This document shows positions 1 to 64,000 of a stretch of DNA of 64,000 bases, in pieces. Position 1 is the stretch's first letter. Each line of letters opens with the position of its first letter. Source of the DNA: Bolinopsis microptera (taxonomy: Eukaryota > Ctenophora > Tentaculata > Lobata > Bolinopsidae); contig NC_087083.1 in NCBI RefSeq assembly GCF_026151205.1, forward strand, positions 6,426,460-6,490,459. The letters run 5' to 3'. Under the pieces are notes generated by a model, which worked only from the letters and a program-made list of their open reading frames with translations, was not told the origin of the DNA and ran no database searches. Position numbers and translations under genes: made by a program.

Positions 1-477
1 TGAGTGTGTTTCACTTGATTCTGATAGTGATATATTATTGCGTTTATACGTTGTTCACTTGTATTATAATATGTAGTTAAATGTGGACACTTTGTTTATG
101 AAAGCTTTTTACAACAGTTTGGTAGCTCAGCTTTAAATTTATAAGTTCGTACTACGAACTTCGTAGTCGCATAATACTATTAACAGCATTATTGATAAAG
201 AGAAATTGATTTTTTAGGGTTTCCAAATATTGGAAAAATTGTACTGTTTTGAAGTAATAAGATGATAATATGTACATAACGATTTTTTTGTAATTGATTA
301 ATTAATCAAAAATTTAATAGTCTTGAATAAAAAGTAACGAGATAAAATTCATTGTGACAGAAAGTTAATTATCAAAATTTGACATTGCCAAGACTAGTTT
401 TATTTAATAATATTACTATAATTACTAATATTCAATAATGGTAATCTTTCTTCGCTCTTATGAGTGGGTCGATCATA
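1..477. other. AT-rich non-coding stretch
   Basis: AT-rich sequence with no open frame, repeat or splice-like exon that I can support. Confidence 0.4.
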
Positions 478-649
478 TAGTTTGATAGTTGGTGACGAAG
501 TGAGAGTCTCCAGTCAGTGTTTCAAAACAATTAGTTGTCGACGCGGTTTCAATAACGTTACAATAACTTACATAGTATATAGCTGCAATTTACAATGTTA
601 AAATAAACTATCAATACCAGATCTCACTTCGTCACCATCTGTCAAACTA
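478..649. repeat. Inverted-repeat element (MITE-like), about 172 bp
   Basis: The left arm (478-508) and right arm (619-649) are inverted copies of about 30 bp with a few mismatches. Both contain the core GGTGACGAAGTGAGA. The interior has no coding sequence. The flanks are AT-rich and share the short string AATATTCAATA, but a clean target duplication is not visible. The size and foldback structure suggest a small non-autonomous DNA transposon; the family is not identified. Confidence 0.5.
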
Positions 650-677
650 AATATTCAATAGTATTACTATTATTAAT

Positions 678-817
678 ATTCACAGTCCTTTCAAATTCAA
701 CAGATTTTGAATTCGAGAACTGATTCTCCATTATATTTAAGTCTGTATAATATCATTTTCAGTGATTAACTTTCGAGTACTCTGCATTTATAAAAAGATA
801 CAAAAAGGACTGTGAAT
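678..817. repeat. Short inverted-repeat pair enclosing about 110 bp
   Basis: ATTCACAGTCCTTT at 678-691 is matched by its exact reverse complement at 804-817. This is compatible with a tiny MITE or a hairpin. No other feature is seen between the arms. Confidence 0.4.
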
Positions 818-1652
818 GGCACTACATTTTTCAAGAATTTCTATTTTCTAGAATTTCAACCTCCTAGATTTTCCTACACTTTCTGGATTACAACTTTATT
901 TGTTGTTTCACTTAATAGTAATACGAATATGTGGTATAATTTGTAACTGTAGTGTGATTGTTAAGAAGATTATATTCGTACGCATTGTCATATTTTGTCA
1001 GATCAAGAGTTTCAATTTTTAATCAAGAGTTTTCAATAATTAATTAATTTTCATAACACATGTAATTGTAAACAATAAACATTCTGGTTAAATTAATTTT
1101 TGACTTCACAGTAATATAACTAAAATCATCTGTTATAAAACAAGAAATGCGGCCACTTTTCTTTTGTGGATGGGCGCCACTATAGCTCCAGAGGTGGACG
1201 AGGTTGTCGTGGTAAATGTTGTTCAGATCGCTGAGATGGGCGCCTATGTCAAACTACTTGAATACGATGGACAGAAAGGTATGATCCTCATGTCTGAGTT
1301 CTCGAGAAAGCGTATCAGGTCTATAAACAAGTTGGTGAGAGTGGGAAGGAACGAGTGTGTCCTGGTGACCAGAGTGGACCAAGATAAGGGGTATATTGAT
1401 CTCTCCAAGAGACGAGTCGTACAGGAGGATATTAAGAGGTGCGAAGAAAAGTACTCTAAAGCTAAAACAGTTAACCAGATCTTGAGACATGTTGGGGAGC
1501 TGCTAGATTATGAGGATGATAAAATGTTAGAGGAGCTGTACAAGAAGACCGCGTGATGCTTTGACAAGAAATACCCCACAAGTGGAAGATCACACGAGAT
1601 GTTCAAAGAAGCCGCTCAAAAACCTGAGGTCCTCGATAAGCTGGATATTGAT

Positions 1653-3080
1653 TTGATTTGAAACTTTTACAAAATAGCAAATATACAAATGTACAGCAAA
1701 TCGAACAAACATATAAAATGGGCCGAAATGTATAAATGCTAATGCTATAAAGCGTGGGTCAGTGAAACAAGTACAGAGGACAACTTTTAAAACACGAGGT
1801 TTATGGCCGCCCAAAGTCTCAATAACGTCACCTCCACCTAGTAATAAAATTATGAAATATGAAGTGTGAAACAAATTATGAAATATGAAGTGTGAAACAA
1901 TCAAGAAATAACTCGTATATAAATTTTAAAATTGTCTCTCAAATACAGATAACGTCCGAAAACTATTAAGATACACAATACTCATTCAAATACTGATCAG
2001 TGTCCGAGAGACATGAATTGCTTCATGGTGGTTTCTTAACACGGCTACAGACTTTCCCGTACCGGATATAGTGGTCGAGATGAGTCTGTTCAACCCTCTT
2101 CTTCTTCAGGTCGGTAACCAGATGTTTCCTCGTTGCTCGTTCTTCGCTAGATCTATCTGGACAGATCCATACATTTTTGTGGGTCTCAACTAGCCTCAGT
2201 CTTCCTGTTTTCATCAGAATCTGTTGAACCGCTGTTGAGCTTGGGACAGTGATCTTTACTGGTCGGATAGTCGTACTACCTGGCCTCTTCCTGCCGACTC
2301 TAGTCGCTTCGAAGTGAGGTTTCTCCCCAATCTCCTCCAGAACTGCGGTTACTAGCGCTGGAAGCTGTTCTCCCTCTTCTTTCAACCCAAACACAATCAG
2401 GTTCTTGCTCCTGTCCTCCTCTGCAGCCACACTCTTCATCACCTTCTTCAGGATGTTACTGTTGCAGACCGTACCACTTGCACTGTTTTGTTGTACGCTG
2501 CACTGTAGCTCTTAATCCCTGACTCCACCGTTGTTTGCACTGTCTCCTTAACCGACGTCTTAAACAACTGTAGTTCTTTGTCCTTCTGCACAAGCAGCTG
2601 GCCCTGCAGCCTGATCAACTTATCCTTGTCTTCTAACTCTTCCGTCTTCGAGAAATATATGATCTCCTCCATTTTAGCCATCTGGCATTCATGCCGTTGA
2701 ACGAGGTCTATTGCTCCCACAAGCCGAAGTGCCAGATGCTTTTTATAGACAGTTGGAGCCATAAATATTTCTCTGTCCATATCTCCACAAATATCTCTGT
2801 CGTCTATTTTCAGTTCTTTTCCCAGCGTAATGAACCACTTAGTAACACTGTCCTTCAATTTTGTCTGTTCATCATACTCGAATCCTTGAATTTGGTCCAG
2901 AGATTGGGTCACCTTACGATCATCCTCCATAGTGTACTTGTATAGGAATGTACAAGTACACACGCAAAGGCTAACTACGCGGTAGCAGCAAACTGAACTA
3001 TTATCGCAATTTACAAAAGATAAGAGAGCTCGATAATTGCAACGTAAGCTACACTGACTACACACAACGAGCACACCAAA
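1653..3080 (-). mobile_element. ORF1-only LINE-derived insertion inside the eIF2-alpha copy
   Basis: The insertion is bounded by where eIF2-alpha homology stops (about 1652) and resumes (3081). On the reverse strand it reads as 5' leader (3080-2931), ORF1 (2930-2023), then about 370 bp of non-coding 3' sequence ending in a short AAATC-type repeat. No endonuclease or reverse transcriptase is present. The 3' part contains a 26-bp direct duplication (about 1851-1902). There are no GT/AG boundaries at the edges, so it is not an ordinary intron. A clear target-site duplication was not found. The organisation resembles half-LINE elements that keep only ORF1, or a LINE with an internal or 3' deletion. 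Confidence 0.6.
2023..2930 (-). pseudogene. LINE ORF1-type nucleic-acid-binding protein, one frameshift
   Basis: Two reverse-strand frames (2930-2448 and 2442-2023) abut and are joined by a single frame change near 2445-2455. The first begins MEDDRKVTQ and contains a charged, probably coiled-coil stretch (KMEEIIYFSKTEELEDKDKL, then QGQLLVQKDKELQLF). The second has the layout of ORF1 proteins of CR1/L2-type LINEs: RSKNLIVFGLKEEGE (RRM-like start), RPVKITVP, then VWICPDRSSEERATRKHLV and a basic end. Such proteins bind the element's RNA as oligomers. The total is about 300 codons, a normal ORF1 length. The family assignment rests on motif pattern only. Confidence 0.6.
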
Positions 3081-3800
3081 GAGGTTCTTTTGAAAAACAT
3101 CAAGAGGAGACTCACTCCGCAAGCAGTCAAAGTAAGAGCTGACGTAGAGGTGCTATGTTACGCGTACGAAGGTATTGATGCAGTGAAAGCAGCTCTCAGA
3201 GCAGGTTTAGAACTATAGCTACAGAAGATGTCCCCTTGAAAACTAACCTTATTGCTCCACCCATTTACGTCATCTCTGTAACGTTATTCATCGAAGAGAA
3301 AGGAGTGGAGGCAGTAAGAGCGTCTATGGCTGCCATCAAGAACTCAATAGAGGCTTCCAAAGGTACCTTCAACGTGAAGCTCGATCCTAAGGTAGTAACA
3401 GAAAGAGAGGATCAGAAACTGCAGGAGGAAATGGAACAGAGGGAGAGGGACATGATGGAGAAAGATGGAGATGAAGACAGTGAAGATGAGGAAAGTGATG
3501 ATGACGAGGAGGAGGAGAGTGACGAGAATGAAGTCTAATTTTGTGTTGAAACTTCTCCTCTGTTTCTTTTAATTTTTGAATTGTTTGGGTATCTTATGTT
3601 CGTCATGTGCCATGTACATGATCTTCGTGTATCATTCTGATATTCTGTTTCCCATCTACGACTCAAATTCTCGTCTCATTAAATATCTAGTACGACATAT
3701 CATCTCGTCACCCAAAATAACAATATTTTCAAAAGTACGTGCTGTAAATATTTGCTCATGTTCACGATCAAAATAGCTAACCCGAACCTTTCCATGATAT

Positions 3801-3960
3801 AGCCAGTGCACTCAAGCGGTGCAAAATGACCTGCAGTCTAAGAATCTAGAAGAAATCCCAGAGGATGAAAATGAACTGATAGCCTCGTCCAGTAACTCAG
3901 TAGCTGCTACTAAACCCTGGTAACTGGTAACCCTGGTAACTCTGGTAACTGGTAATGAAA
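3801..3960 (+). other. Short coding-like segment followed by GGTAAC-type repeats
   Basis: A 40-codon open stretch (SQCTQAVQNDLQSKNLEEIP and onward) follows a possible acceptor (gatatag at 3796-3802) and runs into tandem GGTAACC/GGTAACT units at about 3915-3955. The same AGTAACCCTGGTAAC-type string recurs at about 6028 and inside the KH1 exon at 7005-7085. It may be an upstream exon of the TDRKH-like gene or chance; I cannot decide. Confidence 0.15.
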
Positions 3961-4012
3961 ACTAACGTGGTAGTTACTTCAGAAGCAGTACCAGAAGGTA
4001 TTTAGTAACCCT

Positions 4013-5686
4013 ATGAGTGCCGATATTGATGAATGTATGAAGAGCCAAGGATTACCTCAGGGACTGGATTCCGGATTCAACGAGCTAAGCTTCACAAGAA
4101 AAGATATCATTGAAGCATTAGGAGAACTGGATCCCTATTCGGCCGCACCTAATGGAGAGATTCCTGCTAGGATACTCACAGCCTGCAAAGAACAACTTGC
4201 AGACCCGCTAACACTCCTCTGGCAGGAATCGTTCAGCAGTGGGTATATACCAGCGGAATTAAAGACCCAATATATCACCCCTATCTATAAGAAGGGGGAC
4301 AGAACGGACCCAGCAAACTATAGACCAGTGTCTTTAACCTCACACATCATTAAGACATTCGAGCGTGTAATCAGAGAAAACCTGGTTCGTCATTTGGAAG
4401 AGAACATGATGATCAATACGAACCAGCATGGGTTCAGAAAAAAGAGGAGTTGCATGACGCAGCTTCTCAGTCACATCGAACAGATCTATAAATCACTGAA
4501 CAATGACGAAGAAGTTGATGTGATTTACCTCGACTTTGCCAAAGCTTTTGACAAGGTCGACCATGCAGTGCTGCTAGCCAAGCTTGGTCGATACGGAATT
4601 GGTGGTCAGGTTTTAAGGTGGATCAAAGAGTTTTTGCTAAACAGAAAACAAACAGTCGTTGTTGAAGGTCGCAAATCATCCTTCCAGCCAGTGGCAAGTG
4701 GGGTGCCACAAGGGACAGTCCTAGGACCGATCCTATTTATCCTGTACATCAATGATCTGTTGAACAGCATTAGCTATAGTAACGGATTCAGCTTTGCAGA
4801 CGACATAAAGCTGATTTGGGCTATCCGAGGAATGAGTAGTGTGGAGTTACTGCAAGATGATCTCAACATAGTCATCGAGTGGTCACGTGTTAACAACATG
4901 GAGCTACACGAACAGAAGTTTGAGGTTGTAAACTACCCCCTGAATGGATCAAAAGCTCTAAGAGAGCTCCCGTTCTACCCAGAGACTGTTGAGTATACTA
5001 CACCAAAAGGACACGCAATATCACCACAGGAAACTGTCAGAGACCTTGGAGTGTATGTTAGCAGCAGTAGGTCATGGGGTCCTCACATTGAGAAGACAGT
5101 TCAAGGAGCTAGAAAAATGGCGGCTTGGACATTGAGTGCCTTTAGAGACCGGTCACAAGTAGTCATGCTGACTTTATACAAAAGCATGGTTCGCTCCAAG
5201 CTAGAGTACTGCTGTCCAGTCTGGAACCCTACAAAAGTCACAGAGATACAAAAGCTGGAGACTGTACAGAGATCCTTTACTAGAAAGATATCTGGCTGCC
5301 GTGATCTCCAGTACTGGGACAGGCTGAAGAAGCTTAAGTTGATGTCCCTTCAGAGGCGGAGAGAGCGTTATTCTATTATTCATGTATGGAAAATTCTTTA
5401 TGAACATGCTCCGAACGATACGGGCTTCGAGTTCAAGTCTCATCAAAGGCATGGTATTAAGGCAGAGATCCCAGCCATGAACAAAAACGCACAGTTGTCG
5501 GTAAGAACAGATTACGACAACAGCTTTAGAGTTAGGGCAGCTCAGCTCTTCAACGTGCTCCCATCGGAGCTCCGGAGTATCACATTGCTAGACAGTTTCA
5601 AAGTTGGTCTAGGCAGATTTATGGAACAGTACCCAGAACACCACCGGTTCCGGGCTACACTCCGACAAACGATAACTCAATGCTGA
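4013..5686 (+). CDS. Non-LTR retrotransposon reverse transcriptase (ORF2 C-terminal part)
   Basis: This intact 557-codon frame encodes a LINE reverse transcriptase, which copies element RNA into DNA at a nicked target. Visible motifs are ITPIYKKGDRTDPANYRPVS (about residues 88-107), QHGFRKKRSC (138-147), motif A YLDFAKAFDKVDH with catalytic Asp about 174, VPQGTVLGPILF (231-242) and FADD (261-264), a Phe variant of the usual YADD. The downstream thumb and C-terminal region includes LGVYVSSS, YKSMVRSKLEYCCPVWNP and the end-domain YDNSFRVRAAQLFNVLP. No endonuclease precedes it, so the copy cannot transpose by itself, yet no stop or frameshift has accumulated. This suggests a young insertion. The start at 4013 is only the first ATG; the frame opens about 13 codons earlier. 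Confidence 0.9.
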   Translation: MSADIDECMKSQGLPQGLDSGFNELSFTRKDIIEALGELDPYSAAPNGEIPARILTACKEQLADPLTLLWQESFSSGYIPAELKTQYITPIYKKGDRTDPANYRPVSLTSHIIKTFERVIRENLVRHLEENMMINTNQHGFRKKRSCMTQLLSHIEQIYKSLNNDEEVDVIYLDFAKAFDKVDHAVLLAKLGRYGIGGQVLRWIKEFLLNRKQTVVVEGRKSSFQPVASGVPQGTVLGPILFILYINDLLNSISYSNGFSFADDIKLIWAIRGMSSVELLQDDLNIVIEWSRVNNMELHEQKFEVVNYPLNGSKALRELPFYPETVEYTTPKGHAISPQETVRDLGVYVSSSRSWGPHIEKTVQGARKMAAWTLSAFRDRSQVVMLTLYKSMVRSKLEYCCPVWNPTKVTEIQKLETVQRSFTRKISGCRDLQYWDRLKKLKLMSLQRRRERYSIIHVWKILYEHAPNDTGFEFKSHQRHGIKAEIPAMNKNAQLSVRTDYDNSFRVRAAQLFNVLPSELRSITLLDSFKVGLGRFMEQYPEHHRFRATLRQTITQC

Positions 5687-5721
5687 GCTGGAGGAAGACG
5701 CACTCGATGCAGTTGTCCTGA

Positions 5722-5954
5722 GCACGCCATGCCAAACTCACCAAAACGTACCAAAACGTACCAAAACGTACCAAAACGTACGTAGTAGCAGGCTCTGTGA
5801 CAGTACTGGTTCTGGTCCCACTTGCTCTGCTCTGGTACCGTGGGAGGAGACAGGGGACAGGAGGGAGGAGGGATCGTATGGATGAGAGGCAACATGTCAA
5901 GAAGAACAAAGAGAAGATAGTTAGAACCACTACTATCGACAAGGAGGATGTTAG
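5722..5954 (+). CDS. Candidate N-terminal membrane-anchor exon of a TDRKH-like protein
   Basis: The frame reads through a hydrophobic segment (VVAGSVTVLVLVPLALLWY, 5782-5838) and then a strongly basic cytosolic tail (RGRRQGTGGRRDRMDERQHV and KKNKEKIVRTTTIDKEDVR). It ends at a possible donor, AG|GTCAGT (5953/5955). TDRKH/Papi proteins begin with one such membrane helix that anchors them to mitochondria, followed by KH domains, which is what lies downstream. No ATG is in frame: the MPNSPKRTK start at 5729 is out of frame with the helix because of the four 10-bp units at 5741-5780, although two units would keep it in frame. The link to the KH exons is inferred from order, strand and domain logic. 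An exon for the first half of KH1 was not found between 5955 and 6960. Confidence 0.4.
5741..5780 (+). repeat. Four tandem copies of CCAAAACGTA
   Basis: The 10-bp unit is repeated four times without mismatch, beside the start of the membrane-anchor frame and just after the LINE ORF. A unit not divisible by three makes copy number decide the reading frame. It could also be the short 3' tail repeat of the LINE. Confidence 0.85.
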
Positions 5955-6246
5955 GTCAGTTTATTAGCGCGTTTATTACTTTACAGTGCATTTATTTCTT
6001 GTAAAACAGAATGCAAGGGAATTTATAACAGTAACCCTGGCAATATTATTTATTTATTTATTTAAGGCTAAAATTGTTTTCGCAATTGCTAGGTTTGCAC
6101 GTTCTTACCCCTGCTACCTCCTGTTCATTGCATTCATTCATTCAATTGGCTTGTTACTTACTTTGGTGTATTATGTAGTTTTGCTTGTGTATCAATTAAC
6201 TGATACGTATTCAGGTTTGTGATAGGTAAGAGAGGCTGTGTTATTA

Positions 6247-6270
6247 GGGGGGGGGGGGGGGGGGGGGGGG
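6247..6270 (+). repeat. Poly-G tract of 24
   Basis: An uninterrupted run of 24 G. Similar runs occur at 48531-48550, 48763-48781 and 53561-53574. The surrounding 6270-6960 is AT-rich non-coding sequence. Confidence 0.9.
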
Positions 6271-6960
6271 TTCACCCTGATTTTTTGTGAAACTTGGTTT
6301 CGAGATAGCAGTTGACCAACAAACTAGGACCAGTGACCGAACTTTTGAGGGGGTCCCGAACCCAAACCGCCAAACGGTGCTCGCGGGGCAGCCACGCCCA
6401 TATTTGGTTCAAATTAGGCCCAATTTAGCCAAATACCTTGAACATGCCCAAAATCCAGATTTTAGGTGCTCTACTTGTAGCTAGTGATTCCCTGAACTCG
6501 TATATGAATTTTTATCAAGATTGGACAAAAAATGACTGAGTTATGAGCAAAAAACCATATGACCATATTTGGGCATACGCACCAAACTTGATCGATTTTG
6601 GCCCATAAATTGGTCAAATATCAATATTTTTGAATAAAACCAACTTTATATGGAAGATAAGCCTATACTACACATTATCTATGATTATCAACTCAGTATC
6701 TACCTAATTGTGGATTCTATGTTGAAATAATTGCAAAAAATGAACAAAATTGCCCATATCTGAGTTCGCGATATTTGCAAAACTGACTTCGCTCAAAACA
6801 ATAGAACTCAATAGGGTTTCAATATTTTTTCATGAAATTTTCAGAATCAACGTAGAATTGTCTCATGACCTTAAGTTTTGCGACAGAATTTTGAGTTAGG
6901 CCTTTAAAAAATTTGGCGGCCAAATTCCAAAATTTGCACTGCTAAATTTACCCCTTAAAG

Positions 6961-7143
6961 ACATTGAGAGTCGATGCGGAGTCAAGATCTCCTTCCCAGA
7001 AGTCAGTAACCCTGGTCCCTGGTAACAGTAACCCTGGTAACTATAACCCTGGTAACAGTAACACTGGTAACTGTAACCATGGTAACACGTCTCAGATAGT
7101 TGAAGTTAAGGGAGACTGTAACGATGATATAACAGAGGCAATA
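6961..7143 (+). CDS. TDRKH: TDRKH-like KH1 exon (second half of the domain), with a frame break
   Basis: After the acceptor AAAG (6957-6960) the phase-1 frame reads DIESRCGVKISFPEVSNPG, a typical KH core. After a run of GGTAAC-type repeats (7009-7085) another frame reads SQIVEVKGDCNDDITEAI, a typical KH end, up to a perfect donor ATA|GTAAGT at 7143/7144. The two halves are offset by two bases inside the repeat, which in frame would encode Pro-Gly-Asn-Ser-type loop residues. The 3' end is phase 0 and fits the phase-0 start of the next exon. TDRKH binds PIWI proteins and helps trim piRNA precursors at mitochondria; its two KH domains bind RNA. The indel may be real or an assembly slip in the repeat. 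Confidence 0.55.
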
Positions 7144-7868
7144 GTAAGTTATTACCAATTATAAATACTTTGCCCAACATTACGCTTTATTACACGTCTT
7201 ATATGTATCGTTGTTGTGTTCAAGACTTTTGATCTTTTCCGACCAGACGATGTTTCTTTCTGGAGTCTGGTGAAGACTTTAGAGAAGGAGAGCAGTAGAT
7301 GGAACTTAACATGGTTCACTGATGCATCAAGTCTTTATTATGCACTTTCTATTAGAGCTTATAAATATCAATTTGACATAAAGAAATATATTTTATGTGA
7401 GGTAGACTTACATAAGTTCTTACATTGTATATAATATTACATAGCTTTAGTAATCTGCACAGTAACTTCGATAGCTTAGTTAAATCGTGAGTTAATTATT
7501 GTAAGCCACCATTTGCCGAAACACCCGCCAATTCTGTTTCATTGTTATGTGTTCTTTGCTATACAGTTGTTTAGAATCGTGACGTTGCTTTGAAACTAGC
7601 TATTTATAAACACTTGCACTCTGTTTTATAAACACTTTTTATAAATACTGGCTGTCTATAAAGACAACTGGTATCTAGAAGTCCAGTGAGTGTAATTTTT
7701 AGACAATCGACTTTAAAGATTCAATTAACTAAGCCAGCTAATTAATATTACGTATAATATTAACAGATATTATTATATTTCTAAATGTTTTTTTTTTCTT
7801 CGTTTTCGAATTTCGATCGATCATATGAATGTTCATAATATTTTTTATTACCTGAATGTTAATTTCAG

Positions 7869-8055
7869 GATATGGTCCAGGAGGCGTGCCAGCTAAAACC
7901 CAAAATACTAACAGAAAACATAGAAATCAGAGCTGAGTACTGCGGTAAGATAATAGGAAAAGGAGGAGAGAATTTGAAGGACATCAGGGAACACAGTGGC
8001 ACAAGGATACTAATTAGTAAGGGAAACGAGGAGATACGACTCTGCTCAATTGAAG
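7869..8055 (+). CDS. TDRKH: TDRKH-like KH2 exon
   Basis: A 187-bp exon lies between the acceptor AATTTCAG (ends 7868) and the donor GAAG|GTAAAT. It begins in phase 0 and ends in phase 1. The protein reads DMVQEACQLKPKILTEN, then a KH domain with an intact GxxG loop: CGKIIGKGGENLKDIREHSG followed by TRILISKGNEEIRLCSIEG. The linker ending ILTEN directly before the second KH domain matches vertebrate TDRKH as I remember it. Joined to the previous exon it gives the close KH-KH spacing of that family. The rest of KH2 and the Tudor domain are not found in the next 9 kb, which is filled with LINE debris. The gene is therefore truncated, broken up by repeats, or continues beyond long introns. Confidence 0.65.
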
Positions 8056-8952
8056 GTAAATAAAACCATCATAAAAAATGGTAAGTAATAATAACACTCA
8101 AAACACATTTAAGTTATCACAAGCTTTCAAACTCTTCTTGAAACATATTTAATCGAATTAAATTTCTCAAAAAACTATATATAGTAGTAACAGTGTACCC
8201 AGTAAAAGATATAATGTCCGATATAAAAAACGTCCTGCATGGAGATAAAATCAAAAAATGTTGGCACTAGAAAATTTATCTAGATCAAATTAGCAATATT
8301 TTTCATCAAGTTCAGTCTGGTACTAGTGTCTTAACATTACTACTGTCTGCTTCCCTTATCACATGGGGCCTGGTAAGTCTAGTTAGGGGTATTGTCTTCT
8401 CCTTGACGCCTAAAGAAAGCTACAAAATAGTTCCTAAAGTCATGTCTTATCCGCTCATTTCTGGAGACTATGATAAGTAGTAGTAGTAGTAGTAGTAGTA
8501 GTAAACCCGCGATGGGGTGGCATGTGCCTCAATAAAAATATTACAATCATTTATTATTATATCAATGTATCATTAAATATTTCAAAAATATCAATAACGT
8601 ATGGTTGATCCTTCACACTTGGTAAAATATATAAAAATAAAGTTAATCTACACTAAAGAATAAATAATCTATATTATATAAATCAACAATATTAACTCCC
8701 CATCTTCATGTAGTCATTTATCAAAGCGGTAGAAATCCAAGTAATTTTAGTACGCGGTGCGCAAGGAATTTCGTTTTTTTTTTAATGTGTAGGCAAGATA
8801 AGCCTAAGTGTGGCAGTGAAAATTGAAAAATAAGTTGCAGAATAAATTGCAGTGACTGACTGTCAAATGCATTATCGCAGTTCATTTATTTGACTGCACA
8901 GTGCACTAACGTTTAGGATTCTTACAGCTGTTATATTTTGCTAATATTTTGT
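8056..8952. other. Non-coding stretch with a TAG microsatellite
   Basis: Follows the KH2 donor. The only recognisable feature is a run of about nine TAG triplets at 8476-8503. I see no exon. Confidence 0.4.
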
Positions 8953-9567
8953 TTAAAAGTTGTAAAGGACAAAGTTCTTGTCCGTCCACGAAAGGTTTTC
9001 TAAGTCAAGTTTTTGTTTGTCCAGTAAGTAACGTACAATGTTGTCCTTGTATGAATTAATAAACTTATCTTGTAACTTAGGTACGTTGAAGGGAAGGATT
9101 TTGTTTATTTCGTTTATCGTGTTGTTATATAATCGTGGTCCTACGTTAGAGATGCTATAATCGGTAATCCGTAATCTGTTGAACTTAATTTCAAAATACT
9201 TTGGATTTCTCCTTTCCGTTTGTCTAAGCGGTGATTTTTCAAATATACTACAGATACTCGATGGTGCTACTCCCATATAAACCTTGTGCATCAAAGTTAG
9301 ACAGCTTTTAGCAATGAGATTAGGAAGAGCCAAAATTCCTATTTTGTTGAAGATGGATTTTGTGTGAGATGGTAGTTTACGTTTTTCTTTGTCGTAAAAA
9401 TAATTATGATATTCTGAATCAGTGGCGCGAATAGCTTTCTTTTGAGCAGAGAATAAAGACTGAATGGAATTTAAAGATTTAGTACCCCAAACAGTAGGCC
9501 GTAATACAGGTGAGATATTAATAAATAAATCAGGGGAGGTTTGAGAGGTTTCAAGTCCCGAAGGCAC
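8953..9567 (-). pseudogene. LINE ORF2 C-terminal fragment
   Basis: A 204-codon reverse-strand frame with the C-terminal layout of non-LTR reverse transcriptases: the pre-terminal motif VWGTKSLNSIQSLFSAQKKA, followed by NKIGILALPNL, LMHKVYMGVAPSS and an end domain with NVGPRLYNNTINEINKILPF. The catalytic palm is absent from this frame. The element's 3' end is near 8953. It is a decayed insertion downstream of the TDRKH-like exons, in opposite orientation. Confidence 0.7.
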
Positions 9568-9757
9568 TGCTTATCTTTAGGTGAGTTGAAGAGCTGACCT
9601 GTGCTTGAAACCCCCTCAACATCACTACGTTCAATATACTAATTTACAGTATACAAATTATAGAAAAAATATATACATCTTAAATTACTTATTGTTTAGT
9701 TTGGTGACAAAGAGAGCCAGTTGAGTTTTGTTTAGCTATATGTTTTGAATCACAGTT

Positions 9758-11720
9758 TTAAAAGGTTAGCCATGTGTCATGGCAAAGAGATATCATGTGT
9801 GCATAGCCGTACCGGATGTTGAGTTTGATATTAAAATATAGATTAGTTACATGTATTAGGGTCATTCGATTTTGGAGGGATAGCAAGTGCTTTTTAAGGT
9901 TAGATTTAATAACACCTGACGAAGTGATAAGTCTGAATTCTTGGAAGACCGGATATAACCCATCTACATTAGCATCACATATTTCGAATACATGGGGCTC
10001 GAGGTCATTCCCCAATTTTCGTTAGATGGTGTAAAAAAAGTTCTTTGGGGATAATCTAACTCAGTAATGGGAAATCAGACGAGTTTTTCATTTCTAGGAC
10101 AGAACTTGAAAAGTTCTGTAATCGATGGGGGAATAATTAAGAATTTGAATCTTCCAAAAATGTATGGTTAAATGTGCAGATTTCTTCCCCCCGGTTCATA
10201 TAATTTTTTGCTCGGTGAATAGCGGTTTAGTGTATGTCAAGACAGTAGTTCTTGTAGCCATAGGTTCGTTTAAGTTCGTGATACGTGCACAGGTTAAATA
10301 GTATTCTTATGATCATAATTGGGAAATGTACCAAAGAGCAGTTCTTATACATCGTTTTGAATTGCAAAGATTTTATTCAGCTTTCTGTTTAGGGATAACC
10401 CAGCAAACTTATTCATAGCTAAGATGGACATAAAAAGAGCATGTCGTATTGTTTCAACTATCAGATTGGGAAATGAATTTGCAAATTCTCTTAATCGATA
10501 CAATACTGGAGTTTCACGCTTTAAAGATAAATGATTAAGATGTGGTTCCCCAGCTTAGCTGTTCGTTCTATTTCCACCCCAAGAATCTTCTGTACATTGA
10601 CTTTTTCTAGCTTTTTGCCATCTATTAAATCGTTAGATTCCTGCTTAAAGGGCCCCGTGTTATGGCACAGGTCTGGTGTTGCTCTTGACAAAACCTGGCT
10701 GAAAATGCATATAAACAACTTTTCCCTGATTTGTATGTAACTTGTTAGACTCCATATTGTTACGACTTGTTTCATTACATGATTAGCTTTTTCAAAAGTT
10801 CTGTGCTGAACTACCTATCACAAATTATTTGTATCATCGCAAACAGACGAATTCAGCCAAGCTAGAGGCGGTCACAATATCATTTAAATAAATCAGAAAT
10901 AGTAGAGGTCATAAACACTGACCCTGGGGTCACATACTCAAATGAACACTTGTCCGACTTTTCGTTTGAAAAGATGTACTGGCTACGTTTGTGAGATAAG
11001 CTAGCAGAGTTTTTGTGCAATTCCTCTTACTCCCATAGGTTCAAGTTTATGCAGGAGTTTATCGTGCTCAATTGTGTCAAATTGCTTTACTTAGATCAAT
11101 AAATTATTTCCAAGTAATGATTTTTTGTTTCTGTCATCGCCATCTAGTATTTTATGACTGAATAGTTTACGGCATGAGATGTAGGATTGTTGAGTGTTGT
11201 TTTCTAAAACCAAAAATGTCGATCATAATCAGTTCATAGCATGAAGGTAATTATATACCTATTATAGATTATTTTTTCAAGTATTTTTCAAATATCGGTA
11301 ATGTAGAAACAGGTCGATAGTTCTCAAGGCAAGTGAGTCTCCTTTTTATAAATTGTGTAATAGAGCCCTTTTAAAGCTTGTTTGGAACGACCCCATTGTC
11401 CAAGAACCAATTAAAGGAATCTAGAGATATGACCAGACAGATAATTTACTCTCTTTTTTAGACTTAAACAGAGATATCCACTTGCCTTCCATTTTCAAGG
11501 CTACCAAGGATTTTACTTCTTATCTCTTCCTCGTCACAGGGGTGAGAAAAAAAAGAGTTCACTATTCTTTCTCTGCCCTTGAGGTATTGTTTAAACTTCG
11601 TCATAATAAATTGGCCATCAGTTACGGACGAGATGGTCAGGAAGTTGAACTTTTGTATTAAGATTACGAGCAATAGACGAGAAGTAGAGTTAAAATCGTT
11701 AGCAATCTCACGCGTTTCAG
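9758..11720 (-). mobile_element. Decayed LINE reverse transcriptase, reverse strand
   Basis: Several reverse-strand frames line up in the order of a LINE RT but are separated by stops and shifts. The 11673-11464 frame has FKQYLKGRERIVNSFFSHP and DEEEIRSKILGSLENG. Around 11090-10990 the phrase HDKLLHKLEPMGVRGIAQKL matches the region after RT motif A. The 10775-10521 frame has EKVNVQKILGVEIER (the palm-end LGV motif). The 10015-9758 frame ends with SGVIKSNLKKHLLSLQ, typical of LINE C-termini. With the fragment at 8953-9567 this gives one or two nested old insertions. None is functional. Confidence 0.6.
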
Positions 11721-11767
11721 TTACAATTCGACCATCAATTAGAATGATGCCTTTATATCTTTTTTAG

Positions 11768-13790
11768 ATTTACCCCTAGTTCGTTTAATCAACTTCCCAG
11801 GTTTTTTTTTAATATTTTCCTTTAGCAAGTTTCAAATTTTTTTTCCTAGTGGGCTTTTTCGCAGATTTTATAGCTTGGTTTTAGGTAGAAAGATACGCCT
11901 TATACTTAAGAGATAGAAAGTTTCATCACCTAATGGGTTTGATTTTGGTACACGGAAGCCTTGAAACTAGAAGCTTCTGAAGTAAGAGATTTTGTCGGTA
12001 TCAATATTGACTGCTGAACAAAGACAAGACATAAAATCAAAAGATAAAAGTGTTGTGGATAGATGGACCTCATGGACCGGCTGGGACGGTAAAGACAGTT
12101 ATTATGTGCGGGAAGTTTAGAGATAAGCGTTATCTGATAAGAAGAACAAGATCGTGGTTATACATTTGCTGGGTGTGAGGTAATAATGCTACTAGTATGG
12201 AATCAAGAATGCACTGGGTTTCGCAGGGGTTACAGCTGTGAGACGATCACGGATTGATTATGAGACCCCCCATAAACACATAAGGTGGAGGTAAATGGAG
12301 GAAGTTTAATAAATGTAGTTGTAGAAGTGAGGAAACCAAAGTTGTTATCATCAAGATGGAACGACTGATAGGTTTACCTCAAAATTTAGGAATCTGTAGC
12401 AATCTCAACGGAAAGTAGTGCATTTATAGACGATATGCAGTTTTGGAACTATTTCATCACACTACGTTGTGATGCAAGAGTTTAATGTTACTTCTAAAAT
12501 AAAGTTAGTCCGATGAAAGTCCACGTGTGGGTTAGCCTGTGACTATGATACAGGGTCACTGTATAAGATTTATCGCAGCTTTTGATCCGCGACTATTTAG
12601 GACACTGATACTGGTATTGTTGTCAGATGAGACAGCGAGTTTCTTTGTCTCAAAACTTGAGGAACACATTCGGAATATCCATCTGTTTTAGATGTGGTAG
12701 GGATTTGTTCTACTGGCAAAATGGCACTGCAAAAGTTTATCCCAATAACAGGAGTGTGGACATTTCATACATGGACCATTAACTACGATACATTTTATGG
12801 AAGAGACTAGGTTACGATTACTGTTCTATATTGTTTAAAAACGTTTTGATAAATGAATTTTAAGCTGTTATTGAAGACAAATGATATAGGCTTATTACTG
12901 ATATAGGAAAACTACACTTCCGACGCTAATGTTATTTGTAAAGACTGCTGTAGACACAATGAGAATGAAGGTTACGCCACTGATAAAATAATAACGTGCA
13001 AGTGTCAAGATAGCCAATCAAGTGATTGGCCTGCTGTTTATTGCAGATGTTTATATTGGAGTGAAATGAGCTTCATGATCTGATGCTTCTTTATACGCAA
13101 TATCACGAGCACGGGTTAAGTGGCTCTCTATTTGATAATTACACCGCCGTTATATTCGTTTGAAAGGATAGTTCCGATGATGCAGGTTAAACACATTAAA
13201 CGTAACTGATTAGAGAAATTAGCGCATATAGCTCGCGTGATAAAACATTATTAAGATCAGTTTTATAGTAGATATGTTTAAAACGTACTTATAATGTTAC
13301 TGGGGTTTTACCGATATTATATTGATGATATTGTATTGTTTAAAATGGACTGCAATAATAACTTTTCATATATAACCATAGTTGAGGTTCATACAATGTT
13401 CATGGAGTCTAGTAGAAGCGAATTACATACTGTTTCTACAAGACAGGGCTTGTAAAGCAATGTAGGAATAGAAATATTTGTAAGCAGTTTGTTTTAACAT
13501 GCCTATTCTTGCTCTTCGTTGAGAATCAGAGCAAGCTAATATGCAGTGCAGTCAGGTTCGAACGGACTGACAAATTTAAATATGTCCATCATTTACTCAA
13601 TAAATATTTTTAAAGTGCTGTTAATGCTTAGTAGTATTGTCTTGAATAAAATATATTGATCATGTATTATTATAGATCATGCGATTTTCAACTATTCTGA
13701 ATAACATGCATCTTTAGTCCAATTTTGTAATAATTCATAAAATGTTTGAGATAATGGTTCATTAATTCTACATCTAACTGTTCTTTCTAT
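11768..13790. other. Non-coding stretch, no supported features
   Basis: About 2 kb without a convincing frame, tandem repeat or transposon end. Confidence 0.4.
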
Positions 13791-13796
13791 CTGTAT

Positions 13797-14236
13797 GTTT
13801 TCAACCCCACTCTCCTCCTACCTTCACTTCCTCCTACCTCCTCTCTCTTACCTCACTCTTCCCCCTCCTCACTCTCCTTCTACCTCACTCTCCTCCTACC
13901 TCATCTCTTCCTACTCACTCTCCTCCCACCTCAATCTCCTTTCTACCTCACTCTCTCCTACCTCACTCTGCTCTTACTCATCTCCTCTACCTCACTTCCT
14001 CCTACCTCACTCTTCTCTATCTCTTCTCTCCTACCTCACTCTCCTCCCTACCTCACTTCTTCTACTCCACTCTCCTCTACTTCACTCTTCCTCCTACCCA
14101 CTTTCCTCTTACCTACTCTCTTCTACTCACTCTCCTCCTATCACTCTCCTCCTTCCTCACTCTCTTTACCTCACCTCTCCTTATCCTCACTCTCCTTCCT
14201 AACTACGATCTTCCTATTCACTTCCTCCTTCCTCAG
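13797..14236 (+). repeat. CT-rich minisatellite
   Basis: About 430 bp of irregular units around CTCCTACCTCACTCT, almost pure pyrimidine with A punctuation. The long Ser/Leu/Pro/Tyr frame across it is a by-product of low complexity. Such strand asymmetry can form triplex (H-DNA) structures, which is inference. Confidence 0.85.
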
Positions 14237-14649
14237 GAGGTGCATGCATACCTCTGTGGTATACTTTCTATCCTTGAAAGGAACCACTCGTCTCTTTCAT
14301 GAAGTAAGCAAGCCAATGACCAGGGATGGAAACAGCTGCTATCCAGCTTACCACGAAAGAAAGAAAGACCCACTGTTGTTTGTAGGACCTCCGTATATTG
14401 GTGTATCAGGGGGAGTGTTTGGTAATAGCCGCCATCAACATGGGTCCTACAAACCCCGCCATCTGGACCAAAAACTATTGATATCGAGCTCTTTAGAGCA
14501 GAGTTATCAGGATATAGTCGTAATTTAGGGTTACAAGCCGCGTACAAATACGTTCGAGGATGCAATCTCACAAAATGCAAAATACTCACACCACCCGTGG
14601 TCGAGTTACTGTATGACATTCGATGGCAATTATAATCTGACATCCCCAT
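14233..14649 (-). other. Unrecognised 138-codon open frame
   Basis: A reverse-strand frame starting MGMSDYNCHRMSYSNST and running to 14233. It has a mixed composition, is not low complexity, and contains FGPDGGVCRTHVDGGYYQ. A second frame is open on the forward strand over 14244-14528. I recognise no domain and see no splice sites. It could be transposon debris. Confidence 0.12.
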
Positions 14650-16200
14650 GGGAGATAACGGTTAGAATCTCTACACTCAACCAGGACTGATCTTATCTAG
14701 TTTTCTGATACAACACTGAGAATACATTAGTGAAACAGCGATCAAAATGAATAGTGCTGTGTTCAATGATGCGATGAATGAGGAGAGGTGATGCTCCCAG
14801 GACTTTATTCGGTTAGGAATGGTATAAACAATGAGGGTATTGTACAGATTAAAGCGTACCCAAAGTGTGGATACAGGGAAGGTAGTAGGTCGAGACGGAT
14901 ATCCCTGATTTTAGTGTGTAAGGTGCTGGTCTGATGCAGTTTGTTCAGCTTTGGAGTCGTTTGATTTTATCGAGTATTCCTTGTCATCGTCTGTCAAGGT
15001 ACTGGTGGTATTTTGGGAGTTGTAACTGGCAGTAAATCTATTTTCATCTGAAAATGTAAACTTAACTGTTAATAAGGACTTGACAATTATCTTAAAATTA
15101 ACCTGCATCAGTTTTCAGTATTTGTTTAACAAATACGGTTTAAGATTAGCACTAACCAAGACTTTTCAAGAGATTCTTGCACGAAAGAAGGTGAAGACAC
15201 GAGCCCTAACATGTATAAGCGCTCATAAAGTAGAATAATATCGCCAGTGAAACTTTCGATTTCAGAGCAGCTAAATCTCCCTCCTGGTGCCGCTGCCAAC
15301 TTTGCTATAACTCTTGAAAACCATTTAATTAGGTTAATTAGTTAATTAGGTTAATTAGAGTTCAATTAGATTAGATTAGAGTTAATTGGATAATTAGGGT
15401 TAAATTAGGTTAATTAGGTTATTTATTGTTAATGGTGTTAATTAGGTTAAGGTACAGTTGCAAGTAACTCATGTGAAAAAACGATCATAGGAGTGAATTG
15501 TAACTAATTATCATCAGCATACAAGTTTCTTTAAGTGTGTTTTCTAATTCTAAGTTAATAGTCAGGACTCAGAGGGATATGATGAAATCCATGGCTAGTT
15601 TTTATGCTTAAATCATATCCTTATTTGCAATAAATTATTAATCATGCAATATTGATTTCTCATGGTTCTACCGGTCGCAGGAATTATTGTTTTTGTTTTC
15701 ATCGCCAACACTGAATTTTGGCATAGGTAGTTGAAGTTGAATGCAACTTAACCCCAGCTAAAAAAACCATTTTTCAACCTGCGATAGTAAATGGCTAAAT
15801 TTCTCAAAAATTATGTAGTTTATAATGATATTCAAGTTCATGAATCAAGCTCGGGTCAATGGTCACCGGATAGGGGGGGAAGGAACCTACAAGTTAAATT
15901 AACTTGAAACGTAATTGAGTATCATATTATGTACACACCGCAAGATTACCTACTGAGATATTATGAGTACTAACGAAACATCGGCAATGGCAGGAAAGCA
16001 TCGCCACAATAATCCCGGAAGCAAAGCCACAATCTTGTAAGTTCTAAAAAAAACCTGAAAGAAATTTATGGGATAAAACTCTTGATTTATTTTTGAAAGG
16101 AATTTTATATTTATAACAAAGGATGTTGAAGGTGAAATATTTCATGTTTTACATCTTATCTAATGATTACAGTAGTTTTACGAAGAATTCAAGCTCATAT
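14650..16200. other. Non-coding stretch with TTAATTAGG repeats
   Basis: Nothing coding is supported. At about 15325-15452 there are degenerate tandem units of TTAATTAGG and close variants. Confidence 0.4.
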
Positions 16201-16422
16201 TTAGTGTTTCCCTTCGTGTACCCAAATGCGACATATTTTTAACAAATAAATGTGTCTACCAATACCGGTAAAACGTTTTTGCAATGTAAGCTGTGACGGC
16301 TTGAACAGCGTACCCATAGAAGTAGGGCCAATAACGAAGGCTTGCGTACTCTCCGACCAGCTAGAAACCGTTCCCTCATCGTCAGGATCAATAACGCTCT
16401 TCTTTACTAGACCTTTCATCAT
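16201..16422 (-). CDS. Candidate first coding exon, function unknown
   Basis: The reverse-strand frame begins MMKGLVKKSVIDPDDEGTVS and continues through SESTQAFVIGPTSMGTLFKP to about QKRFTGIG. Composition and codon variety look coding and the GC is higher than in neighbouring DNA. Possible donors follow FTGI (GTATTG or GTAGAC, plus-strand about 16255-16270), both weak. No next exon was found to the left. No domain is recognised. Confidence 0.2.
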   Translation of the reverse strand: MMKGLVKKSVIDPDDEGTVSSWSESTQAFVIGPTSMGTLFKPSQLTLQKRFTGIGRHIYLLKICRIWVHEGKH

Positions 16423-17584
16423 TGCGATCGAATACCAACTGTTGGACAGTTTACTTCATGTATTTACACAGTCCTACTCGAGACAAAGTATTTAAGCTGT
16501 GTTTTTAATCGGATATAGATAAAATTAATTTATCAAGATGTGGATACTGCGGCGGGGAGGCGATATAAATAATACGACTGCTAATTTCTTATCGGAGTTT
16601 ATATGAACGGACATTCGTTGGTATTTAAAATGTCTGTATAGTGTTTTCCTTGCAATCATTTCGATATAATAGCACCAGATGAATGCTATATATGATAAGT
16701 ACCGTCTCTCTTACTCTGCACCATTTCTGTATCTCGGCAAAACATGGTCTTAATCGTTTAGTCAATCTAAGTCTTGTTGATTTTGTGGTGCAGCTGGGAA
16801 ACTGGGGAAGGTAAGAAGGAAAAGTTTACAAATGAACAATAACACCTCTAACAGGAACCAGGACTAACTTGATTTGAGATGAACCAACCATAATACCATA
16901 ATGTTATTATTTAGTCAGGTACCTGAAAAAGTACCATTTTCACCTATCTGAATCGATAAATCATCAATTTAGAATTTGTTAATATATTACCACCAAAAAT
17001 GATATTATGTTGGCTCTTTTTGGTTTGGCTGAGTGCACAAGTTATCAAATTGAACTTAAAAACGTGTTAGATTACAGATTACAATAAAAGGGGAGAGATA
17101 ACAGATATAAACGGTTGTAACACGTTAGACATGAAATGAACTGTCTGAATGGCCCTTATTTCCGGTCTCGGACTTTCGATTCATAGTTATACTATACATA
17201 GTCACGATGATGTGGTACATATGGTTGTGACGATGCTTGTCGTCTAATTTGAAAAGTTTGCATATAAGTTTGTGAAACTGAATGTTCGCATTTTCGCTGA
17301 GTTCTTCAAAATTAAATTTCTTCCTTTGTTCTTAAATTAATACAATGCGGAGCATTCATTTTCGTGTATATATATATTTAGCGATCCCGATTTAACTTAT
17401 AAGAACAAACTTGGATACGTTTCGGAATTACTTCATATGTTCAGGATGACTTAAATATTCTCAAAATTGTATGGGGGTGAAATTGTGTCTGCAGCTTTCT
17501 GTAATCTTGTATGCTCACTTACATTCAATTTTGTAATAAGTTTTGAATCTCTACTCAAAAGCTCGCATTTACTTTTCCTGTTAA
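16423..17584. other. Non-coding stretch before the satellite array
   Basis: AT-rich sequence with no supported gene or repeat. Confidence 0.4.
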
Positions 17585-20500
17585 ACTTTCCATGACCGAA
17601 AATTTACAATTTTTACTGAATTTCACACCCGCTTAACCAATTGTAAGTCAATATTTTAGATGGCATTGACCGATTGAGTGCTGGAACGTTTGATTATCGG
17701 TCGAAAAAGCCCACAGCAGAATCGTAAGAAAACAAAAAGTTGAATTTTCAAATAGAAAGTCTGTCCATTTTCAAATTAAAAAGTTTGTCCATTTTCAATA
17801 TGAAATTTTTCTTGAAACAAAATTTGACAGATTGATGAATTTTTGCCCACAAACAATTAGTCAGTTATATTGTTGATGGTATGAAACCAAATTGGGGTAC
17901 TGGAAGTCAAAATCCCGAATAAAATTGTTAATATCATATATTCAAAATCTCTTGTCCCATTTTCAGTTTTTGAAGATGACATTTCCAGGACCGAAATTTA
18001 CTGTTTTTTACTGACTTTCACCTTGCACAATTAGTAGTCAACTATAGATGGCATTGACACGATTGAGGTGCTGGAAGATGGATATGGTCGGAGGAAAGCC
18101 ACAGCAGAAAGCTTAAGAAAACGAAAAGCTGTATTTTCAAACGTCGGTCCCATTTTCAAATATGAAATTTTCTTGGAAAACACAAATTTGACAGATTAGA
18201 TGACATTTTTGCCCACGACAATTAGTCAGTTAATTGATGATGAAAATGGAAACAAATTGGGGTTACTGGAAGTCAATATCCCGAATAAAATTGTAAAATC
18301 ATATATTCCAAATCTCTGTCCCTTTTCAGTTTTGACGATGAAATTTCCAGGACCGAAATTTTTCTGTTTTTTACTGCATTTCTCTCTGCAACCAATTAGG
18401 AAGTAAACTATAGATGGCCTAGACCACGATTGAAGTGCTGGAGATTGATATCGGTCGGAGAAGCCCACAGCAGAAAGCTTAAGAAACGAAAAGTGGTATT
18501 TTCAAAAAGTCTGTCCATTTTTCATATTTGAAATTGTCTGACCCTAATTGACAGATTAGATGGACATTTTTGGCCCACAAGACCTATTAGTCGGTTAATT
18601 GTGATGGTATGAAACCAATTGGGTACTGAAGTTCAAAATCCGAATAAAATTGTTAAGATCATATATTCCAAATCTCTGTCCATTTTCGTTTTTGAAGTTG
18701 AAAATTTCCAGGACCGAAATTTTACAGTTCTTACTGAATTTCCACTGCATCCAATTGTAAGTAAACTATAGATGACATATGACACGTTGAGGTGCTGGAA
18801 GATAGATATCGTCGGAGGAAGCCCACAGCAGGAGCTTAAGAAACGAAAAGTGTATTTTTCAAAAAGTCTGTCCCATTTCAAATATGAAATTGTTGAACAC
18901 AAATTCTGACAGATTAGATGACATTTTTGCCCACAAACCAATTAGTCAGTTAAATGATGATTGATGGTATGAACCAAATTGGGGTATGGGAAGTCAAAAT
19001 CCCGAATAAAATTGATAAAATCATATATTCCCAATCTCTGTCCCATTTTTTCAGTTTTGAAGATGAAATTTCTGGACGACATTTTTACAGTTTTTACTTG
19101 AATTTCTCACTGCAACCAATTTAAGTTTATTTTGTAGGACCACTATTAGATGGCATATGGACACGATTGAGGTGCTGGAAGATTGGAACGGTTCGAGGAA
19201 GCCCACAGCAGAACGCTTAAGAACGAAAAGCTGTATTTTCAAAAGTCTGTCCCATTATTCAAATATGAAATTTTCTGAACACAAATTTGACAGATTAGAT
19301 GACATTTTTGCCCACAAACAAGTAGTCAGTTAATTGATGTTGGTATGAAACCAATTGGGGTACTGGAAGTCAAAATCCCGAATAAAATTGTAAAATCATA
19401 TGTTCCAAAATCCTGTCCCATTTTCAGTTTTTGAAGAAGGATGAAATTCCCAGGACCGAATTTTTACAGTTTTACTGAATTTCTCACCTGCAACCATTAG
19501 TAAGTAAACTATAGATGGCTTATGAAACGATTGAGGTGCTGGAAGATTGATATGGTCGGAGAAGCCCACAGCCGAAAGCTTAAGAAACGAAAAAGCTGTA
19601 TTTTCAACGTCTGTCCCATTTTTCAAATATGAAATTGTGCTGAACACAAATTTGGACAGATAGATGACATGTTTGCCCACAAAACACTTTAGTCAGTTAA
19701 TTGATGATTGGAATGAAAACAAATTTGGGGTAACTGGAAGTAAAATCCCGAATAAAATTGTAAATCATATATTCAAATCTCTGTCCCACTTTCAGTTTTT
19801 GAAGATGAAATTTCCAGGACCGAAATTTTACAGTTTTTACTGAATTTCTCACCTGCAACCAATTAGTAAGTAAAATATAGATGGCATCTGACACGATTGA
19901 AGTGCTGGAAGATTGATGTTATGCGGTCGGAGTAAAGGCCACAGCAGAAGCTCGAAAAACGAAAAGCTGTATTTCAAAAGGTCTGTACCCAATTTCAAAT
20001 ATGAAATTGGTCTGAACACAATTTGACAGATTTGATGAACATTTTTGCCCACAAACCAATTATCGGTTAATTGTTGAGGTATGAACCAAATTTGGGTACT
20101 GGAAGTCAACATCCCGAATAAAATTGTAAAATCATATATTCCAAATTCTCTGTCCCATTTTCAGATTTTGAAGATGAAATTTCAGGACGAAATTCTAAAG
20201 TTCTTACTGAATTTCTCACCTGCAACCAATTAGTAAGTAAACTAAAGATGACTTATGACACGATAGAGGACTGGGAGATTGATTCGTCGGAGGAGAAGCC
20301 CACAGCAGAAGTTTAAGATAAACGAAAAGCTGTATTTTCCAAAGGTCTGTCCCCTTTTCTAAACTAAATTTTTCGACACACAAATTTGACAGATAAGATT
20401 GGAATTTTTTGCCCACAAAACCAATTAGTCAGTTAATTGAATGATGGTATGAAACAAAATTCGGGTAACTGGAAGTCAAAATCCGATAATATTGTTAAAA

Positions 20501-20731
20501 TATATATTCCAAATCTCTGTACCCATTTTCAGTTTTTGGAAGATGAAATTTCCAGGACCAAATTTTACAGTTTTTACTGAATTTTCTCAACCGTAAACCA
20601 ATTAGTAAGTCTACTATAGCTGGCATATGACACGATTGAGGGCTGGAAGATGATATCGGTCGGAGGAAGCCCCACATGCAGAAAGCTTAAGAAACGAAAT
20701 GCTGTATTTTCAAAAGTCCTGTCCATTTTAA

Positions 20732-21795
20732 CAGAGGCACATATTAGGTGCGGTAAAAAATCGAAAATTTCTGCGGTACCGCACCCGGACTATAAAGGTA
20801 AAATGTGCGGTAAGTTGCGGTAAATTTTACCATTATGCGGCAAATGTGCGAGCGTTTTTTCGAAATTTGTGCGGAATTTGGGGTTTTCTTATGCATTACA
20901 TAAGAACTTTGGAATTTCTAAACGTATTAAAACCGCCGCGCTTTATCAAAAATAGGTCTGTTTAAGTTTTACTGAGGGTGTAGTTCTTTCTAAGACCATG
21001 ATTGATCCTCATATTGAGATTTTTCAGTTATCTGAGAACAGTGACTTAGTTTAATCAGATGAATTGTGGTGAAGTTTACGGAATGATAACTGATAAACTA
21101 TAATCAAAGTATGGGAACGAGAGGGTTTCATTACGGCCTGGGCACGGTTCCCGAAAGGGCCTGGTCACGGTCCCGAAATGGCCGGGTAACGGTACCGAAA
21201 GGGCCTGGGTCACGGTCCCAATAGGGCTGGGTAACGGTCCCCGAAAGGGCCTGGGTCACGGTCCCGAAAGGCCCTGGGTCACGGTCCCAAAGGGGCTGTG
21301 TCACGTGGTAACTGGGTCACGTGCCAGCATTGAGTTCAAAAGGGCCTGGGTCACGGTCCCGAAAGGGCTGGGTCAGGGTCCGATATGGGCCTGTGTCACG
21401 TGGTAACTGGGTCAGTGGCCTAGGTATGAGTTCCAAAAAGGGCTGGGGCACGGTCCCGAAAGGGGCCTGAATCACGGTCTAAAAGGGCTCGGGTCAGGGT
21501 CCCGGATGGGCCTGAGTCACGGTCCTAAAGGGGCCGGGTTCAGGGTCGGAAAGGGCTGAGTCCACGGTCCTAAAAGGGCCCGGATATAACTTATTTTGGT
21601 TTTTACACTCGAAAAATCTTACGCGAAACATTTCAAAATTATGCGAAATTCGCGGAAAATGCTAGATTATGCGGAAATATGCAGAAAATTACAAAATGTG
21701 CGGACATGTGCCGGAAAAACAATAAATTATGCAGGACCTGTGCGGGAAAACGGTAAATTGTGCGATCCGCACCCATGCACCTATTATGTGCTCTG
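20732..21795. mobile_element. hAT-like non-autonomous element inserted in the satellite
   Basis: The termini are inverted: the left begins CAGAGGCACATATTAGGTGC, the right read inward begins CAGAGCACATAATAGGTGC. The CAGAG start and a probable 8-bp target duplication from the satellite string ATTTTCAA (imperfect because the array is noisy) fit hAT elements. Both subterminal zones hold many copies of a TGCGGTAAATT/TGCGGAAAAT-type motif, as expected for transposase binding sites. The middle (21135-21585) is a GC-rich minisatellite. No transposase frame exists, so it would need enzyme in trans. Confidence 0.7.
21135..21585 (+). repeat. GC-rich minisatellite inside the hAT-like element
   Basis: About 18 degenerate units of roughly 24 bp based on GGGCCTGGGTCACGGTCCCG. 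It is confined to the element and absent from the flanking satellite, so it travelled with the insertion or expanded within it. Confidence 0.85.
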
Positions 21796-23106
21796 GTTTC
21801 AAAAGAAATTTTCTGAACACAAATTTGACAGAATTAGATGAATTTTTGCCACAAAACCAATTAGTCAGTTATTTGATGTGGTATGAACAAATTGGGGTAC
21901 TGAAGTCAAAATCCCGAAATAAAATTGTAAAATCATATATTCACAAATCTCTGTCCCACTTTCAGTTTTTGAAGAAGAACTTTCAGGACCGACATTTTAC
22001 AGTTTTTACGAATTTTTCACTGCAACAATTAGTAAGTACATACTATAGATGGCATATGACCGATTGAGGATGCTGGAAGATTGATTATCGTTCGGAGGAA
22101 GCCCACAGCAGGAATAGAAAGCTTAAGAAAACGAAAAGGCTGTATTTTCAAAAAGTCTATGTCCCATTTTCAAATATGAAATTGTTGAACACAAATTTGA
22201 CAGTTTAGATGACATTTTTGCCCACAAGCCAATTAGTCAGTTAATTGATGATGGTATGAAAACCCAATTTGGGTACTGGAAGTAAAAATCCCGAATAAAA
22301 TTGTAAAATAATATATTCCAAATCGCTGTCCCATTTTCAGTTTTTGAAGATGAAATTTCCAGGCCCGAAATATTTACAGTTCTTACTGAATTTCTCACTG
22401 AAACAATAAGAAAGTAACTTTGGATGACATATGAACGAATGAGGTGGCTGGAAGATTGATATCGGTCGGAGGAGCCCACAGCAGAAAGCTTAAGAAAACG
22501 AAAGCTGTATTATCAAAAGTCTGTCCCATTTTCAAATATGAATTTTTGTACATACATTTGGAAAGTTAGATGACATTTTTGCCACAAACATTTAGTCCAG
22601 TTAATTGATGATGTATGAAACCAAATTGGGGTACAGGAAGTCAAAATCCTCGAATTAATAATGTAAAATCATTTATTCAAATCTCTGTTTTCCCATTTTC
22701 AGTTTATGAAAATGAAATTGCAGGACCGAAATTTTACAGTTTTTACTGAATTTCTCAACCGCAACCAATTAGTAAGTCAAACTATAGATGGCATTGACAC
22801 GATTGAGTTGTCTGGAAGATTTGATCTCGGTCGGAGGAAGCCCCAGCGAAAGCTTAGGAAACGAAAAGCTGTATTTTCAAAAGTCTGTCCCATTTTCAAA
22901 TAGAATTTTCTGACACAAATTGACTGATTAGATGGACATTATTGCCCACAAAACCAATTAGTCAGTTAATTGATGATGGTATGAAACCAAATTTGGGTAC
23001 TGGAAGTCAAATCCGAATAAAATTGTATAATCATAGATTTTCCAAATCTCTGTCCCATTTTTCAGTTTTTGAAGATGAAATTTCCAGGACCGAAATTTTA
23101 CAGTTC

Positions 23107-23109
<3 letters not shown>

Positions 23110-23141
<32 letters not shown>
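23110..23141 (+). repeat. Poly-T run interrupting one satellite unit
   Basis: About 30 T lie between CAGTTCTTAC and TCTGAATTTT, which are adjacent in other units. It may be a retroposed poly-A relic or a consensus artefact. Confidence 0.7.
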
Positions 23142-26100
23142 CTGAATTTTCACCTGCAACATTAGTCAAGTAAAACTATAGATGGAATATGACACGATTG
23201 AGGTGCTGGAAGTTGATATCGGTCGGGGACGCCCAGCAGAAAGCTTTAGAAAAACGGATAAGCTGTATTTTCAAAAGTCTGTCCATTTTCCAAATATGGA
23301 AATTTTCTGAACATAAATTTTGACAGATTAGATGACATTTTTGCCCCCCAACCAATTAGTCAGTTAACTGTTGAATGGTATGAACCAAATTGGGGTACCA
23401 GGAAGTCAAATCCGATTAAAATTGTAAAATCATTTATTCAAAATCTCTGTCCCATTTTCAGTTTTTGAGATGAAATTTCCAGGACCGAAATTTTACAGTT
23501 TTTTTGGAATTTCTCAACCGCAACATTTTAGTAAGTACTATAGATGGCATATGCCACGATTGAGGTGCTGGAGATGAATATCTGTCGGAGGAAGCCACAG
23601 CAGAACGCTTAAGAAACCGAAAAGCTGTTGTATTTTCAAAAGTCTGTCCCATTTTCAAATATGAAATTTGTCTGAACACAAATTTGACAGATTAGATGAC
23701 ATTTCTGCCCACAAACCAATAGTCCAGTTAAATGTTGATGGTATGAAACCAAAATTGGGGTACTGGGGGAAAGGTCAAAATCCCGAATAAATTGTAAAAC
23801 ATCATATATTCCAAATCTCTGTCCCATTTTCAGTTTTTGAAGATGAAATTTCCAGGACGAAATTTTACAGTTCTTACTGAATTTCTCACTGCAACCAATT
23901 AGTAAGTAACTATAGATTGAAGTATGACACGATTAGAAGGTGCTGAAGATTGATATCGGTTCGGAGGAAGCCCACTGCAGTAGGCTTAAGAAATCGGAAA
24001 AGGCTGTATTTTCAAAGTCAGTCCCATTTTCAAATATGGAAATTTTCTGAACACAAATTTGACAGATTAGATGACATTTTTGCCCACAACCATTAGTCAG
24101 TTAAGTGATGTGGTATGAAACCCAATTTTGGAATGGAAGTCTAAATTCCGAATAAATTGTAAAATCATATATTCCAAATCTCTGTCCCATTTTCAGTTTT
24201 TTGAAGATGAAATTTCAGGACCGAAATTTTTTACAGTTCTTACTGAATTTCTCACTGCAACCAATAAGAATGTAAAACTATAGATGACATATGACACATT
24301 GTGGTGCTGGAAGTTTGATATCGGTCGGAGAAGCCCCACAGCGAAAGCTTAAGAAATACGAAATGCTGTATTTCAAAAGTCTGTCCATTTTCAAATATGA
24401 ATTTTCTGAACTGAAATTTGGACAGATTAGATGACATTTTTGCCCTCAAACCAATTTAGTCAGTTAATTGATGATGGTATGTGATACAAATTGGGGTACA
24501 GGAAGTCAACATCCGAATAAATGGTAAAATCATATATTCCAAATCTCTGTCCCAATTTTCCAGTTTTTGAAGATGAAATTTCCAGGACAGAAATTTTACA
24601 GTTTTTACTGAATTTCTCAACCGCACACCAATTAGTAAGTCAACTATAGATGGCATATGACCCGATTGAGGGTGCTGGAGGTTGATTATCGGTCGGACGG
24701 AAGCCACAGCAGAAAGCTTAAGAAAAACGAAAGGCTGTATTTTAAAAAGTCTGTCCCATTTTCAAATATGAAATTTTATGACACAAATTTGACAGATTAG
24801 ATGACATTTTTTGCCCACAAACCAATTAGTCAGATAATTGATGATGGTATGAAACCACCTTTTGGTACTGGAAGTCAAAATCCCGAATAAAATTGTAAAA
24901 ATCATATATCCAATCCTCTGTCCCAATTTCAGTTTTTGAAGATTGAAATTTCCAGGACCGACATTTTACAGTTCTTTACTGAAGTTCGCCCCTGCAAAAC
25001 CAATTAGTAAGTAACTATAGATGACATATGACACGATTGAGGTGCTGGAAGATTGAATCGGACGGAGGAGCCCACGCAGAAAGCTTAAGAAAACGACAAG
25101 CTGTTATTTTTCAAAAGTCTGTCCCATTTTCTAATATGAAATTTTTTGAACAACCAACTTGACAGATTAGATGACATTTTTGCCAAAACAATTAGTGTTA
25201 TTGGTGATGGTATGAAACCAAATTGGCGTACTGGAATTCAAAATCCCGAATACAATTGTAAAATCATATATTCAAATCTCTGTCCCATTTAGTTGTTGAA
25301 GATGAAATTTCCAGGACGAAATTACAGTTTATACTGAATTCTCAACTGCAACATTTAGTAAGTCAACTATAGATGGCATATGACACGATTGAGGTGCTGG
25401 GAAGAGATTGTATCGGTCGGAGGAAGCCACAGCAGAAAGCTATATGCAAAACGAAATGCTGTGTATTTTCATAAGCTCTGTTTCCATTTTCAAATATGAA
25501 ATTTTCTGAACACAAATTTGACAGATTTAGATGACAATTTTTGCTCAACCAATTTAGTCAGTTAATTGATGATGGTTGAACCAATTGAGGGTACTGGAAG
25601 TCAAAATCCCGAATAAAATTGTTTAAAATCATATATTCCAAATCTCTGTTCCCATTTTCAGTTTTTGAAGATGAAATTTCCAAGGACGAAATTTTACCAG
25701 TTTTTACTGATTTCTCAAACCGCAAACATTAGTAAGTCAACTTTAGATGGCATATGACACGATTGAGGTGCTGGAGATTGATATCGGTCGGAGAGCCCAC
25801 CAGCAGGAAGCTTAAGAAAACGAAAAGGCTGTATTTTCAAAAGTCTGTACATTTTCAATTGAAAATTTTCTGAACCAAATTTGACAGATAGATGACTATT
25901 TTTGCCCACAAACCAATTAGTCAGTTAATTGATGATGGTATGAAACCAAATGGGGTACTGGAAGTCAAAATCCCGAATAAAATTGTAAAATCTTATATTC
26001 CAAATCTCTGTCCCATTTTCAGTTTTTGAAGATGAAATTTCAGGGACCGAAATTTTACAGTTCTTATGAATTTCTCACCTGCAAACCAATTAGTAAGTAA

Positions 26101-29100
26101 ACTATAGCTGACATTGACACGATTGAGGTGCTGGAAGATTGATATCGGTCGGAGGAAGCCCCAGCAGAAAGCTTAAGAAAACGGAAAAGCGTCTTTTTCA
26201 AAAGTCTGTCCCATTTTCAAATATGAATTTTCTGAACACAATTTGACAGATTTAGATGACATTTTGCCCACTAAACCAATAGTCAGTTAATTGATGATGG
26301 TATGAAAACCAATTTGGGTACTGGAGTCAAAATCCCGAATAAAATTGTAAATCATATATTCAAATCTCTGTCCATTTTCAGTTTTTGAAGATGAAATTTC
26401 CAGGACCGAAATTTTACAGTTCTTACTTGAATTTCTCACCTGCAACAATAGAAGTAAACATAGAGAAGACATCTGACACGATTGAGGTGCTGGAAGATTG
26501 TATCGGTCGGAGGAAGCCCACAGCAGAAAGTAAGAAAACGAAAAGCTGTTATTTTCAAAAGTCTGTCCCCATTTTTCATATATGATATTTTCTGGAACAT
26601 AAATTTGACTGTAGATTAGATGACATTTTTGCCCACAAAACAATTAGTCAGTTTATATTGATGATGTATAAAACCAAATTGGGGTACAGGAAGTCAAAAC
26701 TCCCGATAAATTGTAAAATCTTTAATTCCAAATCTCGTCCCATTTTCAGTTTTTGAGGATGATAATTCCAGGCCGAAATTTTACAGTTTTTACTGAATTT
26801 CTCAACCGCAACAATTAGGTAAGTAAACTATAGATGGCTATGACACGATTGGAGGTGCTGGAAGGTTGATATCGGGCGGAGGAAGCCACAGCAGAAAGCT
26901 TAGAAACCGAAAAGCAGTATTTCAAAAGTCTGTTCCCAATTTTCAAATATGAAATTTTTGAACACAAATTTGACGATTAGATGGACATTTTGCCACAAAA
27001 CCAATTAGTCAGTTAATTGATGAGTGTATGAAACCAAATTTTGGTATGGAAAGTCAAAATCCGAATAAAATTGTTAAAATCATATAATCCTAATCTCTGT
27101 CCATTTTCAGTTTTTGAAGATGAAATTTCCAGGACCGAAATTTTACAGTTCTTACTGAAGTTTCTCCCTGCAACCAATTAGTAAGTAAAAAATCTGTTGA
27201 CATATGAGACACGATGAGGTGCTGGAGTTGATATCGTTCGGAGGGAAGCCCACAGCAGAAGCTTAAGAAAACGAAAAAGCTGTTATTTTCAAAAGTCTTG
27301 TCCATTTTCAATTATGAAATTTTTGACACAAATTTGACAGATTCGATGACACTTTTTGCCACAACCAATTTAGTCAGTTAATTGATGATTGTTGAAACCA
27401 AATTGGGGTACTGGAAGTCCAAATCCCGAATAAAATGTAAAATCTATATTCCAAAATCTCTGTCCATTTTCAGTTTTTGAAGATGAAATTTACAGGACCG
27501 AATTTTACAGTTTTTACTGAATTTCCAAAACTGCAAACAATTAGTAAGTCAACTATCGATGGCATATGCACACGATTGAGGTGCTGGAAGATTGATATCG
27601 TTCGGAGGAAGCCCACAGCAGAAAGAAAGCTTAAGAAAACGAATGTGTATTTTCAACAGTCTGTCATTATTCAAATATTGAAATTTTTGAACACCAAATT
27701 GACAGATTAGATGACATTTTTTGCCCACAAACCAATTAGTCAGTTAATTGATGATGGTATGAACCAAATTGGGGTACTGGACGTCAAAATCCCGATAAAT
27801 TGTAAATCATATATTCCAAATCTCAGTCCCATTTTCGTTTTTGAAGATGAAAATTTCCAGGACCGACATTTTACAGTTTTACTGAATTTTCTCAACCGCA
27901 ACCAATTAGTAAGTCAAACTATAGAAGGCCTATGACACGATTGAGGTGCTGGAAGATTGATATCGGAAGGAGGGAGCCCACAGCAGAAAGCCTTAAGAAA
28001 AACGAAATGCTGTATTTTCAAAAGTCTGTCCATTTATCAAATATGAAAATTTTTCTTGACAACAAAATTGACAGAATTAGATGACATTTTTGCCCACAAA
28101 CCAATTAGTCAGTTATTTGATGATGGTATGAAAACCAATTGGGGTACTGGAAAGTCAAAATCCTAAATAATATTGTAAAATCATATATTCCAAATCTCAG
28201 TCCCATTTTCGTTCTGAAGATGAATTTCCAGGACCGAAATTTTTACTGTTCTTACTGGAATTTTCTCACCTGCACCCAATTAGTAAGTAAATATAGATGT
28301 ACATATGACACGATTGAGGTGCTGGAAGATTGCTCTCGGTCGAGGAAGCCACAGGTGGCAGCTTAAGGAATAACGATAGCTGTATTTTTCCAAAAGTCTG
28401 TTCCCATTTTAAATATGAATTTTCTGAACAAAATTTGACAGATTAGATGACCTTTTTGCCCACAAACAATTAGTCAGTTAATTGATGTGGTATGAAACCA
28501 AATTGGGTACTGGAAGTCAAAATCCCGAATAAAATTGTAAAATCATATATTCCAAAATCTCTTTCCCATTTCAGTTTTTGACGATGAAATTTCCAGGACC
28601 GAAATTTTACAGTTTTTACTGAATTTTCTCAACTGCAACCAATTTAGTAATGTAACTATAGAGGCATATGACACGATTGAGGTGCTGGAAGATTGATTCT
28701 GTCGGAGGAAGCCCACAGCAGAAGCTTAGAAAACGACAAGCTTGTATTTTCAAACAGGTCTGGCATATTCAAATATGAAATTTTTCTGAACACCAATTTG
28801 ACAGATTAGATGACATTCTTTGCCCACAAAACCAAATAGTCAGTTAATTGATGATGGTATGAAAACCAAATTGGGGTACTGGAGTCAAAATCCCGAATAA
28901 ATTTGTATAACATATCTTCCAAATCTCAGTCCCATTTTTCAGTTTTTGAAGATGTAATTTCCAGGACCGACCATTTACAGTTTTTATGAATTTTTCTCAA
29001 CCGCAACCAATTAGTAAGTTCAACTAAATGGCATATGACTACGATGAGGTGCTGGAAGATTGATATCGGTCGGAGGAAGCCCACAGCAGAAAGTTAAGAA

Positions 29101-31924
29101 AAACGAAATGCTGTATTTTCCAAAGTCTGTCCCCATATTCAAATATGAATTTTCTGACACAAAATTTGGACAGATTCGATGACATTTTTGCCCACAAAAC
29201 CCAATTAGTCAGTTAAATTGCTGATGGTATGGAAACAAATTGGGGTACTGGAAGTCAAACTCTAAATAAAATTGTATAAAATCATTTATTCCAAATCTCA
29301 GTCCCATTCGTCAGTTTTTGACGATGAAATTTCCAGGACCGGACATTTTACAGTTTTTACTGAAATTTCTCACCTGCAACCAATTAGGTAAGTAAACTAT
29401 AGATGGCATTATGACTCGATTGTGGTGCTTTCGAGGTGCTGGAAGATTGATATCGGTCGGAGGAAAGCCCACAGCAGTAGCTTAATGAACGAAAAGCTGT
29501 ATTTTCAAATCGTCTGTCCATTTTCAAATGAAATTTTCTGAACACAAATTTGACAGATTAGATGACATTTTTTGCCACAAACCAATTCGTCCGTTAATTT
29601 ATGATGGTATGAAAAACAAATGGGGTACTGGAAGTCAAAATCCCGAATTAAAAAATTTGTATAAATCATTATATTCCAATCTCTTCCCATTTCAGTTTGT
29701 GAGATGAATTTCCAGGACCGAAATTAAATTTTACAGTTTTTACTGAATTTCTCACCCGACAACCAAAATATTAAGTCAACAATAGATTGGCATATGACAC
29801 GATTGAGGTGCGGAAGTTTGATATCGGTCGAACGGAAGCCACTGCTGAAAGCTTAGAAACGAAAAGCTGTATTTTTCAAAAGTCTGTCCCATTTTCAAAA
29901 TAGAAATTTTTTCTGAAACTCAATTTGACAGTTTGATGACATTTTTGCCTCAAACAATTGTCAGTTATTGGATGATGGTATGAAACCAAATTGGGGGTAC
30001 TGGAAGTCAAAATCCTAATATAATTGTAAAATTCATAATTCCAAAATCTCTGGTCCCATTTTCAGTTTTGACGAAGGAAATTTCAGGACCGAAATTTTAC
30101 AGTTTTTACTGAAATTTCTACACCCGCAACCAATTAGTAAGTCAACTATAGTTGGCATATTATGACCCCCGATTGAGGTGCTGGAAGTGTGATATCGGTC
30201 GAGAAGCACTGCAGAAAGCTTAAGGAAAACGAAAAGCTTGTATTTTCAAAAGGTCTGTACCATTTTCTAATATGAAATTTTCTGAACACAATATGGATGA
30301 TTAGATGACATTTTTTGGCACAAAACCAATTAGTCAGTTAATTGATGATGGTATGAAACAAATTGGGGGTACTGGAAGTCAAATCCAGAATAAAATTGTA
30401 AAATAATATATTCCAAATCTCTGTCCCATTTTCAGTTTTTGAAGATGAAAATTTCCAGGACCGAAATTTTACAGTTTTTACTGAATTTCTCACCGCAACC
30501 ACCTAGCTAAGTCAATATAGATTGGCATAAGACACGATTGAGGTGCTGGAAGTTTGATTCGGTCGAAGGGAAGCCCACAGCAGAAAGCTTAAGAAAACGA
30601 AAAGCTGTATTTTCAACGTCTGTCCCAATTTTCAATATGAAATTTACTGAAACTCAAAATTTGACTGTTTAGATGACATTTTTTGCCCACAACAAATTAG
30701 TCAGTAATTGTATGGTATGAAACCAAATTGGGGTACACTGAAGTCAACATCCTAAATAAAATTGTAAAATCAATATTCAAATCTCTGTCCCATTTTCAGT
30801 TTTTGATAGATGGAAATTTCCAGGGACCGAAATTTTACAGTTTTTACTGAATTTCTCACCGCAACCAATTAGTAAGTCAAACTATAGATGGCATAGTATG
30901 ATCACGATTGAGGTGCTGGAAGTTTGATATCGGTTCGGATGAAGCCACAGCAGAAAAGAGCTTAAGAAAAACGAAAAGCTGTATTTTCAAAGTCTGTCCC
31001 ATTTTAAATATGAAATTTCTGAACACAAATTTGGACAGATAGATGCATTTTTGGCAAAAACCAATTGTCAGTTCATTTATGGATGGTATGAACCAAATTG
31101 GGGTACTGGAAGTCAAAATCCCGATAAAATTGTAAAATCATTATATTTCCAAAACCTCTGTCCATTTTCAGTTTTTGAAGATGAAATTCCGGACGAAATT
31201 TTACCAGTTTTTACTGAAATTCTCACCGCCAACCAACTGTAAGTCAACTATAGATGGCATATGACACGATTGAGGTGCTGGAAGTTTGATATCGGTCGAA
31301 GAAGCCCACAGCTGAAGCTTAAGAAAAAAAAAAGCTGTATTTCAAAGTCTGTCCATTTCAAATATGACATTTTTCTGAACTCAAAATTTGACAGATTAGA
31401 TGACCATTTTTGCCACAAACCAAATTAGTAAGTTAATTGAGGATGGTATGAAACCAAACTGGGGTACTGGGGGAGGGGAAGACAAAAATCCTAAATAAAA
31501 TTGTAAACATATATTCCAAATCTCTGTCATTTGCATTTTTGAAGATGAATTTCCAGACCGAAATTTTACAGTTTTTACTGAATTTTCACCCGCAACCAAT
31601 TAGTAAGTCAAACTATAGATGCATATTATGACACGATTGAGGTGCTGGAAGTTTGTATCGGTCGAGGAAGCCCACAGCAGAAAGTTAAGAAAACGAAAAG
31701 CTGAATTTTCCCAAGTCTGTTCCATTTTCAAATATGAAAATTTTACTGACCAAATTGACCAGATTAGATGACATTTTGGCCACAAAACCATAGTCAGTTA
31801 TTTATGATGGTATGAACCAAATCTGGGGTACTGGAAGTCAAAAAATCTAAATAAAAATTGTAAAATCCTATATCAAATCTCTGTCCATTTTCAGTTTTTG
31901 AAGATGGAAATTTCCAGGACCGTC

Positions 31925-32215
31925 TGAGAGTACGCGCGCGCTACAGTTTTACACCGCGCTCAATTTACCAGATGATGTAGCATGTGACTCTCTGTTACTG
32001 AGGTGTAAGTCAATATAGTGCATATTATGACACGTCTTGCTCGGTGCACGGGAAGTCTCAGGTGTATGTGTCTGTGTGTGAGCGCTCCAGCCCCACTACC
32101 CTCCCGCCCGCGAATCGCATCGCTCAGACAACGTAAAATGTGTATTTCCATAAGTCTGTCCACCAACTTTTCCTATTCTACTATTCGAGACTCTTTTTTC
32201 TGCAACACAAATTGA
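31925..32215. other. Anomalous patch replacing most of one satellite unit
   Basis: From the string CCAGGACCG the satellite breaks into GC-rich, low-complexity text (GTACGCGCGCGC, GTGTATGTGTCTGTGTG). Short islands of array sequence, such as AAGTCAATATAG and AAGTCTGTCCA, remain at the expected spacing. It looks like a poor-quality consensus of a normal unit rather than an insertion. Confidence 0.6.
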
Positions 32216-35200
32216 AGATTAGATGACATTTTTGGCCACAAACAATTAGTCAGTTATGTTGATGGTATGAAACAAAAGTGGGGTACTGGAGTCAAAATCC
32301 GAAATTTTTTTTATTTTAAAAAAAAAAAAAAATAAATTGTAAATCATATATTCCCAAACCTCTTGTCCCTTTATCAGTTTTGAAGATGAAATTTCCAGGA
32401 CCCGAAAATTTTACAGTTTTTACTGAATTTCTCACCGCAAACCAACTTAGTTAAGTCAACTATAGTTGGCATAGACACGATTGAGGTTGCTTGAAGGTTG
32501 ATATCGGTCGAAGGAAGCCCACAGCAGAAAGCTTAGAAACAAAAAGCTGTATTTTCAAATTCTGTCCCATTTTCAAATATTGAAATTTTCTAACTAAATT
32601 GACAGATTGATGACATTTGCCACAACCAATTAGGTCAGTTAATTGATGATGGTATGAAACCAAATTGGGGTACGGAAGTCCAAAATCCTAAATAAAATTG
32701 TAAAATCTTATATTCAATCTCTGTCCATTTTCAGTTTTGAAAGATTGTGAAATTTCCAGGACCGAAATTTTACTGTTTTACTGAAGTTTCTCACCCGCAA
32801 CCAATAGTATGTCAATTTTAGATGGCATTTTTAATTTTTAGTATGACACGATTGCGGTGCTGGAGTTTGATATCGGTCGGAGGAAGCACAAAGCAGAAAG
32901 AAAGCTAGAAAAACGAAAGCTGTATTTTCAAAAAGTCGTCCACTTTTTCATTATGAAATTTTCTGAAACAAATTTGACGATTAGATGACATTTTTGGCCA
33001 CATCCAAATAGTCAGTGAATTGATGATGTATGAACCAAATTGGGGTACTGGAAGTTCAAATCCCGAATTAAATTGTAAAATTCATTTATTCCGAACCTTG
33101 TCCATTTTCAGTTTTTGAAGACTAAATTTCCAGGGGAAACCGAAATTTTACATTTTTGACTGAATTTTCTCACCCGCAACCAATTTGTAAGTCAACTATA
33201 GGATGGATATTTGACACGATTGAGGTGCAGGAAGTTTGATATCGGTCGGAAGAAGCCACAGCAGAAAGTTTAAGAAACGAAAGCTGTATTTTAAAGTCTT
33301 CTGTCCCTTTTTCAATATGAAATTTTCTGAACACAAATTTGACCGATTAGATGACCATTTTTGGCACAACCAATTAGTCAGTTAGATTGATGATGGTATG
33401 AAACCAAATTGGGGTACTGGAAGTCAATATCCCGAATAAAATTGTAAAATCAATATATTCCATATCTCTGTCCCATTTTCAGTTTTTGGAAGATGAAATT
33501 TCCAGGACCGAATTTTACAGTTTTTACTGAATTTCTTCACCCGCAACAACTAGTAATAAAATATAGTTGGCATATGACACGATTGAGGTGCTGGAAGTTT
33601 GATATCGGTCGAAGGAAGCCAAAGCAGAAAGTTAAGAAAACGAAAAGCTGTATTTGCAAAAGTCGTCCCATTTTCAAATATGAAATTTTCTGAAACTCAA
33701 TTTGACAATTAGTGGAACATTTTTGCCACAAAACCAAATATTCAGTTAAATGATGTGGTATGAAACAAATTGGGGTTCTGGAAGTCAAAATCTAAATAAA
33801 ATTGTAAAAATCATATTTCCAAATCTCTGTCCATTTTCAGTTTTTTCTGATGATGAAATTTCCAGGACGAAATTTTAAGTTTTTTACTGAATTCTCACCC
33901 GCAACCAATTGAGATAAGTCAACTATGATGGCATATTATGACACGATTGAGGTGCTGGAGTTGATATCGGTCGGAAAGAAGCCCACAGCAGAAAGCTTAA
34001 GAAAACGAAAAGCTGTATTTTCAAAAGGGTCTGTCCCATTTTCATATATTCGAAATTTTCTGAAAACAAATTTGACAGATTAGATGAATTTTGGCCACAA
34101 ACCAAGTAGTCAGTTTTAATTTGTGATGGTATGAAACCAAATTGGGCGGTATGGAAGTCAAAATCCGAATAAAATTGTAAAATCATATATTCCAAACCTC
34201 TGTCCCATTTTCAGGTTTTTTGATGATGAAAATTTTCGGGACCGAAATTTTACAGTTTTTATGAATTTCCTCACCCGCAAACAACTAGTAAGTCAACCTA
34301 TAGATGGCATTATGACCGATTGTAGGGGCTGGAAGTTGATATCAGTCGAAGGATGCCCACAGCAGAAAGAAAGCTTAAGAAAACAAATGCTGATTTTCAA
34401 AAGTTCTGTCCCATTTTCAAATATGAATTTTCTGAACTCAAATTTGGGGACAGATTAGAATGACATTTTGCCCACAAACCAATTAGTCAGTTAATTGATG
34501 ATGGTATGGAAACCCAAATTGGGGTACTGGAAGTCAAAATACGAATAAATTGTTAAATAAAATCATATATTTCCTACCTCTGTTCCCATTTTCAGTTTTT
34601 GAAGATGGAATTTAGGACCGTAATTTTACAGTTTTTACTGAATTTCTCAACCCGGCAACCAATTAGTAAGTAACTATAGATTGGGCATAAGATGACACGA
34701 TTGAGGTGCTGGAAGTTTGATATCGGTCGGAGAAGCCAACAGCAGAAAGCTTAAGAAAACGAAAAAGCTGTCTTTTCAAAATTTCTGTCCCATTTTCAAA
34801 TATGAAAATTTTTGACACAAATTTGACAGATTAGATGACATTTTTGGCCAAAACCAATTAGTCGTTAATTGGAGATGGTATGAAAAACAAATTGGTGGTA
34901 CTGGAAGTCAAAAATCCCGATAAAATTGTAAAATCATATATTCCAAATCTCTGTTCCATTTTCAGTTTTTGAGATGAATTTCCAGGACCGAAATTTTACA
35001 GTTTTACTGAATTTCTCACCCGACCCAACTAGTAAGTCACTATAGATGGCATATGACACGATTGAGTGCTGGATGTTTGATATCGGTCGAAGGATGCCCA
35101 CAGCCAGAAGCTTAAGAAAACGAAAAGCTGTTGTATTTTCAAAAGTCTGTCCCATTTTCAAATATGAAATTTTCTGAACTTCAAATTTGGACCAGATTAG

Positions 35201-35713
35201 ATGACCATTTTTGCCACAACCAAATTAAGTAATCAGTTAATTGATGATGTCTGAAAACCAAATTGGGGTACTGGAAGAATCCCGAATAAATTGTAAAATC
35301 ATATATTCCAAATCTCTGTCCCATTTTCAGTTTTTAAAGATGAAATTTCAGGACCGAAATTTTACAGTTTTTACTGAATTTCTCACCTGCAACTAATTAG
35401 TAAGTCAACTATAGATGGCATATGACACGATTGAGGTGCTGGAAGATTGATATCGGTCGGAGGAAGCCCACAGCAGAAAGCTTAAGAAAACGAAAAGCTG
35501 TATTTTCAAAAGTCTGTCCCATTTTCAAATATGAAATTTTCTGAACACAAATTTGACAGATTAGATGACATTTTTGCCCACAAACCAATAAGTCAGTTAA
35601 TTGATGATGGTATGAAACCAAATTGGGGTACTGGAAGTCAAAATCCCGAATAAAATTGTAAAATCATATATTCCAAATCTCTGTCCCATTTTCAGTTTTT
35701 GAAGTTGAAATTT

Positions 35714-36010
35714 GCCGCAATTACGTTGTAAGGTTGGCTGTTTTATTCCGTCGTATATACCAAAATCTTGTTAGTACCTTAGCAACAGTAGTCAACACAT
35801 CTTTCGCAGAGGGGATTTTCCCTAAAGCTTTGAAAACGGCAAAAGTTACACCTATACACAAAGGGGGTTATAAACTTGATGTAGCGAATTATAGACTTAT
35901 CTCACTCTTGGGCTTGTTATGTGTTATGAAAAACTTATGCTTCATAAACTTAACAACAGTGCATTATTAGGAATTTCTTCAAGTGCCTGCATTTTGAGAT
36001 TAGCTCGGTC
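35714..36010 (+). pseudogene. LINE reverse transcriptase fragment at the array edge
   Basis: The frame reads EGIFPKALKTAKVTPIHKGG then YKLDVANYRLISLLG, the N-terminal RT block of CR1/Jockey-like LINEs (the usual NYRPIS has Leu here). After a one-base shift near 35915 it continues [16 protein letters not shown]. Both ends are truncated. Satellite sequence stops about 35711, so the array abuts this fragment directly. Confidence 0.75.
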
Positions 36011-36232
36011 CTGCTGTTGATGGACTTCGGGTTTTTGATGATGATGAGCTTTTCTGTCAGGCACAAGTTGCACGTTTTCACAATTTTTTATCTCGTTAAC
36101 AAAATTGATTGGGTAATCAATGGTTATCCAATCACTAATCATGTGACAGCTTGTTACAACACCGTAATTGGGCTCTCTCAACGATTCCCATAATGCGGGA
36201 AAATGTAATTTGAATGGCCAAACACAATCCAA
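35942..36232 (-). other. Unrecognised open frame beside the RT fragment
   Basis: A 96-codon reverse-strand frame containing [40 protein letters not shown] and a His/Gln-rich end. Composition is coding-like, but it overlaps the RT fragment on the other strand and no family is recognised. Possibly another transposon remnant. Confidence 0.15.
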
Positions 36233-36239
36233 TACAATT

Positions 36240-38656
36240 TAGCTCCATCCAATTATTCAATTCCTCGAATGAGCGATAATAGCAAGTCATATCAGAAAAA
36301 AAAACTCAATCAGGAACTCATTGACTGAGCTATAAAGGCCTGACTTTTGGCCCCAATGGCGACAAAGAATGTTTAGGCTGGAAAATCTCAAGCTTGTTAT
36401 GGCAGGCACAAATAAACAGGATTTAACTGTACTATGTGATTGGAGAAACCAGTAACATCGGACATCCATGTCCATTGTCCAGAGCACACGTGCTGTATAT
36501 ACTTGATATTTTGATAAATTTATATGAGGTCCTGTTTATACTAGCACTGTTCTTTTTTATACTAAAGATATATTATGAGGTTTAAGAATCATTAAAACCA
36601 CAAATGATTTTGGTTTGAAATTATAAGGGGATTGAAATCAAAATACAATTGACCTATGTAGAACATGAAATAAATAGCACGTCTCGCTTACTATCTAGGC
36701 TAAATGTACTGATCGCACTACGCACACAATTCTTTTGTTTTCACTCAATCAAAAACGATGCAACAAGTTGGAAATAAACTTAACATTTTGAAATAAAAGA
36801 AGAGTTTAACGATGCCAAAGTCCGTCGTAAGCTGAGCGAAAAGAGAATAGTAATAAATAATTTAGGTATGGATTTGTGAGCATTAAACTAGCTAGAGCTA
36901 TACGTCAATCATTTTAGGATCTAATAGATAATATTATAATCAATAGATTTGCTATGGAACTTAACGAATTATGCTTTTACGAATTAGCTAAAGTCGTTAA
37001 ACAAAGAGTTTATCGTTTATTGAACAGCGCATTCAAAAACGTAGAAGTATATCAATGAAAAAATATGAAGTTGCACCAAATATAAAAAATTATAATAACT
37101 CGACGTTATCGAAAAACTTTAGAACATAGAAGATAGAAGATGAATATTGAAAATATGTCATTATATAGCATTTGAAAAACATGCAACAAATAAGTTAGTT
37201 TAAAGTTATTTCATGCCACAAAATCACACGACAGGATCATGTAACTTTGACTAATTATTAATTAAATTCCTAACATTAAGAATTTAGTCCCTACAGCTAC
37301 AATTTTAACTTTCTCTTTACAATTTCGTTGTCCCGATCGATACTTAATGTTAAAGATTCGAATTAAAATTGAAGTATCATTTTAAAGATTTATCTGTTTG
37401 TTTGTGACTTTGTTAATCAAACCAAGTCACCACAATCATTTTTCAGTTGATTAGCAAGTTTAAAAGTTCCCTAGATAAAAAGATGTTCGTGGCCAGCACG
37501 ATTCGCCTAAACTTAATGAAGTCCAGTCGCTGGATTTCCGGAACACGAAGGTTGTGCAGTCAAGTGGAGTGGAGTAGAGTGCTGAGCGTTGCAGTGATGA
37601 AATGATGACGTCACGTTTCACCGTCCGACACGGCCTCTTGAATCTCGCTGGGCACCAGGAGTAATTCACAACATTTCACCTTGTGCTCCGTGCTGTTGTC
37701 TATGGGGTTATGTCGCATCCTGAAATTAAAACACTCGTCAGAGAAGAGATAATTTTAATTGTGAGTTCTGTAAAACAAGGGGATATGGATCATAGAGATC
37801 AGTCGATAACCATACACTTAATTCATATCAACGAGTTCAATACGCTGTGAGTAACACGAAATGAAGGAACATCTTCAAACTACTACTAAATTTCTTGTTG
37901 TACACCCGTTTATGTGAAATGTTCAATTTGGTTTTGTCTCCTGTAGAAATCGGGTAAATGTCAAGTAGGTCAAACAATTAAAGTCACAGCTAAGTGGTTT
38001 GCAATAAAACTACTTTACTACTTTGAGTACATAAAATAATAAAATAACTGTAAGCATATAGATATCATACCAGTCAGTTTGAAGTCTGTACAATCTGTCC
38101 AAAGTAAGCTTATTTATTTGTGTTCGGCCGTCAGTAAAAAATGATCGGGTCAAGAATCAAGAATGTCACCTGATTTGAAAACAGTTGGACTTCTTTGACA
38201 GGCGTGTAGTCAAAAGTCGAAGTTCCGGCTAAATGAACTGCAGTAATTGTCACTGGCAGGCTTAAACAACAAGTCACCTGCCAACTGAACAGTTCACATG
38301 GTTCATAACCAGCGCGCGGGCTTTTTAAACGGCGCGCGCATTGATTTGCGCATGAAAAGACGTAACAGTATTACCGCGTATTCCAGCGAGTTGCTTAATC
38401 AAACCTACAGTTGCAGATCTGTAAGTTAGTCAGTAAAAGTTGGGAACGCTCCAAGAATATACCAATAATTCGGTCAATCTCAATTATCAATCAGTCGTAC
38501 AAAAACCACAAAGGCAGTAAATAGGTAGCCTAACTAGTTCCTTCAAAGTTCTGTCGGTAAAATTATCATACAGCTCCAAGAAAAGCAATTCTAATCTGAT
38601 TATAAAGTGACAAAACTTGACAAAAACAATAAGATTTAATCGCATTAATTTTGCCC
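36240..38656. other. Non-coding stretch
   Basis: AT-rich sequence with no supported exon or repeat. Confidence 0.4.
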
Positions 38657-38801
38657 TTAATTCTTAACCCTGTCACAGTCTTTTTTCTCGTTGATCTTAT
38701 CGATAAGAGCTTCAATGATCCCGTCACTTTGATCGAGAGCAATCAGCTCGCAACATCTTATTCGATACTCCAATTTACCGTCAAGGAAGTCAAGTCTGTA
38801 T
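38657..38801 (-). CDS. Candidate terminal exon, function unknown
   Basis: On the reverse strand an acceptor CCTACAG is followed by a 145-bp frame, phase 2 at its start, encoding YRLDFLDGKLEYRIRCCELI then ALDQSDGIIEALIDKINEKK and DCDRVKN, stop. A possible polyadenylation signal ATTAAA lies about 20 nt past the stop. Composition is hydrophilic and protein-like. No upstream exon was matched and no domain is recognised, so this rests on frame, acceptor and signal only. Confidence 0.25.
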
Positions 38802-41800
38802 CTGTAGGTTTGGTAATTGTTACTTTTGTAACAGTTATTGTACGTCAATTTCTGTACAGCGGGGTGAAGCGGAAAGTGCTTATCTCGACTTCTAGCACGT
38901 TCATTTTCTCTATAGCGAGACAGCGAATAAAAAGAAAAATATTGCAGGAATTCACTGTAATCATGTAATACGTTTTAACTTTAGGTATTCTACGGTAATT
39001 ACATTTCTTTAGCTTTGAAAATATTTCACATAACTACAGCCACTAGCCGATGTTTGCAATTCAATACTAAATGAACTGTGTGCTACAAAACGCAATGATC
39101 TCGAGACACGGAAATGATTGTGATTTTAATTACAAATGCTCAAATGACTCCAAAAATACATAAACAAGGCCACTACTTCACTTTACTTAACTTAACTTTA
39201 ATACACGTTTTTATAAAGCAATGAAAAAACCTGCATATTTCTGCTCCCCTTTTATTAGTATCCAGGTAAAATTTATCGAGTATAATATTTTGAATTTTGT
39301 GCCCCGGGATAGCTTAATCAGTCGTGTCTAAGTAGCCCCACTTAAACCGTTATTCAAAGATAGTCTGATAGTGATGTCTGATAAGAGTATGAATTACTGA
39401 ATTGCATTTTAGAGACAATGGTTTAATCGGGAAGAATTATCTCTGATTTCAGTCGAGTCTAGGACTAATCCTGTTACAAAATACTAAATACTCTAAATTC
39501 TGTTCAAGTATTATCTGACACAATTCCAAGTAGTTTCCTTGTGAAATGTTCCCTGAATTGTAGCTAAATCTCGATAAATGTCATCTTATATTATAGCAGT
39601 GGAGTAAAAAAGGTCATCACAGCTACAGGGCTGCGTCATCGTTATTTAGAGGTTAAGAGGGGTCCGATAGGATTCTAATTACGAAGATTAAAACTCGCAG
39701 GTTGCACAGAAATCGCGAAATATCTTGTCCGCATGTCACACGATTCTTTATAGTCTGTAAGCCATGACTCGCGATTAATTAAAATATAAAATTGGCAGTG
39801 AATAGTGATGGAAGAAAACAATCAATTTAGCCTGATCATTAACGCAAAATCTGTGAAATTTTTGTGTCATCACAATAATTTTTATATTTGGCTTCAGTGG
39901 TGACTGGTGGCAGAAAACCTGCTAATATGAATCATCGTGAAAAGACTTGAAAAGTAGCAGTTCACACGGAGTTTTAAACAACAATTCGTGTTAAACATTT
40001 GTGCATGGTACTTAAAGTAGCTGTGAATAAAATGGATTTCCTTGAGCCGTGATTCTATGAAGCAGAGCTGAGAAATATTTAAAACCAGCAGTTCCGAAAC
40101 GGCCGGACCCAGAACGCTGCGTTCATGCTAAAACATCTCGAGTTGATTACTCTAGTGGCAGTTTTAAAGTCTGGAATTTACGAACACCCGAGCTGGATGG
40201 CCAGGACATTAGTCGTGGTACATTTATATCGACACACACTTAACCTTCTCCCAGCTACCGGAATTTCTAACCTCCCGAAACTCCTGTAACTCGTGCTGCA
40301 GTGAGGCTACAGCTTCTAATCATTGGCACTGGTATGCTACTTGATTGCAACGCTGGAAATCCCGTATAGAAACATACCAGAATCAATATGATCAATCCCA
40401 GGAGTGCTATATATAGACGCAGAAATTATTAAGCAGTCAAGTGTCTAGTGTCTACGCTATAATATCGACATTATAATGCTGCAGTTGTCATTGCAATTCG
40501 TCCGGGTATGGTAAAATCATTTTAACAGATCCTGATAACCGAAGATGCGTCACTGATATCATCAGCAAACCATCACATACGCTATATTTCAATATCAGGT
40601 GTCCTTAGTCTTACTACGTGTCATACTTGTATCCTTGAGATTAGGTTTAAAATAATGCTTATTCAATAGAATAAGGCAACATAAATCACCACAGCGCGAG
40701 CGGTTACAGCGATGTTGAACATCTGACTCTACCACAGTGGAGGTGGTGGATCATGAGATTTGCATATTTGGTGCGTCACTGCTGGAACCTGCACTGATTG
40801 GTCAATCACTAAAATGTGTAAAATAAATTTGCCCAGGTATTGGATAGTACTTCATTCCACCTTCAGCTTACAAATTCTGGGAAATTTCTGTCCTCAAACA
40901 TTCAGGTATTTTCCGAATATTTTGGGGACTAGAACACCGGCCCTACACAGCAATGTGGAGTATTTCGCCAAAAGAGAAGGCATGCGACACATCAGGCCCT
41001 ACAAAACTTTTACAGATACCTTCCGACATCTATACATCAATATATCCAGCTATTGATCTCCATCAAAAGGGCCAATTGATATCGAATTGATCATTCAATA
41101 TAAAGGGTGGTGACGAAGAGTTAGTACTTAATATGCTTAAATAGATGAGGACGATGAAAGTTGCACGTGCACACAGTTCAATACTCCAAATCACGTGACA
41201 CTAGCTGCCAAAGCCACGTGACAGTGACCCAGGAACAGGAAGTGTGTATCTAAGCCGCGAGAGAAGATCAAAGAGTTGGATACACGTGAGGCGTGGAAGA
41301 ATGGGGCCACGACGACTACTTTTAACTGCCCCAGAATGAAATGCACTTAAAGTGGGGGTCAACGGAAACGTCAAACCATGTTTCAGGTTTCAGTAAACTT
41401 CTGTATCGTCCTGTTTCAGCGTTGTAGCAACTTATCCGGGCCGAGCGAGACGACGCGAGGAGATGAGGTTGATAAATTTGTCACTCGATAACTTGTCGTA
41501 ATCTGTTCCCATTATCAGTAATTTGTCCATATTACATAATTACAACTACTCAGTACTCCCTTTTCACACCACACCCTATTTTTCATCCAACTCTTAGAAC
41601 TCCTATCTCCACCATACCATAGTTCAGTTTAAGTGGACCAATTAAAAATGAAGACCCTTAAAATATTAAGTCGATAAAAATCTAGCCCTAGATTTTAGAT
41701 ATTTAATGTGTTTAATAGCACGGACCATCTGATGCAAATTATTTCCAAATTACGGGCGATTATCTTAAGTGTTTGGATATTAACTTCAGGAAGGATAAAT

Positions 41801-44080
41801 ATTGGAAAGTAAATGTTTTATGCAAAGTGTCAGGTAGGCAAATAATGTGATCTTTATTTGTAGGTCTATCACATTCTTTATATCACTTTCTTTATATAGC
41901 ACAATCAAGACACCAATATTGGTTAACGTATAAAAAGCAAAATCTTCTACCAATAGTTTGAAAAACTCGACCTCAACCCAACAGAGATAAAATCGATTCT
42001 TGATCAGTTAAGAATATCTAAATATTGATTTAAGTGTTTATAGATCAGTCGAGTTATTCAAACTTTGTTTAACAATAACACATTGCAACAAACGAGACGT
42101 GTAGGTCCACACAATAGTATACAGCGACACCGCGGTGAACTTACGTCACAAAAATTAATAAGTTATGAAACGAGATCTTTACAAATCCCTGTTTACCATA
42201 ATATTTGTATATAAGTATTCTTTAACATCCTTTATATTTATAACGTGTACAGTTAAAAATAAAAATTCTTTCTCTTGCGACCCAAAAATCATGTTTCCTA
42301 AATTACTGTTTAATTCCGACATTATCCCTGAAAACCATTAACTTCAACAATTAAATTAAATATTGAAGGAGGAATTAAGATCGAATCTTAAACATAAACA
42401 AGGCCATCTCCAATATATACGAAAGATACATCATCAAGCAGGGGTGTACACACAACACCCCTTTACAAGTCAAACTCTCAAACAATCTATCTGGCCGAAA
42501 ACATCTTCTAAATCTAAGCTTTTTGGCTCTAGAACAATCAAGAAATAACGTAAAAATAAAAATGCAAAAATGTAATGTAGCAAAGTTTATATATGAATAA
42601 CCTAAGTAAAAATCATCAGACCCAAGTAGGCCAGCATGTCGAATAGCTGATTTCAAAATAAGATGGAACGTTTTGTACCGACTTCAGCTCTTTAAATCAT
42701 CAAAAGTACTATAAATCTTAATCTTTTCCATCGCTATACGCTAACAATACCACATAATACCATGAAGATTACACGCTCACAGCGCATTGCACGTGCAAAA
42801 ATACTTTTAATGATAAACAGATCGTGCCAATGATGGCATCTTTACAAAATATTTCATGTGGTATTGCTGGAGCCTTGATCGATCTATAATATATAGACCT
42901 TTTGAAATAGCATAGAATTTTACTTATTAAGTTATTTAGTTTATAATATATTATTATGAAGTTGTAAATTTAGGTTCCAAATTCTTAACATCTTTGCAAA
43001 TTGCTGTGTTTTTTTTACAAAAGGAATGATTTTTTGAGGTTTTAATCTACTGCTAGTTTGACTCAAACAAGTTAAGAAAATCTTAGTTCATCATTAAATT
43101 CATTACAAATAAAATAATGAAATTAACCAAGGAACCGAGCTTAGCAGATTGCAAAGATGTCGATTATAGTACCAAACATATCATATTCTAATATAATATT
43201 ATATTCAAGTTATCATATATTAACGATGAGGCAGAGCATGCGCTGCAATACCGTCCAAACTCAACTCATTAAATTAACTACATTAGTTAACCATTTGGTT
43301 ATTTTCGGAGTTCACTTGACTATGATAGTGTAAAATAATCCATTTATAAGGGTCGTTGAAACGCTACACTTCAGCATTTTTGATATTGAATAACTTTACG
43401 AGCTCTGATAAATCCTCATAAAGCCGAGGAATTATTTTATTAATATATTAAAATTCAGTGCATTTCTAAATTTTTCAGTTCATTGAGGTCACATGTTCAG
43501 AAGTTAACATTTGTTTGTCATTAATTAGTGATAGCGTTTCAACGTCCGGGAAGAATGTGCAGAATTTTCTGGGAAATTGTTAGGAATTTCATAACAAGGG
43601 GCGAATCAAGCAAAATAAATTCAAAACACGTAAAAATAGGTGTCCAATGTAGGTAATAATTAATATGTGTCAGTTCCACAATGGAACGAATTACAAAACT
43701 TCAATTCATGCAAGGTCCGTAATCTGTTTGGCACTGTTTGAGGGACGATATTATAATTGCAGAACGAACGTATTACTAATATAGTTTTTGAACTGTTTCA
43801 TTCTTGTTTGAACGATTCGTCGTTATGATGCCCATAGCGGCAAAGCAAACTTCGCTATTTTGTCCGAAACTAAATAAGTATTTATATACTCAGACTTAGT
43901 AACAACATGAAACGTGCATACTATGGCGAGGAAGTTGTGCGCGCACACGTGCGCTTTCCTCCCCTCTTAAAATCTTTTCATCAGACTAATAAATATATAA
44001 TTCATCGCTGCTTGCAGCCATGAAAGGAGCGTCTTGGAGTTCATTACAATATGTACAGTGTCATCTGACTTTCGCTTTCG
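38802..44080. other. Gene-poor stretch with CACGTG motifs
   Basis: About 5.3 kb without a supported exon. The only notable content is the cluster of CACGTG E-boxes at 41164-41220 (annotated separately) and scattered single ones, such as ACACGTG near 41282 and CACACGTGCG near 43945. Confidence 0.4.
41164..41220. promoter_or_regulatory. CACGTG (E-box) cluster
   Basis: Three CACGTG hexamers occur within about 57 bp, one inside TCACGTGAC. Such palindromes bind bHLH-leucine-zipper factors (USF, MITF/TFE, Myc classes). The role is inferred. Confidence 0.4.
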
Positions 44081-44155
44081 TGATGACGTCACGTGATAGT
44101 GATGACGTCACGTGGTTTGACGCAGCTGATGACGTCATGTGAGCTGTCATGTGAG
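44081..44155. promoter_or_regulatory. Triple composite CRE/E-box
   Basis: TGACGTCA, the full palindromic cAMP-response element, occurs three times (44084-44091, 44103-44110, 44130-44137). Each is fused to CACGTG or CATGTG, giving TGATGACGTCACGTGA-type composites. bZIP (CREB/ATF) and bHLH factors would compete for or share these sites. No adjacent first exon is identified. Confidence 0.5.
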
Positions 44156-44311
44156 GACTATCTCCCTTTCAAGGTTCACGTAAGTGAGCTTCAGATGTGG
44201 ATGTTAGAATTAGCTCGCAGCAGTGCACTTTGTACTCAAGTAGGGCGGTATTTCCCACCTGCCTGCGGTGTCTGAGGAATACTTCCATTAAAACTGTGTG
44301 AAACACTTCTT

Positions 44312-44572
44312 GTTACAGTTACAGTTACAGTTACAGTTACAGTTACAGTTACAGTTACAGTTACAGTTACAGTTACAGTTACAGTTACAGTTACAGTTAC
44401 AGTTACAGTTACAGTTACAGTTACAGTTACAGTTACAGTTTGAACTACAGTTACAGTTGACTAAGTTACAGTTACAGTTACAGTTACAGTTACAGTTACA
44501 GTTACAGTTACAGTTACAGTTACAGTTACAGTTACAGTTACAGTTACAGTTACAGTTGCAGTTACAGTTACA
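44312..44572 (+). repeat. Hexanucleotide microsatellite (ACAGTT)n
   Basis: About 42 near-perfect copies of ACAGTT, with one interruption around 44441-44466. Frames across it encode Gln/Leu or Val/Thr dipeptides and are artefacts. Confidence 0.95.
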
Positions 44573-44576
44573 ATAA

Positions 44577-44633
44577 TTAGGGGTACAACAAGTATTGAAT
44601 AATATTCAATACTTTTGTTGTACGTACCCCTAA
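44577..44633. repeat. Near-perfect hairpin next to the microsatellite
   Basis: TTAGGGGTAC...AACAAGTATTGAAT is followed, after a loop of about 3 nt, by its inverted copy ending GTACCCCTAA. The stem is about 25 bp and the right arm has a few extra bases. It may be the end of a foldback element or a structure-prone site. Confidence 0.65.
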
Positions 44634-45022
44634 ATATATTCAATGAATATGGGATAGAACTGGACAAAAAAAGGCTTAACAACTTAATGATAACAACTTA
44701 ACGATAACAACTTAATGATAACAATAACAATGACATTAATATTTAATTAAGCCTTTAATCACTCCCTAAGAGTGTTGGCATAACAATAACATTGTCAAAA
44801 CGGTATAAACGTGCAGATAATATTATTACATTATGCAAATAACATTGCAGGGCAGCTTTATAGTTGATATTGAAATGTTGATAGTATGAGGTGTTTATTT
44901 TTGACATGATCATCATAGCAGCAGACATTACGGCACGTGAAATCAAATCTAATTTTGCAAAAATGAAAATTTGGGTGTTATTGACCACAGCTCTATCTGT
45001 TAAAGACCGGGTGCACTATTTC

Positions 45023-45056
45023 ATCTTTTAAAATCTTTTAAAAGATTTTAAAAGAT
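45023..45056. repeat. Perfect 34-bp palindrome
   Basis: ATCTTTTAAAATCTTTT is directly followed by its own reverse complement with no loop. It contains DraI-type TTTAAA cores. It could extrude a cruciform; function unknown. Confidence 0.8.
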
Positions 45057-45682
45057 TTTTCGGGAAATAAATCTCTAATTTCAATGTTATGCACTTCGGC
45101 AGATCTGATGACAAAAGAGTAATTGTAAATTATGGAGGTAAATCCAAAACTAGGTCCACAAACGCCAGTCCGAAACATACATTACTGCAGGAGAGACCTG
45201 ATTAAGTACTGAAGGAGGCGGGAAAAAATCGCACAATTACTGTGACATATGATTACTTGACCGGTAGGGTGTTTACTAGGGTGAAATTGCAATTCTATTC
45301 GATCAACCGGCAAACTTAGGTCCGTCAACCGGTCAGTATTTCGGAGGACAGTAAGTATTGCGGAGGAGGGACGTTGGAAGAAAATTCTTGATTGAACGGG
45401 GGACAAACAAGATACGATTTCGGACTTTGGTGCCGGGCAGTTGACACATGAATGAGGGTCATTACGTTTTACAGTCGGAGGAATGTTGGATTCAGACCTG
45501 AATTCTCATTCATGAAGACGGGAAATTTGATGCACGTTCGTGAGATTTTTTTTGCGGGAAAATAATGATGTCGGAACAATGGCTTATAGTTGAATTTACT
45601 GAGTTGCATAGCGTGGTGTTAATACTCTAACGTGATTGGCGGATGTAGGACAGTATTGGAGCTGTGATTTGTGGATGATAAT

Positions 45683-45699
45683 CACGTGGGTGTCACGTG
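45683..45699. promoter_or_regulatory. Pair of CACGTG motifs
   Basis: TCACGTGGGTGTCACGTGAC holds two CACGTG cores 11 bp apart, one helical turn. They lie 270 bp from the CCAAT/CACGTG array at 45949. Confidence 0.4.
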
Positions 45700-45944
45700 A
45701 CCCGAGTGAGCGTGACGCAGGGCTCCTCACAACACGGGAGAAGAAACAACTACCAGTAATTACAGCTCTGTCACTAACATGCAGCCGCGCAGGCACTTCA
45801 CCACCATGTCGCTCCTTCTTAGGAATTTAGTTCAAATTGCATATTCATCAAGTTCGTGAGTGTGGTGGTGAAAATACCGCATCCTTACCTCAACATTCTC
45901 TGAACCTCGTGCCAGTGGAATTATGCACCAGACTGGGATAGTCT

Positions 45945-46111
45945 AGAGCCAATGAGTGCTGCTGATTTTGATCACGTGACAATGAGAGCCAATGGGAGCC
46001 GCTGATTTTGATCACGTGACAATGAGAGCCAATGAGTGCTGCTGATTTTGATCACGTGACTTGATATTTTGCCGCGTGGGCTGAGAGCACTAAGGACCAA
46101 TGGGGCACGTG
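45945..46111. promoter_or_regulatory. Tandem CCAAT-CACGTG modules with a 40-bp period
   Basis: Three 40-bp units each contain CCAAT (45949, 45989, 46029) and, 24 bp on, GATCACGTGAC (CACGTG at 45973, 46013, 46053). A fourth, closer pair follows (CCAAT 46097, CACGTG 46106). CCAAT is the NF-Y site and TCACGTGAC a bHLH-ZIP palindrome. The array looks like a promoter or enhancer. It lies just past the 3' end of the collagen-like gene, so its target is unclear. Confidence 0.55.
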
Positions 46112-46244
46112 GTGAAGTAGGAATTGAATGAGATTAATTTTGTTAATTAGATTATCATTCTGATGCAGTTGTTTCCAGCAGATTACAATGGTCACAATGC
46201 TCCACGACATGCTTCACAGCGCTGTTATTATTATTATATTATAA

Positions 46245-46455
46245 TCAGGTATTAAAAAAACAATCTAATAACACAACATTGTCTAGACGGTCAGGTATTA
46301 TTTGGATATTGGCTGACACAAGAAGAACAATATGAAAAAAGCTGCAGTACGCCACACGGCTCTGAAGGTTAGTGTGATCTCGTGGCGTCTCGAGAACGCA
46401 TGGTATGCCGTGATATAAAATACGTCGGTCACCAGCCAAGATGGACATTTGAATA
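46245..46455 (-). CDS. Collagen-like gene, terminal exon (C-terminal module)
   Basis: After an acceptor TTACCACAG (reverse strand) the exon starts with the one base needed to complete the codon left by the previous exon (AA + T = Asn). It runs 69 codons to a stop. The protein continues the module begun upstream: NIQMSILAGDRRILYHGIPC, then VLETPRDHTNLQSRVAYC. The preceding CPSHAMSTVGW and this GDRR-x-x-x-Y...C pattern resemble Cys-rich extracellular modules with a CP..GW...DRR..Y.C layout, dermatopontin-like being one possibility. The last 30 residues are hydrophobic and less convincing, so a splice site before the stop is possible. The phase match is the main support. Confidence 0.45.
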
Positions 46456-47512
46456 CTGTGGTAAAATTTCGAAGTGACAGGCACTTTATGTACGAAAGAT
46501 CTTGTGATTAATTTAGGGAGACTAAACACTATTCCCACTACCGAAACTTGGCCGAAAATTAAAGATCTGCAGCATATTTTTAGAAAAAAACGTACGAAGT
46601 TTCTTTACAGTCGTATTTTTAGCAGTTGTATTTTTAGAAATCGATTGAAATTTAAACTATAAGGTATTTAATTTAAACGGCATCGGTTTAGAGTTCCTTC
46701 AGTTCAAATAAATCACGAGGCTCGAATTTATAGAGTCAAACCAGAGTTTATAATGTATGAGTGGAGCGGACTGTTGTCTTTCTGGGGCCAGACTCACAAT
46801 AGCCTGATCTCTGGTATGCAATATTGGGAATATTCATTACTCATTTTGTTTTATATCTGGGTGGGATCTTCATTCTTCAATGACAATGGAATGTAGGCTA
46901 TGCCAATTAGCGAAAGTTTAGGGGCTGCATTTTTGAGCTCTTTTTTATCTTTAACCCACAGGCTGTAAGGTATGCTAGTTTTTGAAGCCCTTGCTTTTCC
47001 ACAGAAATCCCTGCTACATAATTCGGAGAGGCTGTCGAGCTCTGGGCCCATGTTAAGGCTCTGGGCCCATGTTGAAGCTCTGGGCTTGAAAGGAGGCTGT
47101 ATAAGTTCAGAACACAATAAGTTTTACGATCGACATTTAAACAATAAACGAATATATTTCAGTGCTAGGGCTGAAAGAGGTGAAGGTAAAACTGAAATTT
47201 ACATGAAGTTACAGGTTTCTAAATGAATATCTGGTTATTAGCTCAGACTGAAACAATAAGGACAATGTTTACATCGATAACCATATAGGTTAATAGTAAT
47301 ACAGAATAAACAATGAGATACTTTAACTTAAAAGACATTTTAAGGGCATAAGTGTAATTCCTAGTGAGACAAAATAAAGACATTGACATTTAACATTTAA
47401 AGTAAACAGTTTACAGTTTCACACAGTTAAAACGGAAGATTCTTTTTTCAGACCCGCAAACAGAGTCTCAAAATTGAGGCTGAGTATGCCCTTGAGAGTA
47501 ACGCGTGTGCCA

Positions 47513-47529
47513 TCACGTGACGTCATCAT
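47513..47529. promoter_or_regulatory. Composite E-box/CRE, inverted relative to 44084
   Basis: TCACGTGACGTCATCA is the reverse complement of the composite at 44081-44095. A half CRE (GCGTCATCA) and a CATGTGAC follow within 45 bp. Confidence 0.4.
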
Positions 47530-48530
47530 TGCGTCATCACTATCAGCTTGGTCATGTGACTGCATCACACATAAGCTAGGTTATCAGTTTAACACATAAG
47601 TAACCCCTGAACCCAGAATATATCAAGAGAAGAAGGCTTTTAGAGGCAAAGAAATTTCATCTAAAAAGATAGAGGTCCCCAACATGAGACCGCTGCTCCT
47701 CTCATCCCAACCAATATCCAAATAATAGAGATACTATCAAGATAGTATCCAAGTTCCACAGACGAATAACTCAGAAGAACACACGTTAGTTTACAAGACG
47801 ATCTTAAGATCATTTGAAATAGTTTATTTAAACATGCAGTTCATGCAGCAATATGACATCATAATTTACTTTAAATACCAGTATTTACAACTTAACAGGT
47901 TACAGCATATCTTAACGCCACACATTTATTATTTTTACATAATATCTTAACCAATGTAAGTATCGTTTATTCTCGCGGGAAGTAATCTAAACTTACTCTT
48001 ACCAGTCAGACGTTTATTGTTTAGCGTTTGGGAAGTAATGGGTCTTGGGACCTAGATCCGTAATCGAGTAAAGACTAAGAAGAGGGTTTACGCTCATTAT
48101 AAAATAGTCAAGTCACGGGTTAAGCGTTCATTGTAAGGAATATCTCCAACTGGGCGAAACTACACCGACTAACAGATGACAGATGCCCTAAGTATTCTTG
48201 TGGGAGGATTGGAATTCCTGGAATGCCGACCCTTACTAATTGCAGCAAGCTTGCCAGTGTTATCCTTCCGGCAAGCTTCACACGGATACTGAACTGTTGG
48301 TGAACTGTAGACTGTTCACGATCGTATGTTGTCCTGAACTTTGATTGGTCAATTGCAGGTCAGGTGTTTAGTCTCTGTATTCTCATTGGTCAGCTTGAAT
48401 TTGTCTAGCCATAGGTCGTGTAAAACAGTGTTTGTATTAGTAAAATACAGTGTAAACAATGTTGTGTGTAAAATAGCCGCTGTATGGTTTAAAATAGCCG
48501 CTGTATGGTTTAATACCGTCAAGTTGGATT

Positions 48531-48550
48531 GGGGGGGGGGGGGGGGGGGG
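48531..48550 (+). repeat. Poly-G tract of 20
   Basis: An uninterrupted run of 20 G, within the inferred intron and antisense to the collagen-like gene. Confidence 0.9.
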
Positions 48551-48762
48551 CGGTGATAAATCCAATTTACCACACCAGGGATATGCTTAGTTTCCTCCGG
48601 AAAGTTTGACACCTTACAAAAATAGTACCCATCCTCAGAAAAAATGAAGAATAGCCAAGGGTTATCTTCAGATCGCTCAAGTCACTGTTCGTCTACAACT
48701 ATTTGGCAACAATGTATCTGATTTTTTGTTAACTCAATTATCTTTACTATCGCAAGTATACC

Positions 48763-48788
48763 GGGGGGGGGGGGGGGGGGGAGGGGGG
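48763..48788 (+). repeat. Poly-G tract of 19, plus 7 after one A
   Basis: Nineteen G, one A, then seven G. It lies about 230 bp from the previous tract. Confidence 0.9.
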
Positions 48789-48954
48789 GTGACCCCATCA
48801 CTGCAACGATATGTCAAACAATGTTCTCTTAACTTGGCCAGCCAATTGTCTTATTTCACAGACTGTCAAACTCATTCCGTGTCTGTAAATACACACAACA
48901 AGTAGGTTCTGTCAAACAAATACCATCAGTTCTACATTGAGAATGAGCTGTTGT

Positions 48955-49295
48955 AACAAAAGTTCATTCGCCACGAAAAACACCGAAAAATCACACAGAC
49001 AACTCGACGGACAAATTCAGTTTTACACCAGACCAACGAATTGACGGACCTAGAATGGTCTGGGCTCGGACTAATACGAGAGTTGCCCCCTAAGCTACTA
49101 GACCACAAATATCGTACAAAGTCTACAAGTTTAGACAGACTAAAGTGCTTCACGTACGATGGTACACGCCCTGTACTCTACAAATTGCCCACAATACTGT
49201 TAGACACGTGTGATGGATTGGAGAAGTCACGCACTTTTACGGTTATCGATGTCTGTTTGGTGCTTGAAACTGATGTTCAATTTGGGCACGTCTAG
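48955..49295 (+). other. Unrecognised 113-codon open frame
   Basis: The frame is open from 48955 and contains LTDLEWSGLGLIRELPPKLL, DHKYRTKSTSLDRLKCFTYD and YKLPTILLDTCDGLEKS before a stop at about 49293. Composition is coding-like (few repeats, mixed codons). There is no known domain and no clear promoter or splice sites. It lies antisense to the inferred collagen intron and could be an independent small gene or a relic. Confidence 0.2.
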
Positions 49296-49501
49296 TTTTA
49301 TAAACAGTAGTGGTTGAAAGTACGGTTAGATCTCTATTGTCTAAGTGCTGAATATCATGCAAATCAGTGTTATAATGCTTCGCGAAGATCGGATCAAAGG
49401 TGGGGCGGCGGTATTATCACAAAACATACAATCTACACGTGCAAAATGAGTGAAACAATATAGCACGTGCAAAGCAGCTGGAATTTAGGGAAAGTACTTA
49501 C

Positions 49502-49580
49502 TTCCAGCCGACAGTTGACATGGCATGAGAAGGACACATAATTTCCACTGTTTCTAGTTCGTCTCTCTGCTTTATCCATC
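49502..49580 (-). CDS. Collagen-like gene, start of the C-terminal Cys/Trp module
   Basis: This 79-bp exon lies between acceptor TTTTCAG and donor GGAA|GTAAGT. It completes a Gly codon from the previous exon (G + GA) and reads WIKQRDELETVEIMCPSHAM then STVGW, leaving phase 2. With the previous exon it forms HLNCNWYPTKGW...CPSHAM..GW, a compact extracellular Cys/Trp motif following the triple helix. Confidence 0.75.
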
Positions 49581-50297
49581 CTGAAAAATAAAGTTTTATC
49601 GTTTGATGAAGTGATTGATTGATTAAATTTTAATAAATTTACTAAGAGAGCTATAGGAAGATATTGAAAAAGGTCTCTATAGTAGGAGTTATCATACGGG
49701 TTCTTCTATTTTCACTTTCTTCTAGATCCTGATTTCTAAGGATTCTTTTAATTGAGTTTGACTATCGTAGAGTTGGAAAGGTGCGACAAATTAAACGGTA
49801 TTCCAGAATCCCTAAAATCTCGACAGAACCCACTAGGGTTTAACCTCGCATATTATTACAGACCAAAATGTGTCAGCCTAATTAATCGACATTCCACTAA
49901 TTAATTGATAATGATCCAAGTACGTGCGGACATGTTTTGTTTGCATAACCTTGTGGACAAATAGCAGCGTTATGTAAGGCTGTTTCCCTTTTAAGCACAG
50001 GTCACCTGTTTTAATACTTAGGATAACAACAACTCGAGGATGGTCTTTATTGATTTCATGTTACTAATGACAAAATGTTATTAATGACACCATTTAACAG
50101 ACAAAATTGTTTTATATTGAATCAGGAGACCAACGTAAACCTATCTACCAGTCGCACTGAAATTATATGATAACAGTCGGAAGCTTTTAAAGTACCTAGC
50201 AGTTTCACTCCTCCATTTAACTTACATACCAGCTGAACAGATACCTAAATTATAATTCGTAAACTCTATAAAATCTCTAAATAAGCGGGACGCTCAC

Positions 50298-50433
50298 CTT
50301 TTGTTGGGTACCAGTTGCAGTTAAGGTGTTGGATGAGCATGCCAGAGTAGCCGGGCTCGCCTTTCTCTCCGTTAGCGCCCTTAACACCGGGGGATCCAGG
50401 TGGTCCTGGATTTCCATCGTTACCTGTTAATCC
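50298..50433 (-). CDS. Collagen-like gene, Gly-X-Y exon running into the C-terminal module
   Basis: This 136-bp exon has acceptor TATCACAG and donor AAAG|GTGAGC. It encodes GLTGNDGNPGPPGSPGVKGA then NGEKGEPGYSG, an uninterrupted collagen repeat. The helix then ends and the non-helical MLIQHLNCNWYPTK begins. It starts in phase 0 and ends in phase 1, matching both neighbours. Collagen chains trimerise and are secreted; the KGANGEKGE stretch is rich in the charged X-Y pairs that stabilise helices. Confidence 0.9.
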
Positions 50434-50504
50434 CTGTGATAACGCGGGTTAGTTTCTGAGTTACCTTATGTTACTACCTTATGTTACTATATTATATAAA
50501 CTAT

Positions 50505-50563
50505 AAAGCGTATATATACGCTTTATTATATATGAGTATATATATATATAATATATATATACT
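50505..50563 (+). repeat. TA-rich microsatellite
   Basis: Interrupted TATATA runs just before the G-rich minisatellite, within the collagen intron. Confidence 0.7.
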
Positions 50564-50564
50564 T

Positions 50565-50722
50565 TGGGTGAAATAAGTGGGGTGGGGGGACTTTGGGTGG
50601 AATAAGTGGGATGGGGGGGGGGGTGACTTTGGCTGGAATAGGTGGGGTGGGGGAACTTTGGGTGAAATAAGTGGGGAGGGGACTTTGGCTGGAAATAGTG
50701 GGGTGGGTGGGGGGACTTCTTG
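50565..50722 (+). repeat. G-rich minisatellite, about 32-bp unit
   Basis: Five units around ACTTTGGGTGAAATAAGTGG with GGGG runs between them. On the plus strand the spacing of G-runs could form G-quadruplexes. It sits about 70 bp upstream (in gene orientation) of the Gly-X-Y exon's acceptor. Confidence 0.8.
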
Positions 50723-51388
50723 GGGTCACCAGGTATGGCTATAATTTCACTTAAATCATCTATAATCCAACAAATTCGATCAGATGGCTGGTATATTCGT
50801 TGACCTGTTATTAAATATTGATTATATTGATACTTATATTGATACTTCTGACTGATCTGCTACTTTTATCTGCTTTGAAAGGGAGGGGGAACGGTCGGGT
50901 GAGGTCTTGATCAGAACAGATATCAAAATACACATATTGGGGGTTCGCCACTTGGTTTTAGGCGGGATGAAAATTACCACTAATTACATCGGTAATTAAG
51001 AAGTAGCATGTCAGTGGTCATGAAGTAACAGCGTTAACATTCTTAGCTGATTTTTATTGCACTCGTACTGGTCAGTGACTCAATAATTCCTCCTTTTGAT
51101 GCCACCACTTGATGGATTTAGCGGATCAAGAGCATTGATCTGGCCTCATATTGATGACTCTTCCTTACAGGATATTTTAATTCTTATCGATATTGTATTA
51201 TCGTTTAGTGAAGGTACTTAGTGCAACAGATCAATAGATAGACATTATATTAGGGGCCCGCTTCTCTCTACAACAGGCAGGATATCCTTTGTCATTAGAA
51301 TACCAAGGGGATTTCACTGAGGACCTGTGGTAAGAAGTTGATCGAAAAGACGTGATTTGCTTGAGTTTGGTTAGACTTAGTTACTTAC

Positions 51389-51459
51389 CAATGGTCCAAT
51401 AGGTCCAGTGGGTCCTTCTAATCCAGGCATTCCTTCCCTACCAGGAGGTCCTTGGAATC
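51389..51459 (-). CDS. Collagen-like gene, Gly-X-Y exon
   Basis: This 71-bp exon has acceptor TACTTTTCAG and donor CATTG|GTAAGT. It completes a Gly codon with the G of the previous exon and encodes GFQGPPGREGMPGLEGPTGP then IGPL, a perfect Gly-X-Y run, ending in phase 0 to meet GLTGND. Confidence 0.9.
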
Positions 51460-51583
51460 CTGAAAAGTAGCAAAATCGTTCAATAATCTAATGATCTTGC
51501 AAAGATTAGACGCCTTGACTTAACATCCACTCACTTGATGGACAACATTAAAAATCAGTTAAATAAAAAAGTAAAATAATTAC

Positions 51584-51746
51584 CTCTGGGACCCCTGTCC
51601 CCTTTAGGGCCTCTCAAAAGGTTTGGCTCGCCAGTAGGTGAAGGAGTGGAACTTGGGAAGTCTGTGGTTGACCACACGTCCGGAGCTTGGCCCGAGTCTC
51701 CCTTAATCTTAACAGCACTGTACTCGATCCCACGACTCTCTAGAGC
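51584..51746 (-). CDS. Collagen-like gene, linker exon entering the triple helix
   Basis: This 163-bp exon lies between acceptor CAATGTTCAG and donor AGAG|GTAATT, phase 0 to 1. It reads ALESRGIEYSAVKIKGDSGQ, then a Ser/Thr/Pro-rich linker (DVWSTTDFPSSTPSPTGEP), then the first Gly-X-Y triplets (RGPKGDRGPRG). The linker could carry O-glycans. Earlier exons must encode a signal peptide or membrane anchor; they are not certain in this window. Confidence 0.8.
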
Positions 51747-51892
51747 CTGAACATTGATAAATTATTATTTAGATGATTAGTTAAATAAATAATTCATAAA
51801 TGGACATTCTTTTGCTCATGATTCTGATTGTGAAGAATACAGATATGATATGATTGCCTAAGGCAAGTGATACTGCGAAATATTGATAGGTA

Positions 51893-51994
51893 TTACACAG
51901 GCCCTGAATGTCGCAGTATAATCTATGGGTTGTATTCCCTTGATTACACAGGCCCTGAATGTCGCAGTATAATCTATGGGCTGTATTCCCTTGA
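51893..51994 (+). repeat. Tandem duplication, 51-bp unit x2
   Basis: Two copies with one mismatch, beginning TTACACAGGCCCTGAATG, in non-coding DNA upstream of the linker exon. Confidence 0.9.
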
Positions 51995-52366
51995 TTGCAC
52001 TTGATTGTAATTTTTTTAAATATGCAATGATTTGTCGGGTTTTTGCAAAACTTCCTTTTTTGGAAAACTTCCTTTCTTATATCTCTTAGATAATCAATAA
52101 TTCTGTCCGATGGGGATATCTTTGAAGTGTTCTATTCAACTCAACAGGAAAACTAGTTGACAAAAGTGCAAAACTCTTGAAAATAATGGAGACACATTGA
52201 CGCACTGTCATGACTATTAACTTCTATATTTGGAATGAAATAAACACCGTGTTATTTGATAATGCAGAATTGCAAACAGCCTCACTCTCATTCACTTGGT
52301 CAAGTTTTTAACTTATATAAGGTGCGATATTGGGTTTTCTCTTCTCTACCGACAAAGATGTATTAA

Positions 52367-55014
52367 CCCATTAGGGACGACGAGTTTTAAAGTTTGCTGA
52401 TTTTGATGCCGTTTAACACACTAGGTCACTTTACAGCAAAAATGAGATATCCAAAAAAGCTAATCTGTATCTCGTTTACTTTATAAGATACAGCTATGGT
52501 CGCATACGACCCTCTCGTCCGGGTCGCAAACGACCCATCACGGTTTTTCGGCTTTAACTTCTGAAACAAAAACGTTAGGATAGAATAAAAACTGTAGCAT
52601 AAGTTAAAAACAAATGATCAATACTGTGTGACTCTAACTTTTTAGAAATAAAGAATTTGGGTCATTAACGACCCACTCGGCTCACTTGCTTATTACTGCA
52701 TATGTCCATGTAACTTCTTGAATTCAGCCTAAAACATGACATCATAAGTGCAAACTTGCCTCTCAGCAAGTGATAATCATCATAAACTGCGAAAAATCGG
52801 TTAAATTGGTCATTAGCGACCCACTAGGATCACAAAATTGATTAATTAAATATAATGTTGTGAAACTTTTACAAATATTAGTATAAAAACATGTTATATC
52901 TTGGTCATTACTCCTGTACGTTGATTTAACTTCTTAAATCGATCAACTGGGTCAATAACGACCCACTCGGAAGTTGAACCACGACATTAATTATCAGTAT
53001 CATGCCGTTCCACCATCAAGAAAGACACTCGTAGGTCTTAATTCCACGCAAACCACGGGTGGATGACCACTAGCCCTCATGAGATCTGGAGTCTCAAGGT
53101 GATCTGCAGATCACGTCACCCAATCACTGACGAATAATGAGCAGAATTGGATTGATAGGTAGGTGAGTTTATTAGCTGTTAGTACACGACCGTAATGTCG
53201 TGAGATAACAAACAACGTGCCTATCTTTTCCCGATTCCTAAAAAGTCCAAGAAGAACTATACAACTGCTGGATTCAGATTTCTGATGGCTGCATCTACTC
53301 ATTTCGCAGCCTCCTTTCTTTACTTCTTAGGGGCCGTTCACATATTACGTAATCACTTATTGGACAATTTTTACCCCCCGGCCCACCCCACTACATAGCT
53401 ATTATGTCAAAATTACACTAGCGTAATCATTTGGAAATCCCTCTCAGCCGATTACGTAATACTTGGTTTCGTTTTGAAAGCTGCCTCGTTGTTGCGGGGT
53501 TGTAACCCAAAACGGAGTAGTTGTCTGAGAGATTGCAGGTTGCAGCACCGCCAGCCAGATGGGGGGGGGGGGGGTGCTTTTTCCTTGTCCTTCTTCACAG
53601 AGCTGGTGATGTAGCCATCTGAATGCAGCAGTTGTTTAGTTATTCTCGTACTTTCTAGGAATGTCAAACAGATTGGCATGTTGGATTAGAATATGCAATT
53701 TGACCGCTCTTCTTTCAGTGTTTACCCAAGGTTACAGAAATATCTCGTATACTTCGTTCACGGTATTTTTCTTGAGTGACATGATCTGATCACCGTGGGA
53801 GCCTGGGTCTCAAGCGGTTGTAGCAGGTCGTTTACCAAGATTCGAAATTGACAAAAAAAGTAACAGAATCTAATAAGCAACAACAACAGTATGGCCATTA
53901 CCTAGCAAGTTAGGAACGAGGGCTGATCTCCTTTTCTTTTGCGACACGGCCACGGTCTTTTCGGTGCAGATTTCCACAAGCCCACGCACCATAGTCAGGA
54001 CGCAACTCCAGCATATGCAGTCGTGTTATTCTCGCAGCTTTTTGATGAGTGATGACTGCCCTTCAGTTGGCCCTGGATCTCAGGAGGGCTAGTTGTCAGC
54101 CACCGTGATTTGTGTGGAATTAAGACCTACGAGTGTCTTTCTTGATGGTGGAACAGCATGATAATTAATGACGTGGTTCAACTTCCGAGTGTGTCGTTAT
54201 TGACCCAGTTGATCGATTTAAGAAGTTAAATCAACGTACAGGAGTAATGACCAAGATATAGCATGTTTTTATACTAATATTTGTAAAAGTTTCACAACAT
54301 TGTATTTAATTTATCAATTTTGTGGTCCTAGTGGGTCGCTAATGACCCATTTAACCGTTTTTTTGCAGTTTATGATGATTATCACTTGCTGAGAGGCGAG
54401 TTTGCACTTATGATGTCATGTTTTAGGCTGAATTCAAGAAGTTACATGGACATATGCAGTAATAAGCAAGTGAGCCGAGTGGGTCGTTAATGACCCAAAT
54501 TCTTTATTTCTAAAAAGTTAGAGTCACACAGTATTGATCATTTGTTTTTAACTTATGCTACAGTTTTTATTCTATCCTAACGTTTTTGTTTCAGAAGTTA
54601 AAGCCGAAAAACCGTGATGGGTCGTTTGCGACCCGGACGATAGGGTCGTATGCGACCGCAGTTAGTAAACAGCGTCTAGCTCTGTTTGTGAACATTTGAT
54701 TATCACGGGCTTTTCATTTGTCTCAAGGAAATCGTTGCCCGCAACTATTTTGTTCTCAAAAAAATAAGCCTACATAAAGTTTAAATGTCCCAATCAAGGC
54801 AAGAAGTTAAGTGAAATATTTTCCAATTATGACGACTAATTAGTCTAATTATTTAATTGTTAGTGATTAATTGGGTCTCGACTGGAAAGTCAACTATGTA
54901 GCCCAATCAATTTTGAGCATATGTGCGAGAGATTCATGGCGTTTAGTATTTTGGTTTGTCCTCTATAGCCTCTAGAAAAGGTGAGTCGTAAACGACCCTA
55001 TCGTCCCTAATGGG
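52367..55014. mobile_element. piggyBac-like non-autonomous element with long inverted arms
   Basis: It is flanked on both sides by TTAA (52363-52366 and 55015-55018), the piggyBac target. The termini are perfect 14-bp inverted repeats CCCATTAGGGACGA. Inside, long arms (about 52480-53090 and about 54080-54660) are inverted copies of each other. Each carries four palindromic modules of the type GGGTCGTTAATGACCC or GGGTCGTTTGCGACCC, spaced 138-150 bp. The centre (53100-54060) has no frame over 100 codons and no recognisable transposase. It lies in what would be an upstream intron of the collagen-like gene. Confidence 0.8.
53561..53574 (+). repeat. Poly-G tract of 14
   Basis: A run of 14 G in the centre of the piggyBac-like element. 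Confidence 0.85.
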
Positions 55015-55019
55015 TTAAA

Positions 55020-58000
55020 CATAACGCATTACGAGGGTCAGACTTTAAGGAATTTCCGCATGCTTGGGATGCTCGGTAACTTAAACATTAACGTTTTATT
55101 ATATTCAATTTATTGAGGGCAAACTTTGTGAATTATTTATAATCTGCTATATAGTTACATTACGGTATAAATAGATCGCGGCCTCATGTCGGTATGCATC
55201 TGAAACCAGTGAGTACCATTAAGGTTTACAACTTGCGTAGTGGGAGCCGAGAGATTAGATTAGGTAAATCCAGAGCTCGGGATCTTTAGCTTGTTCCACG
55301 GTATTTTACTGGGAATTCGATTGTGATCCGATTATAATCAGAACGAAACTGAATATAATTTCAAATTTTTGAAATTTTTGTGGTGCTAATTGAGATGATA
55401 TCAATTTACGATTTACGATAGTTAAGGTCGATTCCTGGACAATATCCATTGTCCTCAGCTCTCAAGCAATAGAGTTTAAACAGCTCTTGTGCCTACCAAA
55501 TGGCGGGAACAGTCCGTTTAAACCGCCATGACATGTGACAGAATGGTGTTGCCATATATAGTATACACTATACAGTATACAGTTATTTATATTCTGTGAG
55601 TAACAACCTGAACTCAATTATCCCTCGCCACATGATCTCATTAACAAGTAGTAGCCACTAAAGTCACTAGTGACCTGAGAGGTTTATTTCACGTCTACTT
55701 CCTTCTTCAAATCAAATATCCGGTCACTTAGTGAGTTAGTGACATTAGGCATTGATAGCTTATAAGTTTTGCTGAGAACTTGGTGATACCAGTAACTGTG
55801 GGGGAACTTTTTTTACCGGGATAGAAATATTACAAATACTAGCAGGAACCCGTGTTTCTCTAAAGTGGTGTCAAGAGACATTAAGACATAACACAATGTT
55901 ATTTATTTAATTTGTGATTTTTACACCACCTGGGGGTCCATTTTTCGGGACCTAAATTATTTATTCCTTGGCTTATTTTTTATTTTTTTATACTAACCAA
56001 AAGGCCATAAAAGCATTCGACCCAGCCAAAAATGTTTCAAAAGTATATCTCTCACAGTTTCCAACTTTTGTTAAAGTTGAAGTCGTAGTGTCAATAAAAT
56101 GATAACAGATATATATATATACAGACTACAGAGTCGATATATTTTAATGTTGCCATGGGGTGGCTAGTCCCCATACATTGCATCGTGGTCCAGTAGTTTT
56201 ATTTAAATTAATACCGGTCTAGAACAAACCCAACTGTGTTCTTTGCTGAATATATTTTCTGGGATTCATCATTCGTTGTTTCACTTGGGTGAGTGCGAGG
56301 AAAACGGAAATCTAAACTCAATTTTGTACAATGTACGTGCGGTAGAACTAGCAATTATTTTCGACTAGTATATTCTAGAAGAACCTGCCTGAACTTGCAT
56401 TTAATACGTTTATTAATTAAAATATTGGACATTAATAAACGAATTTTGTGGTTAAAGGAAATTTACCAAACGGATAATTATTGTCACTGGGAAAACTTAG
56501 TAATTCAAGTACAAGTCATCGTGCTACTCTCCACCCGGAAATCGAAATGAAAGTATCCTCAAAAATATATGAGCTTTGTTTACCAACCCGATTTTACCGA
56601 ATTTCCGCAAATTATTTTATCGGGAGAGCTTTAAGAAAGACCACAGACATCGGTGACAAGTTATTATAATCCCCTAAAATCGATTTACAGGTATTAATCC
56701 AACCCACAACCCACGCAATGGTAGTCCAGTAAATTTTTCCAACTGAGTCCGGTAAATTTTTCCCAATTGAGTCCGGGGCCGAATTTAGTGCCTTTAGAGC
56801 ATATTGTATTGGGAACCTTTCCTGAGGTAAGCGAAATGCGCTGATAATCGAGTTTAAGATTGTAGAATAGGAATCCGAAACTGGTAATTCAGGTCCCATA
56901 TGCAATAGAAAATGACAAAGGTAGGAATAGCGTTGAGCTCATCTACTGCTGTTATGATATTGATAGGCTGTTAATTATTATGCGAAAGTTCCATTCCAAG
57001 ATTTTAACTTCCTCAAACACTGAGATAAGAAGCCAATAATAGCATACGAATATGAAGATTAGTTCGAAATTGGGTGATTTAATTCATTTCAAAATTCTCA
57101 CTACTTTAAATCCTTTGCCAAAGTTACCATGAAAAAAGAACGTTGCTAAGCGTCCGAATTTACCAACTGTTAAATTACTGTTTTAACTTTCCGTCTGTTA
57201 ACAGATTAGAGAACTTAGAAAATTACAGGATATTTTGGTCTAATTCAACAGTTAAAAAGACCCCCATTGGTGAATTTGGCGACGGCACGATTTCCCGAAA
57301 TCTTTAATGCGCGTTACATAAAGCATTTTCTTAAAATAAAGGCTCGACAATTGAACAACTCAGTAGTTAACAAGATATCTGCCACAAGTCCCCTCATCTG
57401 GTACAAAACTTTCTGGCTTCAATATTAGATTAATTTGGAATATATTGGGGCACTGAGGGCAAAACTTAATGGTCCACGCCCACATCGTGCGGTCAATACG
57501 GTATATTACTTGAGGGATAATCTAATTAAACCTATTTAAGGTATTGTAAGTGTACCTTAGTTGTTAGGTAAACAATTAATATGTAAAGCATGCTAAGGAC
57601 TGGACAGCCAATAAAATGTTCTCCGTATGTCCGCTAGAAAGTAGAAGTGGTTCACGAGAAATTTGTCTACGTCCAAAATTTGTTCAAAATTTGCCTAAAA
57701 TTTGTCTAGCAACAGCACCTACCTGTATAATATAGCTATACAGTTCTCCGTATTTTGGCAAATGATTTCGTAAATTTAATCATTCGGGTAATTATTAGTG
57801 CATTGAGAATAGTGTCGGTCTTGCCGGTCAGCGAGACTGTAGGATTAGGATTAGGATGACAAGCTATAGGTTTGGCAGGGATTCAAGTTGATTAGAGGAG
57901 TAACGACTGGATAGTTTCATCACTCGGAATGACTGATAATCACGCCCCGAAGCCATTATAGTCAAGCTCGCGGAAGATGGAGTTCTTATTCAATACTTTT

Positions 58001-58632
58001 TTATAACTGTAGGGTGTAGTATGTGACAGCCGTAAGACAAACTCTCTTAATTGGGATCCTCTGTATTTTCGACAATATCTATCTCTAAGTGATCATTCCA
58101 GTAGTCTCGAAGTCTGGAGGAGGCATTCCAGAGGCGGCAATTGGAATTAAAGAACAACACTATGTTCGGTCATAGAGACGGAATTTGCCTTTCCTTTCAT
58201 TCTTCTTTCAGACGTCATATCATTGCCAAAGTGAGCTTATTTTGTACTGCAACATACTGATAAAGTAAACCGGGACTAAAGATAAACTCCAAGCCGATGA
58301 GAGGATAAGTACATCAGCTTCACAGAATAAAGCAAAATTAAATAAAACAATTCACAGTCGTCTATCAAGAGATACTTTGTATCTGATACTTGATTTGATA
58401 TCCATTAGACTGAGGACGTCTGTGGTCAGAGTGATGGATATCCCTACTGTAGGGGTACTGGGTAGTGGCGTTTATGGGTACAGCCAATTAAGGAATCTCA
58501 TTATCACAAATGAACGAGGTACATAATATGATCCCCTTTTGAGCTTGTTTTACAAGATGTAGCCTCTCTCAGTGCTACACGCACAATGGCACACGTGGCG
58601 GACATGCTTGAGTTAAAATCTCTCACGCTCAC
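55020..58632. other. Non-coding stretch
   Basis: About 3.6 kb without a supported exon. A 24-bp near-duplication around GTAAATTTTTCC...TGAGTCCG occurs at about 56730-56778. Other open frames here lack coding features. Confidence 0.4.
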
Positions 58633-58759
58633 CTCCAACCAGTATCTCGTACTGCTACACAAATAACCAACCTCCATATTAATTCTCTTGTGGTTGAGGA
58701 ATCCAGTGTGACATCCAGGGCCGGTCTGATCTTCTTGCACGCGAATTGCCGTGAAGTGA
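58633..58759 (-). CDS. Candidate upstream exon of the collagen-like gene
   Basis: A 127-bp reverse-strand frame lies between acceptor TTTTCCTTCCGGAG and donor TTGGAG|GTGAGC. It reads HFTAIRVQEDQTGPGCHTGF then LNHKRINMEVGYLCSSTRYW and LE, with two cysteines. It ends in phase 0, the phase in which the linker exon at 51746 begins, so the two could be spliced (YWLE-ALESRGIEY). The intervening intron would be 6.9 kb and would contain the piggyBac-like element. No domain is identified, and the exon's own 5' partner is unknown. Confidence 0.35.
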
Positions 58760-59700
58760 CTCCGGAAGGAAAATATATCTTATTTTGACGCCCTTATTCC
58801 AGGACAATTTGGCAGCATTCGTTTGCTTGAGAGGTGACATAAACATCTAAAGATACAAAATACATGTTCCAAAGATACTAAATGACAGAAATTTTATATT
58901 CTTATAATTGCAGGTCTTAAAACTTCCCACTTTTGATCTTATACTTTTTTCTTCTGAGGAGGTCATTAACTCGAGATCAGCAGGAAGACTCAGAGTTCCT
59001 GTCTTTTTAAAAGCTGGCTTTTTTTTTAACGCAATCGTTGTGAACAAGACGTAATAAATTCTTGTTTTAAAAGGAAAAATAATATTTTCACGTTAAAAAA
59101 AACCATAACTTAATTATAATCATGAAAAAGCACAACTTATGATCGGATGTAGGATCTTTCACGTTGGTTCACTGATACTAACGCGACATTTTTTCGATGA
59201 AATTTAATAGAAACTTTGGCTTCGAATGAGAAGAATTCTTTATAAGTGAGTAGGTACAAGGTACGAACCTGAAACCATCCTTTTAAATTTGTAGATGGAC
59301 TGTCTGATTATTTCAGCAAAATGAGGGTCTACTTGACAGTCGGCTGTTTAATATGGACACTGTTGTCTAATTAAAGTACCATTAACGGTGGCTGGTTCTG
59401 TCAAGCAAGGCTTTACAGACCTATTAAATTTAAAACAACAGCGTGACAGCTAATTAGTGACAGCTAATAATTGCACACTATTAACTGTCATGTGCTCTAA
59501 ATGACAGATAAATTGAGCTTGTGACAGATGGGCGGTGATTATGGATTTTAGACTGCAGTCAGGGGTAGAAAATTTATGCAGAATATGGTGGGGAAAATAA
59601 ATAAATGATGTTCGTTAAAAGCTCATGATACTTTCTCATGGTGCAAATTAAAACATTTCACTAGAACGGAGGAAAAGCTGCACACACGGCGTTACACACA
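58760..59700. other. Non-coding stretch
   Basis: AT-rich sequence; nothing supported. Confidence 0.4.
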
Positions 59701-59716
59701 CGATGATGACACATCC

Positions 59717-59790
59717 TGTCGTCTGATTGGTTGTTTAAATCACGTGACCAAGCTAGCAGCTCGCTGATTGGTCAAGAGGAGGAGATATGT
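59717..59790. promoter_or_regulatory. Promoter-like CCAAT / CACGTG site
   Basis: CTGATTGG (inverted CCAAT) occurs twice (about 59724 and 59763) flanking ATCACGTGACC (about 59741). It uses the same motif pair as the array at 45949. No first exon is confirmed beside it. Confidence 0.35.
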
Positions 59791-59910
59791 AGTATCCGGG
59801 GACTGGGTATACGGAGTGTAATTTGTAAACAAGCACGATTGAGTGGTCGTGGGAAGTAAACTACTTACTCCTTCAGAAACCAATTTGATAAGATCCTGAT
59901 GAGGGACCGT

Positions 59911-60080
59911 GTAAGATATGGGATTTGTGTAGGATCTGTGCAACTAAGATATGGGATTTGTGTAGGATCTGTGCAACTAAGATATGGGATTTGTGTAGGA
60001 TCTGTGCAACTAAGATCTTCAGATACCGTGTAAGATATGGAATTTGTGTAGGATCTGTGCAACTAAGATCTTCAGATAAG
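59911..60080 (+). repeat. 33-bp tandem repeat, about 4 copies
   Basis: The unit TAAGATATGGGATTTGTGTA plus GGATCTGTGCAAC starts at 59912, 59945, 59978 and, after a 20-bp insertion, 60031. Because 33 is a multiple of three, frames stay open through it on both strands. A reverse-strand frame upstream of the repeat (LPGDMFLGAHTRSSLYPSGA, about 60148-60085) and a forward frame (GNAPEGYKLLLVCAPKN) are both plausible, and I cannot choose between them. Confidence 0.85.
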
Positions 60081-60395
60081 TTAGGTAATGCTCCTGAAGG
60101 ATACAAACTGCTCCTGGTATGTGCTCCTAAAAACATATCTCCAGGCAAGTTGATATGCTGATATTATGCGTCCAAATGCCTAAAAATATCAGTACGTTTT
60201 GTATGCTATTGTCTGGGTATCCCAAACTGATTAGCACCATTTGTGAAAGATCTGAGTACACATCGGACACATTCTACATGCAATAATAACGATCTCTCCA
60301 TTATGAAGAATTATGTTCACACATAACAAGAATGATAAGTGATCAGTAATACATTATATCCCTCGGTATCTACACCTTTTGGCCGAATGATCCAT

Positions 60396-60537
60396 CTAAA
60401 AGTTAGTCGAAGGGTCGACTACTGCAAACAGCATCGCCGCCTCCGAACTATCCTCTCTCTCCAAACTAAACCCTCTCAGCTGCAAGAACTCTTTGTTCCG
60501 GTACATGAAATTCAGATATCCGATCATTCCCGCAGGT
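60396..60537 (-). CDS. Candidate terminal exon, function unknown
   Basis: The reverse-strand frame reads PAGMIGYLNFMYRNKEFLQL then RGFSLEREDSSEAAMLFAVV and DPSTNF, stop (60396). An internal acceptor TTCTTGCAG would start an exon at 60479. Codons are varied and locally GC-richer than the flanks. No family is recognised and no partner exon has been matched. Confidence 0.2.
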
Positions 60538-60539
60538 CA

Positions 60540-61900
60540 TTGCTCATTTTCCATTTTTACATGCTACCAAAGTGTGTGATGTATCATAGGTAATGTAATC
60601 TGGTTATTGCATTATCAGTCCCTGCATCCGCGTGTCACAGTTGTCACAAATTATGTGACTGTCCCCTTGTGTCACACTACAAATTTGTAACTCCACGTAT
60701 CTTACAAATTCAACCGATAGGACCAATATTTCTGCAGCATAACTGGACTCAGTTTCAAATTCCGTTTATAATTCAAACTTTTCATGCTTCATGAAGGCCT
60801 AAAAACGCAAAACGGCAGCAAAAGTTCTCATTGCACCGATCGGTAGAGCAAGTGACATAAAAGTATTTATGTTGTTGAAAAACATGGGGCTACAAGGAAG
60901 GCAGGGTGAGGCTGCTTATTGTAGCCCAGAATACGGCCCGCCTTTCCGAGTACGTATCAACACTTCAGGTTTAGGGCATGTCATGAGTCCTCGTACTAAG
61001 TATCTGTTCTATACTTGATTCAAAAATATTGGTGATAACTTGTTGTCATTCTGTTTAATAGGACGATATATTCAATAAATTAGCGATGTCACATTCATGA
61101 CATTTTTCATGTTTCTGATCATGATACTTACATCTGTCATCATTTTTATGTTGATAAAATTCGAATTTGTACTGAAATAGACCTGATTACTTGAATAAAG
61201 ATCAAGGAATTTCCGGATATGTATCCAAAACTGCCAATCAGTAACATTTACCGAGTATTGACTAATGCTCGGCTTAACGGAAAATCATTCCAAGCGGATA
61301 ATGGCCTCGCCAGAATAGTGCAGGTTTTAGAGCTCGAGGTGGGTTGACCAAAGTCATAAGGTTTCGATAATCGAGATATTTAAAAAGGGGAAGAGTTATT
61401 AATTTTACGAAGTTTTTCTAGAAAGGAAAAAACTTCGTAAAAACTGCAAAAAATATTGCAGGTGTAATTTTTAATCAACCCATCAAGACTAAGGGTAATT
61501 CTATTGTATTTCCGTTTTTTCATCGCGATTCACCCATGAGAATTTTCCAACTTGATAAATTATTATATATTTTATGAATTTATGGACTGAAATTTGGAGC
61601 AATGACTTTTTCTCTTATCATAAACTGTGACAAGGACCCAGAAAATATTTTAATGAACGTTAAAAAATCACATGCCATCAGGAACCCTCACATTCAGGAT
61701 TTCAAGAAGATACGGAGAAGTTAAGGAGAAAACTGGCGAAGAATCCTGCTGGGTGTAGACAACGAGTCTGTGATTACGTCACAAACCCACGAGTCACACA
61801 GGCTACAAACTAACAAACCCATGATTCTTAAAAGGAAACCCATTTCAACCATGACGACATTTCTGCTTGTTGTCGGGTATGAATTATTGTGCAAACTTGT
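60540..61900. other. Non-coding stretch with a hairpin
   Basis: No supported exon. A hairpin with a stem of about 13 bp, TTACGAAGTTTTT and its inverted copy, lies at 61405-61440 with a 9-nt loop. Confidence 0.45.
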
Positions 61901-61901
61901 T

Positions 61902-62006
61902 AACTCTTCTCAGTTCACCAGAGTGTAAACTCTTCTCAGTTCACCAGAGTGTAAACTCTTCTCAGTTCACCAGAGTGTAAACTCTTCCCAGTTCACCAGA
62001 GTGTAA
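61902..62006 (+). repeat. 26-bp tandem repeat x4
   Basis: The unit AACTCTTCTCAGTTCACCAG plus AGTGTA is repeated four times with one substitution. Confidence 0.95.
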
Positions 62007-62532
62007 AGTATTTTGAGTTATCTTGGATGCATTAGAAAAGGATGGATCTTCATTCTCCTTGCACTGTTAACTGTGCCCTCATTTTAACACTTGTAAAATA
62101 CCGAAAAACACCAGGTCATATAGTGTTACAAACCCTGCTAAGTACAACTATATCAATATGGAATATGGAAATGTCTTTCCCTCTAATTCTGGAAGCCTTG
62201 ATTAAGAGCTCCCAAATAGTTCCGACTTTTCTTAAGTCGCCGTACGGGATTAGCCTATCAAGCAGCTGATCAAACTGATCATCATCGATAAATAAAGGGT
62301 CGCAGTGGGCGAATGATATGTGGAAGTTTCCACCTCAATTAAAGTGGCCCAGCTGTGTTTTACTAATAAATATAATTTATAAATCCGGTGTTACTGGGGA
62401 GGACTAATACTCCAGTAGCAGGGAGGTGTTGAGTGTGCACTTCGATGTACAGAGTTTTTTGCTATTGAATCGGGTTAAATAGGTCATTGGTAACTCAAAT
62501 CACCGAGGGGGGAATTTTGTGTCGCTAGCCCC

Positions 62533-63400
62533 AACCCTGTGGAGCCACGCCCATATTTCATATCAGGTGCGTATATGGGAAATATGTATCTCAGCTTCTG
62601 AAGGTCTTAGAGACTCAAATTTGAGTTTAAAATGACCGCAATGCACATGTTTATATTAGTACTATGAAGGTCATGAAAGCCCAAAATGCTTATTTTTGGA
62701 AAAAATTCAGAAAAACCGATTTTCACTTGAGCGTGAGTAAAAAAATCTACTCTAGAAATTTAGTGAAAATCGAGTAAGCAGTTCAGTGTCTACAAGATTT
62801 CTAAACACAGGGTCCTCTGTTAGGTCATTCTGAATTAGAATTGATAAAGTAAGCAAATTCTATAAGTAGTTTCAACCCTGTGGAGCCACGCCCATATTTC
62901 ATATCAGGTGCGTATATGGGAAATATGTATCTCAGCTTCTGAAGGTCTTAGAGACTCAAACTTGAGTTTAAAATGACCGCAATGACCATGTTTATATTAG
63001 TACTATGAAGGTCATGAAAGCCCAAAATGCTTATTTTTGGAAAAAATTCAGAAAAACTGATTTTCACAAGCAAAAAATCTACTCTAGAAGTTAAGTGAAA
63101 TCGAGTGTAAAGTTCAGTGTCTACAACGTTTCTAAACATAGGATCCTTTGTAAGATCATTCTGAATCAGAATTGATTAGGTATGCAAATTCTATTAGTAG
63201 TTTTAACCCTAGGGTGCAAAACTCCTAAATTACCCCCAGGCGCAAATATATGACTTTTCTATCTCGGCTTCTGAACGTTGTAGGGGCCTCTCTTTGAGCT
63301 CAAACTAACTACAATGGCCACATTTATATACCGACTATAAAGCACAAAGCAACTTAGGGTCTATACAGCTTAGTTTTTAGAAATTCATTAAAAACTTTTT
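62533..63400 (+). repeat. Tandem repeat of about 340 bp, two close copies and one diverged copy
   Basis: Copies begin AACCCTGTGGAGCCACGCCC at 62533 and 62874 and are about 90% alike by eye. A third, diverged copy begins at about 63205 (ATCTCGGCTTCTGAACGTTG in place of ATCTCAGCTTCTGAAGGTCT). The string AGCCACGCCCATATTT also occurs at about 6391-6406, so the family may be dispersed. Confidence 0.85.
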
Positions 63401-63424
63401 TAACCTCCATGCATCATCCCTAGT

Positions 63425-63765
63425 CTCTACCCAGCTACCACCAGTGCGTTATGATTTTAGATCTTTCTAGCAACCTCTGATATGAATGCTACCTCTTCCT
63501 CTATCCAGCTACTATACCACCAATTCCAGCTGTTTTCACCTACTTCGGCTACTATCTCTTTAGCTACCACCAAGGTTCCTCCAACTTCTGCTATTTCTAG
63601 CAATCTTAGCTTAGGTTAGTGGACTACTTCTTGCCCTATCTAGCAACCATCAGAAAAATGTCCTCTTCCTTAATGAGCTGGAAATTGTTGGATGCAGCGG
63701 AGGTAGCACTCATATCAGAGGTTATAAGATCTAAAATTATAACGTATGGTGGTAGCTGGGTAGAG
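63425..63765. repeat. Foldback element with arms of about 66-70 bp
   Basis: 63425-63495 and 63700-63765 are inverted copies (CTCTACCCAGCTACCACCA ... GCTACCTC) with a few mismatches and one gap. They enclose about 200 bp rich in CTACCACC-type strings. It has no coding capacity and resembles a MITE; the target duplication is not clear. Confidence 0.7.
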
Positions 63766-64000
63766 TTGACCTGGAGTTAGCAGAAGGCAGCTAGAAGTAG
63801 ATTCTGCTACATGAGGTTGGATTCAAGTTGATTAGCCATAAAAGCCGAGCAGTACTGGAGAGAGCCCCAGAGAGGGAGCTGAAGGCAGCCTTCTGAAACT
63901 GAGTATTTTCGCAGTTATACCAAAATTAAAGTTAGGTGGTATGTGCTGCTCCATAAATGTTATCCTAATGTGTTTATGTTGAACGTTTTACTGTGCTGCA

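Follow-up and report, generated by a model that had tools for sequence, protein, structure and literature searches.

A piggyBac-like fold-back element of Bolinopsis microptera with a two-sided ladder of palindromes that are probably transposase-binding sites

Introduction

In the piggyBac transposon of Trichoplusia ni, a dimer of the cysteine-rich domains (CRDs) of the transposase binds to one end, at a palindrome spanning bp 17-33, and bends the DNA (PMC7351741). The left end of piggyBat, from Myotis lucifugus, contains three units of a core motif and a palindrome, set 44 bp apart and present at that end only, and its CRD has a topology similar to that of C1-type domains (PMC11707139); in a preprint, the inner dimer of piggyBat is reported to serve synapsis (PMC13405395). 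Precedents for the role of extra transposase sites inside piggyBac ends conflict: a third CRD site about doubled integration by piggyBac (PMC7351741), whereas an internal left-end site restricts the activity of piggyBat (PMC11707139). Some piggyBac-derived MITEs have a conserved internal region, and the coral CMITEs are about 100 bp long; the parts of their description consulted mention no palindrome ladder (PMC2872659).

We analysed a 64-kb stretch of B. microptera DNA (the window), in which an earlier, sequence-only reading had pointed out a piggyBac-like foldback element with mirrored ladders of palindromes. Foldback elements such as Drosophila FB and Galileo have long inverted arms with internal repeats and belong to other superfamilies. 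The window element is fold-back in shape like these (589-bp arms in 2,656 bp), a descriptor of shape and not of superfamily; TTAA and the DDE_Tnp_1_7 domain place its family in piggyBac. In the literature searched, the coverage of which was incomplete and did not include Repbase, we found no description of such piggyBac palindrome ladders. The genome provides long natural arrays in which constraint has been measured on the sites as well as on their distances, and two palindrome specificities with a similar ruler.

Results

The window element and its ladder

We found that positions 52363-55018 of the window form a TTAA-to-TTAA element of 2,656 bp, a non-autonomous member of piggyBac. Its TTAA-flanked 14-bp termini are as first described: by sequence match, the left TTAA and terminal inverted repeat (TIR; CCCATTAGGGACGA, 52363-52380, plus strand) and the right TIR and TTAA (55001-55018, minus strand) are complementary at 18/18 nt, with the common sequence TTAACCCATTAGGGACGA. 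The TIR opens with CC, as the piggyBac superfamily requires, and departs at its fourth base (CCCA) from the stricter motif CC[C/T]T, as AmiPB4 likewise does (PMC2872659). The inverted arms, put at about 600 bp by the sequence-only reading, have a core of 499 nt at 98% (52498-52996/54159-54657); with two gaps, the alignment of the left arm (52498-53086, plus strand) with its inverted copy on the right (54076-54657, minus strand) reaches 589 nt at 96% complementarity. The arms stop short of the tips by 135 bp (left) and 361 bp (right).

We defined a rung as the 16-bp dyad GGGTCG-N4-CGACCC, allowing up to two mismatches. A palindrome scan of the 64-kb window yielded eleven rungs, every one within the element, against a chance expectation of 0.32 on average and 3 at most (100 dinucleotide shuffles of the window). 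Five rungs lie in the left arm region: TGGTCGCATACGACCC (rung 1, 52497-52512), GGGTCGCAAACGACCC (rung 2, 52521-52536), GGGTCATTAACGACCC (rung 3, 52659-52674), TGGTCATTAGCGACCC (rung 4, 52807-52822) and GGGTCAATAACGACCC (rung 5, 52949-52964). Five more occupy the right: GTGTCGTTATTGACCC (rung 6, 54191-54206), GGGTCGCTAATGACCC (rung 7, 54333-54348), GGGTCGTTAATGACCC (rung 8, 54481-54496), GGGTCGTTTGCGACCC (rung 9, 54619-54634) and GGGTCGTATGCGACCG (rung 10, 54643-54658). The eleventh, the tip rung (54983-54998), adjoins the right TIR at bp 17-32 from the right end, the position of the CRD-dimer site of piggyBac (PMC7351741). Counted from the tip without TTAA, rungs of the window copy (L001) start at 131, 155, 293, 441 and 583 on the left and at 17, 357, 381, 519, 667 and 809 on the right. 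The ladder itself was seen correctly before, as were its mirroring and its spacing of about 140 bp (138, 148 and 142 bp in both arms), and only the count of four palindromes per arm needs revision: there are five per arm plus the tip rung, eleven and not eight, the lower figure arising because the outermost two rungs of each arm are only 24 bp apart.

Like piggyBac of T. ni (LE35/RE63), the window family (family A) combines TTAA, a short TIR, a palindrome at about bp 17 of one end and asymmetric ends (PMC7351741), and like the left end of piggyBat it has repeated units of core motif and palindrome (PMC11707139). The earlier statement that ordinary piggyBac ends carry one short internal repeat does not hold in general, given the three units at the piggyBat left end (PMC11707139). 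TTAA, a short TIR and non-autonomy are shared with piggyBac-derived MITEs, including the coral CMITEs (PMC2872659). Family A differs from T. ni piggyBac in having five to six palindromes per end, against one per minimal end, and in placing the first left rung 131 bp from the tip; compared with piggyBat, its rungs number up to 11, occur at both ends and are spaced 24 to about 340 bp apart. We also take the sequence of the T. ni piggyBac palindrome to differ from that of family A.

The window copy contains no open reading frame (ORF) longer than 77 aa within the element, and no transposase, in the ORF list. Its inter-arm spacer (53087-54075) is indel-rich among copies and gave no blastn match (E up to 1e-3) to the autonomous copy L043. 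The spacer also contains a second inverted repeat (53213-53279/53617-53683, 81%) on either side of a GGGGCCGTTCACATATTACGTAAT stretch, which may be an earlier insertion nested in the element. Elsewhere in the window, a 51-bp unit occurs in two tandem copies (96%) at 51892-52000, just outside the element, and a 570-aa open frame at 3974-5686 resembles, by eye, a non-LTR retrotransposon reverse transcriptase.

An autonomous partner with a CRD-like exon

The sequence-only reading had proposed a genome search for other copies and an autonomous partner, and both were found: 18 long fold-back copies and three complete autonomous elements (L043, L045 and L046; L044, with only one end in the stretch fetched, is excluded from this set). 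All three autonomous elements (5.1-6.0 kb) share the TIR of the fold-back element, begin and end with TTAA and contain 10 rungs. Rungs of L043 start at 17, 356, 380, 516, 670 and 811 on the right and at 131, 155, 292 and 452 on the left, distances close to those of the fold-back element; L046 has its innermost right rung at 968, not 811. Two rungs of the autonomous right arm derive from a 154-bp tandem duplication. The identity between the two arms is only 0.64-0.67 in all three copies.

An uninterrupted DDE_Tnp_1_7 frame of 678-681 aa is present at four loci (L009-L012), three of which correspond to the complete elements L043, L045 and L046. The transposase ORF of L043 matches PF13843 with 269.9 bits and, among PDB chains, piggyBat (9c0f, E 3.9e-25) and piggyBac (6x67, E 7.7e-14). 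The gene is on the minus strand, such that the right ladder lies upstream of it. Past the family-A transposase stop, beyond an apparent short intron, a further frame shows the cysteine pattern RCGLCKSKTIYECSKCAVKLYSNCFAAFH (C-x2-C-x7-C-x2-C-x7-C-x4-H). This frame matches Pfam C1_2 at E 0.0055, below the cut-off, and gave no CRD match among PDB sequences; it weakly resembles the C1-like topology of the piggyBat CRD (PMC11707139). From its cysteine pattern, we regard it as a CRD-like exon of the family-A transposase, which splicing would join to the main frame. Membership of piggyBac, as originally proposed, is supported by TTAA, the TIR, an autonomous partner with DDE_Tnp_1_7, the putative CRD-like exon and the position of the tip rung.

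Copies, derivatives and MITEs in the genome

In the 264.65-Mb genome, the TIR with up to two mismatches matched 408 times (204+204), compared with 3 matches (1+2) for a control. Longer end patterns identified 125 ends of the left type, 123 of the right type (with the 16-bp tip rung) and 106 of the MITE type, the last corresponding to about 53 elements. Pairing the first 100 listed left and first 100 listed right ends gave 84 elements, with 32/200 ends remaining single. All 84 were in left-right arrangement and 71 span 2.63-2.72 kb, although these pairs are not 84 independent tests because the copies have common descent. Exact family-A palindromes occur at 337 genome sites (control, 3); of the first 50 listed, 48 have a family TIR no more than 1 kb away.

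The set of 18 long fold-back copies consists of the 8 best matches, from 40 best candidates scored, and ten pieces of 2.6-4.3 kb bounded by TIRs; it includes neither partial pieces nor the shortened derivatives L042 and L051. Every one of the 18 has TTAA at both ends and 11 rungs, and the TIR is exact at 35/36 tips. Arm identity is 0.93-0.98 in 17 of them and 0.825 in L050, where an insertion splits the right ladder. Two kinds of copy had been named at the outset as telling against the element's description. Copies without TTAA were absent among the 18 long fold-back and three complete autonomous elements; copies short of rungs do exist, namely 241-bp MITEs and the derivatives L051 (5 rungs) and L042 (6 rungs), whereas all 18 long copies keep the ladder.

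The 241-bp relatives are MITEs in that they are short and numerous and have the TIR and target duplication of the autonomous family. Their TIR is identical to that of family A, and each end has a single 18-bp rung. They consist of two inverted copies of about 120 bp, both ends being right-type; these copies are 80-81% like the fold-back right end (73-81% when the autonomous right end is included). That about 53 such elements have spread, each end bearing a single rung, suggests that short elements can do without the ladder. We rejected one candidate autonomous element, the 6.3-kb TIR-bounded piece L052 (275-6575), which proved to be a 241-bp MITE interrupted by a nested insertion. That insertion, of about 6 kb, has its own terminal inverted repeats, beginning CACCCTACGCGCG.

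Rungs and the distances between them are conserved

Among the 18 fold-back copies, 13/176 columns were variable within rungs, compared with 313/1491 elsewhere in the ends (Fisher p 4.5e-6); as the copies share ancestry, this and the other p-values given here overstate independence. Across the comparisons among copies, the rungs are three- to fourfold less variable than their surroundings. Similarly, when the left arm of L043 was compared with its right arm, rungs were 94% identical and the rest 62%, against a floor of 57% with the non-rung letters shuffled. Between fold-back and autonomous right ends the figures were 96% and 70%, and 0/5000 random placements scored as high; for the left ends, the weakest of the four comparisons, they were 93% and 77%, with 71/5000 placements as high. 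From these alignments, the rungs appear to be under selection.

We next consider length, in the 14 of the 18 copies that have no large insertion (L050, L053, L054 and L056, over 2.8 kb, being left out). Non-rung substitutions were alike in the ends and the inter-arm spacer (0.0256 vs 0.0273). In contrast, the ends (1,430 bp) had 6 indel events and the spacer (1,228 bp) had 47; with low-complexity runs masked, the counts were 3 in 1,198 bp and 32 in 1,100 bp (p 6e-8). No indel fell inside a rung. Inter-rung sequence thus changes its letters and seldom its length, with about tenfold fewer indels than the spacer. The tip rung is at bp 17-32 in 21/21 copies (18 fold-back, 3 autonomous). Spacing is not invariant: rung 5 is shifted by 9 bp in 3/18 (L057, L059 and L061), and the right ladder of L050 is interrupted by an insertion. 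The distances between rungs appear to be kept by selection, and their low indel rate, the result we least expected, points to a protein assembly with a geometry of its own.

The near-perfect mirror is probably secondary

Alignment pairs the left end of the fold-back element with that of the autonomous element (76%), and likewise the outermost part of its right end with the autonomous right end (80%); the inner right arm aligns, in reverse, to the autonomous left arm (72%). Because of this last match, we propose that an inverted copy of the left ladder probably took the place of the inner right ladder. The two-sided ladder would then be the older feature and the near-perfect mirror secondary, two already similar ladders having probably become mirror copies.

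Sister families have palindromes of their own

Compared at the DNA level, the genome's 26 PF13843 matches form four groups. Family B has eleven loci, three of them overlapping others, and its transposase is 34% identical to that of family A over 404 aa. Its ends are TTAACCCATATAATACC and TTAACCCATATTCTTCC and its palindrome is GTACTTTTAAAAGTAC, the exact dyad occurring at 197 genome sites (control, 0). Rungs start at 17, 359, 393, 409, 441 and 473 on the right and at 134, 184, 216, 248 and 280 on the left, positions that are identical in the two elements read at both ends; left rungs 134 and 280 are degenerate, with 2 and 3 mismatches, respectively. Families A and B agree within 3 bp at the tip rung (17/17), the first inner right rung (356/359) and the first left rung (131/134), a match that comes from a post-hoc comparison of two families, and their spacings differ past the first inner rungs. 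The DNA between these matching rungs is near the shuffle floor (right, 0.594 vs 0.582; left, 0.613 vs 0.576; sd 0.030). The family-B ORF ends in frame with its own CRD-like cysteine pattern, recognised by reading and missed by the pattern scan, and the CRD-like regions of the two families can be aligned.

In family D (L029), TGGGTTGAATCAACCCA occurs three times in a 65-bp repeat, and degenerate copies are found near both tips. Family C (L021 and L022) encodes a transposase with a cysteine pattern at its end; a scan of 3 kb revealed no repeated palindrome, and TTAA+CCC was absent from its block boundaries. Three families in one genome (A, B and D) thus have three unrelated palindromes, which favours recognition by each family's own transposase over recognition by one host protein. 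Separately, a tandem array at C1:887552-890001 contains 37 of the genome's 62 exact family-D palindromes, mostly at 65-bp spacing; it is apparently a piggyBac subterminal unit expanded into a satellite.

Discussion

Judged from sequence comparison, the window element, a non-autonomous piggyBac, is probably mobilised in trans, and its rungs are likely to serve as CRD-dimer sites of the family's own transposase in a spaced docking array. The autonomous elements (5.1-6.0 kb), which have its TIR and its ladder, would supply the transposase in trans; each rung would bind a dimer of its C-terminal CRDs; and rung 11, at bp 17-32 of the right end, would by analogy with piggyBac be the canonical CRD site of the synaptic and catalytic complex. 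The remaining rungs would dock extra transposase dimers, such that the array could help to assemble or regulate the transpososome over a long element; across 2.7-6 kb, its effect might be either to aid synapsis through avidity or to restrain it. The earlier suggestion that the palindromes are multiple transposase sites gains support from the conservation of rungs and spacing and from the tip rung at the CRD-site position. We further suggest, more tentatively, a large and metrically fixed transpososome with up to 11 CRD-dimer sites, in which the outer geometry outlived turnover of the palindrome while sites and CRD specificity co-evolved.

Given that the internal left-end site of piggyBat, in an end with three units, restricts activity (PMC11707139), the array could instead be a brake: inner rungs would titrate transposase or repress its promoter, lowering transposition. 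Two further points speak for a brake: the right ladder is upstream of the transposase gene in the autonomous element, and the MITEs, whose ends bear one rung each, rose to about 53 copies. We nonetheless consider this rather unlikely. The window copy, with no ORF above 77 aa, has no gene to regulate, and fold-back copies still keep both rungs and spacing; in addition, assembly geometry explains the low indel rate more easily than titration does. For the choice between avidity and restraint within a docking array, the long arrays, the two palindrome specificities and the ladder-free MITE, an internal control, make a ready comparison set.

It is highly improbable that the ladder is a passive relic with no function today, left behind when a unit close to the TIR was duplicated in tandem. 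Rung-bearing tandem duplications do exist, of 154 bp in the autonomous right arm and 65 bp in family D, as does the 37-site array at C1:887552-890001, but a relic would not readily account for the three- to fourfold fewer substitutions in rungs, for indels being roughly tenfold rarer in the ends than in the spacer, or for the persistence of rungs in autonomous arms that are otherwise close to the shuffle floor.

Lower again in probability is a functional fold-back hairpin, acting through dsRNA and siRNAs from transcribed arms or through cruciform DNA. The 589-nt arms, 96% complementary, and the arm identity of 0.93-0.98 in 17/18 copies would suit such a hairpin, yet the autonomous family keeps rungs and spacing at an arm identity of 0.64-0.67 (3/3 copies), and rungs are less variable than the equally paired arm sequence around them. 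Because autonomous copies retain 10 rungs though their arms are nearly unalignable between rungs, it is the ladder, and not the hairpin, that is conserved. The strong secondary structure and dsRNA envisaged by the sequence-only reading are therefore possible for fold-back copies and do not describe the conserved feature, as the autonomous ladder lacks long complementary arms. Least probable of all are sites for a host DNA-binding protein, for instance in chromatin insulation or nuclear targeting: any dimeric protein could use arrays of 16-bp dyads, but the unrelated palindromes of families A, B and D, the tip rung in the transposase register and the proximity of 48 of the first 50 listed exact family-A sites (within 1 kb) to family TIRs disfavour the host factor once considered.

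If the rungs are indeed CRD-dimer sites of each family's transposase, then families A and B possibly provide orthogonal pairs of CRD and site. The two families possibly also have a common N-terminal repeat domain. In family A, the transposase is preceded by a 308-aa ORF that contains a 13-aa tandem repeat (L043:3518-4441, minus strand), and a search of this ORF against Pfam gave nothing above the cut-off; in family B, a single ORF (L013:1162-4065, minus strand) contains a different 13-aa repeat N-terminal to the transposase.
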